DNA from: Desulfovibrio sp.
GTDB taxonomy: Bacteria > Desulfobacterota > Desulfovibrionia > Desulfovibrionales > Desulfovibrionaceae
Direction of reading: 5' to 3'
Length of the DNA: 60,028 nucleotides
Assembly: GCA_031276485.1 (NCBI GenBank)
Contig: JAISMY010000041.1
Coordinates: 1-60,028, forward strand
Shown here: piece after piece, positions 1 to 60,028 of the stretch
Position numbering within the stretch: position 1 is the stretch's first letter
Layout of the letters: each line of letters starts with the position of its first letter
Program-made: the position numbers and the translations under genes
The notes under the pieces: generated by a model
Databases searched by the model: none
What the model saw: only the letters and a program-made list of their open reading frames with translations
Told to the model about the DNA's origin: nothing

Positions 1-2
1 TA

Positions 3-245
3 TTGGCCTATCAATGCGTACAAACCATACGAAAAAGTCTCAAAGAGCACGGTATAAATAGTAGTTGGCATGTACTGCGGGCCAGACTTTCACAACATAC
101 GCGAGCGACATGCAGTTTCCGCCGAGCCGATGGCGCCGCACTGCACATACGCAAGGCCATGCTGCCGCCGGCAGAAGCACAAAGGATATATCGTGCACTG
201 GGCATAGTCGATAGGCCCGGAGGAATAAAAAAATGTGTAAATTAA
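3..245 (+). mobile_element. C-terminal end of an IS4/IS1634-type transposase, cut by the window edge
   Basis: The reading frame is open at the left edge and stops at 245, so only about 80 C-terminal residues are visible. The pattern QTIRKSLKEHGINSSW, then RADGAALHIRKA and RALGI, matches the tail of IS1634-group (IS4-like DDE) transposases as I remember them; no catalytic residue lies in this part. A DDE transposase acts on its own terminal repeats. Downstream DNA (246-345) is AT-rich and holds no gene; an AACTCGGGTTAG string near 330 could be the element's right end, which I cannot confirm. Whether the rest is intact lies outside the window. Confidence 0.6.
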
Positions 246-380
246 ATAAGTTATAAAAACTGTTGTGCCATACAAAAATACAATATGCTAAAATTATTAA
301 TTTTTTCTTCAATTTTGTTAAACTCGGGTTAGGGTAATTGAAAAACAACTCCGTATTGAAATGTCCGGGAGAGAACCGCT

Positions 381-902
381 GTGAGATATTTGGCGGCGGA
401 TTACGGCGAAAAGCGTTGCGGCTTTGCGGTGAGCGATGCCGAAGGGCGGGGAGCCTTTCCCCGGCCTGCGCTCGCCGTGCGCGGGCGAAAGCATTTCCTG
501 GCGGCAACGGCCGCCCTGGCCTTGGAAGAGGACGCCGGAGCCGTTGTTCTGGGATTGCCTCTGCGTCTCGACGGCGGCGAAAACGCCGGTGCGGCGCGCC
601 TGCGCGCCCTGGGCGTTTCGCTGGCGCGCCGCACCGGACTGCCCTTGTACCTTATGCCGGAGGCATTGAGTTCCTGTGACGCCGAAGAACGATTGCGGGA
701 GGCAGGGAAGAGGGGGAAAAAACTTAAAGACGCCCTGGACGGCGCGGCCGCCGCCGCTATCCTGGAGTCCTTCCTGAACCTGCCGGAAAACAGGAGGCTC
801 CTGCTTATGCTGCCCGAAGCGGAGACCTGCCGGGATTGCTGCGGCGAGAATTTTGCACTGATTTTTAATGATAAAATGCGTAAACAAAGTGACAATTTGT
901 AA
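381..902 (+). CDS. ruvX: RuvX/YqgF-family Holliday-junction resolvase-like nuclease
   Basis: YqgF/RuvX is an RNase H-fold nuclease linked to pre-16S rRNA 5' end maturation and Holliday-junction resolution. The N-terminal strand MRYLAADYGEKRCGFAVSD carries the first acidic residue (D7), VVLGLPL is the second core strand, MPEALSS (about 92-98) sits where the family has its conserved Glu, and ALDGAAAAAILES (about 118-130) carries the third acidic residue, D120. The start is GTG at 381, behind GGGAGAG. At 173 residues it is longer than the usual 135-150; the extra tail after about residue 135 holds two cysteines and is not a known domain. It stands alone, between the transposase remnant and the CoA-transferase gene. 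Confidence 0.8.
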   Translation: MRYLAADYGEKRCGFAVSDAEGRGAFPRPALAVRGRKHFLAATAALALEEDAGAVVLGLPLRLDGGENAGAARLRALGVSLARRTGLPLYLMPEALSSCDAEERLREAGKRGKKLKDALDGAAAAAILESFLNLPENRRLLLMLPEAETCRDCCGENFALIFNDKMRKQSDNL

Positions 903-931
903 ATATCATTTATGAACACTTCCTGAGTGCG

Positions 932-979
932 GTTGCACACAAAATGAAAAAAATCAACTTGATTTTTTTCTCACTTGTG
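932..979. repeat. A/T-rich hairpin in the 356-bp gap after ruvX
   Basis: The gap 903-1258 has no gene. At 949-973 a nearly perfect inverted repeat reads GAAAAAAATCAA / TTGATTTTTTTC, next to a TTGCACACAAAA string. The same architecture, an A-run and T-run around an AATTAACTTG-like centre with a TTGCACACAAG string beside it, recurs at 2904-2940 and 3007-3053. It could act as a two-way terminator. Further on, 1017-1036 holds two tandem TTCAACACGG units and 1037-1053 a GGCATG/CATGCC hairpin. The translation start at 1259 is served by GAGGAG. Confidence 0.5.
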
Positions 980-1258
980 ATAGTGGTAGCGCCGGCTTGA
1001 AATCCCGCGTTCAACAGTTCAACACGGTTCAACACGGCATGTTCAGCATGCCCGCTGTTTGCGCGCACGCAGTCTGCGTGAGAAAAACAGTTTTCGCCGA
1101 GGGCGGTGGATGCCGCCGATGCCGTAACGGAGAGTATATTTGTGTAAAAAATCGCGAACCCCGGCGACCCTTGTCCGGACGCTGCCGGGCATTGCCTTGC
1201 CCGGACTTGCGAACGGACGTGTGCAGCATACATCCATTTAACCTGAGGAGTGAATTTC

Positions 1259-2803
1259 ATGGTTAAATTTCTGAGCGCCGCAGAAGCGGCATCCTTGGTC
1301 AAGGACAACGACGCGCTGGTCACCGAAGGGTTTGTGAAGAACTGCTTTCCGGAGCAGTTGGCTGTTGCGCTGGAAGAGCGTTTTCTGAAAACGGGATCAC
1401 CCAGAGGGCTGACCCTGATCTGGGCCGCCGGCCAGGGCGGCGGAGACGGCACCTGTCTGGATCACCTGGGACATGAAGGGCTTGTAAAAAGGACCATCGG
1501 AGGCCATTACAACCTCTCGCCCGCCATAGGCAAACTGATTGCCTCGAACACCGTTGAAGCCTACAATCTGCCGCAGGGCACCATCGCCCAGTTGTTCCGC
1601 GACGCGGCCGGCGGCAAGGTCGGCACGGTCACGCATGTGGGTCTGGGAACCTTTGTGGACCCGCGCCTGGACGGCGGCAAGCTCAACGAAAAAACAAGGG
1701 AAGACATTGTGGAAGTGGTGACCCTGGGCGGACGCGAGCAGCTTCTGTACAAGGCGCCTCCCATGAACTGCTGCTTTCTGCGCGGCACCTATGCCGACGA
1801 AAAAGGCAACATCTCCATGGAGAAAGAGGCCGTGACCCTGAACGGCATGTCCATTGCCCAAGCCGTCAAACGCACGGGCGGCACGGTAGTCGTCCAGGTC
1901 GGCCGGGTGGTCAAGGCCGGCAGCCTGCCCGCCAAAGACGTGAAAATCCCCGGCATCTATGTGGATGTCGTGGTCGAGGTTCCCAGCGAAGCAAACATGT
2001 TTGAAGTCCCCCCGAGCATGATAGAGCCCCACGCCGGCCTGCGCTGCATCCCAACGGCCTCCCTGCCTCCCCTGCCTCTGGATGAGCGCAAGATCATCGG
2101 CCGGCGCGCAGCCTTCGACCTCGTGCCCGGCACGGTGGTAAACCTCGGCATAGGCATGCCCGAGGCGGTGTCCATGGTGGCCAACGAAGAAGGCATCGGC
2201 GACTACATGACCCTGACCGTGGAGGCCGGCCCGGTCGGCGGTGTGCCGGAAGGCGGACGCATGTTCGGCAGTTCGGTGAACCCCGACAGCATCCTGGATC
2301 AGGCCTACCAGTTCGACTTCTACGACGGCGGCGGCCTGGATTTCGCCTTCCTGGGACTGGCCGAGTGCGACGAACAGGGCAACATCAACGTCAGCAAAAT
2401 GGGCCCGCGCATCACCGGTTGCGGCGGTTTCATCAATATCACCCAGAACGCCAAGCGCGTGTTCTTCTGCGGCACTTTCACGGCCAAGGGCCTGAAGATA
2501 CGGGCCGACGACGGCAAACTCGTCATCGAGCAGGAAGGACAAGTGAAAAAATTCCTGAAAAAGGTGGGACACGTCACCTTCAGCGGCGCTTATGCCGCAA
2601 AGGTCGGGCAGCCCGTGCTGTACATCACCGAACGCGCCGTGTTCGCCCTGCGCGAGGGCAAACTGCATCTTACCGAGGTCGCGCCCGGTATCGACATTGA
2701 AAAAGATATCCTCCGGCACATGGAATTCAAGCCCGTAGTCGCCGATCCCAAGCCCATGGACGCGCGCATTTTCCGCGCCGCCGTCATGGGACTGACGAAG
2801 TAG
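1259..2803 (+). CDS. family-I acyl-CoA:carboxylate CoA-transferase (YdiF/propionate CoA-transferase type)
   Basis: This enzyme moves CoA between short-chain acyl-CoA and free carboxylates. It is a 514-residue single-chain form with the alpha part (about 1-260) and beta part (about 270-514) fused. VTEGFVKNCFPEQLAVALEE at the N terminus is typical, and LTVEAGPVGGVPEGG (about 319-333) supplies the catalytic Glu, E322, that forms the CoA thioester. A second start candidate, GTG at 1250, is in frame, but ATG 1259 lies 8 bases behind GAGGAG and is preferred. It is followed, after a repeat-laden gap of 391 bp, by a crotonase and a carboxylate permease, which points to use of a short-chain or hydroxy acid. 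The exact substrate cannot be read from the sequence. Confidence 0.88.
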   Translation: MVKFLSAAEAASLVKDNDALVTEGFVKNCFPEQLAVALEERFLKTGSPRGLTLIWAAGQGGGDGTCLDHLGHEGLVKRTIGGHYNLSPAIGKLIASNTVEAYNLPQGTIAQLFRDAAGGKVGTVTHVGLGTFVDPRLDGGKLNEKTREDIVEVVTLGGREQLLYKAPPMNCCFLRGTYADEKGNISMEKEAVTLNGMSIAQAVKRTGGTVVVQVGRVVKAGSLPAKDVKIPGIYVDVVVEVPSEANMFEVPPSMIEPHAGLRCIPTASLPPLPLDERKIIGRRAAFDLVPGTVVNLGIGMPEAVSMVANEEGIGDYMTLTVEAGPVGGVPEGGRMFGSSVNPDSILDQAYQFDFYDGGGLDFAFLGLAECDEQGNINVSKMGPRITGCGGFINITQNAKRVFFCGTFTAKGLKIRADDGKLVIEQEGQVKKFLKKVGHVTFSGAYAAKVGQPVLYITERAVFALREGKLHLTEVAPGIDIEKDILRHMEFKPVVADPKPMDARIFRAAVMGLTK

Positions 2804-2888
2804 CCGGCCGGAAACCCGACCGGCGGGCACATTGCCCATGCGGTCCGCGCCGCCGTCATGGGGCCGGCAAAGCAGCCGGCCCGGAAAC
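2773..2888 (+). repeat. partial duplication of the CoA-transferase gene end
   Basis: The last codons and stop of the CoA-transferase gene with its first downstream bases (2773-2815) are repeated imperfectly at 2845-2888, 72 bp further on. Both copies hold CCGCGCCGCCGTCATGGG and end CCGGAAAC. In the second copy the stop codon TAG has become CAG. This looks like an old tandem duplication of the gene end. Confidence 0.7.
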
Positions 2889-2903
2889 ACCGGGGAAACC
2901 GCG

Positions 2904-3062
2904 CTTGTGAAAAAAGTTAATTCGTTTTTTGCCGATTGCCCGCGAGACGGAACGGACTCGGCGCAACCCGTGCTTTTCCCCGGCGCACCGCGTACGGGAG
3001 TTCCATTTGTGAAAAAAAGAATTAACTTGCTTTTTTTGTTGATTGCACACAAGACTGACGCG
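2904..3062. repeat. two A/T hairpin repeats between the CoA-transferase and crotonase genes
   Basis: Two related segments, 2904-2940 and 3007-3053, start with TTGTGAAAAAA, pass through AATT-type centres and run into TTTTTT followed by a GATTGC string (GATTGCACACAAG in the second). They resemble the hairpin at 932-979. Placed in the 391-bp gap after a stop codon they could end transcription. No reading frame here looks like a gene. Confidence 0.5.
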
Positions 3063-3194
3063 ATGTGATTTTCAGAGATTTCGACGTCGCGTCCCGGCGT
3101 CCCGCTCTTCCGCCGGAACGTGCCGTAAAAGTCCCCTTGCGGCGGTCGGGTATGTACTGCAACCATTTATCCGTTCTTACAAAGGAGAACAGAC

Positions 3195-3971
3195 ATGGCT
3201 TACGAGAACCTGATTTTTGAGGTGGAAGAGAAAATCGCCCTGATCACCATAAACCGTCCCAAAGCGCTAAACGCGCTGAACAACGACCTGCTCAAAGACC
3301 TCAACGGCGCCCTTGACGAAGTGGAATCCGACGCTGCGATCAAGGGCGCCGTTATTACCGGCGCCGGCAAAGCCTTCGTGGCCGGCGCGGACATCAGCCA
3401 GATGGCGTCGTACAACCCTGAAGAGAGCCGCATCTACATGGCCTTCGCCCAGAAAATTTTCAACCGCATAGAAGATATTGAAAAACCGATCATGGCCGCG
3501 GTAAACGGCTTTGCGCTGGGCGGCGGCAACGAACTGTGCATGTCCTGCGACTTCCGTTATGCGAGCGAAAAAGCCCTGTTCGGACAGCCGGAAGTCAAGC
3601 TCGGCATCATCCCCGGCTTCGGCGGCAGCCAGCGTCTGCCCCGTCTCGTCAATCCCGGCATTGCCAAGGAAATTCTGTTTTCCGGACGCAACGTCACGGC
3701 CGAAGAAGCCCTGCGCATCGGCCTCGTGAGCAAAGTGTGTCCCCCGGACGACCTGCTCAACGAATCCAAGGCAATAATGAAGACCATCGTCTCCTACCCC
3801 GCCCATGCCCTGCGCTATTGCAAGGTTGCCGTGAACCGCGGCATGGACACCGACCTCTACAAGGGTATTGAGTTGGAAAAGGACTTGATATCCCTGTGCT
3901 TCTCCTCGCCCGACCAGAAAGAAGGCATGAAGGCTTTTCTGGAGAAACGTCCGGCGCAATTCCAGAGCTGA
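3195..3971 (+). CDS. enoyl-CoA hydratase / 3-hydroxybutyryl-CoA dehydratase (crotonase family)
   Basis: It adds water to 2-enoyl-CoA, or removes it, in the cytoplasm. The 258 residues show the crotonase fold: the oxyanion-hole segment AFVAGADISQM (about 58-68), then NGFALGGGNELCMSCD (about 104-119) with the first catalytic Glu, and FGQPEVKLGIIPGFGGSQRL (about 132-151) with the second Glu. With both acids kept it should be a true hydratase rather than an isomerase. The start is ATG 3195 behind AAAGGAGAAC. It lies downstream of the CoA-transferase and upstream of the permease, in the same direction. Confidence 0.9.
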   Translation: MAYENLIFEVEEKIALITINRPKALNALNNDLLKDLNGALDEVESDAAIKGAVITGAGKAFVAGADISQMASYNPEESRIYMAFAQKIFNRIEDIEKPIMAAVNGFALGGGNELCMSCDFRYASEKALFGQPEVKLGIIPGFGGSQRLPRLVNPGIAKEILFSGRNVTAEEALRIGLVSKVCPPDDLLNESKAIMKTIVSYPAHALRYCKVAVNRGMDTDLYKGIELEKDLISLCFSSPDQKEGMKAFLEKRPAQFQS

Positions 3972-3982
3972 CCGCAAAGTCG

Positions 3983-4051
3983 ACGGGCGCGCCCGGCGCG
4001 CCCGTTGTCGGCCTGCCCTTGCCCCGCGCTCCGGCGGGGGCGCGGGCAGGC
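3983..4051 (+). terminator. two GC-rich hairpins after the crotonase gene
   Basis: Just past the stop codon, ACGGGCGCG/CGCGCCCGT forms a 9-bp stem (3983-4005), and CCTGCCC...GGGCAGG (about 4013-4051) a second one. There is no T-run, so factor-independent termination is uncertain; the structures may only protect the mRNA end. Confidence 0.45.
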
Positions 4052-4175
4052 AGTTTCGCAGGCCGGGGTAAACCGACACAACGCAGAGAGACGGGCGGAG
4101 GGCTACGCTTCCGCTCCGGGACCGGTCCAAGACAGCTGCAAGAGCCGCAACACTCTATTCATGGAGAAGTATGTT

Positions 4176-5570
4176 ATGGTTATCGGCATTATCCTGTCCC
4201 TGGTCATGTTGACCATCATCGCCTACAGAGGTCTCTCCGTCATCCTTTTCGCCCCGCTGTGCGCGTTGTTCGCCTGCGTCACGGCGGGGTGGCCTTTGCT
4301 GCCGTCCTACACGGAGATTTTCATGACCCGCGGCGTGATCTACGTGAAAAATTTCTTCCCCATCTTTCTGCTGGGCGCGGTGTTCGGCAAGATCATGGAA
4401 GAAAGCGGCTGCGCCCGGTCCATAGCCAAACTCTTTGCCGAAAAACTCGGTTCCAAGCACGCCTGCGTGGCCGTGGCCCTCACCACCGCCGTACTCACCT
4501 ACGGCGGCATCAGCATGTTTGTCGCCCCCTTTGCCGTCTATCCTTTCGCCTACGCCCTGTTCAAGGACGCAGGCATCCCCCGGCGCCTGATCCCCGGCTC
4601 CATCTGCATAGGCACCTTTACTTTCGCCATGACCTGCATGCCCGGCTCCCCGCAGATCCAGAACATGATCCCGGCCAACTACTTCGGGACCACCCTGTTC
4701 GCAGCGCCGATCTTCGGCATCACCGGCACGATCATACTGGCCGGCGCCAGCATGCTCTGGATCGGATGGCGCCAGAGATCGCTTATGCACGAAGGCTTCG
4801 GCGAACTTGATACCCGTTCGACCACCGACTTCGACGACGGCGTTCCCCTGCCCAACCCCTATCTGGCCATGCTGCCCCTGTTCGTGGTACTGGCAGGCAA
4901 CGTCATTCTGACCTTCTTCGTCATCAATCACTGGGATCAGTCGATCATGACCCAGGTACCCAAGCAGCCCCTCGGCGCGGCCAAGATACCCGTGGCCAAC
5001 TGGGCGCTGCTGATATCTCTGGTCGCGTCCATACTCACGGCCATCGCCATCAGCTTCAAACAGTTCTCGGCGCGCAGGAATCTCGCCGCCACCCTCAACG
5101 CCGGCGCCATCGGATCCCTGCTCGCCATCATGAATACCGCGTCGGAAGTGGGTTACGGCAATGTGGTCAGCTCCCTGCCCGGTTTCACATCGGTCAAGGA
5201 ATTCCTGATGTCCATCGACTTCGGCGGCAGTCCGCTGATGTCCGAATTCATCACCGTCAACGTACTCGCCGGCGTGACCGGTTCCGCTTCCGGCGGCATG
5301 AGCATAGCCCTGGAAGCCATGGGCAAAACTTTCCTTGAATGGGGCGCTCAGGTCGGCATCGGCCCCGAACTCCTGCACCGTGTGGCCGCCATGGCCTCGG
5401 GCGGTCTGGATTCCCTGCCGCACAACGGCGCCATCATAACCCTGATGGCCATAACGGGCATGACGCACAGGCAATCCTACCCCGACTGCGGCATGGTCTC
5501 GGTCGTCATGCCTATTGTCGTCACCTTTATCCTGGTGGTCATCTGGACCCTGTTCGGCTTCACCTCATAA
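4176..5570 (+). CDS. GntP-like carboxylate permease
   Basis: A 464-residue inner-membrane protein with about 12 hydrophobic segments, beginning MVIGIILSLVMLTIIAYRG. The arrangement, with two re-entrant Gly/Ser/Pro-rich stretches (TYGGISMFVAPFAVYPFAYA, and GSASGGMSIALEAM in the second half) and a DSLPHNGAI motif near the C terminus, matches the gluconate/carboxylate (GntP, ion transporter superfamily) group. The start at 4176 is chosen because GGAGAA lies 6 bases before it; ATG 4161 is in frame but overlaps that site. Beside a CoA-transferase and a crotonase it probably imports the organic acid these enzymes use. Substrate and coupling ion are inferred. Confidence 0.75.
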   Translation: MVIGIILSLVMLTIIAYRGLSVILFAPLCALFACVTAGWPLLPSYTEIFMTRGVIYVKNFFPIFLLGAVFGKIMEESGCARSIAKLFAEKLGSKHACVAVALTTAVLTYGGISMFVAPFAVYPFAYALFKDAGIPRRLIPGSICIGTFTFAMTCMPGSPQIQNMIPANYFGTTLFAAPIFGITGTIILAGASMLWIGWRQRSLMHEGFGELDTRSTTDFDDGVPLPNPYLAMLPLFVVLAGNVILTFFVINHWDQSIMTQVPKQPLGAAKIPVANWALLISLVASILTAIAISFKQFSARRNLAATLNAGAIGSLLAIMNTASEVGYGNVVSSLPGFTSVKEFLMSIDFGGSPLMSEFITVNVLAGVTGSASGGMSIALEAMGKTFLEWGAQVGIGPELLHRVAAMASGGLDSLPHNGAIITLMAITGMTHRQSYPDCGMVSVVMPIVVTFILVVIWTLFGFTS

Positions 5571-5594
5571 CCGCGGTGACGGCCTGATGCCGAA

Positions 5595-5631
5595 TTCTCC
5601 CGCGGGATTTTCCGGATCCCCGCGGGAGAAC
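5595..5631 (+). terminator. strong GC hairpin after the permease gene
   Basis: TCTCCCGCGGG pairs with CCCCGCGGGAGA around a short loop, 25 bases after the permease stop. No T-run follows. It is the most likely 3' end of the permease transcript. Confidence 0.6.
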
Positions 5632-5683
5632 GGCGTCGAATGTCGAATTTACAGCCTCCCGCGCCCGGAGTCCCATTATTCAG

Positions 5684-5817
5684 GAGAGTGTTGACTTACG
5701 AATGATATTTCTCCACCAAAACGCTGTCGCGCAACGGTTTAATGCCCAAAAACATTCGCAGGTCAATCCCCTCGTAAAGAGAACTTGACGGGTAATCTCT
5801 GAGTTGAAATGCTCTAA
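5684..5817. repeat. lost-IS end plus a fragment of an intergenic repeat, in the 441-bp gap before the antiporter gene
   Basis: GAGAGTGTTGACTTACGAAT at 5684 matches the string at 59730 and the reverse strand at 47047. At 5777-5817 a stretch of about 40 bases (AAGAGAACTTGACGGGTAAT and on to GTTGAAATGCTCTA) recurs nearly unchanged at 13911-13950 between secD and secF. The rest of the gap, to 6011, holds no recognisable gene. Confidence 0.6.
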
Positions 5818-6011
5818 AAATATCTGCTGTTCCGGCATGGTACGTTTTTTCTCCGCTTACCTTCAAGATTTCCGCTGCCGGGGCTTGCAGTATGCGCCGC
5901 CCTGTTTTATGGTGTCGCCGCCGGCAACAGGGTAAATTGCGGCGGCGGTAAGTTGCTGCGGCCTCGGGCAGTTTTGGTGCATCAGCGTACCGTCAACCAA
6001 AGGAAAAGCGC

Positions 6012-7526
6012 ATGACAGAAAAAACGACACGCCCGTTTCCCGTCCGCGGGCCGGCGCTCTTTGCCGTTTCCCGCCGTCTGCCTCTGTTGATTTGCCTGTT
6101 CATTACGACCTGTCTGATTCTTTTCCCCGATACGGCCCTGAGCGCCGGGGGCGGTCTGCACGAAGCCTCCGAAAATCTGGGAACGCAGCTCGGCGTGTTC
6201 TGGGTGGCGCCCTTTGTCTGCATGCTGTTGTCCATAGCGATCTGCCCCCTGGCCGTGCCGCATTTCTGGGAGCACAACTTCGGCAAGGTCGCCGCCTTCT
6301 GGGGGCTGGCCTTTCTGCTGCCTTTCTCCGTGAAATTCGGCCTTTCCCTTGCCCTGTACCAACTGCTGCACACCGTGCTGCTGGAATACCTGCCCTTCAT
6401 CATCCTGCTTCTTGCCCTCTTTACCGTGGCCGGCGGCATACGGCTCAAAGGTTCTCTGGCAGGCACCCCGTTGGTGAACACCGGCTTGCTGGCGGTGGGA
6501 ACACTCCTCGCGAGCTGGATGGGCACCACGGGCGCGGCCATGCTTTTGATCCGGCCGTTGCTGCGGGCCAATGCGCACCGCCGGTACAAGGTGCACAGCG
6601 TGGTCTTCTTCATTTTCCTGGTCGCCAACATCGGCGGCGCGCTGACGCCTTTGGGCGACCCGCCGCTCTTTCTCGGCTTTTTGCAGGGCGTGAGCTTTTT
6701 CTGGACCTTGGGCAACGTCATTCTCCCCATGACGCTGGCCTCGTGCATCCTGCTCGGCGTCTATTTCATCGTCGACGGCATTCTGTACGCCAAAGAAGGG
6801 CGTCCGGCCGCCCCCGGCGGCGGTGACGAAAAACTCGGCGTGGACGGCAAGGTGAATTTCCCCCTGCTGGTCTGCATCGTACTCCTGGTGCTCATGAGCG
6901 GCATGTGGAATCCGCAGGTGGAATTCGCGGTCTACGAAATACACCTTGAAATGCAGAATGTGGTGCGTGATTTGCTGCTCCTTGCCGTGGCATGGTTCTC
7001 CTGGAAGCTGACCGCGCCGGATTGCCGGAAGCTGAACGAATTCACCTGGGGTCCGATTCTTGAGGTCGGCAAGCTGTTCTTCGGCATCTTCATCAGCATG
7101 ATCCCCGCTCTGGCCATTCTCAAGGCGGGGAACAACGGCGCTCTGTCCGCGGTCATCAGCATGGTCAGCGACAACGGACAGCCGAACAACGCCATGTTCT
7201 TCTGGATGACGGGCACGCTCTCCAGCTTTCTGGACAACGCCCCAACCTACCTTGTCTTCTTCAATACCGCCGGCGGCTTGGCTGGAATCGCGCCGGAGAT
7301 GTTCGCGACCCATCTCATGGGGCCTTGGGCGCCGACGCTCACGGCCGTGTCGGCGGGCGCGGTGTTTATGGGGGCCAATTCCTACATCGGCAACGCCCCG
7401 AACTTTATGGTGCGCTCCATAGCCGAGGAACTCGGCGTGAAGATGCCGAGCTTTTTCGGCTATATGGCATGGTCCGTAGGCATACTCATCCCGGTATTCA
7501 TCCTGCTGACCTTCATTTTCTTCTAA
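6012..7526 (+). CDS. NhaD-like sodium:proton antiporter (CitMHS/ion transporter superfamily)
   Basis: A 504-residue membrane protein. An N-terminal hydrophobic segment ending SAGGGLHEA (about 20-48) looks like a signal anchor, followed by about 11 membrane spans. Typical features are LASWMGTTGAAMLLIRPLLR (about 158-177), NIGGALTPLGDPPLFLGFLQ (about 207-226), FLDNAPTYLVFFN (about 406-418) and GANSYIGNAPNFMV near the C terminus, where family members bind the cation. It should exchange Na+ for H+ and so link ion gradients to the organic-acid genes before it. The start is ATG 6012 behind AAAGGAAAA. A distinct dicarboxylate specificity cannot be excluded. Confidence 0.8.
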   Translation: MTEKTTRPFPVRGPALFAVSRRLPLLICLFITTCLILFPDTALSAGGGLHEASENLGTQLGVFWVAPFVCMLLSIAICPLAVPHFWEHNFGKVAAFWGLAFLLPFSVKFGLSLALYQLLHTVLLEYLPFIILLLALFTVAGGIRLKGSLAGTPLVNTGLLAVGTLLASWMGTTGAAMLLIRPLLRANAHRRYKVHSVVFFIFLVANIGGALTPLGDPPLFLGFLQGVSFFWTLGNVILPMTLASCILLGVYFIVDGILYAKEGRPAAPGGGDEKLGVDGKVNFPLLVCIVLLVLMSGMWNPQVEFAVYEIHLEMQNVVRDLLLLAVAWFSWKLTAPDCRKLNEFTWGPILEVGKLFFGIFISMIPALAILKAGNNGALSAVISMVSDNGQPNNAMFFWMTGTLSSFLDNAPTYLVFFNTAGGLAGIAPEMFATHLMGPWAPTLTAVSAGAVFMGANSYIGNAPNFMVRSIAEELGVKMPSFFGYMAWSVGILIPVFILLTFIFF

Positions 7527-7670
7527 GGGCGACGACGATATTTTCCGCCCGGATTCGTCCGGCGGCAAAAGAAATCGGTGACAGGCTCCTCCGCCCCGCC
7601 GCAACGGGACGGAGGAAGTATGCAACCTGTAGCGAATGCGGCGGCTCGACCGCCCGGTTATGAGGGTTCC

Positions 7671-8453
7671 ATGAAAAAGATTGCCGTTTGCTACAAGTGG
7701 GTGCTTTCCGACGGCGACATCCGCGTCAATGAAAAGACCCGCGAACTGGACATGGAGAAGTGCAAGCCCCAGGTCAACGAGTATGACCGCAACGGCCTTG
7801 AATGCGGCGTGCAGATCAAGAAGGCCACGGGCCGGGAACTGGTGGGGATCACCTGCGGCGCCTCTGTTGCCGCTTCAACCAAAGACGCCCTGTCCCGGGG
7901 TCTGGACGCGGTCTATTATGTCGAAGACCCCGCCCTGGCCGAACTGGACAAGGTGGGAGCGGCCAAGGTTCTGGCCGCGGCCGTCAAGGCCGTAGGCGAT
8001 GTGGATGTGGTCATCTGCTCCGAGGGCTCCAGCGACGACTATGCCCAGCAGACCGGGCCCCGTCTCGCCGCCCTGTTGGACATGCCTTCCGTCAGTTATG
8101 TGGTCAAGGCAGGCGCCGGAGGCGATGCCTTTACTCTGGAGCGCAAGCTGGAGGAAGGAACCGAAGTGGTCGAAGTCACCGCTCCGGTGGTCATCACGGT
8201 GTCTCCGGAAGTGGGCGACGCGCCCATCCCCGGCGTCAAGGACATTATCGGCGCCAAGAAAAAGCCCGCCAACGCCCTGACCCTTGCCGGCATCGGCGTC
8301 TCCCCCGACACCGTTAAACCGCGCGCGACGCGCGTAAGCGTTCTGGCCCCGGCAACATCCCGCCGCAAGCAGATTTTGAACACCGAGGGAGTAAGTCTGG
8401 ATCAAGCCGCCGCGGCTCTGGTCAAGCAGCTTTCCGCAGACGGAGTCCTGTAA
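7671..8453 (+). CDS. etfB: electron transfer flavoprotein, beta subunit (EtfB/FixA)
   Basis: The small ETF subunit binds AMP or a second FAD and docks to the acyl-CoA dehydrogenase-type donor. The 260-residue product begins MKKIAVCYKWVLSDGDIRV and shows VNEYDRNGLECGVQIKKATG (about 35-54), AASTKDALSRGLDAVYYVED (about 65-84) and SEGSSDDYAQQTGPRLAALL (about 114-133), the usual ETF alpha/beta fold. ATG 7671 follows GAGGG; the 93 bases of open frame before it show no conservation. etfA starts 11 bases after the stop, so the pair is co-translated. Whether this is the bifurcating type cannot be decided here. Confidence 0.92.
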   Translation: MKKIAVCYKWVLSDGDIRVNEKTRELDMEKCKPQVNEYDRNGLECGVQIKKATGRELVGITCGASVAASTKDALSRGLDAVYYVEDPALAELDKVGAAKVLAAAVKAVGDVDVVICSEGSSDDYAQQTGPRLAALLDMPSVSYVVKAGAGGDAFTLERKLEEGTEVVEVTAPVVITVSPEVGDAPIPGVKDIIGAKKKPANALTLAGIGVSPDTVKPRATRVSVLAPATSRRKQILNTEGVSLDQAAAALVKQLSADGVL

Positions 8454-8463
8454 GGAGATCACC

Positions 8464-9330
8464 ATGAGTGCTATTTGGATAGTTGCCGAAAACCCCGATT
8501 GGGCCGCGGTTATGGTCAGCGCGGCCAAAAGCGCGAGCGCCGACGCCAAGCTCACGGTCTTCGTTCCGCCCCTGCCCGCCGACGGACTCTGGGAAGACTA
8601 TACGCCTTCACTGGTCGCGAAAGCCAAGGCCGAAAAACCTTCCCTGATCCTGGTCAGCACCTCCAAACGCGGGCGTGATCTGGCCGCCCGCGCCGCCGCG
8701 CTGCTGGACGCCCCCTGCTTCAGCGACGCCAAAAACCTCGCCCTGAAAGGCAATGTCTTCAGTTGCGATACCAATGTTTACGGCGGCACGGCCGTGCGCT
8801 CCGATTCCACTACGGAACCCCTGGTGCTGGCCACCATAGGTCCCAAAGCCTTTGATCCGGATCCGGCCGGCATCTCCGGCGCAAGCGCGGGCACCCTGGA
8901 CTACTCCCCCGGCAGGGTCAAGGTGACCGGGCGCAAACCCCGTCCGCCCCAGACCGTCAACCTCGGCGAAGCGGCCAGGGTTGTTTCCGTCGGCCGCGGC
9001 TTTGCCGAAGAAAAAGACCTGGCCGCCGCCAGGGAACTTGCCGCCGCCCTCGGCGCTGAAGTGGCCTGTTCGCGCCCCATCGCCGAGTTTTTCAAATGGC
9101 TGCCCGAAGAATGCTACATCGGTATTTCCGGGCAAATCATCAAACCGCAGCTCTATGTGGCCGTGGGCATTTCCGGGCAGGCGCAGCACACCTTCGGTAT
9201 ACGCGATGCCAAGGTTATCGTCAGCATCAACAAAGACGCCGAATGCCTCATGCACCAGAACGCCGACTACTGCATCACCGGCGAATGGCAGGCGGTCATC
9301 CCGGCCCTGGTCAAGGCTGTCAAAGGATAA
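8464..9330 (+). CDS. etfA: electron transfer flavoprotein, alpha subunit (EtfA/FixB)
   Basis: The large ETF subunit carries the FAD that hands electrons on to FixC. It has 288 residues, against the usual 310-330 or more, mostly through a short N-terminal domain. The C-terminal FAD domain is intact: [40 protein letters not shown] and [20 protein letters not shown] (about 207-275). The start is ATG 8464 behind AAGGAG. The partner gene etfB lies directly upstream, and fixC-like and fixX-like genes follow. Confidence 0.92.
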
Positions 9331-9365
9331 TTCCGTTCCCGCGGAGACAACGACCCGGATGCGCT

Positions 9366-9393
9366 CCGGGGCGGGCGGCGCCGCCCGCCCCGG
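9366..9393. terminator. 28-nt perfect palindrome after etfA
   Basis: CCGGGGCGGGCGGC is followed directly by its exact reverse complement. It begins 36 bases after the etfA stop and would fold into a very strong hairpin, probably the 3' end of the etfBA message. Confidence 0.55.
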
Positions 9394-9420
9394 CCGGATC
9401 AGGGGAAAAGCGCGGAACGG

Positions 9421-9546
9421 CTTGGAGCAGTTCGCGAAAGAAACGGGAGAGCCGCTCTGCGGGGATTTGCAGGCAAATCCCCGCCGCGAAACAGGCACAG
9501 GCCGGTTTTACCCGCCGCAAACAAACTGTTTCAAGCGTTGTTTGCT
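9421..9546 (+). repeat. multi-hairpin intergenic repeat, copy A
   Basis: The element starts GGAGCAGTTCGCGAA, passes GCTCTGC, then a 12-bp hairpin (9459-9484: GCGGGGATTTGC, AG, GCAAATCCCCGC), then CGCCGCGAAACAGG, a CCCGCCGC string, and ends AACTGTTTCAAGCGTTG. The same order of blocks is found in reverse at 24076-24199, and in shorter form at 29067-29175, 13801-13905 and perhaps 38555-38640. It separates etfA from fixC. Confidence 0.75.
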
Positions 9547-9583
9547 ATAGTTGCCGCGCCCTTACCTACACAAGGAGAATACA

Positions 9584-10867
9584 ATGGCTGATTATGACGC
9601 CATCGTCGTCGGCGCGGGTCTTGCCGGCAGCACGGCCGCCTACTGCATGGCCAAAGCCGGACTCAGCGTTCTGGTTCTGGAACGCGGCGACGCCGCCGGC
9701 ACGAAAAACGTAACGGGCGGACGGCTTTACGCCCACAGCCTGGAAAAAATCATTCCCGGTTTCGCGAACGAGGCCCCGGTGGAACGGAAGGTCGTGCGCG
9801 AACGCATTTCCATGCTGACCGATGAAAGCTGTTTCACCATGGACTTCGGGTCATCGCGTTTCAAAGATCCGGCGAGCGCCTCCTACACCGTCCTGCGGGC
9901 CGAATTCGACGCATGGCTGGCGGGCAAGGCGGAAGAAGCCGGCTGCGACGTGGTCTGTCCGGCCGTTGCCGACGACCTGTTGCGCGTAGACGGCAAAGTC
10001 GCCGGCATCATCGCGGGTGACGACGAACTTACGGGGGAAGTCGTACTTCTGGCCGATGGCGTGAACAGTCTGCTGGCCCAAAAGGCCGGCCTGAAAAAGG
10101 AACTCTCGCCGCACCATGTGGCCGTCGGCGCCAAAGAGATCGTCGAACTGTCCCCGGGCGTGATCAATGACCGCTTCAACCTCAACGACGGCGAAGGCCT
10201 GGCCCACCTCTTTGCCGGCGCGCCTTCGCAGGGAATGGTCGGCGGCGGTTTTCTCTACACCAACAAGAGCACCCTCTGCGTCGGTCTGGTGGTTACGGTT
10301 TCGGAAATGGCCGAATCCGCAGCCCGGCTGCCGGACATGCTGGAGGCCTTCCGCGAAAGCTCCCCTGTCAAACCCTATCTCGCGGGCGGAAAAATTATCG
10401 AATATTCCGCGCATCTGGTGCCCGAAGGGGGCATCAACATGACCCCCATCCTGAGCGCCGACAACCTGCTGGTACTCGGCGACGCCGCCGGCTTCTGCCT
10501 GAACCTCGGCTACACGGTGCGCGGCATGGATTATGCGATCGGCTCCGGTGCGCTTGCCGCCGAGACGGTCGTTGAAGCCAAGGAGAAAGGCGACTTCAGC
10601 AATGCTGCGCTCGGTTCCTACAAGACCAGGCTGGAAGACAGCTTTGTCCTTAAGGATATGAACACGCACCGCAGAGCACCGGACTTCATCGAACATACCC
10701 CCCGCATGTTCAAGGAATATCCTGAACTCGTGGAAAACATCTTCGCGGATATGTTTATGGTCTCAGGTCCCTCGAAACTGATGGTGAAAAAAGCCCTGCC
10801 GCATGTCTTCAAGGCCGGGCTGCTCAATCTGGCCAAGGACGGATTCAGAGGATCGCGGGCGCTGTGA
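9584..10867 (+). CDS. fixC: FixC-like flavoprotein (ETF:quinone oxidoreductase family)
   Basis: It takes electrons from ETF and passes them to a quinone, or within a bifurcating Fix complex. The 427-residue product starts MADYDAIVVGAGLAGSTAAY with the dinucleotide-binding GxGxxGS (about 9-14), has AFDAW-type FAD contacts near residue 105, the second FAD motif NLLVLGDAAGFCLNLGYTVR (about 298-317) and RGMDYAIGSG. The start is ATG 9584 with AAGGAG 7 bases upstream. It sits between etfBA and fixX as in fixABCX operons, though separated from etfA by repeat copy A. The iron-sulfur cluster is on the separate FixX. Confidence 0.88.
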   Translation: MADYDAIVVGAGLAGSTAAYCMAKAGLSVLVLERGDAAGTKNVTGGRLYAHSLEKIIPGFANEAPVERKVVRERISMLTDESCFTMDFGSSRFKDPASASYTVLRAEFDAWLAGKAEEAGCDVVCPAVADDLLRVDGKVAGIIAGDDELTGEVVLLADGVNSLLAQKAGLKKELSPHHVAVGAKEIVELSPGVINDRFNLNDGEGLAHLFAGAPSQGMVGGGFLYTNKSTLCVGLVVTVSEMAESAARLPDMLEAFRESSPVKPYLAGGKIIEYSAHLVPEGGINMTPILSADNLLVLGDAAGFCLNLGYTVRGMDYAIGSGALAAETVVEAKEKGDFSNAALGSYKTRLEDSFVLKDMNTHRRAPDFIEHTPRMFKEYPELVENIFADMFMVSGPSKLMVKKALPHVFKAGLLNLAKDGFRGSRAL

Positions 10868-10900
10868 CGCGTTACGGCAGGCTCCGCAAAAATTTTCTTC

Positions 10901-10935
10901 GGGTGTGAGCTTTTCAGACCATAAAGGAACTTTGC
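10901..10935 (+). promoter_or_regulatory. shared leader element, copy 1, before fixX
   Basis: GTGTGAGCTTTTCAGACC then ATAAAGGAACTTTGC leads straight into ATG. Nearly the same bases precede the start codons at 23196, 25400 and (reverse strand) 53775. The element contains the ribosome-binding site AAAGGA but is conserved well beyond it. Confidence 0.65.
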
Positions 10936-11217
10936 ATGAACGTTGAACAAAAGCTTTCCGCGAACAAATTCGTCGTGGATGAGGGGCACCCGCACATCGT
11001 CATCCACCAGGAAAAGATGGACGCGGCGACCGCCAAGGCGCTTACCGTGGTCTGTCCAGCCGGTCTGTACACGCTGGACGACAAGGGGCGCATTATTTTT
11101 GAAGTGGCCGGCTGCCTTGAGTGCGGTACCTGCCGCGTGGCCTGTGCGCACATGCCGGGGGCCATGGAGTGGAATCACCCGCGCCCCTCTTTCGGCGTAC
11201 AGTACCGTTGCGGTTGA
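10936..11217 (+). CDS. fixX: FixX-like ferredoxin
   Basis: This is the [4Fe-4S] ferredoxin partner of FixC in the ETF-to-quinone route. The 93-residue protein has an isolated Cys in VCPAGLY (about residue 40) and the cluster motif GCLECGTCRVAC (about 64-75), and ends near a W, the FixX pattern. It lies 68 bases after fixC and starts at ATG 10936 within the shared leader element. No acyl-CoA dehydrogenase lies nearby, so the electron donor must be encoded elsewhere. Confidence 0.88.
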   Translation: MNVEQKLSANKFVVDEGHPHIVIHQEKMDAATAKALTVVCPAGLYTLDDKGRIIFEVAGCLECGTCRVACAHMPGAMEWNHPRPSFGVQYRCG

Positions 11218-11427
11218 TTTTTCCGGCCACACCGTTTTTCGGGCCGTTCCGGGCTGTGCCCGGAACGGCCTTACACGCGCCTTGCCGCGTCTGCTCCGGA
11301 ATATGAAACGCGGACGCGATCCGGAACCTTCGCCGTACGCAGCGGGAACGCCTGCTGGTTTCAGGCCGTGGATCCGGGCCGCGTCGACCTTGCCCGCGCG
11401 TTGCGGGAAGCCCTTCAGGGAGGATGC

Positions 11428-11994
11428 ATGTTCACGAGTTTTGCCTACGCCATGGGTCAGCCCGGCGGCGGCGCCGGCGGGGACGCCGCCGGTTTCGCCT
11501 CTTTCGTCCCTCTTATTCTCATGTTCGCGGTGTTCTATTTTCTGCTCATCCGACCGCAGCAGAAACGTACCAAAGAACACAAAAATATGCTGGATTCTCT
11601 GAAACGCGGCGATGAAGTAGTCGCCGGAGGCGGCATTTACGGACGCATCGTCGAATGCGCGGACGAGTATGTGATACTGGATGTCGGCAATGCCAGACTC
11701 AAGATGGCCAGGGCGTCCGTCAGCACTCTGGTGACCCACGGCAGAGGCGAAACGCCCGCCAAAGGTAAAAAGGATTCCGGCAAAAGCTGGTTCGGCAAAT
11801 CCGGAGCCGACAAAAAAGGCAGGAACGGCGAACCCAAGGCCGTTGCCTCCTCCGGCGACCATGCCGGAGCAGCGGAGGCTTCCGAAGACGGCGCAGCGGA
11901 CGCTGCCGCGCCCGCGGACAAAACCGCGGAAGCCGGTGCGCGCGCGGACAAGAGCGCGGAAACGGCCGCATCCGCCGGCAGGAACGCCGATTAA
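11428..11994 (+). CDS. yajC: YajC, SecDF-associated translocase subunit, with a long Ala/Lys-rich tail
   Basis: YajC is a single-span inner-membrane protein of the SecDF-YajC assembly. Residues 30-50 (FVPLILMFAVFYFLLIRPQQ) form the span and RPQQKRTKEHKNML is the family signature, followed by the cytoplasmic GDEVVAGGGIYGRIVE domain. The start ATG 11428 follows GGGAGG. At 188 residues it is about 80 longer than usual: after TLVTHGRGETPAK the chain is low-complexity, first Lys/Gly-rich and then Ala/Asp/Glu-rich with repeated ADK(S/T)AE-like units, and is probably disordered. secD and secF follow. Confidence 0.92.
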   Translation: MFTSFAYAMGQPGGGAGGDAAGFASFVPLILMFAVFYFLLIRPQQKRTKEHKNMLDSLKRGDEVVAGGGIYGRIVECADEYVILDVGNARLKMARASVSTLVTHGRGETPAKGKKDSGKSWFGKSGADKKGRNGEPKAVASSGDHAGAAEASEDGAADAAAPADKTAEAGARADKSAETAASAGRNAD

Positions 11995-12050
11995 GCGCCT
12001 TGCCGCAGCCGCCTGATACCCGTCTTGAAATGCTCTCATAAGGAAATGTG

Positions 12051-13664
12051 ATGAGACAAGGCCTTTTGTGGCGCATCATCCTCGGCGCGTCTGTGCTGCT
12101 TGCCGCCGTCGTGCTGGTTCTGCCGACCTTTCTGGTCCCGGCCCCCAAGCCGGGCGCCGAAGCCGCTCCCAAAAGCGGTTTGGCCGCCTTTCTGCCTTCA
12201 GGCCGGGTCAACCTGGGACTGGATCTCATGGGCGGCGTCCATCTCACTCTGGAAGTGGAAGCGCAGAAGGCCCTGGAAACCTCACTTGTCCAGACCGGGC
12301 AGGACCTTATGCGTGAAGCCGGCGCCAAGGGCATACTCATGACCCGGCCCGCGCTCGTCAACGGCGCGCAACTGGAATTTTTCCTTGCCTCGCAGGACAA
12401 GCAGGCCCAACTGACAAGCCTGCTGGAAGAGAATTTCGACCAGTTGCGCCTTGCTTCGACAACGCCGGAAGCGGGCGGCAGGCTGCGTTGCGCTCTCGAG
12501 TTTACTGCGGCAGCCCGCGACAGGCTGACAAATCTCACGGTGGACCAGGCCCTGACCACCATACGCAACCGCATCGACCAGTTCGGCGTGGCCGAGCCGG
12601 ACGTGCGCAAGGAACAGGGCGGCAACCGCATCAGCATTCAGCTCCCCGGTTTGACCGATACGCAGCGGGCCGTGGAAATCATCGGCAAAACGGCGCACCT
12701 GGAGTTCCGCATGGTGCGCGAGATGGACCCCAACAGCAAAATCCCGCCGCGCGGCGCGCGTATTCTGCCCATGGAATACAAGGACGCCTACGGCAGACTC
12801 GTGCAGGAGAGCATCGCCGTCGATGAGACGGCCGTGCTCACCGGCGACCGCATCAGCGATGCGGCGCCGACCTTCACGCCCAACGGCGAAGCCATGGTCA
12901 GCCTGTCTTTCGACCGGCGCGGCGCGGACATTTTCAGCCGGCTTACGGAGGAAAACGTCAAAAAGCGCATGGCCATCGTGCTGGACGGCAAGGTGTACTC
13001 AGCCCCCGTCATCAGAGAAAAAATCTCCGGAGGCCGGGCCAGCATTACCGGCAATTTCACGCCCGCCACGGCGGGCGATCTGGCCGTGGTGCTGCGCGCC
13101 GGCGCGCTGCCCGCGCCGGTCTTGGTCTTGGAGCAGCGCGAGGTCGGCCCCACCCTGGGTCAGGAATCCATCCGCAGCGGCGTGACGGCGGCCGTGGTCG
13201 GCGGCGCGGCGGTCATGGCCTTCATGGCTGTATATTACGGGTTGGCCGGGCTGATTGCGGGCGCCATGCTGATTCTGGACATCCTGCTGATCCTGGCGGG
13301 CATGGCCCTGTTCGGGGCAACGTTGACCATGCCGGGCATCGGCGGCATTGTGCTGACCATAGGCATGGCCGTGGACGCCAACGTGCTGGTTTTTGAGCGC
13401 ATACGCGAGGAAATGCGGCGGGGTCTGAGTACGGCGGCGGCCGTGGACGCCGGGTTTTCCCGCGCCATGCTGGCCATCGTGGACTCGAACGTCACCACAA
13501 TCATAGCGGCCCTGATTCTTTACCAGTTCGGCACCGGCCCGGTACGCGGCTTCGCCGTCACTCTGACCATAGGCGTCCTGGCGTCGATGTTCACGGCCGT
13601 CTTTATTTCCCGCATCCTGTTCGACCTTTGGACGGGTAAAAGCGGCCGCAGCATCAGCATCTGA
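12051..13664 (+). CDS. secD: SecD, protein-export membrane subunit
   Basis: SecD with SecF uses the proton gradient to pull exported proteins into the periplasm. The 537-residue product has an N-terminal span (about 5-28), the LGLDLMGGVHLTLEVE signature (about 58-73), the large periplasmic P1 domain with TTIRNRIDQFGVAEPDVRKE (about 170-189), and a six-helix RND-type core from about 360 with GIGGIVLTIGMAVDANVLVF (about 427-446) and ERIREEMRRG. The start at ATG 12051 has AAGGA 6 bases before it; the adjoining GTG 12048 is less likely. Confidence 0.96.
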   Translation: MRQGLLWRIILGASVLLAAVVLVLPTFLVPAPKPGAEAAPKSGLAAFLPSGRVNLGLDLMGGVHLTLEVEAQKALETSLVQTGQDLMREAGAKGILMTRPALVNGAQLEFFLASQDKQAQLTSLLEENFDQLRLASTTPEAGGRLRCALEFTAAARDRLTNLTVDQALTTIRNRIDQFGVAEPDVRKEQGGNRISIQLPGLTDTQRAVEIIGKTAHLEFRMVREMDPNSKIPPRGARILPMEYKDAYGRLVQESIAVDETAVLTGDRISDAAPTFTPNGEAMVSLSFDRRGADIFSRLTEENVKKRMAIVLDGKVYSAPVIREKISGGRASITGNFTPATAGDLAVVLRAGALPAPVLVLEQREVGPTLGQESIRSGVTAAVVGGAAVMAFMAVYYGLAGLIAGAMLILDILLILAGMALFGATLTMPGIGGIVLTIGMAVDANVLVFERIREEMRRGLSTAAAVDAGFSRAMLAIVDSNVTTIIAALILYQFGTGPVRGFAVTLTIGVLASMFTAVFISRILFDLWTGKSGRSISI

Positions 13665-13800
13665 AGAGCATTGCAATGCTGATTTTCCACGCCTGCGGCG
13701 ACCGTGACCCGGTCCGGCCGGCCCCGGCGCCCGTTCAGCCGACTCCCCTCATCCGGGATACGGAAAACGCATTGACCTTGCGTCCGCTCATACTCCCCCT

Positions 13801-13950
13801 GGAGCAATTTCGCATTGAAATTGCTCCGGCGGCCGCGGGAGCGGACGCCCGCCGCGAAGGCGCAAGCGCAATTTATTTGCGCGGTAAGGTGCCGAAGCGG
13901 GCGTGGTCTGAAGAGAACTTGACGGGTAATCTCAAAGTTGAAATGCCCTA
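13801..13950 (+). repeat. multi-hairpin intergenic repeat, copy E, inside the secD-secF gap
   Basis: In a normally tight operon, 298 bases separate secD from secF. The gap holds a perfect 11-bp hairpin (13801-13827: GGAGCAATTTC, GCATT, GAAATTGCTCC), a CCCGCCGCGAA block as in copies A and B, a GCGCAA/TTTGCGC hairpin (about 13866-13882) and the 40-base stretch shared with 5777-5817. An open frame runs through 13676-13951, but it is made of these repeats and I do not take it for a gene. Confidence 0.6.
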
Positions 13951-13962
13951 AGCGGAGAATAC

Positions 13963-15072
13963 ATGGGACTGCACCTCATACCCGATACGCTGAACGTAGA
14001 TTTCATCGGCATCCGGCGCTACGCCTACGCCGTATCCTTCCTGCTCATTCTGGCGGGACTTGCTTCCTTCTTTTACACCGGCGGGCCGCGTTACGGCATT
14101 GATTTTGCGGGCGGGGCCGTTGTGCAGGTCAAGTTCGCGCAGCCCGTATCCGATGAACATCTGAAGCGGGCGCTGGACGGCGGCGCGTTGCCCGGTCTTG
14201 TGGTCCAGAGCTACGGCACACAAGGAACGGATTATGTGCTGCGTATCGCCGCCATGCGCGAGAGCGCCGACGGATTGAGCAAAATCGTGAACGATGCGCT
14301 GACCGTCGGACTCGAGGGGACCGGTTATGAAATCATGCGGCTGGAAATGGTCGGTCCCAAAGTAGGGGCGGATTTGCGCGCCCAGGCCCTGGAAGCTCTG
14401 TATTACGCCATCCTGCTTATTTCCATATATGTGTCCGGGCGCTTCGAGCGCCGTTGGTTTACGGCTGGTTTCATCGCCCTGGTACTCGGCGTATCCACAT
14501 TCGGCCTCAGCCGTTTCGGTCTGGACAGGATTTTTCTGGTGCCGGTCGCCATTGCGCTGACCCTGCTGCTCTGCCGGCATTTCAAGCTGGTGTTTGCCAT
14601 CGGCGCCGTGGTTTCCATACTGCACGACGTGCTGATAACCGCGGGGCTGTACGCCCTGTGCGGCAGGGAATTCGACCTTACCACCATCGCTGCGCTGTTG
14701 ACCGTTGTGGGCTATTCCCTTAACGACACCATCATCGTCTATGACCGCATCCGGGAAAACCTGAGTAACGACATCGTGACGCCTCTGGGGACGGTGATCA
14801 ACCGCAGCATCAATCAGACCATGTCCCGCACGGTCTTGACCTCAGGCACCACGTTGATTGCGGTTCTGGCGTTGCTGATTTTCGGGGGCGGCGTCATTTT
14901 CGATTTCGCGCTTGCCGTGTTCATAGGCGTTTTCACGGGCACGGCCTCGTCGATTTTCATCGCCAGTCCCATCCTGCTGGCCATGAGCGCGGACATCAAG
15001 CGCGAGGATTTTCGTACCGGGCGGGATACGCGCGCCCGTGACGCCGACGGACGGCTGGCGGCGCGGGTATAG
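13963..15072 (+). CDS. secF: SecF, protein-export membrane subunit
   Basis: SecF is the partner of SecD. The 369-residue chain starts MGLHLIPDTLNVDFIGIRRY, has an N-terminal span, the YGIDFAGGAVVQVKF signature (about 45-59), a periplasmic domain, and a C-terminal six-helix core with AIGAVVSILHDVLITAGLYA (about 208-227) and TVVGYSLNDTIIVYDRIREN (about 246-265). It is longer than most SecF because of a charged tail after DIKREDF. The start ATG 13963 lies behind CGGAGAA. Confidence 0.95.
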   Translation: MGLHLIPDTLNVDFIGIRRYAYAVSFLLILAGLASFFYTGGPRYGIDFAGGAVVQVKFAQPVSDEHLKRALDGGALPGLVVQSYGTQGTDYVLRIAAMRESADGLSKIVNDALTVGLEGTGYEIMRLEMVGPKVGADLRAQALEALYYAILLISIYVSGRFERRWFTAGFIALVLGVSTFGLSRFGLDRIFLVPVAIALTLLLCRHFKLVFAIGAVVSILHDVLITAGLYALCGREFDLTTIAALLTVVGYSLNDTIIVYDRIRENLSNDIVTPLGTVINRSINQTMSRTVLTSGTTLIAVLALLIFGGGVIFDFALAVFIGVFTGTASSIFIASPILLAMSADIKREDFRTGRDTRARDADGRLAARV

Positions 15073-15093
15073 GCCGGCAAAGGCGGTTCGGGC

Positions 15094-16212
15094 ATGAACG
15101 AACGCGCCGTGCGCAACAGGGTGCTGCGTTTTGTGCTTGCGGCGCTGCTGTTCGGCACCGGGCTGTATGCTTACAGACACTTTCAGGGTCCCGGCCGTGA
15201 AGGCGGGCCGCCTCCCGGACCGCGAACGGTACGCGCCGCAACGGCGCGTACCGGCGATGTGGACGTCTTCATACGCGCCCTGGGCACCGCGACCTCCCCG
15301 CACACGGTAACCGTCAGAAGCAGAGTGGACGGCGAACTCACAGCCCTGCATTTCGTCGAAGGCAGGCAGGTCGCCGCAGGCGACCTGCTGGCGGAAATCG
15401 ACCCCAGACCGTACAAGGCGCAGTTGCAGCGGGCCGAGGGCGCGCTGGCCACGGATGAAGCCCTGCTCAAACAGGCGCGGCGGGAGTTGGAGCGTTACCG
15501 GAAACTTATCAGGGAACATTCCGTTTCAGCGCAGCAGCTTGAAACACAGGAAGCCGAAGTCGGCCGACAGGAGGGCGCGGTTAAGGCAGGCCGCGCCGCC
15601 GCCGCTGAAGCCGAACTCATGCTGGAGTACTGCAGCATCCGTTCGCCCGTTTCCGGCAGGGCGGGCCTGCGCAGAGTCGACCCCGGCAACATGATTCGCG
15701 CTTCGGACGACGAAGGTATCGTGGTTATAACGCAATTGCAGCCTATGAACGTGGTTTTCACTCTGGTCGAGAACCAGATAGGCGACGTGCTGAAGGCCAT
15801 GTCCGGAGGCGCTCCTCTCCTTGTGGAAGTGCGGGGGCAGGACGGGACGCTTATCGAAAACGGCGAGCTGCTGACCATAGACAACCAGATAGACGCGAGT
15901 ACCGGCACAGTAAAGGCCAAAGCGGTTTTCTCCAACAAGGAGGGGTTGCTCTTTCCCAACCGTTTTGTGAATGTCCGCCTGCGGGTTGCTACGCTCAAGG
16001 ATGCGCTGCTTATCCCTACCTCGGCCGTGCAGCGCAACAATGAGGGGTCTTTTGTCTATGTGGTGGAGAACGGCAGGGCGGTCATGCGGAATATTCGCCC
16101 CGGTTACGCGCAGGACAGGGAATCCGTGGTGGAGGAAGGGCTGCGCGCAGGCGATGTTGTCGTCATTGACGGGGTGGACCGTCTGCGCAACGGCCTGTCG
16201 GTCGTTTATTGA
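15094..16212 (+). CDS. RND-type efflux periplasmic adaptor (membrane fusion protein)
   Basis: Such adaptors join an inner-membrane pump to an outer-membrane channel. The 372-residue chain has one N-terminal membrane segment (about 7-28), a lipoyl/barrel-sandwich part with SRVDGELTALHFVEGRQVAA (about 71-90) and LAEIDPRPYKAQLQRAEGAL, a coiled-coil hairpin (about 118-165), then SIRSPVSGRAGLRRVDPGNM (about 183-202) and the beta-barrel domain with QIDASTGTVKAKAVF. It starts 21 bases after secF. An RND pump gene would normally follow directly; here convergent genes begin, so the pump is missing or encoded elsewhere. Confidence 0.88.
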   Translation: MNERAVRNRVLRFVLAALLFGTGLYAYRHFQGPGREGGPPPGPRTVRAATARTGDVDVFIRALGTATSPHTVTVRSRVDGELTALHFVEGRQVAAGDLLAEIDPRPYKAQLQRAEGALATDEALLKQARRELERYRKLIREHSVSAQQLETQEAEVGRQEGAVKAGRAAAAEAELMLEYCSIRSPVSGRAGLRRVDPGNMIRASDDEGIVVITQLQPMNVVFTLVENQIGDVLKAMSGGAPLLVEVRGQDGTLIENGELLTIDNQIDASTGTVKAKAVFSNKEGLLFPNRFVNVRLRVATLKDALLIPTSAVQRNNEGSFVYVVENGRAVMRNIRPGYAQDRESVVEEGLRAGDVVVIDGVDRLRNGLSVVY

Positions 16213-16277
16213 CGCGGTGCGCGCATCGCCTGCCTGCTGCGCTTTTCACATCAGGACTGTGCCGGTGCGGATCGGGA

Positions 16278-17669
16278 TTACGCCATGTGCAAGTCCTGCA
16301 TGATCGTGTCTTGCGTTCCATCATAACGCAGGCAGTCCTCCATCTTTTCCTTGCCGTGTCTCTTTGCCGTTTCCGCATACAGAGGAGTGCCGGGGAAAGG
16401 GACGCAAGAGGAGAGCTGGAAGGTACGATATGGATTGTTCTCCATAAAACCGAGATTTTTTAAAATTTTTTGGTCTTGCTCAAAAATCGCATCTGTCTGG
16501 CCCGGCAAATTCCGCATCGTTGTCAGATGAAATTTTACACGCGGATATTGACGTGTCAGCCTACGTAGCGTGTCGAAAGTTTTTCGACTGCTGAATCCCT
16601 TATTGATACGCTTTAAAACATCCAAATTAAAGCTCTCAATCCCAAATTTCATGCCTACACAACCGCAGGAGATCATTTTTTCGAAAAGTTCCAGCGGCGA
16701 TGTGTCTATACGAGCCATTATTCCCCACGGCAATCCGAGCTCCTTCATGTATAAGCAAAGTTTTTCTATGCGCTCATTGCCGATGTTGAAAGTATCGTCA
16801 TCAAAATAGACATGTTGATATCCGCAGCATTTTACGTCTGTTGCGATTTCTTTGGCAATATACTTGGGATCTCGCAGAGATACGTTGTTGCCGTACATGG
16901 TGCTCGGCCAGAGGCAAAAAGAGCACCGGAACGCACAGCCTTTGCTGCCCCACATCTGAAGTTGCGGGACAGGCATATTCGGAATCCAGTAGTCTCTGGC
17001 AAGCTGGGCACCGAAAAAAGTGCGGTCAGGAGTAGGTATTGAATCAAGATCCTTTACCACATCAAGCTCATATATACCGGCACGCCTGGTTAAAACCATT
17101 TCCAGAGCGGAATTAATATACTCTCCTTTCAAGAAATACCGTATCGCCGGATGCTCCGCGCATAGCTCTTTTGCAGTAAAATCATTGACGCACGGTCCGG
17201 CGAGGGCAACTTCCGAAAACGCTGATATCATATTGCATAGCCAGAGATCAATATCAATGGAACTATAAGATCCTTCAACAATAACAATATCAGGTTTACG
17301 TTTTTTCAGATCGTTAAGTAAAGTATCATAAGAATATTGACGTATAGCTACACAATCTATAATTTCAGTTTCAATGCCGTTTTTCCGTAAAAAAGCAGAT
17401 GTATATGCCATGATAAAAGGGAAAGGCACATAGTTGTAATTTACGCGCTCTGCGGTATGCGGCCACCTGGAACCGGCTCTGACCCCGTAGCGTATGCCGG
17501 TAGAATACGGCAAAAGGCTATGAGCAATTTCAGGTCCGTTGGAACTGCAAAAACTTTCCTTGAGCAGATCGTATTGCACCAGCCGGTCCAAGCCGAGAAA
17601 AACGCCGCTGTCGCCGTGGCGTACAAAGGGGGCATTGACCAGCACGATTTTGCATTGAGGTATGTTCAT
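16278..17669 (-). CDS. B12-binding-type radical SAM protein of unknown product
   Basis: The protein has 463 residues. The N-terminal part (about 7-190), with VLVNAPF and KRKPDIVIVEGSYSS, looks like a cobalamin-binding-type Rossmann domain, but the classical DxHxxG motif is absent. The radical SAM core has MWGSKGCAFRCSFCLWP, with the cluster cysteines C245, C249 and C252, followed by HVYFDDDTFNIG and MKFGIESFNLDVLKRINKGF as in this superfamily. ATG 17669 is preferred, with GAGGGA 9 bases upstream. It is the last gene of the sugar island and may modify the sugar or lipid carrier. The exact reaction is unknown. Confidence 0.75.
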   Translation of the reverse strand: MNIPQCKIVLVNAPFVRHGDSGVFLGLDRLVQYDLLKESFCSSNGPEIAHSLLPYSTGIRYGVRAGSRWPHTAERVNYNYVPFPFIMAYTSAFLRKNGIETEIIDCVAIRQYSYDTLLNDLKKRKPDIVIVEGSYSSIDIDLWLCNMISAFSEVALAGPCVNDFTAKELCAEHPAIRYFLKGEYINSALEMVLTRRAGIYELDVVKDLDSIPTPDRTFFGAQLARDYWIPNMPVPQLQMWGSKGCAFRCSFCLWPSTMYGNNVSLRDPKYIAKEIATDVKCCGYQHVYFDDDTFNIGNERIEKLCLYMKELGLPWGIMARIDTSPLELFEKMISCGCVGMKFGIESFNLDVLKRINKGFSSRKTFDTLRRLTRQYPRVKFHLTTMRNLPGQTDAIFEQDQKILKNLGFMENNPYRTFQLSSCVPFPGTPLYAETAKRHGKEKMEDCLRYDGTQDTIMQDLHMA

Positions 17670-17675
17670 ACGCAC

Positions 17676-18743
17676 CTATCCCTCAAAAAAGCCGAAAAAA
17701 GATTTCAAGGTTTGTTCTTCGCGTTTAAGCCAGGCAAAGGTGTCTTCAAGCAGGGCCGGCAGCCCGCGCGCGGGACGCCAGCCGGTACGCGCTTCTACCT
17801 CTGTATTGTCGCTGATATACCAGGGAATATCCGCAGCCGCGGTTTCAGGAACGGCATTGACGGTCACTATATGACCGGTAGCTTCGCGGCACAACTCCGT
17901 CAGTTCACAGAGAGACACGCTGTTGCGTTTTCCGCCTCCGACATTCCAGCAGGCTCCGTCATAGGTTGTCATGGTCCTGATTTCGCGTTCGATCAACTCA
18001 GCCAAATCATAAACATGCAAGATATCACGGACTTGCAGGCCAAAGCCGCCGAAACCCAAGTAGGACAGCCGGCCCTTCCAAAGATGTCCGGCCAGCCACA
18101 GGCTGAAAAAACCCTGATCAACTTTGCCCATCTGCCCAGGTCCGGCAATGACGCCGCAACGGTTCACGATAAACGGTACATTGTAAACGGCGTGATACTC
18201 GGCAAGCAACAGTTCCGACGCCAATTTGCTCGCTCCGTAGAGAGAGCGGCTTCCCGCAAGCGGGAAGCTCGCGGATATTCCCTCTGTAGACCAGCCCTGT
18301 CCGCCGTCTTCCGGGCTGAGATAAAAACGTGTCGCGCCGTGACGCAGAGGCAGGCTGCGCAGGTGCGCTATAGGATAAACACGACTGCTGGAGAGGAAAA
18401 TTATTCCGCATTGTCGCCGGCGCGCATATTCCAGGCAGTGCATGCACCCTACCAAATTGGTATTGAGCAGGTACAACGGACTTTCTCCATACCCGGCAGA
18501 TACGGAAGCTTCCGCGGAACATTCGCAGAGCACGTCACAATCCGGAACAGTCTCAAGATCTTCGGGATTGCGTACGTCCCCGTGAACGACGCGGATACCG
18601 TGCTGCCCGAGGGGGGCAATGTTGCGTTCGCTGCCTCGCCGTTTCAGATTGTCAAGTGCCGTGACAGTATGGCCTGCTTCTGCCAGGAACATGGCCAGGG
18701 TTGAGCCGACAAAGCCGCAGCCGCCTGTAATCAGGATGCGCAT
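17676..18743 (-). CDS. NAD-dependent sugar-nucleotide epimerase, CDP-paratose 2-epimerase-like
   Basis: A short-chain dehydrogenase-fold enzyme of 355 residues acting on a nucleotide sugar in the cytoplasm. The NAD motif is GGCGFVGS (about 7-14). DNLKRRGSERN and VVHGDVRNPEDLE (about 36-65), NTNLVGCMHCLEYARR, SRSLYGASKLASELL with the catalytic Tyr/Lys, and VNRCGVIAGPGQMGKVDQGF are typical of the CDP-paratose/tyvelose epimerase branch. Its start overlaps the end of the glycosyltransferase gene by 13 bases, and its stop touches the radical SAM gene, so translation is coupled. Confidence 0.8.
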   Translation of the reverse strand: MRILITGGCGFVGSTLAMFLAEAGHTVTALDNLKRRGSERNIAPLGQHGIRVVHGDVRNPEDLETVPDCDVLCECSAEASVSAGYGESPLYLLNTNLVGCMHCLEYARRRQCGIIFLSSSRVYPIAHLRSLPLRHGATRFYLSPEDGGQGWSTEGISASFPLAGSRSLYGASKLASELLLAEYHAVYNVPFIVNRCGVIAGPGQMGKVDQGFFSLWLAGHLWKGRLSYLGFGGFGLQVRDILHVYDLAELIEREIRTMTTYDGACWNVGGGKRNSVSLCELTELCREATGHIVTVNAVPETAAADIPWYISDNTEVEARTGWRPARGLPALLEDTFAWLKREEQTLKSFFGFFEG

Positions 18744-20005
18744 TTTTGTGCCGGAACCGGAGGATTATGCGGGAAATGCCCGCCTGCCGGCGGGTTCAGG
18801 CAGGCATAGTCCGGAAAGCGGACTGTTTCGGCATCGGCCGCTACGGCAAAGTATGTATCGGCATTATGAAAGGCGCGGCATACTTCTCCCGCAGCGGCGG
18901 CTTTGGCCCGGTTGTCCGCAAGATTTTGCTCGAAATTCAACATGGCTCCCGCCAATGCTTCCGGGTCCGATTGCTCCATAAACACGCTGCCGTTGTCAAG
19001 CCGTTCAAGTTCTTCCTCCATAGAGGAGTAACGGGTAGTGATACAGGATACGCCAAGCGCGGCAGCTTCCAGAGCTACTTGGGAAATGCGGTTGCGATAC
19101 ACGTGCGCAGCGTATGGCAGGAGTACGGCATCGGAGCATGCGATATGTCTGTAATAATCATCTCCATACAAAGGACCGATAAACAGTTCGATTTTATTCG
19201 GGAAGGCGTCACGCAACAGTGGAAGATTGTGTTGAGCAAGTTTACATACCTGTTTGGTCGGTTGCAGTTGAATAGTAAAACGCCCGCGACCGCCGGCTGC
19301 GAAATATAGTCGGACGGCATCGGGAATGATTTGCAGGTTTTTTTCTTCGCGCACTTCCCCCGCGATGCAGAAAACAGGGATAGGATTATCATTTCGCTTT
19401 ACTATAGGAGGAAGCCGCAGCGGTAGAGGCAAAATGCGGACAGGGCGCCCGGAAGCAGCCGCAATCTTTCGGCATAGCGGCACATTGCTGCCATAGATTT
19501 TTACGGATTTGCAATCGAATATTTTTGAAAGTGCTGCTCGGTACTGCATAAAATCCTCTTCATTATCATCAAATGAATGCTGAATATTCAGCACTATACT
19601 CGGCATATTCTTTCGGCTTCGCATAAACCATTTATATACAGCATAAATGACGACAGCATTTGCTGTATGACAAAGTATTCGTACATCGTTATCAAGATAT
19701 GGAGTGATGTGACTTTCCAGCTCATCTGCAAATATATCCGAGTAAATAAGAAAAAATTCAAATTTATTGTTATAACTCATTTGTGAATATATTACCTCTG
19801 TCATAACCGGATACAAATGTGCTGTTTCTACTCCGGATATCTTGTATTCTAATGTACAATTACACGCAATATTCCTTTGTGAAAAAATTATACATTCAAT
19901 ATTTCTTTTTGCACATTCGCTGCCTATATTTATAAATGTAGAATAATGATGTCCTTGAATTGAAAATCCTGGATCAATTATTATCAAACGCTTTATATTT
20001 TTCAT
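18731..20005 (-). CDS. GT-B fold glycosyltransferase (GT4-like)
   Basis: Probably transfers a sugar during surface-polysaccharide assembly. The 424-residue protein begins MKNIKRLIIIDPGFSIQGHH, with an N-terminal Rossmann half, and the C-terminal half has FCIAGEVREEKNLQIIPDAV (about 228-247), SDAVLLPYAAHVYRNRISQV (about 311-330) and EAAALGVSCITTRYSSMEEE, the usual donor-binding layout. The 5' half of the gene (about 19560-20005) is clearly richer in A/T than its neighbours, which suggests import from another genome. It lies between two epimerase genes, 3 bases after the upstream one. Confidence 0.75.
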   Translation of the reverse strand: MKNIKRLIIIDPGFSIQGHHYSTFINIGSECAKRNIECIIFSQRNIACNCTLEYKISGVETAHLYPVMTEVIYSQMSYNNKFEFFLIYSDIFADELESHITPYLDNDVRILCHTANAVVIYAVYKWFMRSRKNMPSIVLNIQHSFDDNEEDFMQYRAALSKIFDCKSVKIYGSNVPLCRKIAAASGRPVRILPLPLRLPPIVKRNDNPIPVFCIAGEVREEKNLQIIPDAVRLYFAAGGRGRFTIQLQPTKQVCKLAQHNLPLLRDAFPNKIELFIGPLYGDDYYRHIACSDAVLLPYAAHVYRNRISQVALEAAALGVSCITTRYSSMEEELERLDNGSVFMEQSDPEALAGAMLNFEQNLADNRAKAAAAGEVCRAFHNADTYFAVAADAETVRFPDYACLNPPAGGHFPHNPPVPAQKCAS

Positions 20006-20008
20006 ATT

Positions 20009-21085
20009 TTACAGTATATCCTTACGGTTCAACATGCCGAAATAGATTTCATCAATAATATCATTCATAGTATACTTGCATTTCCATTGCGGATAATGAC
20101 TTTGGAATTTTCGTGTATCGGAGATCCACCATTGATGATCACCGGTACGCGCTTTATCATCATAGCATATGCGCATAGAATTTCCCGTAAGTTTTTCACA
20201 GACGTCTACAGCTTCAAGAATGGAAATATTGGAAGTCCGTCCTCCTCCCAAGTTAAATACTTCGCCGGGAGGCGGAGGGGATCGGAAGCAGTGCAGGAAG
20301 GCGTTTACCACATCGTCGGCGTGAATGTTGTCACGCACCTGTTTGCCCTTGTATCCGAAAATCGTGTACGGCTCATTCAAAATGGCGCAGCGGACCAGAT
20401 ATCCCAGAAAACCGTGCAAACGCGCTGCGCTGTGATCCGGGCCGGTTAGGCATCCTCCTCTGAATATCACGGTAGCCAAACCGAAATAGCGTCCGTATTC
20501 CTGGACCATAATATCCGCTGCGACTTTGCTTGCCCCAAAAATACTATGCATGCATCGGTCCGTACTCATCCGTTCATCGACGCCGTGCGCAGCATACGGT
20601 TCGTCGGGAAGCGGTTCGTAGCGTGTTTCAAGTTCCTGAAATTCAAGACGGTTTACGGTGTCGCCGTAGACCTTGTTGGTGCTGGTGAAGATAAAAACCG
20701 CCTCCGGGGCATTGCGGCGGGTCGCCTCCAGAATATTCAAGGTTCCCGCGGCATTGATGCTGAAGTCCGTATGCGGATCGCGGCCTGCCCAATCGTGCGA
20801 CGGCTGGGCGGCTGCATGAACAACCAGAACTATACTTTTGCCGTAACGCGCGAAAAGCGACCGTACGCCTTGTTCATCGCGTATGTCGAGGTTTTCGTGC
20901 CGATAGCGTTGCGGATAGTTCGAACGAAGTGCGGTGATATTCCAGGAAATATCCGCTTCCGGCCCGAAAAAGAAACGCCTGGCGTTATTGTCTATGCCGA
21001 TTACCTCCAAACCTTCGGCAATCAAAAAACGCACTGCGGCGGATCCGATCAGGCCTCCGGAGCCGGTTACAATTGCCGAGGCCAT
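20009..21085 (-). CDS. NAD-dependent sugar-nucleotide epimerase, second CDP-paratose 2-epimerase-like enzyme
   Basis: First gene of the island, 358 residues. NAD motif GSGGLIGS (about 8-15), DNNARRFFFGPEADISWN (about 32-49), HAAAQPSHDWAGRDPHTDFS (about 90-109), STNKVYGDTVNRL and FGASKVAADIMVQEYGRYF match CDP-paratose 2-epimerases well, better than the enzyme at 17676. The start ATG 21085 has AGGAGAGG just before it. Two such epimerases in one operon suggest an uncommon dideoxy- or otherwise modified sugar. Confidence 0.82.
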   Translation of the reverse strand: MASAIVTGSGGLIGSAAVRFLIAEGLEVIGIDNNARRFFFGPEADISWNITALRSNYPQRYRHENLDIRDEQGVRSLFARYGKSIVLVVHAAAQPSHDWAGRDPHTDFSINAAGTLNILEATRRNAPEAVFIFTSTNKVYGDTVNRLEFQELETRYEPLPDEPYAAHGVDERMSTDRCMHSIFGASKVAADIMVQEYGRYFGLATVIFRGGCLTGPDHSAARLHGFLGYLVRCAILNEPYTIFGYKGKQVRDNIHADDVVNAFLHCFRSPPPPGEVFNLGGGRTSNISILEAVDVCEKLTGNSMRICYDDKARTGDHQWWISDTRKFQSHYPQWKCKYTMNDIIDEIYFGMLNRKDIL

Positions 21086-21189
21086 GCCCTCTCCTGTTCT
21101 TTACGCATCCGTGCGTACCGTCCGCCCTCGACCTGCTTAATTTATAACGAGCTTACCTGAAATGCGAATAATGGACTGCGGCGGCGTGA

Positions 21190-22185
21190 TCAGCCGACGA
21201 CCATGTTGCGCCCGCCGGCTTTGGCTTTGTACAGGTTGACGTCGGCCCGGCTTATACATGCGCATATAAAGTCGTTGAACGACAGATTCTCAGGTATCGG
21301 GCCCGCCTCGCAGACGCCGAAACTGGAGGTAATCAGCAACTCGTGGCCGGCAAAACGCAGGCGCAGCTTTTCCACGCCGGCGCGCAGACGTTCTGCGACA
21401 CTCAGCCCCAAATCCAGAGGCATACCCGGCAGCAACATGAGAAATTCCTCGCCTCCGTAGCGGCAGCAGATATCGTCGGGCCGTAGGGCGCGGGCAATAT
21501 GCGCGGCAAAAAGTTTCAAAACTTCATCGCCGCAAAGGTGCCCGTAGGTATCATTGAAGATTTTGAATCTGTCGATATCTGCGATAATCAGCGTGGACAC
21601 CGCGGGGCGCAGAGCGCTGAACACTTCTTCAGCAAAGTGCATGAAGGCTTTGCGGTTGTATATACCGGTCAGCGCATCCCTAAACGACATGTTCCTGTAT
21701 TCTTCACTGGTTTTCGTCAACGTAGAGATGCGTTGCGCCAACTGCCGCGTCAAATGGTTGAGCGCTTCGGCACATTCATCAATAAAAAATTCTTTGTTGT
21801 TGTAATCGCCTCCGGCAATCTGCTTGATCTGCCATGCCAGCCTGCGCAATTTCACCTGAAAGGATTTCAGAGCGTCTATTGTGATGCCCTCCACCGGAGG
21901 AGAATAGTCCAGATTGCCGTTGGACAGCGCCGTGGACATGTTGCGGACGGCCCAGGCGATGGAGAGCAGTTCCTCAAAATTCTTGATGCTGCGCAACGCA
22001 TCGGGAGGCGATTCGGTGCTGAATTGCGGCGCGGAAATAACCTGCAGCAGGTATTCCACAGCCTCAGCCGCAAGTGTCGCCGGCTCCGCAGGCAATTGCG
22101 TACCGACGCCGGTCGGAGGGTACGCTTCCGAAAAACTCTGCTGCTGAACCGCGACCGGCGGCATATTCAGTAATTCGTTCTGCAT
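21190..22185 (-). CDS. diguanylate cyclase (GGDEF) with N-terminal helical region
   Basis: It makes c-di-GMP from two GTP. The C-terminal domain (about 180-330) has FRDALTGIYNRKAF, IIADIDRFKIFNDTYGHLCG and CRYGGEEFLMLLPG, a complete active site. RPDD lies five residues before the GGEEF, the spacing of a product-inhibition site. The first 170 residues hold no named domain and may be helical (LRSIKNFEELLSIAWAVRNM, then KLRRLAWQIKQIAGGDY); such regions are also found before GGDEF in Desulfovibrio. Met at 22185 is preferred; the frame is open to 22323, but that stretch is not conserved-looking. No strong ribosome-binding site is seen at either. Confidence 0.85.
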   Translation of the reverse strand: MQNELLNMPPVAVQQQSFSEAYPPTGVGTQLPAEPATLAAEAVEYLLQVISAPQFSTESPPDALRSIKNFEELLSIAWAVRNMSTALSNGNLDYSPPVEGITIDALKSFQVKLRRLAWQIKQIAGGDYNNKEFFIDECAEALNHLTRQLAQRISTLTKTSEEYRNMSFRDALTGIYNRKAFMHFAEEVFSALRPAVSTLIIADIDRFKIFNDTYGHLCGDEVLKLFAAHIARALRPDDICCRYGGEEFLMLLPGMPLDLGLSVAERLRAGVEKLRLRFAGHELLITSSFGVCEAGPIPENLSFNDFICACISRADVNLYKAKAGGRNMVVG

Positions 22186-22432
22186 GAGATAACGCCCCGG
22201 AGGGAACGCGGACCCGCCCCGCCTCACGCCGCCTTCGGCGACGCCGCGGTCTTGCCGGTAGATGTCGCTGATATCCACGAAAATCGGCAAAGGCGTACAA
22301 CAAAAGCATGACAACGTACACAACGTACAACACTGCTCAGATGCGAAATTATTTTACGCTGTCTTCCTCATGCCGTCAATGCCGGGCAGTCGCCATGTCT
22401 AGAGTGTCAACAGCACATTATTTTGACCGGTA

Positions 22433-22586
22433 TGAGAGTGTACATCAACTGATAGATTTTCTGCGCAAAAATATTGTAAAATCATCATGTTGTCAGGATG
22501 TTTCTCAACACCTCGACCCAGCTCGGAAAAACTTGTAATTTTTGGACGTTACTATGCCTGTATCTATCTATAGGTAAAAACTCTCA
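22433..22586 (+). mobile_element. MITE-like 154-bp repeat, copy 1, upstream of the Rrf2 gene
   Basis: Bounded by TGAGAGT and ACTCTCA. The interior (TACATCAACTGATAGATTTT, a CATGTTGTCAGGATGTTTCT block, CTCGGAAAAACTTGTAATTT, ATAGGTAAAAACTCTCA) is nearly identical to 50274-50427 and to 59910-60028. It has no gene. It lies in the 480-bp gap between the divergent cyclase and Rrf2 genes, ending about 70-80 bases before the Rrf2 start, so it probably supplies part of that promoter region. No target-site duplication is obvious. Confidence 0.75.
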
Positions 22587-22665
22587 AAATTATGGACATC
22601 GCCAGGTGAACGGTGATATTTTGTCTAGACGTATTATTATCTGCTTCAATACGATGGAATTAATC

Positions 22666-23064
22666 GTGCGCCTGTCGGTAAACACCAGATACGCCGTACG
22701 CATGCTGTGTACGCTTGCCCAGGCCGATCGGCCGGTCAGCCTGTCCTCTTTGGCCGAACGCATCGGCACCTCCAAACGCGCCATGGAAAACGTCCATGCG
22801 CTCCTGAAACGACACGGCATTACTGAAGGCTCGGTCGGTCCGCGCGGCGGTCTTGTCATGAAACGCGCACTTGCGGATATCAGCATCGGGGATCTTCTGA
22901 TCCTGTTTGGCGATGCCGTGGACCTGAGCATGTGCCGGACCGGCCGGGCCGCCTCCTGCCCCGAAAGCCGGCAGTGCCCGTCCCGCGTGAACTGGCGGGC
23001 GATCTCCGCGCGCTTGCAGGATGTGTTGAACGCCGCGACGCTCAAGGAAATTATGAACCTGTGA
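22666..23064 (+). CDS. Rrf2-family transcription regulator with three cysteines
   Basis: Rrf2 proteins (IscR, NsrR, RsrR) are winged-helix regulators, many with a [2Fe-2S] sensor. VRLSVNTRYAVRMLCTLAQ opens the domain, SLSSLAERIGTSKRAMENVH is the recognition helix region (about 27-46) and GSVGPRGGLVMKRAL the wing. SMCRTGRAASCPESRQCPS (about 87-105) gives C-x7-C-x5-C, near the IscR/NsrR cluster spacing. Either GTG 22666 or ATG 22654 may be the start; the first gives the classic MRLS beginning. It leads the FmdE-like and nap genes, so it may control them in response to Fe-S damage, nitric oxide or redox state. Its target is inferred from position. Confidence 0.85.
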   Translation: MRLSVNTRYAVRMLCTLAQADRPVSLSSLAERIGTSKRAMENVHALLKRHGITEGSVGPRGGLVMKRALADISIGDLLILFGDAVDLSMCRTGRAASCPESRQCPSRVNWRAISARLQDVLNAATLKEIMNL

Positions 23065-23160
23065 CGCCGGCGGCAGGACGAAGCGTTTTTTTTGAAATTC
23101 GAATTACCGGAAACCCCTCCCCGGCGCCGGCGGACGCCGGACGCCGGACAAAAAGCTCCC

Positions 23161-23195
23161 GGAAGGTGAGCTTTCAGACCATAAAGGACTTTCTG
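23161..23195 (+). promoter_or_regulatory. shared leader element, copy 2, before the FmdE-like gene
   Basis: GGTGAGCTTTCAGACCATAA then AGGACTTTCTG runs into ATG 23196. Agreement with the copy before fixX (10901-10935) is near complete. A GC hairpin-like stretch (GCCGGCGGACGCCGG, about 23121-23135) lies upstream. Confidence 0.65.
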
Positions 23196-23768
23196 ATGAA
23201 CATAGGCCCTTACGAATTTGCCGAATTCAAGGCGCTTGCCGTGAAATTCCACGGCTACGCCGCGCCGGGCCTGCTGATAGGCGGCTGCATGACGGCTGCC
23301 GCCATGACCGCCCTGCCCGCGGGCGTGCTGTTCGAAGCCCTGGTTGAAACATACAACTGTCTGCCTGATGCCGTGCAGTTGCTTACCCCGTGCAGCACCG
23401 GCAACAAGCGGCTGCATGTCGTTCATTACGGAAAAACCGCCCTGTCCCTCTTCGACAAATACAGCGGCCGGGGCATCCGCGCCCGCATAGATCCCGGACT
23501 GCTCGGCCCCTGGCCTGAAATCCGCGCCTGGATCATGAAGGAAAAAGGCAAGGAAGAGCAGAACGAAGCCATGCTGGAACGACAAATCGACGAAGCCGGC
23601 ACGACGATCGTGGCCTTGCAGCCTGTTTGCGTCGACCTCTCCCGGCTGAACCGCAAAAGCGACGGTCCCCTTGCTCTCTGCCCGCATTGCGGCGAGAGTT
23701 TCCCTGCCGCCCACGGATCCCTCTGCAGAGGCTGTGCCGAAGGCGCTCCTTACAGTTTCCCGCGCTGA
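23196..23768 (+). CDS. FmdE-like protein with zinc ribbon, altered metal motif
   Basis: FmdE-domain proteins accompany molybdenum/tungsten enzymes; their biochemical role is unsettled. The 190-residue chain has KFHGYAAPGLLIGG (about 17-30), where the family usually has FHGHxCPG: the second His is Tyr21 and the Cys is Ala23. ETYNCLPDAVQLLTPCSTGN (about 51-70) and the VVHYGKTAL strand agree with the family. The C terminus has a zinc ribbon, CPHCGESFPAAHGSLCRGC. It stands before napCMAD, so a part in molybdenum-enzyme assembly or sensing is possible, but the changed motif argues against the standard metal site. Confidence 0.7.
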   Translation: MNIGPYEFAEFKALAVKFHGYAAPGLLIGGCMTAAAMTALPAGVLFEALVETYNCLPDAVQLLTPCSTGNKRLHVVHYGKTALSLFDKYSGRGIRARIDPGLLGPWPEIRAWIMKEKGKEEQNEAMLERQIDEAGTTIVALQPVCVDLSRLNRKSDGPLALCPHCGESFPAAHGSLCRGCAEGAPYSFPR

Positions 23769-24075
23769 AGCCGGCTTACGCGACCCCGTAAAAACCGCCG
23801 CGCGGCCGGTATTGCCGGACGCTTCACGCATCCCCCTCACAACCCCCGGGAACACGACGCGGCAACTCCCAACCACAATGCGGGTTGAAAGCCGGCGGGT
23901 AAAATGCCATACATTATATCAAGTGGATTATACCTGACCCGCCGGTCGCATCATTTGGCCTGCCGCCGCATGCTGATTGCGCATGACGGCTTTCGGACCG
24001 CAGGATCCATCGGAGGACACGGCAGGAATACACGGCAACGGCAGAGCGCGCGGCTTTACGGCGCGCCCTTCGCCG

Positions 24076-24199
24076 AAGCAGGCAATGCCTGAAACAGTTC
24101 GCCGGCGGCGGGCAAAGCTCCCTGTTCCTGTTTCGCGGCGATGATTTGCCGGCAAATCCTTGCAGAGCAATTCACCCGTTTCATTCGTGAACCGCTCCG
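24076..24199 (-). repeat. multi-hairpin intergenic repeat, copy B, before napC
   Basis: On the reverse strand it reads GGAGCGGTTCACGAATGAAA, then GCTCTGC, a 16-nt perfect palindrome (GATTTGCC/GGCAAATC, 24143-24158), CGCCGCGAAACAGGAACAGG, CCCGCCGC and AACTGTTTCAGGCATTGC. Block for block this is copy A at 9421-9546 turned around. The 483-bp gap 23769-24251 holds this element and no gene that I can see. Confidence 0.72.
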
Positions 24200-24251
24200 A
24201 CCGCCATGCATTCTGGATGCAAAAGCGTATGTCTGCAAACGAGGTCCGGAC

Positions 24252-24848
24252 ATGCCCGAAAAAAAGAACACCTACAGCCGCGCGGCCGTTGCTGCCGTTG
24301 CCCTTGCGTTGTTTTGCGGCGTTTCCTATGCACTGTTGTCCGCTACGTCCACCATGTCCTTCTGCTCTTCAGCCTGCCATGAAATGAAAGAACAGGCGGC
24401 GGAACTGCGTTTTTCCTCTCATGCGCGGGACAAGGACGGCGGGGACATAAGCTGCGTCCGCTGTCATATCCCGGCGGATTTCGGCCCGCGCTACCTGGCC
24501 GTAAAAACTTATTCCGGAATCAAGGATCTGTACGCGCACCTGTTTCGGAGCGAAACGCCCCTATTCAGGGCGCGCCTGCAAAAAACGGCACGCCGCTTTA
24601 TCGACGACGGCAACTGCCTGCTCTGTCACGACGACCTGTACAGGGACGCGCGCGGCGAACAGGCTGTAACGGACCTCGGCCGCATCGCCCATGACGCCTA
24701 TCTGGGGAAAAACGGGCAGGCCTCAAGCAAGTGCGTCGGATGCCACATCAATATCGCGCATCTTCCGGAATTCGACCGCAGGCTGGAAGTAAACAGGCTT
24801 TTCGCCGAGCGCATGCAGAATAAGGAGGAGGCGGGCGATGCGAAGTAA
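24252..24848 (+). CDS. napC: NapC/NrfH-type tetraheme membrane cytochrome c
   Basis: It draws electrons from the quinol pool and feeds the periplasmic nitrate reductase. Residues 10-32 form the membrane anchor. Heme sites are CSSACH (about 38-43, with M two residues later), CVRCH, CLLCH and CVGCH. The first is CX3CH instead of the family's CXXCH with its Met ligand, read directly from the DNA. The length, 198 residues, is normal. The start ATG 24252 has GAGG in front. It overlaps the next cytochrome gene by 11 bases, as expected for a napC-napM unit. Confidence 0.85.
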   Translation: MPEKKNTYSRAAVAAVALALFCGVSYALLSATSTMSFCSSACHEMKEQAAELRFSSHARDKDGGDISCVRCHIPADFGPRYLAVKTYSGIKDLYAHLFRSETPLFRARLQKTARRFIDDGNCLLCHDDLYRDARGEQAVTDLGRIAHDAYLGKNGQASSKCVGCHINIAHLPEFDRRLEVNRLFAERMQNKEEAGDAK

Positions 24849-25287
24849 CATGAAAACGGCAGGCATGGCCCTGGCTCTTGTTATCGCCGGCATCGGAGGC
24901 TTTTTTCTCTATCTGGACAAGGCCTTTCCGGAGGTTCGTTGCGAAGCCGCCCATCTTGTCGCGCCGGAAGGTTATGAAGACTGCCTGAGCTGCCACGTCA
25001 AGGTGACGGCCCAGGTCACCCAGGACTGGCAGGAATCAAAACACGGAGTTATGTTGGTCAAATGCGTGGTCTGTCACGGCGAACCCGACGGCAAAGGCTC
25101 CATACCCTTTGCCGCCCGACCGGATCAGCAGATGATCTGTTCCCGTTGCCACGACCCGGCCATGCAGCGCATGACGGCAAAATACGGAGAAGCGCCGGAC
25201 TGCAATACCTGCCATCCGCGCCACCAGAACCCGATGCATGCCGACGCTTACCAAAAAACGGCGGTTTCCGGCAAAACTTCTTTCTGA
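24838..25287 (+). CDS. napM: NapM-type tetraheme cytochrome c
   Basis: A small periplasmic multiheme cytochrome taken to link NapC and NapA in Desulfovibrio, where napB is absent. After an N-terminal hydrophobic segment (about 6-26), four CXXCH sites appear: CLSCH, CVVCH, CSRCH and CNTCH, with extra His residues suitable as sixth ligands. The protein has 149 residues. GGAGGAGG lies before ATG 24838. It resembles NapM of the napCMADGH cluster described from Desulfovibrio desulfuricans; the assignment rests on heme count and position. Confidence 0.8.
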   Translation: MRSNMKTAGMALALVIAGIGGFFLYLDKAFPEVRCEAAHLVAPEGYEDCLSCHVKVTAQVTQDWQESKHGVMLVKCVVCHGEPDGKGSIPFAARPDQQMICSRCHDPAMQRMTAKYGEAPDCNTCHPRHQNPMHADAYQKTAVSGKTSF

Positions 25288-25320
25288 TTTTCCGGAATGG
25301 AAACAGAATAATCGCGCAGA

Positions 25321-25399
25321 AAGGCATACCCGGCTATTCCGGGCGTCAAGCGGGAATCTGCACAAAAGAGAAAAGTTTCAAACCATAGAGGAAGTTACG
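25321..25399 (+). promoter_or_regulatory. shared leader element, copy 3 (long form), before napA
   Basis: This copy starts with CATACCCGGCTATTCCGGGC and GTCAAGCGGGAATC, a hairpin followed by a fixed string, then AGTTTCAAACCATAGAGGAA before ATG 25400. The long form recurs on the reverse strand at 53776-53850 before the ABC exporter gene, about three bases in four identical. Confidence 0.65.
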
Positions 25400-27658
25400 A
25401 TGAACGTATCAAGACGTGAATTTTTGAAAGCTTCCGCCGCGGCCGCGGCTCTCAGCATGGTCGGCGGTCCCTGCCTCGCCGCCGGCAAAGACGACGGCGT
25501 GGACAAATGGGTCAAGGGAGTCTGTCGCTACTGCGGCACGGGCTGCGGAGTTCTGGTCGGCGTCAGGGGCGACAAGGCGGTCGCCGTCAAGGGCGATCCC
25601 AACAATCACAATGCCGGCTTTCTCTGCCTCAAGGGGTCCATGCTCATCCCCGTCATCTATACGCCGGACCGCATCACAGAACCGATGATCCGCAGAGGCG
25701 GCAAAAGCAGCCCTCTGGAAAAGGTATCATGGGACGAAGCCCTGGAATTCGCGGCCAAACCCTTCCGCGATGCAGCGGCCGCCGCCGGACCGTCGGCCGT
25801 GGCCTACTACGGCTCCGGGCAGGCGCTGACCGAAGAATCCTACCTGGCCAACAAAATCTGGAAAGCCGGCTTCAAGACCAACAATGTGGACGGCAACCCG
25901 CGCCTGTGCATGGCCTCCGCCGTTGCCGGCTATCTGACGACCTTCGGCAAAGACGAGCCCATGGGCACTTACGACGACATCGACGCCGCCACCTGCTTTT
26001 TCATCATCGGCTCCAACACGTCCGAAGCGCATCCCATTCTTTTCCGCCGCATAGCCCAGCGCAAGGAAAATTCCCCCGAGGTCAAGGTCATCGTAGCCGA
26101 CCCGCGCCGCACCAATACCTCGCGCATCGCGGACATGCACATGTCCTTCGTTCCCGGCACGGACCTCGCGCTGCTCAACGCCATGGCCCATGTCATCATC
26201 AATGAGGAGATGGACAACCAGCGCTTTTACAACCGCTATGTGAACTTTGTGGACAACGAAGGCAAACCGACAACATTTGAAAATTACAAGTCTTTTCTGG
26301 CCGATTACACGCCGGAAAAGGCGGCGCGGCTCACAGGGGTTCCCGCGGCCGACATCGTCAGAGCCGCGAAGACGTTTGCCGAATCATCGGCATCCCTGTC
26401 GCTCTGGTGCATGGGCATCAACCAGCGGGTACGCGGGGTCTGGGCCAACAACCTGATTCACAACCTGCACCTGCTCACGGGGCAGATCGGGCGTCCGGGA
26501 GCGTCCCCCCTGTCGCTTACGGGGCAGCCGAACGCCTGCGGCGGCGTGCGCGACACGGGTTCCCTGTCCCATCTGCTGCCTGCCGGGCGTATGGTGGCCA
26601 ATGAAAAACACCGCAACGAGATGGAAGATTTCTGGGGCGTCCCCCGAGGGACCATTCAGCCCAAAATGGGTCTGCATACGGTTGCCCTCTTTGAAGCCAT
26701 GGCCAAGGGCGACGTCAAGGCCGTCTTCATTCACTGCACCAACCCCGCCCACACCCTGCCCAACCTGAACAAACTGACCAAAGGGCTGGAAACGGCCTTT
26801 GTCGCGCAGACAGAATGCTTTATGGACGCCGAAACACTTAAGTACGCCGACGCGGTCTTCCCCGCCGCCTTCTGGTGCGAAACGGATGGCGTGTACGGCT
26901 GCACCGAGCGCCGTTACGCCCTTACCGAGCAGGCAATCAAGCCCATGGGCAACTGCAGGCCGGCCGTGCAGATACTGATGGATTTCGCCGCCAGGGCGGG
27001 CATTGATCCCAAGCTCTTCCCCTACAAAAACGCAGCGGACATCTGGGAGGAATGGCGCACTCTGAGCAAGGGGTCGCCTTACGATTTCTTCGGCATAACG
27101 CGGGCCAGACTGAAGAAGGAGTCCGGGATCAAGTGGCCCTGCCCCACGGAAACGCATCCTGGCACCAGACTGCGCTATGTGCGCGGTGAAGATCCCCTCG
27201 TGCCCGCCGACCATCCGGACCGCATCTTTTTTTACGGACGCCCGGACGGAAAAGCGAACGTCTTCCTGCGTCCTTATGCCCCGCCCTTTGAACCGGCCGA
27301 CAAGGACTACCCCTTTGTCCTGACCACCGGCCGGGTCATAGACCACTGGCACTCGGCAACCATGACCGGACAGGTGCCCGAACTGCGCAAGGCCTACCCT
27401 TCCGCCTTTGTAGAAATCAATCCCGAGGACGCGAAAAAACTGCGGATCAACAACGGCGACCCCGTTACTCTGGAAACGCGGCGCGACAAGATGACCTTCC
27501 CGGCAAGGGTCACGGACACCTGTATGCCGGGGCTTGTGTTCTGCCCCTTCTTCGACAAGAAGCTGCTGGTGAACAAGCTCTTTCACGATGCCGTGGACAA
27601 TGCGTCCAGGGAGCCGGAATACAAAATCTGCGCGACGAAAGTGTATAAGCAGGCGTGA
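25400..27658 (+). CDS. napA: periplasmic nitrate reductase, catalytic subunit
   Basis: NapA reduces nitrate to nitrite with a molybdenum bis-pterin cofactor. The chain has 752 residues, the size of the small monomeric Desulfovibrio form. MNVSRREFLKASAAAAALSM is a twin-arginine signal (R5, R6) and cleavage is likely near LAAGK. The [4Fe-4S] cysteines are C42, C45, C49 and C76 (CRYCGTGCG, GFLCLKG). C170 in NPRLCMASAV is the expected molybdenum ligand. The C-terminal domain with LTTGRVIDHWHSATMTGQVP (about 643-662) binds the pterin. The start lies in the shared leader element. NapC and NapM upstream deliver the electrons. Confidence 0.93.
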   Translation: MNVSRREFLKASAAAAALSMVGGPCLAAGKDDGVDKWVKGVCRYCGTGCGVLVGVRGDKAVAVKGDPNNHNAGFLCLKGSMLIPVIYTPDRITEPMIRRGGKSSPLEKVSWDEALEFAAKPFRDAAAAAGPSAVAYYGSGQALTEESYLANKIWKAGFKTNNVDGNPRLCMASAVAGYLTTFGKDEPMGTYDDIDAATCFFIIGSNTSEAHPILFRRIAQRKENSPEVKVIVADPRRTNTSRIADMHMSFVPGTDLALLNAMAHVIINEEMDNQRFYNRYVNFVDNEGKPTTFENYKSFLADYTPEKAARLTGVPAADIVRAAKTFAESSASLSLWCMGINQRVRGVWANNLIHNLHLLTGQIGRPGASPLSLTGQPNACGGVRDTGSLSHLLPAGRMVANEKHRNEMEDFWGVPRGTIQPKMGLHTVALFEAMAKGDVKAVFIHCTNPAHTLPNLNKLTKGLETAFVAQTECFMDAETLKYADAVFPAAFWCETDGVYGCTERRYALTEQAIKPMGNCRPAVQILMDFAARAGIDPKLFPYKNAADIWEEWRTLSKGSPYDFFGITRARLKKESGIKWPCPTETHPGTRLRYVRGEDPLVPADHPDRIFFYGRPDGKANVFLRPYAPPFEPADKDYPFVLTTGRVIDHWHSATMTGQVPELRKAYPSAFVEINPEDAKKLRINNGDPVTLETRRDKMTFPARVTDTCMPGLVFCPFFDKKLLVNKLFHDAVDNASREPEYKICATKVYKQA

Positions 27659-27764
27659 CGCCGGGTCCGGACCGCGGCCGCGCCAACGCGGTCGCGGTCC
27701 GGATGCGCGCCGGCGCATTGCAATATTGAGGGAGAACTATTTTACTCCGGCATAGGGGGCATAT

Positions 27765-28004
27765 ATGGCGGTAGCCGGTTTTTTACTGCAGACTTTGCCG
27801 GAAGACTCCGGCCGGGTGGAGACCGAGGCCGGATCCTTTCCGGAAATCACCACCTACGGCGTCCACCATGGCTGTTATGTGGTCGCCGTTGCCGAAGCCC
27901 CGGGCCTTGCCATGGAGGAACTGCTCACGCGCGTGCAGAGCGTTGACGGCGTGCTTGCCGCGTACGTCGCTTCCATGACCGTGGAGGACGAACTTGAGCC
28001 GTAG
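27765..28004 (+). CDS. napD: NapD, nitrate reductase maturation chaperone
   Basis: NapD binds the twin-arginine signal of NapA and holds it back until the cofactor is in place. The 79-residue chain shows the small ferredoxin-like pattern: AVAGFLLQTLPED, FPEITTYGVHHGCYVVAVAE and the RVQSVDGVLAAYVASMTVED strand with the VLxAxxV motif. It starts at ATG 27765 after AGGGGGC. It lies 106 bases after napA. No napG, napH or napB follows. Confidence 0.8.
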   Translation: MAVAGFLLQTLPEDSGRVETEAGSFPEITTYGVHHGCYVVAVAEAPGLAMEELLTRVQSVDGVLAAYVASMTVEDELEP

Positions 28005-28082
28005 TCGGTGCCGCCCTGATGCGTATTTTACCCCTGCCCTTCCTCTCATGGGATGTCACGCCGGTATTGTCGTGAATTGTCG

Positions 28083-28150
28083 TAACAGGCGTGAAGACCG
28101 TAAAGCAAAAAAACGCGATTTTTGCTTTTTGCTCACGCCGTCTGCGGCAG
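28083..28150 (+). terminator. paired-hairpin repeat after napD (copy 1 of 2)
   Basis: Outer stem GGCGTGA/TCACGCC surrounds inner stem AAGCAAAAA/TTTTTGCTT. The same element, reversed, is at 40040-40106. Both copies follow the end of a gene, which suits a two-way terminator. Confidence 0.6.
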
Positions 28151-28245
28151 CGCGTCCGGCGTCTGTGTCATGACATTCTGCGAATGACACGGCACCTGGA
28201 AGAGTTCACATAACAGGGCGGGTTGTTTCCGCCTGCGTGAGGCCG

Positions 28246-28701
28246 ATGCGCGATCGTTTGATCCTCTGTTACGCGCGTGTTGCCTTTGCCGGGAAAAGTC
28301 CCGTTATGCCCGGCACTTGTGGTTCCTTGGCCGCCTTGCTGACGGCGCCGTATCTTTTCGTGCCGTTGCCTGTTGCCGGGCGTCTGTTGTTTCTGGCGCT
28401 TATCCTGGCAAGCGGAATATGGGCTTCCGGGCGGGCGGAAAAACTGCTGCGCAGGGTCGATCCCCCGGAAGTGGTCATCGACGAGTTTTTCGGGCAATGG
28501 TTGGCTCTGCTGCCTTTTGCCGCGCCGAGCTTTGCGGAGTATGCCGCGGCCTTCATCCTTTTTCGCTTTTTCGATATTACCAAGCTCCGGCCCGTCAAGG
28601 ATCTGGAGGCCGTTGCCGGCGGCGCGGGCATCATGCTTGACGATGCCGCCGCCGGACTGTACGCCGCGCTGTGCCTCGGCCTGCTCCGCATGCTGTTTTG
28701 A
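28246..28701 (+). CDS. pgpA: phosphatidylglycerophosphatase A
   Basis: It removes phosphate from phosphatidylglycerophosphate to give phosphatidylglycerol at the inner membrane. About 151 residues, with ARVAFAGKSPVMPGTCGSLA (about 9-28), VDPPEVVIDEFFGQWLALL (about 70-88), where the acidic DE pair is typical of PgpA, and FRFFDITKLRPVKDLE (about 104-119); hydrophobic segments alternate with these. ATG 28246 or GTG 28237 may be the start. It is a single gene between the nap cluster and a repeat-rich gap. Confidence 0.87.
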   Translation: MRDRLILCYARVAFAGKSPVMPGTCGSLAALLTAPYLFVPLPVAGRLLFLALILASGIWASGRAEKLLRRVDPPEVVIDEFFGQWLALLPFAAPSFAEYAAAFILFRFFDITKLRPVKDLEAVAGGAGIMLDDAAAGLYAALCLGLLRMLF

Positions 28702-28955
28702 CGAGCGCATCCTGCGCAAAGTAGTCCTGGATTTCAAGCTGACAGCGGTCTTGTCTGTTCAGATATTCCTCATCTCAAGTTGCATTCAAAATCGCTTGAA
28801 TGCCAAACGCAAAAGTTTTTCCTGATTACGTACCATGTTCAGCCACTCTTCATCGATCTGAAAAAACAGATATTCTCTTTGAAACCAAAGAGTTCTGAAC
28901 ACCTCGAAAACCTGTTCAATTTCAGGGAGAGATGAGTGAGCCTACACCCCTCTCC

Positions 28956-29036
28956 GTCATTCTGAGCGAAGCAAAGAATCTATCTTCCCGGCTTCGAGAG
29001 GCATAAAGATGGATTCTTCGCTTCGCTCAGAATGAC
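28956..29036. repeat. CATTCTGAGCGAAG long inverted repeat
   Basis: Two 25-base arms, starting GTCATTCTGAGCGAAGC and ending GCTTCGCTCAGAATGAC, with one mismatch, are separated by 31 bases. The arm sequence is one I know as a widespread intergenic repeat in many bacterial genomes. It lies in the 570-bp gap 28702-29271, which also holds repeat copy D and no gene that I can see. Confidence 0.75.
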
Positions 29037-29066
29037 CTTTCCCTGATCTTCGTAACTTGCCGCATT

Positions 29067-29175
29067 AGGGCATTTCACACTTGAAATGCTCTGTAGGGAT
29101 TTGTTGAAATCCCTGCCGCGAGATGCGTGCAGGCGGGCTTTGCCTGCCGTGAATGCGCATCTCAAGCGCAAAATG
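29067..29175 (+). repeat. multi-hairpin intergenic repeat, copy D
   Basis: Hairpin 1 is AGGGCATTTCA/TGAAATGCTCT (29067-29092), hairpin 2 GGGATTT/AAATCCC (29096-29113), followed by GCCGCGA, a CAGGCGGGCTTTGCCTGCCG stretch, and TCAAGCGCAAAATGC. The block order matches copies A and B. AGATGCG/CGCATCT adds an outer stem around the second half. Convergent pgpA (+) and flxA (-) end on either side. Confidence 0.6.
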
Positions 29176-29271
29176 CCATAGTGTTGTATATTTTCAAAGT
29201 TAAGCCGCTCCAGCCTCCGCCATACCAATTAGCTTTCTGCTGAAAGCAAATCGGCAGTAATGACTTCAACC

Positions 29272-30144
29272 TTACAGTTCGTTGGGCATGGCCCTGAGTT
29301 CGGCCATGCTGAACACAGGGCCGTCGATGCACACGTACTTGCCGCCGATGTTGCAACGGCCGCAGATGCCGATGCCGCATTTCATGCGCTTTTCCAAGGT
29401 GGTATAGATCTGTTCCGGCGCGAATTTCAGTTTTTCCAGAGCCTGCAGCGTGAACTTGATCATGATGGGCGGCCCGCAGGTTATTGCCACGCAATTTTTC
29501 GGATCAGGATTCATTTCCAGAAGCACGTTGGGTATAAGCCCCACCTTGTGCTGCCAGCCCTCGGCTTCGCGGTCTATGGTCAGGGTACACTCCAGGTCGG
29601 AGCGCCCGAGCCAGTCCGGAAGTTCCGAGGAAAAAGCCATGTCCTGCGGCGAGCGGGCTCCGTACAACAGACGTATCTTCCCGTAATCCTTGCGATTATC
29701 CAGCATAAACAGGAGCAGGGTGCGCAGCGGGGCCATGCCTATGCCGCCGCCGATAAAGACGATGTCTTTGCCTTTCATGTTGTCGTAGGGAAAGGAATTG
29801 CCGAGGGGGGCGCGGACGCCGATAGTATCGCCCGCCTGCAGGGCGTGCAGGGCCGTGGTGTTTTCGCCCGCGCGCATGACGCTGAACTGCAGGTATTCCC
29901 TGCGTGTGGGCGGGGAATTGATGACGAAGGTGGATTCACCGATGCCGAACATGGAAAGTTGACCCACCTGCCCCGGCTGAAAGGTGAACTCCCGCATCAG
30001 TTGTTCGTCTTCCAGCACGACACGGAAGGTTTTTATGGTCGGGGTTTCGGTGATCACCTCAATCACCCTGGCAAGCGCAGGCAGGTACGGGTTGCGCGCG
30101 CCGTTGGTCGGACGCGGGGCGGTTGCGCCGGTTTGCTCAGACAT
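29272..30144 (-). CDS. flxA: FlxA, FAD/NAD-binding subunit of the Flx-Hdr complex
   Basis: It oxidises NADH and feeds electrons to the other Flx subunits. The 290-residue chain has a ferredoxin-reductase-like FAD domain (LARVIEVITETPTIKTFRVV, about 25-44), an NAD domain with VFIGGGIGMAPLRTLLLFML (about 130-149) and YGARSPQDMAF, and a C-terminal [2Fe-2S] motif MKCGIGICGRCNIGGKYVC as in PyrK-type proteins. ATG 30144 overlaps the flxB stop by 8 bases and follows AAGGAGG. It is the last gene of the operon. Confidence 0.88.
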   Translation of the reverse strand: MSEQTGATAPRPTNGARNPYLPALARVIEVITETPTIKTFRVVLEDEQLMREFTFQPGQVGQLSMFGIGESTFVINSPPTRREYLQFSVMRAGENTTALHALQAGDTIGVRAPLGNSFPYDNMKGKDIVFIGGGIGMAPLRTLLLFMLDNRKDYGKIRLLYGARSPQDMAFSSELPDWLGRSDLECTLTIDREAEGWQHKVGLIPNVLLEMNPDPKNCVAITCGPPIMIKFTLQALEKLKFAPEQIYTTLEKRMKCGIGICGRCNIGGKYVCIDGPVFSMAELRAMPNEL

Positions 30145-31186
30145 TGGCGGCCTCCTTAACGGCGTCAAGCACGATTTTTCTGATGTCCACGGAAGACGGG
30201 CAGCTTTTGATGCAGCGTCCGCAACCGCAACAGGAGAAGCGGCCGGCATGCAGCGAAGGGTAGTAGGAAAACTTGTGGCCTACCCTGTTTTTAAGGCGGT
30301 CCGCCTTGTTCGGCCTGGGGTTGTGCCCGCTGGCTTCGAGGGTGAAGAGCGGGGACATGCAGTTGTCCCAGGAACGCAGGCGCACACCGGAGAGGCCGTC
30401 GCTTTCGTCCGTTATGTTGAAACAGTAACAGGTGGGGCACAGATAGGTGCAGGCCCCGCAGTACAGACAGTGCGCGCTCTCGTTTTTCCAGAACTCGGCG
30501 GAGGAGAACAGGGACGCCAGAGCCGCCGGGGCGGCGGACAGTTCCGCCGCCCCGGGCAGGGAATCTTCAACGGCCTTGACCGCGGCGAGGGCCGCGCCGG
30601 CCTGGGCTTCCGAGGCGGCGGGCAGGGATTCCGCAAAAGCCGCGCCTTGTTCGCTCAGGATGTCCAGCACCAGCCCCTGTTCCGTTTCCACGGCCAGAAC
30701 GTCCGCGCCCTGGGGGCTTGCGGGACCGCCGCCCACCCAGTTGCAGAAGCAGGTGTTCAGGGCGCTTTTGCAGGCCTTGACCACGAGCAGGGTCCGGCTG
30801 CGCCGGCGCAGGTAGTAGGTGTCCCTGGCCGAGCCGCCCGTGCCGGAACCGTTGTAGACGGGGTCAAAGGCCAGAAAGCCCCTGGCGTCGCAGGACAGGG
30901 CTCCGAAGACGACGGCCGGTCCGGGTTCGGGGGATTCCGTCAGCGCCGGCCGCTCCGCCTTTAGATCAAAGCTGAAGAGCGTTTCGCTGCGGGGAAAGAC
31001 GACATGTTTGCAGGATTCGGTCGGACGCGCGCCGAGTTCCGGCGCATCGCCGGGTTTGAGGGGACGGTAGACCACGGCGCCGCCTTCGCGGCGCGGGGCG
31101 TAGACTGTGCCGGTTTCGGCGACGCGGGCCAGAAAGCCCGGCAGGGCGTCAAACGAGATGAACTTTTTCACGGTGTCGGCGCTCAT
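30137..31186 (-). CDS. flxB: FlxB, iron-sulfur subunit of the Flx-Hdr complex
   Basis: An electron-relay protein of 349 residues related to anaerobic sulfite reductase subunit A. The N-terminal half has no cluster but carries ALSCDARGFLAFDPV and TCFCNWVGGG; the C-terminal third has CLYCGACTYLCPTCYCF and SCCGCGRCIKSCPSSVD, two [4Fe-4S] sites. The middle (about 175-225) is Ala-rich. Its ATG overlaps the flxC stop as TAATG. Confidence 0.85.
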   Translation of the reverse strand: MSADTVKKFISFDALPGFLARVAETGTVYAPRREGGAVVYRPLKPGDAPELGARPTESCKHVVFPRSETLFSFDLKAERPALTESPEPGPAVVFGALSCDARGFLAFDPVYNGSGTGGSARDTYYLRRRSRTLLVVKACKSALNTCFCNWVGGGPASPQGADVLAVETEQGLVLDILSEQGAAFAESLPAASEAQAGAALAAVKAVEDSLPGAAELSAAPAALASLFSSAEFWKNESAHCLYCGACTYLCPTCYCFNITDESDGLSGVRLRSWDNCMSPLFTLEASGHNPRPNKADRLKNRVGHKFSYYPSLHAGRFSCCGCGRCIKSCPSSVDIRKIVLDAVKEAANV

Positions 31187-32148
31187 TACCAGTCCCTCTC
31201 TTTGATTGTCGATTCTTCGATATTGAAGGTGAGCAGGGGCGGGGTTCCGGTAGCGATGCCCGCCTTGTAGCCGAACAGGTTTTCCACGCGGCGGGACAGG
31301 GCGCGTTTGAGTTTCAGCACGGGGATGCCGAGCGGGCAGGCGCGTTCGCACTCCCCGCAGCCCGTACAGCGCCCGGACAGGTGTACGGCATGAATAACCT
31401 GGAAAAAGAGCTTGTCGGGCACGTCGTCCGTCTGCCCGATCCAGTGCGGTTCACGGCTCGCGGCAATACAGTGGTCCCTGCACACGCAGAGCGGGCAGGC
31501 GTTGCGGCAGGCGTAACAGCGGATGCAACGGGACATTTCCTTTTCCCAGAACGCTTTGAGTTCCTCCGTGCCGCGGGCCTCAAAGGCGGCGATATCCGCG
31601 TAGGCGTCCTCGACAACGGTCGGAGCGCGGCGTATGCCGACAAAGACATCGGCGTTTTCGGCGTTCGGGAAAATACAGCGTCCGCACTTGTCGGCCGCGA
31701 TATCTTTTTTGGCCAGACGCACTTCGCCTTTCGGCGTATCCAGCGCCACATTGTCGCCGTCTTCGCGCAGGGCGCCGACTTCGCCCGGCTCACAGACGCC
31801 GGCCAGGGCCGCGGCGACCTTGTCCACGTCAATCACGCCCTCACAGGGGTAGCCGATGACGTGCACCTCCTCTCTTATGATCAGGGTTTCAGTCGCCAGT
31901 TGGCCGACGGAGCGGGCATCGCAGCCTTTGGCCACGACGCCGACCTTGCTGCCTTTGAGCGCGGGCAGGTACAGCGCCGGGTTGTTGACGGAGAGAAAGC
32001 CCGCGCTGAAGTTTTGCAGGTCGGCCTCGCCGCGTATGAAGAGCGGCGCCGCGCGCAGGGGTTCCGGGCCGGCGCCCCAGCCGATGACGCAGGAAAGGTC
32101 CGGCAGCGCCGCCTTGATTGCCGATTTGAGCTCATCCTGTATGGACAT
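31186..32148 (-). CDS. flxC: FlxC, iron-sulfur subunit of the Flx-Hdr complex
   Basis: A 320-residue relay protein. The first part resembles the FrhB/FdhB-type domain (VGVVAKGCDARSVGQLATE, about 67-85; GYPCEGVIDVDKVAAAL), followed by CGRCIFPNAENADVF, CIRCYACRNACPLCVCRDHC (about 205-224) and CTGCGECERACPLGIPVL, giving several [4Fe-4S] clusters. ATG 32148 follows AAGGAG; an upstream Met at 32172 is in frame but lacks a site. Confidence 0.85.
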   Translation of the reverse strand: MSIQDELKSAIKAALPDLSCVIGWGAGPEPLRAAPLFIRGEADLQNFSAGFLSVNNPALYLPALKGSKVGVVAKGCDARSVGQLATETLIIREEVHVIGYPCEGVIDVDKVAAALAGVCEPGEVGALREDGDNVALDTPKGEVRLAKKDIAADKCGRCIFPNAENADVFVGIRRAPTVVEDAYADIAAFEARGTEELKAFWEKEMSRCIRCYACRNACPLCVCRDHCIAASREPHWIGQTDDVPDKLFFQVIHAVHLSGRCTGCGECERACPLGIPVLKLKRALSRRVENLFGYKAGIATGTPPLLTFNIEESTIKERDW

Positions 32149-32168
32149 GGAATCTCCTTGTTCGGTTT

Positions 32169-32636
32169 TCAAACCGCCGCCGCGTCCGGGCGGTGGCGGT
32201 CAGCCGGCCGGGAGGCGCCGGCAAACGGTTGTGCCGGGCCCAGCGCATGAATCTGCGCCGTGAACGTTTCCACAACATGCTGCCAGCGCTGCCCTTCCGA
32301 GGCTGAAACCCAGGTATATTCAAAGCGGCGCGGGTCTATGCCCAGCACGGGGAGAAGCCCCTTGAGCACCTCCAGGCGGCGGCGGGCATAGTAGTTGCCC
32401 TCGGCGTAATGGCAGTCGCGCGGATGGCAGCCGGAAACCAGCACGCCGTCCGCGCCGCCGACAAGAGCCTTCATCACGAAAAGGGGATTGATGCGCCCCG
32501 AGCAGGGCACGCGGATGATGCGCAGATCCGTGGGCTGGGTGAAGCGGCCGACTCCGGCCGTATCGGCCCCGCCGTAAGAACACCAGTTACAGAGAAAACC
32601 GACGACGCGGAGTTCTTTTCCTTCTAGAACCGACAT
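32169..32636 (-). CDS. flxD: FlxD, MvhD-type iron-sulfur adaptor
   Basis: This [2Fe-2S] protein links Flx to HdrA, as MvhD does in methanogens. In 155 residues it has FLCNWCSYGGADTAG (about 14-28), RVPCSGRI (about 42-49) and SGCHPRDCHYAEGNYYA (about 68-84), the standard MvhD cysteines. It overlaps the hdrA end by 13 bases. The last 20 residues are basic and loosely conserved. Confidence 0.9.
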   Translation of the reverse strand: MSVLEGKELRVVGFLCNWCSYGGADTAGVGRFTQPTDLRIIRVPCSGRINPLFVMKALVGGADGVLVSGCHPRDCHYAEGNYYARRRLEVLKGLLPVLGIDPRRFEYTWVSASEGQRWQHVVETFTAQIHALGPAQPFAGASRPADRHRPDAAAV

Positions 32637-34582
32637 AGGGCCTCCACTTCAGCGAGAATCTGGTTATCGGTGAAATGCGAGAGCTGAATCGCGCCCTGCG
32701 GGCAGGTCGCGTTGCACAGCCCGCAACCCTGGCAGACCGTCTCAATAACCTCGGCCTTGGGCAGGCCGCGCATGTCGATTTCCTGGATGGCCTTGAAGGG
32801 GCATACTTCTATACATTTGCGGCAGCCTACGCAACGGTTGACGGACACGGAGGCTATCTGCGGGTCCGAATCGAGCATGTTGCGGGAAAGCAGACCTATG
32901 GCCTTGGCCGCGGCCGCGCTGCCCTGGGCCACGGAGGAGGGGATGTCCTTGAGTCCCTGGCAGGCCCCGGCCAGAAACACTCCGGCCGTGTTGGTTTCCA
33001 CGGGTTTGAGTTTCGGGTGCCCTTCCATGAAGAACCCGTAGCCGTCGTAGGATATGCGCAGTTTTTCAGCTAGGGCGGGTGAACCCGCGGCGGCTTCGCC
33101 GCCGACGGCCAGCACCACGAGGTCGGCTTCCACCTCGACCTGCCCGCCCATCAGCGTGTCGGCGCCGCGCACCAGCAGTTTACCGCCCTTGGGGTAAATC
33201 ATCGAAACGCGGCCGCGTATGTATTTGGCCCCGTACTCTTCCTGAACCCTGCGGGTGAATTCGTCGTAGCCCTTGCCCGGCGAGCGGATGTCCATGTAAA
33301 AGACGTAGCTCTGCGAATCAGGGATGTGATCCTTGGTCAGAATGGCCTGCTTGGCCGTGTACATACAGCAGAATCCGGAACAGTACGGCCGCCCTACGGA
33401 GGGGTCGCGGGAAGCGACGCACTGGACGAAGACGACGTTTTTGGGTTCCTTCCCGTCCGAGGGGCGCTTGATGTGCCCGCCCGTCGGACCGGAGGCCGAA
33501 AGCATGCGTTCGTACTGCAGCGAGGTTACGACGTCGGGGTAACGTCCCGCGCCGTATTCACCGTACACGGTCCAGTCGACGAGGTCGTAGCCCGTGGCCG
33601 CGACGATGCCGCCGACCTTGACGTCCACGAATTCGTCCTGCATCGCGTAGTCGACGGCCCCCGTCGGGCAGACTTTGGCGCAGACGCCGCATTTGCCCTG
33701 GTTGAACATGCGGCAGTAGTCGCGCTCTATGCTGGCCTTCTTGGGTATGGCCTGGGGGAAGGGGATGATGATCGCCGTGGTCGGCCCCACGCCCTCGTTG
33801 AAGCGGTCGTAGGACTTTTTCGAGGGACATTTTTCCGTACACAGGCCGCAGCCCGTACATTTGTCCCAATCCACACAGGTGGCCTTTTTGCGTATCTTCA
33901 CGTCGAAGTTGCCGACATAGCCGGAAACTTCCTCAAGCTCGGAGTAGGCGTACAGGGTGATGTTCGGGTGCTGGGCCACATCCACCATGCGCGGGCCGAG
34001 TATGCAGCTCGAACAGTCCACAGTGGGGAAGGTTTTGTCCAGCTTAGCCATTTTACCGCCGATGGTCGGCTGTTTTTCCACCATTATCACTTCCAGCCCG
34101 GCTTCTGCCGCGTCCAGGGCGGCCTGGATGCCCGCCACGCCGCCGCCGATGACCAGCAGGCGCTTGGTCACAGGGAAAGACTTGGGTTTGAGTTCCCTGT
34201 TCAGCCGCAGCTTGGCCGCTGCCATGCGCACCAGTTCGGCGGCTTTATTGGTATTGGCCTCCATGTCTTTGCCTATCCAGGAAACGTGTTCGCGGATATT
34301 GGCCATTTCAAACATATAGCGGTTGAGTCCGGCGCGTTCCACGGCCTTGCGGAAGGTCGGCTCGTGCATTCTGGGCGTACAGGAGGCGACTACGACGCCG
34401 GTCAGCCCGTGTTCCTTGACGGCGGCGATGACGGCGTCCTGGCCGGGTTCGGCGCAGGCGTACATTATGTCTGTGGAGTAGACCACGTCCGGGTAGGCGG
34501 CGGCCCGTCGCGCCACGCCCGCGCAGTCCACAGTGCCGGCGATGTTGCTGCCGCAGTGACAGATGAAGACTCCTATTTTCAT
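32624..34582 (-). CDS. hdrA: HdrA, flavin-binding subunit of heterodisulfide-reductase-like complex
   Basis: HdrA carries the FAD at which electron pairs are split between a low- and a high-potential route. It has 652 residues: an N-terminal domain with GVFICHCGSNIAGTVD, FAD motif RLLVIGGGVAGIQAALDAAE (about 141-160), VEKQPTIGGKMAKLDKTFPT, DCSSCILGPRM, and ferredoxin motifs CTGCGLCTEKCPS (about 242-254), CGVCAKVCPTG, CVGCRKCIEVCPF and CQGCGLCNATCPQG. It stands between hdrB and flxD with 4- and 13-base overlaps. Confidence 0.95.
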   Translation of the reverse strand: MKIGVFICHCGSNIAGTVDCAGVARRAAAYPDVVYSTDIMYACAEPGQDAVIAAVKEHGLTGVVVASCTPRMHEPTFRKAVERAGLNRYMFEMANIREHVSWIGKDMEANTNKAAELVRMAAAKLRLNRELKPKSFPVTKRLLVIGGGVAGIQAALDAAEAGLEVIMVEKQPTIGGKMAKLDKTFPTVDCSSCILGPRMVDVAQHPNITLYAYSELEEVSGYVGNFDVKIRKKATCVDWDKCTGCGLCTEKCPSKKSYDRFNEGVGPTTAIIIPFPQAIPKKASIERDYCRMFNQGKCGVCAKVCPTGAVDYAMQDEFVDVKVGGIVAATGYDLVDWTVYGEYGAGRYPDVVTSLQYERMLSASGPTGGHIKRPSDGKEPKNVVFVQCVASRDPSVGRPYCSGFCCMYTAKQAILTKDHIPDSQSYVFYMDIRSPGKGYDEFTRRVQEEYGAKYIRGRVSMIYPKGGKLLVRGADTLMGGQVEVEADLVVLAVGGEAAAGSPALAEKLRISYDGYGFFMEGHPKLKPVETNTAGVFLAGACQGLKDIPSSVAQGSAAAAKAIGLLSRNMLDSDPQIASVSVNRCVGCRKCIEVCPFKAIQEIDMRGLPKAEVIETVCQGCGLCNATCPQGAIQLSHFTDNQILAEVEALCRF

Positions 34583-35658
34583 GCCTCACCTCCGTCGACG
34601 TCCGCTTTGCCTTTGGGCTTTTTCGCTGCGGCGCTTTTTTTGCCGGCGCCGTCCGCGGCGGCGTCTTTCGTTCCGGTCTTTTCCGCTGCCTTTTCCGCCG
34701 CTTTGGCCGCGCGTTCCGCGGCCTTACGGGCTTTTTCCGCCTCCGCGGCGGCGACCTTGCCTTCTTCGGCTTCGATGTCGGCGGCCCTGCGGCTCATGCA
34801 GGCGAAGGCCGGCTGTATATCCTGAACGAGTTTCCTGAAGGCCGCCTCCTGTTCCGGCAGTCCGAAGGCGTAGGCCATCAACTGGGTAAAGTAGGGAACG
34901 GGCAGCGCGCGGTCGACTCCGCCCGCCCGGATCTGCCCCTGGCGCAGGTCGAGGTTCATCTGGCACAGGGGGCAGGCGACAACCACAGCATCCGCGCCTG
35001 CTTCGCCCGCCATATCCAGGATGCGTCCGGCCAGACGCGGCGTGACCGCGCGCGCCGGGATGGCGAACGAGCCGCCGCAACAGTCCGTTTTCAGCGGGAA
35101 GGCGAGGACTTCAGCGCCCAGCGCTTCCAGCAGCCGGTCCAGGGCGACCGGGTTTTCCGGGTCGTCGAAGCGCATGAGTTTTTCCGGTCTGGTCATAAGA
35201 CAGCCGTAATAGGGGACGACCTTCAGACCTTTCAGGCTGCGCCTGACGCGGGCCTTGATCTTTGCCGGCCCGACGTCCTCAATTATGACCTGGAGGACGG
35301 ACCTGATGCGGTGGCGCATCTGCAGGGGGCGTTCGGTGAGGGCTTCGACCCGCGCGGAAAAGAGCGGGTCTTCCAGGTGTTCGAGGGCGGCGCGCAGGTT
35401 TTTGAGACAACTGGGACAGGGCGTGATCATATCGCCGATCCCGGCCTTTTCACCCTGGGCGAACACCCGCGAGGCCAGGGCCGCCGAGAGGGCGGCATCC
35501 GTGGAATGGGCGGGCGTGGAGCCGCAACAGTTCCAGTCCGGGATTTCCCGCAGACCTATGCCGAGTTCCCGGCAGACCGCCCTGGTGGAACGTTCGTATT
35601 CCATGGACGTGCCGAGCCCCGAACAGCCTGGGAAATAGCCCACATCTATTCTGCTCAT
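34579..35658 (-). CDS. hdrB: HdrB, catalytic disulfide-reducing subunit with a Lys/Ala-rich tail
   Basis: HdrB holds two noncubane [4Fe-4S] clusters at which a disulfide is reduced; in sulfate reducers the partner is thought to be DsrC-like. GYFPGCSGLGTSMEYE opens the chain. The two CCG motifs are complete: NCCGSTPAH with PCPSCLKN, and DCCGGSFAI with ACPLCQMN. The chain is 359 residues because after about 300 it continues as a charged Ala/Lys/Glu helix and a Lys-rich end, not found in most HdrB I know. It overlaps hdrC and hdrA by four bases each. Confidence 0.93.
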   Translation of the reverse strand: MSRIDVGYFPGCSGLGTSMEYERSTRAVCRELGIGLREIPDWNCCGSTPAHSTDAALSAALASRVFAQGEKAGIGDMITPCPSCLKNLRAALEHLEDPLFSARVEALTERPLQMRHRIRSVLQVIIEDVGPAKIKARVRRSLKGLKVVPYYGCLMTRPEKLMRFDDPENPVALDRLLEALGAEVLAFPLKTDCCGGSFAIPARAVTPRLAGRILDMAGEAGADAVVVACPLCQMNLDLRQGQIRAGGVDRALPVPYFTQLMAYAFGLPEQEAAFRKLVQDIQPAFACMSRRAADIEAEEGKVAAAEAEKARKAAERAAKAAEKAAEKTGTKDAAADGAGKKSAAAKKPKGKADVDGGEA

Positions 35659-36272
35659 GAAACGGCCTCCTTTGCGGATGCGCCTTGCGTTTCCAACCCG
35701 GCCCGGACCAGATCCGGGTCAGACAGTCCCTGATTGAAACGGTTGATGATTTCCGCGACTTCCTTACGTCCGGCGATGCGGTGCGGGAGCAGCGGCATTT
35801 TGCCTTTGGGGAGTATTTTGGGAGCGAGTTCCACGTCCGTCCAGATCCGGCCTGTATACAGCATGTACAGGATCATGGTCCCGACTTCGTGGGAGCGTCC
35901 GTTGAAGCGTACGGAATCCATGAAGGCTTTGAAGAAGGCGCTTACCGGGCGGGCGCCGAATTTTTTCTCGCGGTGGGCGATATGCCGGCAGGCGTCCATG
36001 ACCCCGGCCACATTTATCTCGTTCGGACATCGTTGCGTGCAGGTTTCGCAGCCCGCGCACAGCCATACGGCGGAGGAAGAAAGCACCCGCTCTTTCTGCC
36101 CGGCCTGGATCAGGCGCATGATTCTGCTTACGGAGTAGTCGAAGGTAAAGAACATGGGACAACCGGCCGTACAGTTGCCGCACTGGTAGCAGCGCGAGAC
36201 GCGCTGTCCGCTTTCGGTTTCCACGGCCTTTACAAAGGCGTCGTCCGATTTGTTCAGACACACTGTTTCCAT
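35655..36272 (-). CDS. hdrC: HdrC, iron-sulfur subunit of heterodisulfide-reductase-like complex
   Basis: HdrC passes electrons between HdrA and HdrB. In 205 residues two [4Fe-4S] motifs occur: CYQCGNCTAGCPMFF (about 28-42) and CAGCETCTQRCPNEI (about 72-86), followed by RHIAHREKKFGARPVSAFFK typical of the family. It is the first gene of the seven-gene operon; its start at 36272 has no strong ribosome-binding site. In Desulfovibrio vulgaris an alcohol dehydrogenase gene precedes this unit; here there is a PilZ gene instead. Confidence 0.92.
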   Translation of the reverse strand: METVCLNKSDDAFVKAVETESGQRVSRCYQCGNCTAGCPMFFTFDYSVSRIMRLIQAGQKERVLSSSAVWLCAGCETCTQRCPNEINVAGVMDACRHIAHREKKFGARPVSAFFKAFMDSVRFNGRSHEVGTMILYMLYTGRIWTDVELAPKILPKGKMPLLPHRIAGRKEVAEIINRFNQGLSDPDLVRAGLETQGASAKEAVS

Positions 36273-36325
36273 ACGTTCATCCCGCCTTGCTGGAATTTTA
36301 AAGGGAAAAGCCGGAATTGCCGTTA

Positions 36326-37057
36326 TCAGTTCAACACCGAAATCAGGGAAAGGTAGCGCGTCAGCTCATCCACAAATTCGCCGACGGTTTCGCCGAAGGC
36401 GAGGCCGAGGGTCATACGCGCGCCCGCTGTTTCCACGTTGCGCACGATGCCCACACCCTTGACGGCCGGTTTGTCCCAGGTGAAGGCCGTCTGCAGGACC
36501 AGTCTGTCGCCTGCTTTGAGCTTGCGCAGCCCGGACTGGCCGGTCATCTCCAGCACCACCCGGCAGCCGCCCTTGCTCAAATCGCTCATAATGCCCACGC
36601 CGTCGCCGTATGGAGAAACGAAACTGGCCGGAAGGGCGCAGGTCACCCTGTTGTGGTTGCGCGTTTCCATAACGCTCATGCGGTCAGGATAGGAGGTAAA
36701 GAGCAAAAAGGCGGGTTTTTGGGTAAAACTGATGATTTCGGCGGCAAACTGGTTGCGCGCGCCGTCTGCCACATAGCTGATTTCGACGCGCATATGCGGC
36801 AACAGTTTGTTGCGCAGCCCGGGGATGCTGGGGAGTCGTATGATCAGGAATTCGTAGTGTGTCGTGCCCAGAAACTCGCCCTGGACCGGCGTGCCGCCTG
36901 ATCCGAGGGGGTTGAAGTTGACGGCGACGCGGGAATTGGGCGCCAGTTCAAGCTTGGGCAGGGCGTCGTGATGCAGTTTGGGTGTCGGGGGTGAAAGCGG
37001 CAGGGCTGCCTCAAGCGCACTTTCCCGCACCGCCGCCTGGGACGTGTTTACATTCAT
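36326..37057 (-). CDS. PilZ-domain c-di-GMP receptor, YcgR-like
   Basis: A 243-residue cytoplasmic protein. The N-terminal half (about 35-130) fits the YcgR/PilZN-type barrel (NSRVAVNFNPLGSGG, EFLIIRLP), and the PilZ domain (about 135-240) has both ligand motifs: RNHNRV (RxxxR) and DLSKGG (DxSxxG). It should change partner binding when c-di-GMP is present, perhaps at flagella or cellulose-type machinery. ATG 37057 is chosen because the longer frame upstream only reads through the insertion-sequence scar. Two diguanylate cyclases are in the window. Confidence 0.82.
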   Translation of the reverse strand: MNVNTSQAAVRESALEAALPLSPPTPKLHHDALPKLELAPNSRVAVNFNPLGSGGTPVQGEFLGTTHYEFLIIRLPSIPGLRNKLLPHMRVEISYVADGARNQFAAEIISFTQKPAFLLFTSYPDRMSVMETRNHNRVTCALPASFVSPYGDGVGIMSDLSKGGCRVVLEMTGQSGLRKLKAGDRLVLQTAFTWDKPAVKGVGIVRNVETAGARMTLGLAFGETVGEFVDELTRYLSLISVLN

Positions 37058-37094
37058 CAATTGATTATCGCATGTTTCACGTTTTACGGCAACC

Positions 37095-38099
37095 CTAAAA
37101 TCCATCCTGTCGAGAGCATATGATATGACCGAAAACGCGCGGATGCCCGGCGATGCGCCGACCGTCGGCGTAAAAACGGATCTGCCCGGCATGCGCCCGG
37201 CGCTGGACGCTTTTATCGGCGTAGGCGCAAGGCGCGCTGTACCGGTTGCGGTCAAAGGTGATCGGGCATTGCGGGCTGACCCGGACTTCCCGGGGCATGC
37301 AGGCCTCAAAGGGAAGTACGCTCTCCCTTCCATCAAGCGCACATTTGACGTTGCCGGGAATCATATTTACCCACTTGAATATGCTGTCATGCAAGACTTT
37401 ATTACCACTTGCGCGCAGAGGCATATGCTCACAACCCCAGATCTTTACTGCTGCAAAACAAGGCAATCCATCAGTAATTACCGTGCACTCGTCCGTCAAA
37501 AAGGAGGCCGCCGCTTCTTTAACGGCCTTACCTGTGAAGCCTGACACAGGATAAAGTTTCATTCAGTGCGGTTTGCCGGCGTCTGTAGTCTCCACAGCGG
37601 CCACGAAAGGTACTTTTCCAGCAGCCCCGCGCCCCCGTTTTCCCTCGCGTTTACCGCCGATATAGGCATCGTCCATTTCCACCCGACCCTTGAGGGGCTT
37701 TTTTGCTTCTCGCTCATGCATAACCTGCATCAACTTATGAGAAATTTTCCAGGCGGTATTCTGCGTAACGCCCAGGCGACGGGCCAGTTCGAGACTGGAA
37801 ATGCCGCCTCTGCTTTGGGTGATGTGGTACATAGCTCGAAACCAGGTTTGCAACGGCAGTTTGGTGGAATGGAATACCGTTCCCGCTGTGAGTGAGACTT
37901 GCGAACGGCATGCCGAGCATTGATACAAAACGCGAGTTCCGATCACGCTGTGCTTGCCGGCTCCGCATACGGGACAAATAAATCCCTTGGGCCAACGCCA
38001 AGTAAAAAGAGCTTTCCGGCATTGCTCCTCAGTTCCGTACCAGCGGTCAAAATCCGCATCACTCATACCTTTTTGAAACTGCACAAGATTACGAGACAT
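37095..38099 (-). pseudogene. chimeric transposase scar: IS1595-type with in-frame stop, ending in an IS21 IstA tail
   Basis: From ATG 38099 (AGGAG upstream) the frame gives an ISXO2/IS1595-type transposase: zinc ribbon CPVCGAGKHSV / YQCSACRSQ, helix-turn-helix RRLGVTQNTAWKISHKLMQ, and the DDE start EMDDAYIGGKREGKRGRG. A TGA stop at 37563-37565 interrupts it directly before an ATG in the same frame; the sequence goes on with TDECTVITDGLPC and FKWVNMIPGNVKCALDG. There it turns, without a frame change, into RESVLPFEACMPREV and ITFDRNRYSAPCAYADKS, the C-terminal part of IS21-type IstA. The element lies 37 bases upstream of the PilZ gene. Confidence 0.75.
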
Positions 38100-38123
38100 A
38101 TCCAACTCCTGCATTTTACACAT

Positions 38124-38720
38124 TATAGCAGATTCCCGATTGCTTGCATAGGGGCTGAGGATGGTGCGTAATCAGGAACTGTTTTCCTTTTTCATAGGTA
38201 TCGGACCTGTCGGTTTGTTTAAGTCCGCATCCGGTGCAGGCCGCCGGATAAATCCGCTCACGTCCGGCGGTGCCGTAATTCGCCACGCCAAAGAATAACC
38301 GGCCGGAACGGCTGGACTTGAGGAAATATTCCCTCACCGGAACTTTTATATAAATAACAATTTTTACGCTATGTTATGCCTATGCGCGGTGGATTATGGG
38401 GCGCCGGCGATATTGTTTTTTTTTTGCGCGGGGATTATAGTCCCGACTTGTTAAGCGGCTCCGAAAAGGACGAAAAGGACATTGTGTCGTCTGCCGAACG
38501 GCGCGGCACAGTCCTGCAGGGCGTTTTAACATTCAAACTGCGTGTTCCGACAAAACGCTCCGGCGCTGTGCAGCAACGCCCGCGAGACCGGCGCAGGCGG
38601 ACTTTGCCCGCCGCCGGGCGACAAGCTCAGGCGTAAAGTGTTCCGGTAAGTGCGGCTGCGTCCCGGCCTGCAGCTCCGCGCCGATGTCGCGACTCCTCCA
38701 CGGGGGAAAAGGATCTCGCC
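38124..38720 (+). other. 597-bp gap without a convincing gene, with repeat copy C
   Basis: Apart from the first bases upstream of the transposase scar there is no credible reading frame. A T-run sits at 38407-38416, followed by a GGGATTATAGTCCC hairpin (about 38433-38446). At 38555-38640 the strings CGCGAGACCGGCGCAGG, TTTGCCCGCCGCC and AAGCTCAGGCGT follow the order seen in repeat copies A and B; I take it as a worn fifth copy, with less certainty. Confidence 0.4.
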
Positions 38721-39038
38721 GTGAAAGCTCTGATTGTCTACATAACCATGCCGGATGAAGCAAGCGCCCGCCGCATGGCCCGGACCCTGGTCGAGGAACG
38801 GCTCTGCGCCGGCGCGAACGTCATTCCCGGTCTGCACTCAGTCTATCACTGGCAGGGAACCTTGGAAGAACAGGGTGAATGCGCCTGCATTCTGAAAACA
38901 TCTGACGAACGCTGGGCGGCCCTGGAACAACGCGCGCGCGAGCTGCATCCCTACGAGACGCCGTGCATCGCGGCTCTGGCCGCGGAACACATCCACCTGC
39001 CCTTTCTGTGCTGGATCGCCGAAGAAACAAGGAGCTGA
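38721..39038 (+). CDS. cutA: CutA1 divalent-cation tolerance protein
   Basis: A small trimeric ferredoxin-fold protein linked to copper tolerance; its molecular role is uncertain. The 105 residues have IVYITMPDEASARRMARTLV (about 5-24), ERLCAGANVIPGLHSVYHWQ (about 26-45), ECACILKTSDERW and ELHPYETPCIAALA, where family members bind metal. The start is GTG 38721 behind AAAAGGA. The next gene begins 3 bases after its stop, so the two share an mRNA. Confidence 0.92.
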   Translation: MKALIVYITMPDEASARRMARTLVEERLCAGANVIPGLHSVYHWQGTLEEQGECACILKTSDERWAALEQRARELHPYETPCIAALAAEHIHLPFLCWIAEETRS

Positions 39039-39040
39039 CC

Positions 39041-39982
39041 TTGGCCGTCTACATTACCGGTTCCGTGGCCTATGACCGTATCATGAATTTTTCCGGCAAA
39101 TTTGCGGATTCCATTCTCCCCGACCGCATCGACAACCTGAATGTTTCCTTTTTTATAGACAGCATGGAGGAAAAGCCGGGCGGCAACGCCGGGAACATGG
39201 CGCATACCTTGAAACTGCTGGGGGAAAACTCCGTCATCATCGCCTGCGTGGGCAAGGATTTCGATCCTTACGGGGAACTGCTGCAAAAACGCGGCCTGCC
39301 CTTGGACGGCATCCACCGGGTGAACAACGAGCGGACGGCCGCAGCATACATCATCACCGACAGCGCCGGCAACCAGATTACAGGGTTTCACGCCGCAGCC
39401 ATGCTGTCGCCCAGCGCCTACGCCTTCCCTGCCCTGAATCCCGAAGAGGACTTGGCCGTCATCTCGCCCAGCAACCCCGGAGATATGCGCGACCACGTCC
39501 GCTTGTACAGGGAACGCGGCATCCGCTACATCTACGACCCCGCCCAGCAGTTGCCGGTCATTCCGCGTGCCGATCTTCTGGAAGGCATTCAGGGCGCGTA
39601 TCTGCTCGTCGGCAACGATTATGAAATCGGCCTGATCATGAAGGCAGCCGGATTGGGGAGGAAGGAACTGGCGGCAGCGACCGCGCGCGGGCTGGTCACC
39701 ACCTGCGGTGAACACGGCTCCATGGTGACGGAAACCGACGGCGAAGAAACGGCCGTGCCCGCCGTCCCGGTTTCCGTCGTCGCGGATCCCACCGGCGCGG
39801 GCGATGCCTACCGCGCCGGTCTGGTCAAAGGTCTCCTGCTGAAGCAGCCGCTGCTTGAATGTGCCCGCCTCGGCGCCACCTGCGCGGCCTACTGCGTTGA
39901 ATGCCGCGGCACGCAGGAACACGATTTCAATCTGGATGATTTTTTCCGCAGGCATGCGGGCGCCTTCAGCGAAGGAATGTAG
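39041..39982 (+). CDS. PfkB-family carbohydrate/nucleoside kinase
   Basis: It phosphorylates a sugar or nucleoside with ATP. The protein has 313 residues and should start at TTG 39041, with AAGGAG 6 bases before it. VYITGSVAYDRIMNF opens the Rossmann core, EEKPGGNAGNMAHTLKLLG (about 45-63) is the substrate motif, and VVADPTGAGDAYRAGLVKGL (about 246-265) holds the ATP site with the catalytic Asp (DPTGAGD). Among PfkB proteins it looks closest to the adenosine kinase-like set; the substrate stays open. Confidence 0.85.
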   Translation: MAVYITGSVAYDRIMNFSGKFADSILPDRIDNLNVSFFIDSMEEKPGGNAGNMAHTLKLLGENSVIIACVGKDFDPYGELLQKRGLPLDGIHRVNNERTAAAYIITDSAGNQITGFHAAAMLSPSAYAFPALNPEEDLAVISPSNPGDMRDHVRLYRERGIRYIYDPAQQLPVIPRADLLEGIQGAYLLVGNDYEIGLIMKAAGLGRKELAAATARGLVTTCGEHGSMVTETDGEETAVPAVPVSVVADPTGAGDAYRAGLVKGLLLKQPLLECARLGATCAAYCVECRGTQEHDFNLDDFFRRHAGAFSEGM

Positions 39983-40012
39983 CGCCGCGCCGCCCGCAGA
40001 AGGCCGTGACGA

Positions 40013-40106
40013 CGGACGCCCGGCGAAGCCGGGTCCGCCGCCGCAGGCGGCGTGAGCCAAGCAAAAATCCCGTTTTCTGCTTCGCGGTCTTCACGCCTGT
40101 GACGGC
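40013..40106. repeat. GCCCGGC hairpin and second copy of the paired-hairpin terminator element
   Basis: GACGCCCGGCGAAGCCGGGTC (about 40016-40035, 20 paired or loop bases) resembles the hairpin at 25327-25346 and 53826-53848. Then 40040-40106, read in reverse, repeats the element at 28083-28150 with the GGCGTGA/TCACGCC outer and AAGCA..TTTTTGCTT inner arms. It follows the kinase gene and probably ends its transcript. Confidence 0.6.
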
Positions 40107-40169
40107 AGCACAGACGCGGCAGATCAGGAGACCGTCCGAACTCTTTCGCAGCGTTGCCGGGAGGCCGTA

Positions 40170-40802
40170 GTGCGCTACTCTTCCAAGGAATTGGAATTTT
40201 TGGGCAAACAGGTAGCCGAGGGGCGTTTCGTCTCCCGTTCCGTGTTTTGGCTCGCGCTGCTTCTGACCTTGATCGCGGGCTTCAGCGCCGGGCGCTGGCT
40301 GCTGCCTGCCGGGCCGGCGGATCGGGAAACGGCGGACAGACGCCCGCTTAGCGAAAGCGGGGCCGCCGCAATGGGGAAAAACAAGGAACTCTTGCAGCAC
40401 ATCTTCAAACATGAAGAAGACGTGCGCAGGAATCCCGATGACCTTGAAGCATGGAAGACCCTGGGCAATCTGTATTTCGACGCGGACGAGCCGGAAAAGG
40501 CGGTCAGAGCCTACAACAGGGCGCTGGAATTGCGGCCCGGAGATGCCGACGTGCTGGTGGATTGCGGAGTTATGTACAGGGCACTGAAGCAGTACGACAC
40601 CGCGGTGGAATATTTTAACAAAGCCCTTGCCGTCAATCCCCGGCACGAGCATGCCCTGTTCAATTCCGGCATAGTCCTGTATTTTGACCTCGGCAGGCGG
40701 GAAGAAGCCCTTGCGGCATGGCGTTCTCTGGCGCGCATCAACCCCGAAGCCCAGGCCCCCAACGGGGACAAGCTTGCGGACATGATAGAGAAACTCATGT
40801 AG
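40170..40802 (+). CDS. membrane-anchored TPR protein
   Basis: A 210-residue protein with one N-terminal membrane helix (SVFWLALLLTLIAGFSAGRW, about 24-43) and then three tetratricopeptide repeats: DDLEAWKTLGNLYFDADEPE, ADVLVDCGVMYRALKQYDTA and HEHALFNSGIVLYFDLGRRE. TPR domains bind partner proteins; cytochrome-assembly (CcmH/NrfG-like) proteins have this plan, but no neighbour supports that. The start is GTG 40170 after GGGAGGCC. Confidence 0.75.
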   Translation: MRYSSKELEFLGKQVAEGRFVSRSVFWLALLLTLIAGFSAGRWLLPAGPADRETADRRPLSESGAAAMGKNKELLQHIFKHEEDVRRNPDDLEAWKTLGNLYFDADEPEKAVRAYNRALELRPGDADVLVDCGVMYRALKQYDTAVEYFNKALAVNPRHEHALFNSGIVLYFDLGRREEALAAWRSLARINPEAQAPNGDKLADMIEKLM

Positions 40803-40934
40803 TCGTAAATACATCATGCTGTTTTTCTTGGAATCCAAGTATCGGCGTCCGTGAACAAACCGCAAATATTAAACTTGAAAAGGCAGGTATTTTCAAATTG
40901 CAACAACAACATCTATATCTAAAGAGAGGTAAGT

Positions 40935-41209
40935 ATGTCATATGCTATTTCATTTGATCTTGATACTGAACAATTAAAACAAATCCATCCATCACAATCA
41001 CGGAAAAATGCTTACGGAGATAAAAAATTTAATGCCTCTCGGCTTTGATTGGCAGCAAGGCACCATCTATTTTGGAACTAAGATAGCTACTGTTAAATGC
41101 GTTCTTGCAGCGCAGAAGTTAAGTCAGACTTATTCATGGTTTAAACCGCGTCCGCGATATTGGAATGTTGCGGATTGCAGAATTAAATGACTTAACACCA
41201 GCTCTTTAA
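40935..41209 (+). pseudogene. vapD: broken vapD (virulence-associated protein D, toxin-type RNase)
   Basis: VapD is a small Cas2-like ribonuclease of toxin-antitoxin type. The pieces are MSYAISFDLDTEQLKQIHPS and NAYGD in the first frame (stop at 41046), then LGFDWQQGTIYFG and KCVLAAQKLSQTYSWFKP in the second, then VRDIGMLRIAELNDLTPAL in a third, ending at TAA 41207. Two small indels, near 41010-41030 and near 41150, break a full-length VapD of about 90 residues. It is A/T-rich unlike the flanking genes. No intact partner gene is visible. Confidence 0.8.
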
Positions 41210-41240
41210 TGTAAAAACAAAAAAAACAGTAAAGGCAGGC

Positions 41241-44200
41241 ATGAGCATACCCTTCACAGCTTTCCGTAAAGCTTCCGGACGGGCGGCGCTTGCGGCCGCC
41301 GCGTTCCTGTTCGTCTTTACGTCCGCAGCGGCCTCCGCCGCGGACATCCTGGCCTCGGACAAGGTCGTCGCTCCCGAAGCCCTGCTGCCCTACCTTTCCT
41401 GGCTTGCCGATCCGCAGGGCGAGATAAGCATGAGCGACCTGAGCGCAGGCGCCGTTCAGGAACGCTTCACCCCGCTGTACAAGGGCATCCCGCTCAAAAA
41501 CAAGGGGCCGGTGTGGTTCCGGCTGGTGATGGTCAGCGGCCGCCGGGACGGCGGCGGAGCTGTGCCCGCGCAGGCCGGTGTACGGTTGAGCATGAACCTG
41601 GGGCAGCTTCCGCCCGGCGGGGCGCGGCTCTTTTATTCCGAGTCGCCTGGGCCTGTTTCCGCTCCAGGGGTATGGCACAGCGAAACAATTGATTCGCGCG
41701 AAGAAACTCTGCTGCCGGAAACCGGGCTGGCGCCGGTGAGCATTTTCATCCGTATGGAGGAAATGCCCGGCTTGTGGTTTTCGCCTGTGATCGGGCCGCA
41801 GTCGGCGGCGCGTGCCGGCCTGCTGCCCCTCGACCTGCTGCTGCCCGGGATAACGGCCGCCGCCGCCGTGGCCTGCCTGCTGCGTCTGGCCGCCGACCGG
41901 GCGCTGTGGGCGCTGTGGGCCGCGCTGTATCTTGCCTGCGTGCTGGGACAGAGCAGTCTGCCCTTGCCTTCGCCGGACAGGGGATTTGCGCCGGAAAACC
42001 TTCCTGCCCTTCTCGCCCCCGGCCTGGCTCTGCTGATTCTGCCCCATGTCGGGCGTTGCATGTTCCGGACGGACAAAGCTTCCATGCTGAAGGACGGGTC
42101 GCTGTACTTTTGTTCGCTGCTGGGCGCGGCGACGGCGGTGCTGCCGCTTGTGCCGGGTTTTTCCTGGCTGACCCGGCTGTTCCCGCTCTCCCCCCTGCTG
42201 CTTGCGCCCGCCCTGCCGTTCTGCCTGTCGTCCATGGCCGCGAAGAGAGCCGGCGCGCCGGCCTTCAGCGGCGCGGTCATCATGCCCGTCATCGGCGCGC
42301 TGCTCTGCCTTGCGGCCCTGAAGTATCCCGATTTACATCCCGCGGCCGCCCAGGGCGGACTTTGGGGTATGGCCGTCGGCGGCCTGGGTTTGGCCCTTGC
42401 CGGAGTTCCGCGCAATGCCGCGGGACCGGGCGCAGAGGACCAAGACAAACAAGGCCCGGCTGCGCCGGATATGCCCGGAGGTCTGAGCGCGGCTTTTTCC
42501 GTGATTTCCCCGCAGAGCCAGTATGAGGAACTGCCGACCATGGCGGTAACGCACATCGGCGGTGCCGGTGATGCGGAACAGGCCGGGACGCCCGGCAGCG
42601 TTGCCGGCCCGGAAGACGGACGGCAGGGCGGGGACGCGCCGGCAGGCGGCAAGGCCGGCTTGCTGCGCATATCCGGAAATCGGCGCGAAAAGACGCAGGA
42701 TATTCCGTTTCTCCTCCCGTCCGGAGAGAACCGCTCCTACCTTGATCTGCCGTCGGAGGTCATGAACATACTGGAGGGACCCGTGCCGACCGGCAACATG
42801 CAGACGGGTTCATACCCTTTCAACCTCCATACCCTCGTGCGCCAAGTCCATGACATAGTGTCGCCCCTGGCTGAAAGCAAGGGCCTGATATTTTCCTGGT
42901 ATATGTCGCCTTCTCTGCCGGTATTGCTGGAAGGCGATTCACCGCGCCTGCGCGGGGCGTTGATCCTGCTCCTGCAAAGCGCCGTACAGGCGGCCGACGG
43001 CGGTGCCGTGCAGCTTGCCGTGCGCCGGAACCCCATGACCTCGTTTGAGGGCGACCTGCTGTTCAGCATCAGCGACAACGGGTCGGCCCAGCGCACGGAC
43101 GCGGGTTTTTTTCTGGCCTGGGAACTCTCCTCCCGCACCGGCGGCGCATTTACCGTGGACTATTCGGCAACGGGCGGGACGCGCACTGCTTTCAACGTGC
43201 GCTTCAAGCTGCTTGACGCGGAAACGGCGTTCGACCCTGCCGCTTCGGCGCTTCCGTCTCGGGGCAAAGCGGAAAGCGCCGCGCCCCCGCCGCGCATCGG
43301 CGGGACGCGTCCCCTCTGCATACTGCAGGCGGAAATGACAGGCGGATCAAGACGGCATACAGCGCGTTGTCTGGAAGGCGTACCGCATACCGTCGTCAAC
43401 TCGTTTGATGAAGAACAGCTTGTGCGCCTGGCCGGGGAACATGAGCCGGATCTGGTGATTTTTGACGCGGATACGCCTGAAAACGTCATTGCCCGGTGTA
43501 TCGCCGACCTGCGCAGCGACGAAGGCGGCAAAGTACGCAAGCGCGCGGCGGTTCTGGTGTTGACCGGCCACGACATGCAGGCGGCCCGGCTTCTGGAAGC
43601 CGGCGCGGATTACGTTCTGGGCAAACCATTTACGCGCGAAGCGTTTCTGGATGCCCTCGCGGCTGCCGTTCCCTCTGTCGCCCCGCGGATCCGGGCCTTG
43701 GGAGCGGCGACCGCCGACCGCCCCGACATGTCCGCCCAAGCTGTCCCATCCCCTGAGCGCGGCGTTTCCAGCACCGACCCGACAGGTTCGCCCGCCTTCG
43801 GCGCCGCTGAAGATGTGGCGTGGGAAACTTTTACCCCGCTGCATGAAATCTCCCCGCCGCACGGCAATGCGGGGCGGACTGCGGCGGCCGGAGCCTCCGG
43901 CGCGGACGCCTTTGCCGCGCATGCGGGCGGCGGGCCGCAGACTCCTGTACCGGCGCCGGCAGCGGAGCGTTACGCGCCGGGGCCGGAGGGAAGCGGGGAG
44001 GCCGATGCGGTCAAGCTGCCCATACCGGCCCGTCTTATTCCCAAAGGCATGACACCGGACGCACCGGTGCCGGCGAGCGCGCCCGAACCTGCGCTGCTTC
44101 CCGCGTCCGCCGCCGCATCCGCTCCCGCAGGAACGTACGAGGCAACATTCGGCGAAGCGGAAGATTCCGATGCACCGAAGCTGCCCAGACCCGCCCGGCT

Positions 44201-46253
44201 TATTCCAAGAGGCATGGCTGCGGAAAGGCTGGAAGGCGAAAGCAGCACGAAGACTGCCTCCCCTGCCGGACCTTTCGCAGCCGATGCCTCCAATGATCCG
44301 GACTCGGTCCTTATGCCGGGACAACATCTTTCCCGCGACCCGTTTCTGGATCCGTCGGTGGCCTTTCTGCGGCCCACATTCACTCCACCCGGCCGTCCTC
44401 CCCTGCGTGAAGCCGTAAAACTGGCCACCGGGCTGGAAACTTCGGGCGCGGTAAGCGATGCTTTGGAAGCGCCTGCGCAGTCCGCCGGGCATGAGGCCGG
44501 CCTGCCCCGGCCCGCGAGCGCTGTTGCCGCGCCGGCAACGGCCCCGGCAGGGGACGGGAGCGGCAGGTCCCAAACCGCGGGCGATGCGCCGGCAACGCAG
44601 GCGAACACGGGTGGAGGAGGGGGGCTCGCCCCGGCCCGGCAGAGCCGCAGCGGGCAAAGCCCGGACGTGCCCATGCGCAGACGCGGGCAGAGCAGCGGGA
44701 CTGTTGACGCGCAGACGGAGCAACAGACGCAGGCAGGCCCCACCCGGCCGGGGGTACGCCTTCAGGTTCAGGCGCAGCCGGCCGCTGCGAAACGCCTGTC
44801 TTTTTCCGCCGGCAAAGGAAATGAGGCCTCCGGCCCGGCGCGGCTGGTCCCAACCCTCGCCGGCGCGGGCCGCGAACGCCCGGAGGCGTCCGCGCACGGC
44901 GCGCGCCATGTGGCGGAACGTCCGGGCGCTGTGCAGGTGCAACTGCCGCCCAGGCACGGTATACCGCGCAAGGGAGAGACAGACGTCAGCAGCGCCGCCG
45001 GAAACGCGACCCCGCAAACACGGCAGCCGGCAGGTACGCCGCACGGCATGCCGGTATCCGTTCATCCCTCCGAAAGCCCGGCCGGCGGGACGTTTTCCCT
45101 CCGGATACCCCGGCCCTCCCGGAACAGTCAGGACCGCGCCGGGCAAAACCCTGATGAGACTTCCGCTCAAACCGGCCGAGTCCGCGCCGCGCAAGTTCGG
45201 GACGGCGTTACCCGAACTTCGCAAGCCCCCGCCGCGCAAGTCCGGGACGGCGCTGCCCCAAGTGAATCCGCCGGCTCCGGAGCCGGCCTGGTTGGATCCG
45301 GGCAAGCCGCCGCTTCCCGCGGAGAAGAACAGACCTCCTTAGAGAATGCGTACAACGGCGTCGGCAGCGGGGCCGTGCAGGCGGTAATCGGCAGGGCGGC
45401 ATCGGATGCCGCGCCGATGGTCATGGGCCTTTCTCCCGAAGATGTCGTCGCGCCGGCAACGGCTCCGGCGGCAGCGCCTTTCCGGCGCGCCGAGGGCGGG
45501 AAGCGCGGACTGCCCGGCGGAGAATTCCTTATTGATCCGGACGCCGTACGAACGGCAGACCGGCTCGAGGACGCGAAACAAGCAGGCGCAGGGCGCGGGC
45601 GGGAAGAAGAAAAACGCACTTTGCCCGGTTCTTTGATTGACTTTATGCTGCTGGATTCAGCGCAGGATGATGATGATGATGGCGACGGCGGCGCGGCAAC
45701 CGTGACCGGACGGCCGGGTCCTCCGCAGACGGGAAACACTGCGGCCGACAAGACAGAGCGTGAAGTCGGCGCAACGCCCGGCCCCAGGACGAAGGCGGAC
45801 GCCGCCCGGAGCAAGGCAGCGCCGGCCGTGCCGCAGCCCCCCGCCCGGAACAGGACGGCATTGCGGCCCGCTCCGAAAACTCCGATCACGAACCTGTCGG
45901 CTGCGCTGTCCGTGCCTTTGCCGGGCCTGGATGGGGAATTTCTGGATCCTGACGCATTGCGTTTCCTGCCGGGGCTGACTGAGTCCCTTGCGGACGCCCT
46001 GCGGGATGCCGGGAAAGGCGTGGATGAAAACCGGCCGGCCCTGGTTCAGGAAGCAGCCGCGCGCATGGCGTCCAAGGCCGAACATTTCGGACTGAGCCGT
46101 TTGGGCAGACTGGCCCGTTGCCTGGAGCGGGCAGCCGAAGCTCGGGATGAGGAAGCCGCGGCGACCATTATGGAGGACCTGCGGCGCGCATCGCTGCAGT
46201 ACGAGAAGGCGCTCGCGGAGTGCTCCCGCAGCCTTGCCGGCGTTGACGGCTGA
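41241..46253 (+). CDS. very large degenerate hybrid sensor kinase: 7TM sensor, HATPase-like, receiver, disordered linker, Hpt-like end
   Basis: 1670 residues. A signal peptide (1-34) is followed by a periplasmic domain (about 35-190) and about seven membrane spans (about 195-390), the 7TMR-DISM layout. LVRQVHDIVSPLAESKG to FNVRFKLL (about 531-660) looks like an HATPase domain (LRGALILLLQSAVQAADGG as N box, FSISDNGS as G box), but no HisKA helix with a His precedes it. A receiver domain follows (about 689-815; D742, D744, K795). About 815-1560 is Pro/Ala-rich with internal repeats: KLPIPARLIPKGM / KLPRPARLIPRGM, and GEFLIDPDAV / GEFLDPDALRF. The last 100 residues resemble an Hpt helical bundle, but the phosphoacceptor position reads AARMASKAEHFGL, without the His. 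It overlaps nothing and kdsB follows in 3 bases. Confidence 0.7.
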   Translation: MSIPFTAFRKASGRAALAAAAFLFVFTSAAASAADILASDKVVAPEALLPYLSWLADPQGEISMSDLSAGAVQERFTPLYKGIPLKNKGPVWFRLVMVSGRRDGGGAVPAQAGVRLSMNLGQLPPGGARLFYSESPGPVSAPGVWHSETIDSREETLLPETGLAPVSIFIRMEEMPGLWFSPVIGPQSAARAGLLPLDLLLPGITAAAAVACLLRLAADRALWALWAALYLACVLGQSSLPLPSPDRGFAPENLPALLAPGLALLILPHVGRCMFRTDKASMLKDGSLYFCSLLGAATAVLPLVPGFSWLTRLFPLSPLLLAPALPFCLSSMAAKRAGAPAFSGAVIMPVIGALLCLAALKYPDLHPAAAQGGLWGMAVGGLGLALAGVPRNAAGPGAEDQDKQGPAAPDMPGGLSAAFSVISPQSQYEELPTMAVTHIGGAGDAEQAGTPGSVAGPEDGRQGGDAPAGGKAGLLRISGNRREKTQDIPFLLPSGENRSYLDLPSEVMNILEGPVPTGNMQTGSYPFNLHTLVRQVHDIVSPLAESKGLIFSWYMSPSLPVLLEGDSPRLRGALILLLQSAVQAADGGAVQLAVRRNPMTSFEGDLLFSISDNGSAQRTDAGFFLAWELSSRTGGAFTVDYSATGGTRTAFNVRFKLLDAETAFDPAASALPSRGKAESAAPPPRIGGTRPLCILQAEMTGGSRRHTARCLEGVPHTVVNSFDEEQLVRLAGEHEPDLVIFDADTPENVIARCIADLRSDEGGKVRKRAAVLVLTGHDMQAARLLEAGADYVLGKPFTREAFLDALAAAVPSVAPRIRALGAATADRPDMSAQAVPSPERGVSSTDPTGSPAFGAAEDVAWETFTPLHEISPPHGNAGRTAAAGASGADAFAAHAGGGPQTPVPAPAAERYAPGPEGSGEADAVKLPIPARLIPKGMTPDAPVPASAPEPALLPASAAASAPAGTYEATFGEAEDSDAPKLPRPARLIPRGMAAERLEGESSTKTASPAGPFAADASNDPDSVLMPGQHLSRDPFLDPSVAFLRPTFTPPGRPPLREAVKLATGLETSGAVSDALEAPAQSAGHEAGLPRPASAVAAPATAPAGDGSGRSQTAGDAPATQANTGGGGGLAPARQSRSGQSPDVPMRRRGQSSGTVDAQTEQQTQAGPTRPGVRLQVQAQPAAAKRLSFSAGKGNEASGPARLVPTLAGAGRERPEASAHGARHVAERPGAVQVQLPPRHGIPRKGETDVSSAAGNATPQTRQPAGTPHGMPVSVHPSESPAGGTFSLRIPRPSRNSQDRAGQNPDETSAQTGRVRAAQVRDGVTRTSQAPAAQVRDGAAPSESAGSGAGLVGSGQAAASRGEEQTSLENAYNGVGSGAVQAVIGRAASDAAPMVMGLSPEDVVAPATAPAAAPFRRAEGGKRGLPGGEFLIDPDAVRTADRLEDAKQAGAGRGREEEKRTLPGSLIDFMLLDSAQDDDDDGDGGAATVTGRPGPPQTGNTAADKTEREVGATPGPRTKADAARSKAAPAVPQPPARNRTALRPAPKTPITNLSAALSVPLPGLDGEFLDPDALRFLPGLTESLADALRDAGKGVDENRPALVQEAAARMASKAEHFGLSRLGRLARCLERAAEARDEEAAATIMEDLRRASLQYEKALAECSRSLAGVDG

Positions 46254-46256
46254 CCT

Positions 46257-47009
46257 GTGATTTTGCAACATCCGGCAGCCTACGGCATAATCCCGGCGCG
46301 TTACGCTTCGACGCGTTTCCCCGGCAAAGCATTGGTCCTCCTGAAGGGATTCCCGATGTTTTATCACGTCTGGCGGCGGGCTTTGCGTTGTCCGGAATTG
46401 GCGTCCGTGACCCTGGCCACGGACGACGAGCGTATACGGGACGCTGCGAAGGCCTTGGGCGTCCCGGTCCTGATGACTTCGGCCCGGCATGAAAGCGGCA
46501 CGGACCGCGTCTACGAAGCCGCATCAGCCATGTTGCTTGCGGAAGATGCGGTGGTTGTCAACATTCAGGGCGACGAGCCGGCCCTGGATGCGGGGTGTAT
46601 CGGCAAGCTGGTGCGGGTTTTTGCCGACCCCAAGGTGCAGGCGGCTACGCCGGCCGCTCCGGGGGACCCCGCCGATGCGGAGCGTCCGGACAAAGTCAAG
46701 GTTGTTGCGGATGCCGAGGGCAACGCCCTCTATTTTTCCCGCGCGGGCATACCTTATGCGAGGGACGGCACATACGCCGCGCCGCCGCTTGTACACACGG
46801 GTATTTACGCGTTCACGATGCGCGTGTTGCGGCGTTTTGTCGCTCTGACGCCCTCTCCCCTGGAACGCACGGAAAAGCTGGAGCAACTGCGCCTGCTGGA
46901 AAACGGCATCAAGGTGCGGGTGCTTGTGACGGACAGGACCACGCCGTGCGTGGACCGTGAGGAAGATACGGCGGTCGTGCTGCCCCTGCTTGAAGATTAC
47001 GGCGCGTAA
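46257..47009 (+). CDS. kdsB: 3-deoxy-manno-octulosonate cytidylyltransferase (CMP-KDO synthetase)
   Basis: It activates KDO with CTP for lipid A-core synthesis. The 250 residues show [18 protein letters not shown] (about 9-26) with the nucleotide-binding Arg/Lys, ATDDERI (about 54-60), [11 protein letters not shown] (about 78-88), [10 protein letters not shown] (about 102-111) and [16 protein letters not shown]. It begins with GTG 46257, 3 bases after the previous stop, so translational coupling with the large sensor-like gene is likely. Confidence 0.93.
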
Positions 47010-47013
47010 TTTT

Positions 47014-47048
47014 AAAGTCGAAAATATATATTTTAGTCAACACTCTCA
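47014..47048 (-). mobile_element. end of a lost insertion sequence after kdsB
   Basis: On the reverse strand it reads TGAGAGTGTTGACTAAAATA then TATATTTTCGAC, matching the ends at 5684 and 59728. Only about 35 bases remain before kdsB. TTGACT with a later TTTAAA resembles an outward-to-inward promoter. Confidence 0.5.
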
Positions 47049-47248
47049 ATTTTAGATGCGTCAGCCCTGCAGGCGGCCGGATTCCGCTTGACTACGGCGC
47101 GGTGATTGCATAGGAGTTAGCGGTAATTGACGGCAAAAAATAGTGCCGCAAAGGAAAATTTTGGTATTTTTGTTGGTATTGTAACCGCCGCGTTTCACAA
47201 AATAGTTGCTGTCAGCAAGTTTCCCGCCGCAATTCGATAGAGGGTGTT

Positions 47249-48817
47249 ATGCAGTGGGTAAACAACAACACATGCGAAGGAACCCGGCAGAACAGCAGCT
47301 TCGGCGTGGTGCGCTCTTTGGCCTTTGTCGCCATGGTCCTGACGCTGGCCTTGTCGATCGCCGTTTCTGTATATCTCGGCAGCACGGCCCGCGACACGCT
47401 GATCAGGAAAAACCGGGACTTCGCGTCCTTGCTTGCATCGAACCTCAACAGCCAGATATACCGCCGCTTTTCCCTGCCGACTATCTTGTTTTACGGGCCG
47501 ATAGCGTTGAGCGAGCCTGAGCAGTCCAGGCAGCTTGACCAGATAGTCCGGTCCATTATCCAGGATTTGCAGGTGGACGATCTGCGTATTTTTGCCGGCG
47601 ACCACACGGTGACCTATTCCACCAACAAGGACGAGCCGGGCAAAAACGATTTGGCATCGCCTTCCGTCGACCTTGCGGTCAAGGCTGAGGGGCCTGTCTT
47701 CGACATTGACGGCGGGTTGCCCTATCCTTCTGCATTTTTCAGGTTTTCGCTGCCTGCGGACACCTACCGCATGCGCACCACCTACCGCATGCGCGCGCCG
47801 GAGCGGCTCAGTCCTTCGGAGTTAAGCGAGCTTATGCGCGTAGCCGAGCGCATCAATCCTTCGGCGCCGATGGGGGCGGCCGAGCGTCTCGGCCGGCTCG
47901 GTGATTTCGGCGCGAACATGGGGGTGTTGGAATTTTCGCAGGACATCACGCAGGACATGGAACGTTCCGTGCGGTTTCAGCAGCTTGTGCTGGCGGTGAC
48001 GCTGCTCGGGTCGGGCATGCTTACGGTTTTGCTGCTTCTTCTTGTGCGCCGCGCAGAGCGGGCCATTGCCCTGCGCACGGCGGAAGAACAGCGACTGCTG
48101 AACGAGCTGCACCAGCATGAGAAGCTGGCCGGGATGGGGCGTGTAGTAGCCGGCATTGCACACGAGATACGCAATCCTCTGGGCATTATTTCCTCCAGCG
48201 CCGAGTTTTTGCTCAACCGCGCGGGGGATGAAAAAAACGGCTCGACCAGAATCTTGCGCGCCATTTACGACGAGGCGCGGCGCCTGACGCGCACCGTGGG
48301 CGACTTTCTCGACTACGCGCGGCCCAGACAGCCGGTCAGGGACAGTGTGGATGCGGCGCAGGTAATTTCGCAGGCGCTGGCCTTTCTGACTCCGGACATC
48401 AATGCCAGGGAAGTCGCCGTGCTGCGTTCCGGGGAAACGGAAAATTTCTTTGTGCCGGGCGACAAGGACCTGCTGTACCGGGCCTTTTACAATATTATGA
48501 GCAACGCCCTGCAGGCCATGGAAAGCGGCGGCACTCTAAGTATAGACCTGCGCCGTACGCCCGGCGCGGGCAGCGACGTCCCCGGCGCGCGGCTGACCTT
48601 TCGGGATTCGGGACCCGGCTTTGCCCATGAATACATGGACAAGGTGCTGGATCCCTTTTTTACGACCAAGGACGGCGGCACCGGCCTCGGTCTGCCCATA
48701 GTCGCCAACATTATCGGCAGCCACGGCGGCAGACTGGAACTGTCCAATGCCCCGGAAGGCGGGGCTGTGGTGCAGGTGACGCTGCCCGGTGTCGCCGCGC
48801 CGGATGCGCAAGGATGA
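47249..48817 (+). CDS. membrane sensor histidine kinase, partner of the NtrC-type regulator
   Basis: 522 residues. A first span (about 23-45) and a second (about 243-266) flank a periplasmic sensor domain without a name that I recognise. The kinase part has LHQHEKLAGMGRVVAGIAHE with IRNPLGIISS (phosphorylated His in GIAHEIRNP), the N box NIMSNALQAMESGG and the G boxes FRDSGPGFAHEYM and DGGTGLGLPIV. It should autophosphorylate and pass phosphate to the regulator 9 bases downstream. A small tandem repeat (ACCTACCGCATGCGC twice, 47762-47794) in the sensor part encodes TYRMRTTYRMR. Confidence 0.9.
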   Translation: MQWVNNNTCEGTRQNSSFGVVRSLAFVAMVLTLALSIAVSVYLGSTARDTLIRKNRDFASLLASNLNSQIYRRFSLPTILFYGPIALSEPEQSRQLDQIVRSIIQDLQVDDLRIFAGDHTVTYSTNKDEPGKNDLASPSVDLAVKAEGPVFDIDGGLPYPSAFFRFSLPADTYRMRTTYRMRAPERLSPSELSELMRVAERINPSAPMGAAERLGRLGDFGANMGVLEFSQDITQDMERSVRFQQLVLAVTLLGSGMLTVLLLLLVRRAERAIALRTAEEQRLLNELHQHEKLAGMGRVVAGIAHEIRNPLGIISSSAEFLLNRAGDEKNGSTRILRAIYDEARRLTRTVGDFLDYARPRQPVRDSVDAAQVISQALAFLTPDINAREVAVLRSGETENFFVPGDKDLLYRAFYNIMSNALQAMESGGTLSIDLRRTPGAGSDVPGARLTFRDSGPGFAHEYMDKVLDPFFTTKDGGTGLGLPIVANIIGSHGGRLELSNAPEGGAVVQVTLPGVAAPDAQG

Positions 48818-48826
48818 GAAACGCCG

Positions 48827-50209
48827 ATGTCCGCTGAACAAGTCGAAATTCTGCTTATAGACGATGAAAAAAACTACCTGCTGGTTCTGGAGAGCCTGTT
48901 GCTGGATGCGGGGTATTCGGTAACGGCCCTGAGCGACCCGGAAAGCGCTCTGGCCTTTCTGGATGAGTCCGAAGTGGATGTCGTCATCACCGACATGAAG
49001 ATGCCCAAGCTTTCCGGCAAGGACGTGCTGACGCATGTCAAGCGGGATTACCCGCACGTCCCTGTGCTGGTGATGACCGCGTTCGGCACCATTGAAAGCG
49101 CAGTGGATATTATGAAAATGGGGGCGTTCGACTATATCGCCAAGCCTTTTGCCAATGACGAGCTGCTGCTTTCGGTGCAGAACGCTGCCGAGCTGGCGGG
49201 GGTACACAGGCGCTATCGCCTGCTGCATGAAAACCTGGAAGAGCAGTACGGACTGCACCGGATAATCGGTAAAAGCAAGGGAATACGCACTGTGCTGGCG
49301 GTAGTGGACAGGGCCGCGCCCGCCAAAAGCACCATCCTCATCAGCGGGGAATCAGGCACCGGCAAGGAGCTTGTGGCCAGGGCCGTGCATTTCGCGTCCC
49401 CGCGCAAGGACGGACCGTTCATCAGCGTCAACTGCGCTGCGCTTAATCCGGGGGTATTGGAAAGCGAACTTTTCGGGCACGAAAAAGGCTCGTTTACGGG
49501 TGCCGTGGCCTTGCACCGCGGGCGTTTTGAACTGGCGCACGGCGGCACCCTCTTTCTGGATGAAATAGGCGAACTGCAGCCGGAGATTCAGGTCAAGCTT
49601 CTGCGCGTACTGCAGGAGCGCAAATTCGAACGTGTCGGCGGGTCCGAGGAAATTGAGGTGGACATCCGGGTAATCACGGCCACCAACAAAGATTTGCAGC
49701 GTGAAGTGGAGGAGGACAGGTTTCGTGAAGACCTGTATTACAGGCTGAACGTGGTGCACATGGTGCTGCCTCCCCTGCGCGAACGGCGAGAGGACATTCC
49801 GCTGCTTCTGGCCCATTTCATTGAAAAGGCGGCGGCAGACAACAACATGCCGCGCAAGACTTTCAGTCCGGAGGCGCTGGAGCTCCTTTCCGGCTATGAA
49901 TGGCCCGGCAACATTCGGCAGTTGGAAAATGTGGTGGAGCGTTGCGTGATTATGGCGAGCGGCGACGCCGTCACGGTGGACGACCTGCCTCCCGAGGTCA
50001 AGGACGAAGAAGCGCATTTGAAAAACGCGTTGGACCTGTTGCCTGCGGAACTGAACCTGGCGGAGACTCTGGACAGACTGGAAGCGGCGCTGATCCGACG
50101 GGCTCTGGCCAGAGCGGATTTTGTGCAGGTCAAGGCCGCTGAACGCCTGGGCATATCCAAAAGCCTTCTACAGTATAAGCTGCGCAAGTACGGCATCACC
50201 GGGCATTAG
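48827..50209 (+). CDS. NtrC-family sigma-54-dependent response regulator
   Basis: 460 residues in three parts. The receiver (about 1-120) has LLIDDEKNY and DVVITDMKMPKLSG with the phosphorylated Asp. The AAA+ domain (about 143-375) has the Walker A GESGTGKELVARAVH, the sigma-54 contact GSFTGA (Ser where many have Ala), Walker B TLFLDEIGE and the arginine-finger region RFREDLYYRLNVVHMVLPPL. The C terminus has a Fis-type helix-turn-helix, LARADFVQVKAAERLGISKS. It activates sigma-54 promoters; none of the intergenic stretches in this window shows a clear one, so its targets are likely elsewhere. Confidence 0.94.
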   Translation: MSAEQVEILLIDDEKNYLLVLESLLLDAGYSVTALSDPESALAFLDESEVDVVITDMKMPKLSGKDVLTHVKRDYPHVPVLVMTAFGTIESAVDIMKMGAFDYIAKPFANDELLLSVQNAAELAGVHRRYRLLHENLEEQYGLHRIIGKSKGIRTVLAVVDRAAPAKSTILISGESGTGKELVARAVHFASPRKDGPFISVNCAALNPGVLESELFGHEKGSFTGAVALHRGRFELAHGGTLFLDEIGELQPEIQVKLLRVLQERKFERVGGSEEIEVDIRVITATNKDLQREVEEDRFREDLYYRLNVVHMVLPPLRERREDIPLLLAHFIEKAAADNNMPRKTFSPEALELLSGYEWPGNIRQLENVVERCVIMASGDAVTVDDLPPEVKDEEAHLKNALDLLPAELNLAETLDRLEAALIRRALARADFVQVKAAERLGISKSLLQYKLRKYGITGH

Positions 50210-50273
50210 ACTGAACTTCCAGACTATTTCCTATGTAACCATCTTATTTTACATATAGTATCAATTTGAAAAT

Positions 50274-50427
50274 GGAGAGTGTACATCAGCAGATAGATTT
50301 TCTGCACGAAAATATTATAAAATCAACATGTTGTCAGGATGTTTCTCAACACCTCGACACACTCGGAAAAACTTGTAATTTTTTGGACGTTACTATGACT
50401 GTATCTATCCATAGGTAAAAACTCTCA
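50274..50427 (+). mobile_element. MITE-like 154-bp repeat, copy 2
   Basis: It starts TGGAGAGTGTACATC and ends GGTAAAAACTCTCA, and is exactly as long as copy 1 (22433-22586) with few differences. It fills much of the 376-bp gap between the regulator gene and the convergent sugar-transferase gene. No coding capacity. Confidence 0.78.
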
Positions 50428-50585
50428 GAAATGAATACGTCATAAGTTCGCGCCTGATGTTCTTATTTTAGTTATAAACTATGCCGTTACAGCGCTATAG
50501 TCGGTCGTTTGCAACTGTGATTACGGATTCAGGAAATAACGGCCTGTCGCCGCAAACTTGGTATGAAAAGCGGAACGAAGGGGCG

Positions 50586-51989
50586 TCAATAGGCGCCTTT
50601 GCCGCTGATCAGAGCCGGAACGGTGCGGATGATTATATAGATATCCAACCATACCGACCAGTTGTACACATAACGCTGATCAAGCTCCACGCGTTCGGCA
50701 TAGGAGAGGTCATTGCGTCCAGAAACCTGCCAGAGTCCGGTGATGCCCGGTCGAACGCGTTTGTAAAGCGTATAGGCATCTCCGTAGCGCCGGATTTCTT
50801 CGACGACTATGGGGCGCGGACCGACAAGACTCATGTCGCCCATGACGACATTGAGGATCTGCGGCAGTTCGTCCAGGCCGGTACGGCGCAGGATGCGTCC
50901 GACCCCGGTCAGGCGCGGATCGTCGGCGAGTTTTTGATCTTCATCCCATTGCCTGCGCAGTTTTTCGTCCCCTGCAAGGGTTTCCCGCAGAACCTGCGGG
51001 GCATCGGCCACCATGGTGCGGAATTTGAACAGGGTGAAGGCGTTTCCGTTTCGTCCCAGCCTCTTTTGCGTGAAAAACACCGATCCGCGGCTGTCCAGAC
51101 GGATGACCAGCGCGGCTGCGGGGAGAAGCGCGAGCAGGACGGCCCCTGCCGGCAGGCAGACCAGCAGGTCCAGCAATCTTTTCAGGCGCATTCGGGCCGG
51201 GTCCAGCAGATTTTGGCGCATGGCCAGCACGGGCCCGCATGGAAAATCCGCCGCATGCAGCGAAGTCTGCTTGAGCCAGAAGGTATCCGGCTTGACGACA
51301 ATGCGCCGGAAGCGCTTGCCCAGCTTGAGCACAAGCTCGCGAACGGCATCGCCGGACAGGGGGTCGAGCAGAATGCAGACTATGGCGTCGGAGCAGGCGC
51401 GTTCAAGCTCGTCGAGATACCTGTCCTCCGTTGTACCGGCAGGAGTCCGCAGTTTGCCGTCGGCGCTCAGAGGGACGCGTGCCGTGATATAAAGGCCGCT
51501 GCAGAGGGCGCTGCGAAAGGCGCGCTCCTCGGCCCCGCCTTCACCTTCCGGCGCGAACAGCAGGACAGGGTAACCCCACCACGTTGCATGCGCGCACAGG
51601 TTACGGGTCAGGCAGCGGAACAACGGCACGGAGGCAAGGGTCGCAAGCCAGGCCATGAGCACGACGGACCGGGAGAACAGTTCCCCCTGTCTGCCGATGA
51701 ACAGCAGGAAACCCAGAAACAGAAAGCCTATGCTCGTTCCAAGGCTCAGGAGCTTCAATTCTTCTTCAGGGGAACGCATTATGCCGGGGTAAAGGCCGAG
51801 AGTCGCATACAGGGGAATAAAAAGCAGCAGGACGGGAGTTGAGTTCAGGTAAAGTTCCGGGGGCAGGTCGCCGCCGCTCGCCCCGCGCAGGGCGCAGGCG
51901 GCGACAGGGCCTGCGAAGACGGCGCACAGGTCTGATAGAAGCAACGCGTTGCGGGTGGAACGCAGACGGGGCAGGCTCAACGACACCAC
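50586..51989 (-). CDS. polyprenyl-phosphate sugar-phosphate transferase (WbaP/WcaJ-type)
   Basis: It loads the first sugar phosphate of an exopolysaccharide or O-antigen unit onto the lipid carrier. 467 residues: four to five N-terminal membrane spans (about 15-130), a soluble Rossmann-like middle, a re-entrant helix ([20 protein letters not shown], about 268-287) and the catalytic domain with [20 protein letters not shown] (about 306-325), [20 protein letters not shown] and [19 protein letters not shown] 51989 or 51986 is the start, behind AAGGCGG, and overlaps the exporter gene by 13 bases. Confidence 0.92.
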
Positions 51990-53775
51990 GGTTCCGCCTT
52001 CAGCGTTGAGCTTTTCGTGCGCGCCTCCGCGCCGTCGTTACCGATATTGAACTGCATTTCATACAGCTTGACGTAGAGCGGGCTTACGCGCAACAGTTCG
52101 GCATGCGTGCCCTGCGCGACGATTTTTCCTTTGTCCAGTACCAGAATACGGTCCGCGCCCATGATCGTCGACAGCCTGTGAGCCACGGCGATACTGGTCC
52201 TGTCGGCCTGGAGCCTGTCCAGGGCATTGCGGACCAGACGTTCGGATTCCGAGTCCAGGGCGCTGGTGGCCTCATCAAGAATCAGGAGCGGGGCATTCCT
52301 GATCAGGGCACGGGCGATGGTAAGCCGCTGTTTCTGGCCGCCGGAGATTTTGATGCCCCGTTCGCCGATCAGCGTGTCGAAGCCCTGCGGCATGGCATTG
52401 ATAAACCCGGCGGCGTGCGCGGCCTCGGCGGAATGCCGAACCAGTTCGTCATCCGTATCTTCCAGGCCGTACATGATGTTCTCTTTGACGGAAGTGTTGA
52501 ACAGAAAAGCATCCTGGGAAACTGTGGAAATGAGCGAACGCAGGGAATACAGGTCGTACTCTCTCAGGTCCGTGCCGTTCAGGGTCAGCCTGCCTTCCTG
52601 CGGGTCGTAAAAGCGGGGAATGAGATTCACTACGGTGCTTTTGCCGGCTCCCGACGGGCCGACCAGCGCAATTTTTTCCCCGGCCTTGACGGAGAAGGCT
52701 ATGCCGTCCAGCGCTCTGGTGCCGTCCGGATAGGAGAATACGACATTTTCAAAGCGCAGTTCCCTGAAAGGCGGCATAAAGATGGTCCCGCCGCCCGCCT
52801 CCATGCGCAACTCCGGGTTGTCCAGCAGACCGAAGACCCGCTCCGCTCCGGCAAGGGCCGTCTGCACGGACAGATTCGCGGCGCTGAATTTCTTGATCGG
52901 CTCGTACATCAAAATCAGGGCGGCGATAAAGGAAAAAAAAGTACCCGGACTTTGCCGGCCGTCGATAACCTGCATGCCTCCGACAAAGATCACCAGGCTG
53001 ATGCCGGCGGCGGCGATGATTTCCATGCTGCATGAAGCTAATTCGCCGGTCAGCGAGCCTTTCAGGGCAAGGTTCATGAGTCTGCGGTTCTCGCGGTCGA
53101 AGCGCTCCTTTTCCCGGTCCTCGGCGCCGAAAGCCTTGACCACCTTGATGCCGCTCAACACCTCCTGCAGCTGCGAGGTCAGCTCGCCGGTCTGCTCCAT
53201 GCCTTTGCGGGAAAATCTGCGCACGCGCCTGCCGAAATACACGAAAGGCCAGAACACGAGAGGCAGAACGACAACGGAGCAGAGGGCCAGTTCGAAATTT
53301 TGGTAAAATACCACGCCTGCCAGGCTGATCAGGGTGATGACCTGGCGCACGATCATCACCGCGGCAGGCATGCTGGAGCGGATTGCCGCGACATCGTTCA
53401 TAATGTGCGACATGATGACGCCGGTGCGCGAACTTTCAAAAAAACCGACCGGCAACATGATGATCTTGTTGCACAGTTCATCGCGCAGTACTTCCAGCAC
53501 CTTGAGGCCGGCATAGTGCATGAGGTAATTCTGCAGCAGCTTCATCAGCGCCTTAAGCAGGGTTACGCCTACGAAGGCAAGAGGAATGAACAGCAGGAGT
53601 TCCGTGTTTTTGTTGACAAACAGCTCATCCAGAGCCGGTTTGACGAGCCAAGCCGTGCCGGCGTCACAGAGGCCGGCGGCGGACATGAACAGGGCGGCGA
53701 AAAATATGTGGATCTTGTAGGGGAGAAAATAGCGGAGACATCGCTTGAACAGCTTTGCGCCGCGGTGCGTTTCAT
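51977..53775 (-). CDS. MsbA-like lipid/polysaccharide ABC exporter, start disturbed
   Basis: A half-transporter with fused membrane and ATPase domains, about 600 residues. LFKRCLRYFLPYKIHIFFAA begins the six-span part; the ATPase has VGPSGAGKSTVVNL (Walker A), ISGGQKQRLTIARAL (signature) and LLILDEATSALDS (Walker B). It probably flips lipid A or a lipid-linked sugar. The natural-looking start, ATG 53775 behind the shared leader element, is one base out of frame with this body; adding one base near 53750 would give MKRTAAQSLFKRCLRY. In frame, the next Met upstream is at 53848 and would translate the leader. Either a real frameshift or a sequence error. Confidence 0.85.
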
Positions 53776-53850
53776 CAAAATTTTCTTTATGGTCTGAAAC
53801 CTCTCCCTTCAGGGAGATTCCCGCTTGACGCCCGGCAAAGCCGGGCATAC
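53776..53850 (-). promoter_or_regulatory. shared leader element, copy 4 (long form), before the ABC exporter gene
   Basis: In the direction of the gene: TATGCCCGGCTTTGCCGGGC hairpin, GTCAAGCGGGAATC, GGGAGAGGTTTCAGACCATA, AAGAAAATTTTG, ATG. The order and about three quarters of the bases equal the leader of napA (25321-25399). Confidence 0.65.
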
Positions 53851-53993
53851 CTTTCCTGTAATCCCTCCCCTCATGGAGGGGGCAATCCACCCGGCTCCCA
53901 TCCGCCGGGACGGGGTCAGGCGGCGGATGGAGTCGGCTGCGGCTTGAAACATGGAGAGTCCGGTCCCGGTCGGGTGCGCTTTCCTGCATCGCT

Positions 53994-54872
53994 TCACAGG
54001 CTCACAAGTTCCACGCTTTCCGGGTCGAGAGGGGCGTTGAGGAAGATGCCGCCCACGCGCGCAAAGCGTTCCGGGGCGTCCGTGGTGAGAAAACGCAGGC
54101 GCCCGGAAGGCGGCGGATCGCCGGAACCGCCCGGCTGCCGCAGCAGGTTCAGGCGCGCCAGTTCTTCTTCCACCGCCGCGGCGGTGGTTTCCGCCGAATC
54201 GATGATTACGGGTTCCGGTCCGGCTACCGAGGCCACGGCCCCGGCCAGCGGCGGGAAATGCGTGCAGCCGAGCACGATGCAGTCCGGGCGAAATCTGTCG
54301 TGCCCGGCCTCTTCTCCGATGACCGGCGCCAGGTAACGCGCTGCGGCGATTTCGGCTATGGGGCCGGTCAGCCAGCCTTCCTCCGCCATGGGGACGAAGA
54401 GGGTGCAGGCCACGCCTCGGACATCGGCATCGGGACGCAGGGCGTGTATGGCTTTGTCGTAGGCCCGGCAGTTGACGGTTGATTCCGTGCCCAGAATCAG
54501 GATGTTGCCGCCGTGTTGTTTGCCGGAAACAACCGCGCAGGCCGCGCGCGCGCCGGGGTCCACCACGCCCACAACGGGCAGGGGAGCAAAAGCTTTACGC
54601 AGGTCGGGCAAGGCGGCCGCTGTGGCCGTATTGCAGGCCACGACCAGCAGCTTGATGCGGCGTTCCACCAATTTTTCGGCGGCCTGGAGGGCGTAACGCA
54701 CAATGGTGCCCCTGCTTTTCGTGCCGTAAGGCAGGCGGGCCGTGTCGCCCAGGTAGAGGCAGCGCTCGCGCGTCAGGCGTCTGTGTACCGCGGAAAGCAC
54801 GGTCAGCCCGCCTATTCCGGAATCGAAAATGCCGATGGGCAGTGCGCGGGCTTCAGTGCCTGCATCCGTCAT
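53994..54872 (-). CDS. murI: glutamate racemase
   Basis: It makes D-glutamate for peptidoglycan. 292 residues with GIFDSGIGGLTVLSAV (about 14-29), YLGDTARLPYGTKS (about 40-53), VVACNTATAAALPDLR with the first catalytic Cys, and CIVLGCTHFPPLAG (about 205-218) with the second. The last 50 residues are an added loop and tail. ATG 54872 follows GGAGGAAAA and overlaps the end of the pyridoxal kinase gene by 20 bases. Confidence 0.94.
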   Translation of the reverse strand: MTDAGTEARALPIGIFDSGIGGLTVLSAVHRRLTRERCLYLGDTARLPYGTKSRGTIVRYALQAAEKLVERRIKLLVVACNTATAAALPDLRKAFAPLPVVGVVDPGARAACAVVSGKQHGGNILILGTESTVNCRAYDKAIHALRPDADVRGVACTLFVPMAEEGWLTGPIAEIAAARYLAPVIGEEAGHDRFRPDCIVLGCTHFPPLAGAVASVAGPEPVIIDSAETTAAAVEEELARLNLLRQPGGSGDPPPSGRLRFLTTDAPERFARVGGIFLNAPLDPESVELVSL

Positions 54873-55761
54873 CGTTTTCCTCCCACAGGGCGTAGACTGA
54901 AGCCGTCACCGGGGTGTTAAGGGAGTCCAGCACGCGTTCCAGCTGAATGCCTTCCCGCAGGGGCGTGCCGTGGCCGAAAGCGGCGCGTATGCCCATGCTC
55001 ACGAACTGTACGGCCCTGTCCATAGCCAGGGGAAGACTGTCCCCCTGCATCATGCTCCCCAGCAATACGCTGGTGAAACAATCGCCCGTTCCGGGGTAGT
55101 CCGCGGGCAGCCAGGCGCAATCCACGCGCCAGAAACGGTTGTGTTGCCGGCGGTAGGCGACCGTAGCGCTGCGCTTGGCCCCGGCGCACGGCACGCCGGT
55201 AATGACGGCGATATCCGGCCCGTTGTCCGTAAGCCGGTACAGCCAATCGCGCAAGCGCCCTTCATCCATGCCGTTGCGGGCGAGGTCCTGCGGGTAGCGT
55301 TCGCCGAGCAGCAGGGCGGCTTCGGTAAGGTTGGGCGTGATGCAGTCGGCCTTGCGCGCCAGTACGCGCATGGTTTCCACCATGCCCATGTCCATGGTCG
55401 GTTCCAGGCGGCCGTTGTCGCCCAGAACCGGATCGACCACGGCCAGGCCGCCCGGTTTCAGGCAGTCGTTGATGCACTCCTCCACGATCCCGGCCTGCTC
55501 GGCGGATCCCAGAAAACCGCTGTACACTGCGTCGAATTGCAGCTCAAGGTCCTTCCAGTGCCGCAAAAACCCGGCCATGTGCCCGGTCAGGTCGGCAAAA
55601 CGAAACTTCTCGAATCCCGTGGTACCCGTGGAAAGCACGGCCGTCGGCAACGGGCACACCTGTATGCCGAGCGTGGAAAATACGGGGATGACGACCATCA
55701 GAGAAGTATGTCCGAAACCGGCAAGGTCGTGAACAGCAGCCAAGCGTTGTACAGGAGCCAT
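54853..55761 (-). CDS. pyridoxal/pyridoxamine kinase (PdxK/PdxY-like)
   Basis: It phosphorylates vitamin B6 vitamers. 302 residues: AAVHDLAGFGHTSLMVVIPV (about 8-27), LPTAVLSTGTTGFEKF (about 38-53), VVDPVLGDNGRL (about 109-120), CITPNLTEAALLLGE (about 141-155) and LPADYPGTGDCFTSVLLGSM (about 220-239) with the catalytic Asp in GTGD. The product would feed PLP enzymes; the adjacent racemase MurI is PLP-independent, so the pairing is only positional. Confidence 0.88.
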   Translation of the reverse strand: MAPVQRLAAVHDLAGFGHTSLMVVIPVFSTLGIQVCPLPTAVLSTGTTGFEKFRFADLTGHMAGFLRHWKDLELQFDAVYSGFLGSAEQAGIVEECINDCLKPGGLAVVDPVLGDNGRLEPTMDMGMVETMRVLARKADCITPNLTEAALLLGERYPQDLARNGMDEGRLRDWLYRLTDNGPDIAVITGVPCAGAKRSATVAYRRQHNRFWRVDCAWLPADYPGTGDCFTSVLLGSMMQGDSLPLAMDRAVQFVSMGIRAAFGHGTPLREGIQLERVLDSLNTPVTASVYALWEENDDGCRH

Positions 55762-55846
55762 TGTGTCTGTCGCCGTCCCGGCGTTTCCCTGGAGCGTTTC
55801 AACGTTGATTTTGTACGCCGCCGACGTTTCCCGATTTCAGCGGAAA

Positions 55847-56452
55847 TCAGTAAAGCGAAAATGAATTACAGAACTGTTGCGCCTTGGCCGCGCCCTCGCG
55901 GGTAAGCATCAGTACTGATTCCGTTGCGGCAGCGATGCACTTGTCCATAAGCTCTGCTTCGCTTTCGGAAAAACGGCCGAGAACAAAAGAAAGGGTATTG
56001 TGCGGCGCTTTGCCGATGCCGATGCGCAGGCGGAAAAAGTCCGGTGTGCCGAGGCATTGTGTAATGGATTCCACACCCTTGTGCCCGGCGCTGCCGCCGC
56101 CTTTTTTCATTTTCATGCGTCCGGGCGGCAGGTCGAGTTCGTCGTGTACCACGAGGATACGCTCTGGAAGGATGCGGTAGTAGGACGACACGGCGCGTAC
56201 GGCTTCGCCGCTTGCGTTCATAAAGGTCAGCGGTTCGCAGAGCAGCCGGTCTCCGGCAGCGCCGTCGGCGTCCGCGAAACGCGCTTTCCACAACGCGAAA
56301 AGGTTTTTCCGGCCGGAAAGCTTTTGCAGCACGCCCGCTTTCTCGCGGTCCTGAAGCAGGCGTTCCAGCACCATAAAACCCAAATTGTGGCGGGTACGGC
56401 TGTATTCCGTGCCCGGATTGCCGAGTCCGACGATGAGTCCGCCTATATCCAT
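55847..56452 (-). CDS. pth: peptidyl-tRNA hydrolase
   Basis: It frees tRNA from stalled peptidyl-tRNA. 201 residues with LIVGLGNPGTEYSRTRHNLG (about 6-25) containing the catalytic His, LTFMNASGEAV (about 75-85), VVHDELDLPPGRMKMKKGGG (about 100-119) and SAGHKGVESI. It begins 2 bases after the rplY stop, the usual pth-ctc pairing. Confidence 0.96.
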   Translation of the reverse strand: MDIGGLIVGLGNPGTEYSRTRHNLGFMVLERLLQDREKAGVLQKLSGRKNLFALWKARFADADGAAGDRLLCEPLTFMNASGEAVRAVSSYYRILPERILVVHDELDLPPGRMKMKKGGGSAGHKGVESITQCLGTPDFFRLRIGIGKAPHNTLSFVLGRFSESEAELMDKCIAAATESVLMLTREGAAKAQQFCNSFSLY

Positions 56453-56454
56453 AC

Positions 56455-57063
56455 TCAGCCGGTTTCACCCGCGCCTTCCTCGTTATCATCCTTGCCGCTT
56501 CCCGGCAGGTTGACGGTCAACACGGCGAAATTGACGTCATAGCGGGCGCGGACCTCTTCGGGCAGGGCAAGGTCTGCGATGCGCAATCCCTGACCCACAT
56601 CAAGCCCGCTGATGTCCACAAGAATTTTTTGCGGCAGGGCAGCGGGTTTACAGAGGATGTCGATGTTTTCACGGTAAATTTCCACCTTGCCGCCCGCTTT
56701 GACTCCCCTGGGCGTGCCCGTGAACTCGAGAGGCACGCGCACCTTCAGCTCCCTGTCCTGATCCGCGCCGTAAAAGTCAAGGTGCATGAAGCGATTACGG
56801 GTAGGATAGTATTCGACATCCCAGATCAGGCAGGGGCGGGTTGTTTTTTTGCCGCCGTCGTCGATTTCCAGATCAAAAACCGTGGTGCGGCCGGTTCGGG
56901 CATACACTCTGGAGAGTTCAGCCTCATTAACTTGAAGGCTCAACGCATGTCCCGTCGCATCATAAAAAACGGCGGGAGTGAAACCGCTTGCGCGCAGGCG
57001 GCGATTGGCGTTTTTACCGGTTTTTACGCGTACGGACGCGCGAAGTGCGGGCCTGCTTTCCAT
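56455..57063 (-). CDS. rplY: 50S ribosomal protein L25/general stress protein Ctc
   Basis: It binds 5S rRNA. The two-domain Ctc form has 202 residues: the L25 domain (about 4-92, with RVKTGKNANRRLRASGFTPA and HLDFYGADQDRELKVRVPLE) and the TL5-like C-terminal barrel (GGKVEIYRENIDILCKPAAL). ATG 57063 follows AAAGGAGAA. The tail is acidic (DDNEEGAGE). It lies between prs and pth. Confidence 0.95.
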   Translation of the reverse strand: MESRPALRASVRVKTGKNANRRLRASGFTPAVFYDATGHALSLQVNEAELSRVYARTGRTTVFDLEIDDGGKKTTRPCLIWDVEYYPTRNRFMHLDFYGADQDRELKVRVPLEFTGTPRGVKAGGKVEIYRENIDILCKPAALPQKILVDISGLDVGQGLRIADLALPEEVRARYDVNFAVLTVNLPGSGKDDNEEGAGETG

Positions 57064-57137
57064 GGTGTTCTCCTTTGATCCTCAGCCATGACTTGCGCCG
57101 TTGCTGACGGAAGGCCGTTTTTTCGGGCCCTGCGGCT

Positions 57138-58076
57138 TCAGAGAAAGAGCACGCTGACGGAGGATTCGGTGTGTATATTGTGTATGCTTTTGGCCAGAAG
57201 CCCGGCTACGGAAATCACTTTCAGCTTCGGACAATTCTTCGTTTTGTCCTCGGTCGGTATGGTGTCGGTAACGATCACCTGGCAGAAATCCGAAGCGTTG
57301 ATGCGTTCAATGGCCGGCCCGGAGAGGACGGCGTGGGTTGCGCAGGCCATGATTTTTTCGGCGCCGTGTTCCAGCAGGACCTTGCCTGCTGCGACCAGCG
57401 TACCCGCTGTATCTATCATGTCGTCGATAACTATGGCGGTTTTGCCTTCAACATCGCCGATGACGTGCATGGCCGAAGCCTGGTTGGGCTTGTCGCGGCG
57501 TTTGTCTATGATGGCAAGGCCGATGCCCAGGCGCTTGGCAAAGGAGCGCGCGCGTTCGACGCCGCCGGCGTCGGGAGAAACGATGACCGCATCGGACGAC
57601 CAGTTGCGCAGGTATTCGAGCAGCACGGGCTGGGCAAAGAGATTGTCCACCGGCCGGTTGAAAAATGCCTGTATCTGGCCGGCATGCAGGTCAACGGTGA
57701 CCAGCCGGTCCAATCCGGCCGCTTCAAGGAAGTCGCCCACGGCTTTGGCGCTTATCGGGGCGCGCGGGGTTACTTTGCGATCCTGGCGCGAGTAGCCGTA
57801 ATAGGGTACGACGGCCGTCACGCGGCCTACGCTGGCCCGCTTGAGCGCGTCAAGCATAAGGCAGAGCTGCATGATATTGAAGTTTACCGGGGCGCATGTA
57901 GGCTGGATGACGAAGACATCGTCTCCTCGGACATTGTCCCCTATCTCTATGCGGATTTCACCGTCACTGAACGTGTCGCACAAGGCGGGCGACAGCTTGC
58001 ATCCCAGATGGTTGCAGATGGCTGCCGCCAGTGCCTGGTTGGCTGTGCCGGTCAGTATTTTGAGTGAACCAGTCAT
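57138..58076 (-). CDS. prs: ribose-phosphate pyrophosphokinase (PRPP synthetase)
   Basis: It makes PRPP for nucleotide, His and Trp synthesis. 312 residues: DTFSDGEIRIEIGDNVRGDD (about 34-53), VVPYYGYSRQDRKVTPRAPI (about 95-114), VDLHAGQIQAFFNRPVDNL with the metal-binding His, SPDAGGVERARSFAKRLG, and the PRPP motif VIDDMIDTAGTLVAAGKVLL (about 217-236). Met 58076 fits the family start; a longer frame to 58178 does not look coding. Confidence 0.96.
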   Translation of the reverse strand: MTGSLKILTGTANQALAAAICNHLGCKLSPALCDTFSDGEIRIEIGDNVRGDDVFVIQPTCAPVNFNIMQLCLMLDALKRASVGRVTAVVPYYGYSRQDRKVTPRAPISAKAVGDFLEAAGLDRLVTVDLHAGQIQAFFNRPVDNLFAQPVLLEYLRNWSSDAVIVSPDAGGVERARSFAKRLGIGLAIIDKRRDKPNQASAMHVIGDVEGKTAIVIDDMIDTAGTLVAAGKVLLEHGAEKIMACATHAVLSGPAIERINASDFCQVIVTDTIPTEDKTKNCPKLKVISVAGLLAKSIHNIHTESSVSVLFL

Positions 58077-58219
58077 GGCGGCTCTGAAGCGCTTCACATC
58101 GGCAGCAGGGAGAACAGGGACGGAACGTTGCGCAACGGTGCGGCGTCCGTAACGGAGAGCTTTCCCTATCCCAAGCATTCAAGAGCGTCAATAAAAAAAA
58201 CGGACAAGGCAACCCGGCA

Positions 58220-59380
58220 TCAAGAAGACTGTGCGGCGCGCCGCCGTTCCCGTTGCCGTGCGCGCGGCGGCAGACAATCGCCGGCCGGTATGCAGGCGCC
58301 GTCTTTCGTTACGTTTGCCGTGAAGTTGCGGACGGGGGCGGACAGTTTCACGACTCTGCATGTGGGTTCCTCATCGTGCAGGTACTCCACGGCCAAGTCT
58401 CTGCCGTTGCTTTTTGCGTAATAGAGCGCCTTGTCCGCGCAATCCGTAATGTTTTCCTGCCAGGCGCCGTGCCATTCCGGATCGGCTGCCGCTATCCCGG
58501 CGCTGACAGAGATGTGCAGGCCGCTTTCTACAACGTTGCCGTCGGCATCGCGGATGAGAAAGTTGAATTGTTTGACGGACTGCCGGATCTGTTCGACGAT
58601 TTCCGGCAACCGTGACGCTTCGTCGCCGCTCACAACCATGACAAACTCCTCGCCGCCGTAGCGGGCGACCAGCGCATCGTCGGGCCGGACCAGAGTGCGC
58701 GCGCCCTTGCTGAGGAGCTTGGCTACGACCACCAGCACCTGGTCGCCTATGCGGTGCCCGTGTTCGTCGTTGAAGCGCTTGAAAAAGTCTATATCGAAAA
58801 TGGCCAGACGCATGGGTCGCCTCTTTTCGCGCCATGCCTGCACGGCCTTTTCCATAAATTCATCAAAGGCCCTGCGGTTGGCAATGCCGGTCAGGGGATC
58901 GCTGGCGGCCATATTTTCCAGAGAATGAATGTCGTCAGCCAGCAGTTTTTTGACGCGCGCGAAAGATTCGCGCAGTCTGTGTGGTTTATCGGCAGTCGAG
59001 AATATGTCTTCGACTATGCCGACAGCTGTTTCTTCCAGCGCGTTCAGATCTCCGCTGCGCGTGGAAAGCAGATTTTGAAATTCCCGCACCATGCCGGCAA
59101 GTTCCTGCAGTATGCTCTCAATCTTTTTTCTGTAGGGCGCAACCATACATTCCTGATAAGCGGCAAGTATTTGGTGCAGGCTTTCTTCCGAATAGTCCCT
59201 GCTTGCGAATATGGCGGTCAGCAGGTTCTGGACGGTTATTTTCTGGACATCGCTGATGTGGGGGTAGTCTTTGATCTCCCTGAGAAAAAGGAGCAGGGAT
59301 CTCCAGCGCGTGTCACGGGGAACACCCACCTTGTCGAACAGTTGCAGAAGCTGCCTGTATTGGTCGATTGATTCCACCAT
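58220..59380 (-). CDS. diguanylate cyclase (GGDEF) with long helical N terminus
   Basis: 386 residues. The first 165 are helical and unnamed (QYRQLLQLFDKVGVPRDTRW, LLTAIFASRDYSEESLHQIL, then a coiled coil to about 155). The GGDEF domain has AASDPLTGIANRRAFDEF, LAIFDIDFFKRFNDEHGHRI and ARYGGEEFVMVVSGD, an active site. RPDD lies six residues before GGEEF, one more than the usual inhibition-site spacing, so feedback control is doubtful. A basic Arg-rich tail ends the protein. ATG 59380 follows AAGGAAC. It would raise c-di-GMP, as would the enzyme at 21190. Confidence 0.87.
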   Translation of the reverse strand: MVESIDQYRQLLQLFDKVGVPRDTRWRSLLLFLREIKDYPHISDVQKITVQNLLTAIFASRDYSEESLHQILAAYQECMVAPYRKKIESILQELAGMVREFQNLLSTRSGDLNALEETAVGIVEDIFSTADKPHRLRESFARVKKLLADDIHSLENMAASDPLTGIANRRAFDEFMEKAVQAWREKRRPMRLAIFDIDFFKRFNDEHGHRIGDQVLVVVAKLLSKGARTLVRPDDALVARYGGEEFVMVVSGDEASRLPEIVEQIRQSVKQFNFLIRDADGNVVESGLHISVSAGIAAADPEWHGAWQENITDCADKALYYAKSNGRDLAVEYLHDEEPTCRVVKLSAPVRNFTANVTKDGACIPAGDCLPPRARQRERRRAAQSS

Positions 59381-59727
59381 GGCTGTTCCTTCGGCTGTGC
59401 GGGCCCCGCAACGGGCGGGAAAGCGTTCGCGCGGCTTACGCGCCTCTCACCTGCACCACCAATGCGCCCCCGCTTCCCGCTCCCGCTGTTGCCGTGTATA
59501 GGCTCTTAACACGGCTCCTGAAAAAAGTATACCTGATGAGGAGTCTGAGCAGCAGTTCTCATTATGGCCCTGGCTGTGGTTTTGCAGCATTGTCCGGCGG
59601 GACAAAAAGCCGACTCTGTGGGAATAATGGACTTTTTTCTTCGGTAAAAGCGGCTCAGGTGGGAAAATTTTTTCAAAAAAGTCTAAAATTAGAATTGCTG
59701 GAGTCTGAACCATGACAACCGAATGAA

Positions 59728-59833
59728 TGAGAGTGTTGACATACAGATATATTTATGGCATAATTGCCCTACCAGAAACAAAGAAGGCCCAATTATGCCC
59801 GAGTGTAAAAACTGTGAGAGTTTTCACTTATAG
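59728..59833 (+). mobile_element. end of a lost insertion sequence with promoter and transposase stub
   Basis: TGAGAGTGTTGAC begins it. TTGACA (59736-59741), a 17-base spacer and CATAAT (59759-59764) make a good promoter inside the end. An AAGAAGG site precedes ATG 59795, which opens MPECKNCESFHL and stops; the CxxC start recalls zinc-ribbon transposases but is too short to assign. Similar ends are at 5684 and 47048 (reverse). Confidence 0.5.
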
Positions 59834-59909
59834 ATTGATAATGCCACAGTCTGCATTTTTTCAAAAAAAGGAGGTGCTGTAAAAGCCTGCCAGAGCCGTA
59901 ATGTCAATT

Positions 59910-60028
59910 CGAGAGTGTACATCAACGGATAGATTTTCGGCGCAAAAATATTATAAAACCAGCATGTTGCCAGGATGTTTCTCAACACCTCGGCACAGCT
60001 CGGAAAAACTTGTAATTTTGAGATGTTA
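59910..60028 (+). mobile_element. MITE-like repeat, copy 3, cut by the right edge
   Basis: CGAGAGTGTACATCAACGGA and the interior blocks (AGCATGTTGCCAGGATGTTT, CTCGGAAAAACTTGTAATTT) match copies 1 and 2. The right end lies beyond the window. The gap 59381-59727 before it shows no gene that I can support. Confidence 0.72.

Follow-up and report, generated by a model that had tools for sequence, protein, structure and literature searches.

AHP6 of plants, a soluble, single-domain pseudo-Hpt, has the Hpt fold without the His, and DivL of Caulobacter has a Tyr in place of the His. RcsD of Enterobacteria is a membrane protein that combines a degenerate HisKA/HATPase with a C-terminal Hpt, and its Hpt His is functional. 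In tripartite hybrid kinases of the TorS/BarA type, HisKA, HATPase, receiver, and Hpt domains follow one another in the cytoplasm. The kinase core of DivL, which has no kinase activity, is described in PMC4211667 as repurposed into a binding module that reads a response regulator: DivK~P is bound through the interface for response-regulator docking, and DivL also possesses PAS domains. RetS of Pseudomonas aeruginosa is described in PMC5992135 as having a degenerate HATPase without G-boxes, no autophosphorylation, and a direct interaction with GacS, which it damps in three ways that include the uptake of phosphate on a receiver Asp; the same source gives RetS phosphatase activity. RetS also has a HisKA with an H-box and a second receiver. 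Searches of the open-licence literature returned no paper linking a 7TMR-DISM histidine kinase with Desulfovibrio and none matching a search for a degenerate pseudokinase-type hybrid histidine kinase, and the accessible text of a D. vulgaris fitness paper (PMC10102598) contains nothing on the gene described here.

The 60,028-nt stretch of Desulfovibrio sp. DNA that was analyzed (contig JAISMY010000041.1 of assembly GCA_031276485.1; hereafter the window) comes from a 2.23-Mb draft genome that is 86.9% complete. It encodes one intact giant ORF of 1670 aa, with exact coordinates and no interruption. A first-pass annotation, made from the letters of the window alone, had read this ORF as a hybrid-kinase-like protein with the order 7TM sensor, HATPase-like domain, receiver, linker, and Hpt-like bundle, and Pfam matches, although weak, fall in that order (Table 1). 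Family profiles made the HATPase_c and Hpt assignments firmer, and AlphaFold2 models of residues 516-818 and 1552-1670 revealed no unrelated folds, as judged from their secondary structure. Among NCBIfam models the giant ORF matched TorS (E 6e-8) and, weakly, RcsD (E 2.5e-5); an Rfam search of the window gave no match. The linker length agrees with the approximately 750 disordered residues of the first-pass annotation, and its disorder is suggested by composition.

Table 1. Coordinates of the giant ORF, its parts, and its immediate neighbors in the window
Feature	Coordinates	Strand	Evidence or remark
TM-anchored TPR gene, upstream neighbor, hydrophobic N-terminal segment	40170..40802	+	
Whole ORF, putative pseudo-hybrid histidine kinase, 1670 aa	41241..46253	+	ORF translation; intact homologs
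Signal-peptide-like hydrophobic N-terminal segment, residues 15-33	41283..41339	+	Hydropathy
Periplasmic domain, 7TMR-DISMED2 / RetS type, residues 35-190	41343..41810	+	Family Pfam matches and PDB profile search
Seven transmembrane segments, 7TMR-DISM_7TM type, residues 199-390	41835..42410	+	Family Pfam matches, hydropathy
HATPase-like domain lacking the ATP lid and G2 box, residues 523-661	42807..43223	+	Profiles, AlphaFold2 model, dN/dS
Receiver, residues 691-815; E698, D742, T775, K795; M699	43311..43685	+	Pfam, alignment, model
Pro/Ala/Gly-rich linker, 742 aa, residues 816-1557	43686..45911	+	Composition
Linker repeat copy 1, KLPIPARLIPKGM, residues 925-937	44013..44051	+	
Linker repeat copy 2, KLPRPARLIPRGM, residues 980-992	44178..44216	+	
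Linker patch DPFLDPSVAFLRP (FLDP), residues 1033-1045	44337..44375	+	Counterparts in L022, L024
Linker motif APMVMGLSPEDV, residues 1391-1402	45411..45446	+	9/12 same-genus rows
Linker motif PGSLIDFMLL, residues 1462-1471	45624..45653	+	6/12 same-genus rows
Hpt-like four-helix bundle, residues 1558-1664; Ala1607, Cys1627	45912..46232	+	Profiles, hhalign, AlphaFold2 model
kdsB, Pfam cytidylyltransferase	46257..47009	+	Adjoins the giant gene only in the window's genus, among loci examined

Hydropathy analysis of the sensor region gave seven hydrophobic clusters, at about residues 199-390, preceded by the signal-peptide-like segment at 15-33. With the window row alone, Pfam gave no match of this region to PF07696 (7TMR-DISMED2) or PF07695 (7TMR-DISM_7TM); among the aligned homologs, these models matched 17/29 and 12/29, respectively. 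A sensor profile searched against the PDB gave three weak matches at E≤0.1, 3jyb (E 0.0028), 9jpe, and the RetS entry 2xbz (E 0.0047). The DISMED2 plus 7TM sensor that characterizes RetS is therefore recognized here through family members and the profile, not through the window sequence by itself.

The HATPase_c model matched the window at residues 565-615 with an E value of 0.2, under the gathering score, and was found in 23 of 30 family members at E≤0.1. A family HATPase profile retrieved histidine kinases from the PDB (E 6.4e-23), with the RetS structures 6dk8 and 6dk7 ranking second and third. The AlphaFold2 model of residues 516-818 (303 aa, pLDDT 86) reads as a lid-less HATPase-type sandwich followed by a (beta-alpha)5 receiver, and its pTM of 0.57 leaves the relative placing of the two domains unfixed. 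Both the ATP lid and the G2 box (GxGLGL) are missing from the window domain. Spacing between the G1 Asp and the GG is 22 residues in 12/12 same-genus rows of the alignment versus 46 in L118, L077, and L070, the value for L070 having been read by eye because the automatic count fails for most rows of genus g21, where the profile match ends early. Outside g21, the G2 box occurs in 0/54 rows, and the same distance is 22-32 rather than 46. G1 residues Asp612 and Gly614 are present in the window and kept in 57/63 and 53/63 rows; the N-box position holds Ser580 in the window and Asn in 7/12 same-genus rows and in 17/63 rows across the family. Likeness to the RetS-type HATPase without G-boxes is thus partial, the G2 box and lid being gone and the G1 Asp and Gly remaining.

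The reported absence of HisKA held: no Pfam HisKA match was found in the window ORF, and a regular expression for the H-box after the TM part had no match in 59/68 family rows, the window included. An H-box is present in 9 of the 63 rows with a HATPase domain, all from g21. By eye, a HisKA-like helix with its His replaced could be seen in L062, L063, L065, L066, L071, L072, and L078, and in none of the rows of the window's genus. The giant protein therefore possesses neither the HisKA H-box His nor the N-box, lid, and G2 box of a canonical hybrid histidine kinase, nor the HisKA with HExxT motif of the RetS subfamily.

Response_reg matched residues 707-806 (E 8.6e-6, under the gathering score). 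The receiver retains D742 and K795, as the first-pass annotation had stated, together with E698 and T775; M699 occupies the second acidic position, leaving four of the five active-site residues and not the canonical set of D, K, T, and two acidic residues. In the model, D742 closes the third receiver strand and T775 the fourth, and K795 follows the fifth, the usual places of the active-site residues of receivers. The acidic pair is [DE]-Met in 12/12 same-genus rows, and D and K are kept in 12/12. Across 65 family receivers, the Asp is kept in 37 and gone in 28, the Lys is kept in 31 and gone in 34, and both acidic residues are kept in 11. All five residues persist in only four receivers (L064, L065, L070, and L127), three of which (L064, L065, and L127) are in kinase-dead rows, which points to phosphate uptake in some members. 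By the strict definition given in the accessible part of PMC12632262, at least one of five conserved residues missing, the window receiver is a pseudo-receiver despite its four residues, as are 61 of the 65 in total.

The Hpt-like bundle was matched by Pfam at residues 1581-1648 (E 0.07, under the gathering score), and PF01627 was found in 19/26 family members at E≤0.1, the best at 2.2e-5. Searched against the PDB, its profile hit the sensor protein 3myf best (E 0.0014), and most of the matches ranked next were designed helical proteins; AlphaFold2 modeled residues 1552-1670 (119 aa) as a four-helix bundle (pLDDT 91, pTM 0.83); the fold is thus recognizable by both profile and model. In agreement with the Ala noted in the first pass, hhalign set Ala1607 opposite the phospho-His of a canonical Hpt (probability 69.8), and the residue sits in the second helix of the modeled bundle, the usual place of the Hpt phospho-His. 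The phospho-His of a canonical hybrid kinase, or of an RcsD-type phosphotransferase, is accordingly replaced by Ala1607. It is absent from 52 of 53 family Hpt domains; the exception, L125 (genome G092), has a His at this position without the following Lys-Gly. Cys1627, in the third helix, is kept in 49/53 rows despite the loss of the His.

The giant protein resembles RetS in its DISMED2-type domain with 7TM, degenerate HATPase, and receiver, and RetS structures are among the best PDB matches of its HATPase profile and weak matches of its periplasmic profile; unlike RetS, it has no HisKA, a single receiver, a 742-aa linker, and a His-less Hpt-like bundle. With RcsD it shares a degenerate kinase and a C-terminal Hpt, and with AHP6 an Hpt fold without the His, AHP6 being soluble and single-domain. 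Like DivL it would have a repurposed kinase core, in which, here, no DHp helices were recognized. Its cytoplasmic domain order is that of the TorS/BarA-type tripartite kinases, the presumed ancestor type, which is intact in the g28 proteins L118 and L119; the giant lacks their HisKA, ATP lid, G2 box, and Hpt His. Without a HisKA it falls outside the RetS subfamily, and a RetS- or DivL-like way of working is, by analogy, the best reading.

The sensor profile matched 119/247 genomes of the bacterial family at E≤1e-6, and 112/247 genomes and 18/44 genera after removal of seven weak matches (three of g28 and G155, G087, G044, and G030), mostly in single copy. It missed three of 15 same-genus genomes (G004, G010, and G013), which are 65-86% complete. 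Outside the family, an order-wide sample (297 genomes) yielded nothing beyond weak matches, in six f4 genomes at E about 1e-16. From a chosen sample of matches we extracted 68 ingroup and three outgroup genes (L118-L120, outside the family counts), after L030 and L014-L016, which matched only ordinary kinase regions, had been dropped; in addition, L070 was left out of A2, L029 and L074 of A1, and L073 of A5 (42/43 given). The sensor is present in all 68 ingroup rows, the HATPase-like domain in 63, the receiver in 65, and the Hpt-like domain in 53. Six of the 15 rows without an Hpt match reach a contig end and nine are intact, and five intact ORFs have no HATPase match, so that no single cytoplasmic module is indispensable. 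Sixty family ORFs of 734-2035 aa are uninterrupted (L072 omitted), and the gene is kept in genomes of 1.4-1.6 Mb (G215, G229, and G209), with neither a HATPase nor a receiver match in G209 (L141).

The decay of the kinase parts looks stepwise across the family, judging from its residues. Outgroup proteins L118 and L119 have SHEIRTPL, the N-box, the G-boxes, the complete set of five residues in the receiver, and an Hpt His followed by Lys-Gly. In g21, the H-box and N-box are present in 9/10 rows and the G2 box in eight by regular expression and in L070 by eye; the Hpt His is gone, the receiver Asp is Ala in L077 and L113-L117, and L117 has no HATPase match. The remaining genera, the window's included, lack the H-box, lid, and G2 box. 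NCBIfam matches weaken in steps, from TorS at E 7.5e-118 in L118 through BarA at 3.3e-61 in L070 and TorS at 5.4e-21 in L065 to TorS at 6e-8 in the window. In a careful tree built from sensor columns only (66 rows; L029, L073, L079, L131, and L143 omitted, and L029 also from a first tree), the 53 kinase-dead rows lie on one side of a branch with support 99/95, and ten g21 rows group on another (98/90). Because of the long outgroup branch, the split is better secured than the root, and the common lid deletion gives the same direction of change as the rooted tree. The expectation that orthologs lack a normal HisKA therefore holds within the kinase-dead clade and not in g21, which branches outside it, and for the Hpt His it holds in all but one of 53 domains. 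RetS, DivL, and similar pseudo-kinases have been known as single cases; here intact, half-dead, and dead forms can be aligned within one family whose tree is rooted, which makes a postcatalytic role of the kinase core testable.

From receiver to Hpt the family varies between 47 and 1071 aa, with 742 aa in the window. Median summed linker length is 808 aa in 39 non-g21 rows versus 361 aa in eight g21 rows, and the outgroup proteins L118 and L119 have 384 and 418 aa. Linker sequence is mostly unalignable, yet short conserved motifs are present. These motifs were picked by eye and then counted, close relatives share them by descent, and the shuffles test composition only. APMVMGLSPEDV and PGSLIDFMLL occurred 0 times in shuffled linkers. 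As to the internal repeats proposed for the window, one was found, at residues 925-937 and 980-992 (KLPxPARLIPxGM), and its excess is modest, the enclosing pair scoring 71 versus a maximum of 61 in five shuffles. The motif [ED]WVG[ED]P occurs, in one to three copies each, in 20/34 sister-clade rows (L062, L063, L065, L071-L073, L075, L076, L121-L123, L125, L126, L132, and L144-L149) and in no other family row. EWVGEP, written as a degenerate DNA pattern, had 35 matches in 18 of 30 chosen genomes, 33 of them inside the giant gene by coordinates and two on a different contig (G074:C118) of a genome in many fragments; the reversed pattern had one match. Because EWVGEP recurs in several genera, in tandem, amid unalignable sequence, we prefer a docking linker to a mere spacer, and the gene-specific motif gives a direct handle on a partner. 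The open-licence literature searched contained nothing mentioning EWVGEP. A second motif, [LI]PDLFG, occurs in 10 rows from three genera (L062, L063, L122, L123, and L144-L149).

Nei-Gojobori dN/dS was calculated for eight regions of the window protein against L019, L020, L021, L022, and L024. The HATPase-like domain gave 0.042, 0.069, 0.094, 0.25, and 0.211, respectively, the last two being rough, since dS exceeds 1 in every region of the L022 and L024 pairs. It was the lowest of the eight regions in four of the five pairs, the receiver being lower (0.164) against L024. In the three closest pairs dN/dS was 0.16-0.17 for the receiver, 0.20-0.32 for the Hpt-like bundle, and 0.46-0.56 for the linker, most of which is thus weakly constrained. 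Selection is thus guarding the fold or surface of this dead ATPase domain.

That the protein is under selection though its phosphate-passing parts have been lost suggests a function by binding other proteins, and we lean, with modest confidence, towards a pseudo-hybrid histidine kinase acting mainly by protein binding, like RetS or DivL. Its ancestor would have been a 7TMR-DISM tripartite hybrid kinase (HisKA-HATPase-REC-Hpt) whose autophosphorylation and Hpt relay chemistry, to judge from the residues, were probably lost. A cue from outside the cytoplasm would be sensed by the DISMED2-like periplasmic domain together with the 7TM bundle. Two-component partners may dock on the lid-less HATPase-like domain, the receiver, and the His-less bundle, by analogy with RetS and DivL, and the long linker may supply short motifs for further partners. 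Loss of activity we infer from residues, and ligand sensing, the partners, and the direction of control are likewise presumed. Against docking, EWVGEP, its strongest sign, is missing from the window's genus and from 14/34 sister-clade rows; the intact ORFs without a HATPase or Hpt match and the weak constraint on most of the linker also count against it. The first-pass annotation had suggested a scaffold or a phosphate sink, and these remain the two leading readings. As a sink of the RetS type, Asp742 would be phosphorylated by a partner hybrid kinase, draining or diverting its pathway, and the other domains would position it. The invariant D and K of the window's genus and the complete receivers of kinase-dead rows mean that phosphate chemistry may persist, and the retained E698 and T775 and the receiver dN/dS favor it too, but the second acidic residue is Met throughout the genus, and with D and K so often gone elsewhere a sink is not the function of the whole family. 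It is possible in the window's genus; as an account of the protein we consider it rather doubtful, though a serious contender.

Kinase activity in trans, in which the HATPase-like domain still binds nucleotide and a partner supplies the HisKA helix, would fit the retained G1 residues, the N-box Asn of some same-genus rows, and the strong constraint, but the G2 box is lacking in every non-g21 row, the lid is shortened, and the window has Ser for the N-box Asn, making this improbable. Envelope control had been argued from the tight join to kdsB. The join itself is real, the earliest possible kdsB start, a GTG, lying 3 nt past the giant's stop, and kdsB comes next in 10/11 same-genus loci with downstream sequence (window counted). 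It follows the gene in 0/19 loci searched from other genera, three of which break off at the giant gene or shortly past it. Confined to one genus among the loci searched, the join does not carry the argument, and because the signaling domains rank among the constrained parts, a role in building the envelope, linked to kdsB and lipopolysaccharide synthesis and leaving those domains as relics, has little to recommend it. The lost catalytic residues and fast-evolving linker could suit a decaying pseudogene or functionless relic; set against 60 uninterrupted ORFs, strong purifying selection, and retention in small genomes, this is hardly credible. Returning to the binding function, we propose more tentatively, as a conjecture we would not yet put at even odds, that in one bacterial family a complete membrane phosphorelay machine was dismantled stepwise, the Hpt His first and in one clade then the H-box and lid, and rebuilt as a 7TM-anchored interaction hub. 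Docking codes particular to each lineage (EWVGEP repeats in one clade, different motifs in the window's genus) would sit in its long disordered linker for a dedicated partner, and selection would have kept the hub even where genomes have shrunk. If so, living species would display every step by which a bacterial equivalent of a receptor-anchored scaffold arose.

A TM-anchored TPR gene lies directly upstream of the giant gene in 49/60 loci with at least 600 nt of upstream sequence. It was considered as an exclusive partner and rejected, being present also in genomes without the giant: it matches 189/247 genomes and 28/44 genera, including the giant-less g5, g25, and g29. Nine TPR regions of giant-less genomes were inspected as longest non-overlapping ORFs only, including L158 from g28, whose outgroup kinase lies elsewhere. 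The TPR match was seen in five (L154, L155, L156, L160, and L161), the other four being uninformative, and no family sensor or Hpt match lay beside it in those five; the L161 region contains an ordinary HATPase/receiver ORF. Since the TPR gene occurs without the giant, it is an old neighbor and not a proven partner. EWVGEP as a TPR-binding motif was also rejected: g7 and g13 rows have the motif, and their genomes are not among the TPR matches.

Farther upstream on the same strand is a pfkB-family gene (38963), and beyond kdsB are a complete histidine kinase (47249) and a sigma-54-type response regulator (48827). The gap between the TPR and giant genes (40803-41240) is 438 nt versus 3-170 nt in L019-L021, counted to the first possible start. 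It seems rich in A+T, carries near-identical repeats of 12 nt at 40879 and 41231, and is single copy in the genome. Pfam gave no match to two pieces of a broken small gene within it, whose frames resemble VapD, and the gap may be an insertion remnant. Close to the operon, on the reverse strand, a transposase-like ORF (37563-38123) has a zinc-ribbon-type start and looks like the IS1595 type. Positions 16000-20000, at about 49% G+C versus about 60% for the window, are possibly acquired DNA.
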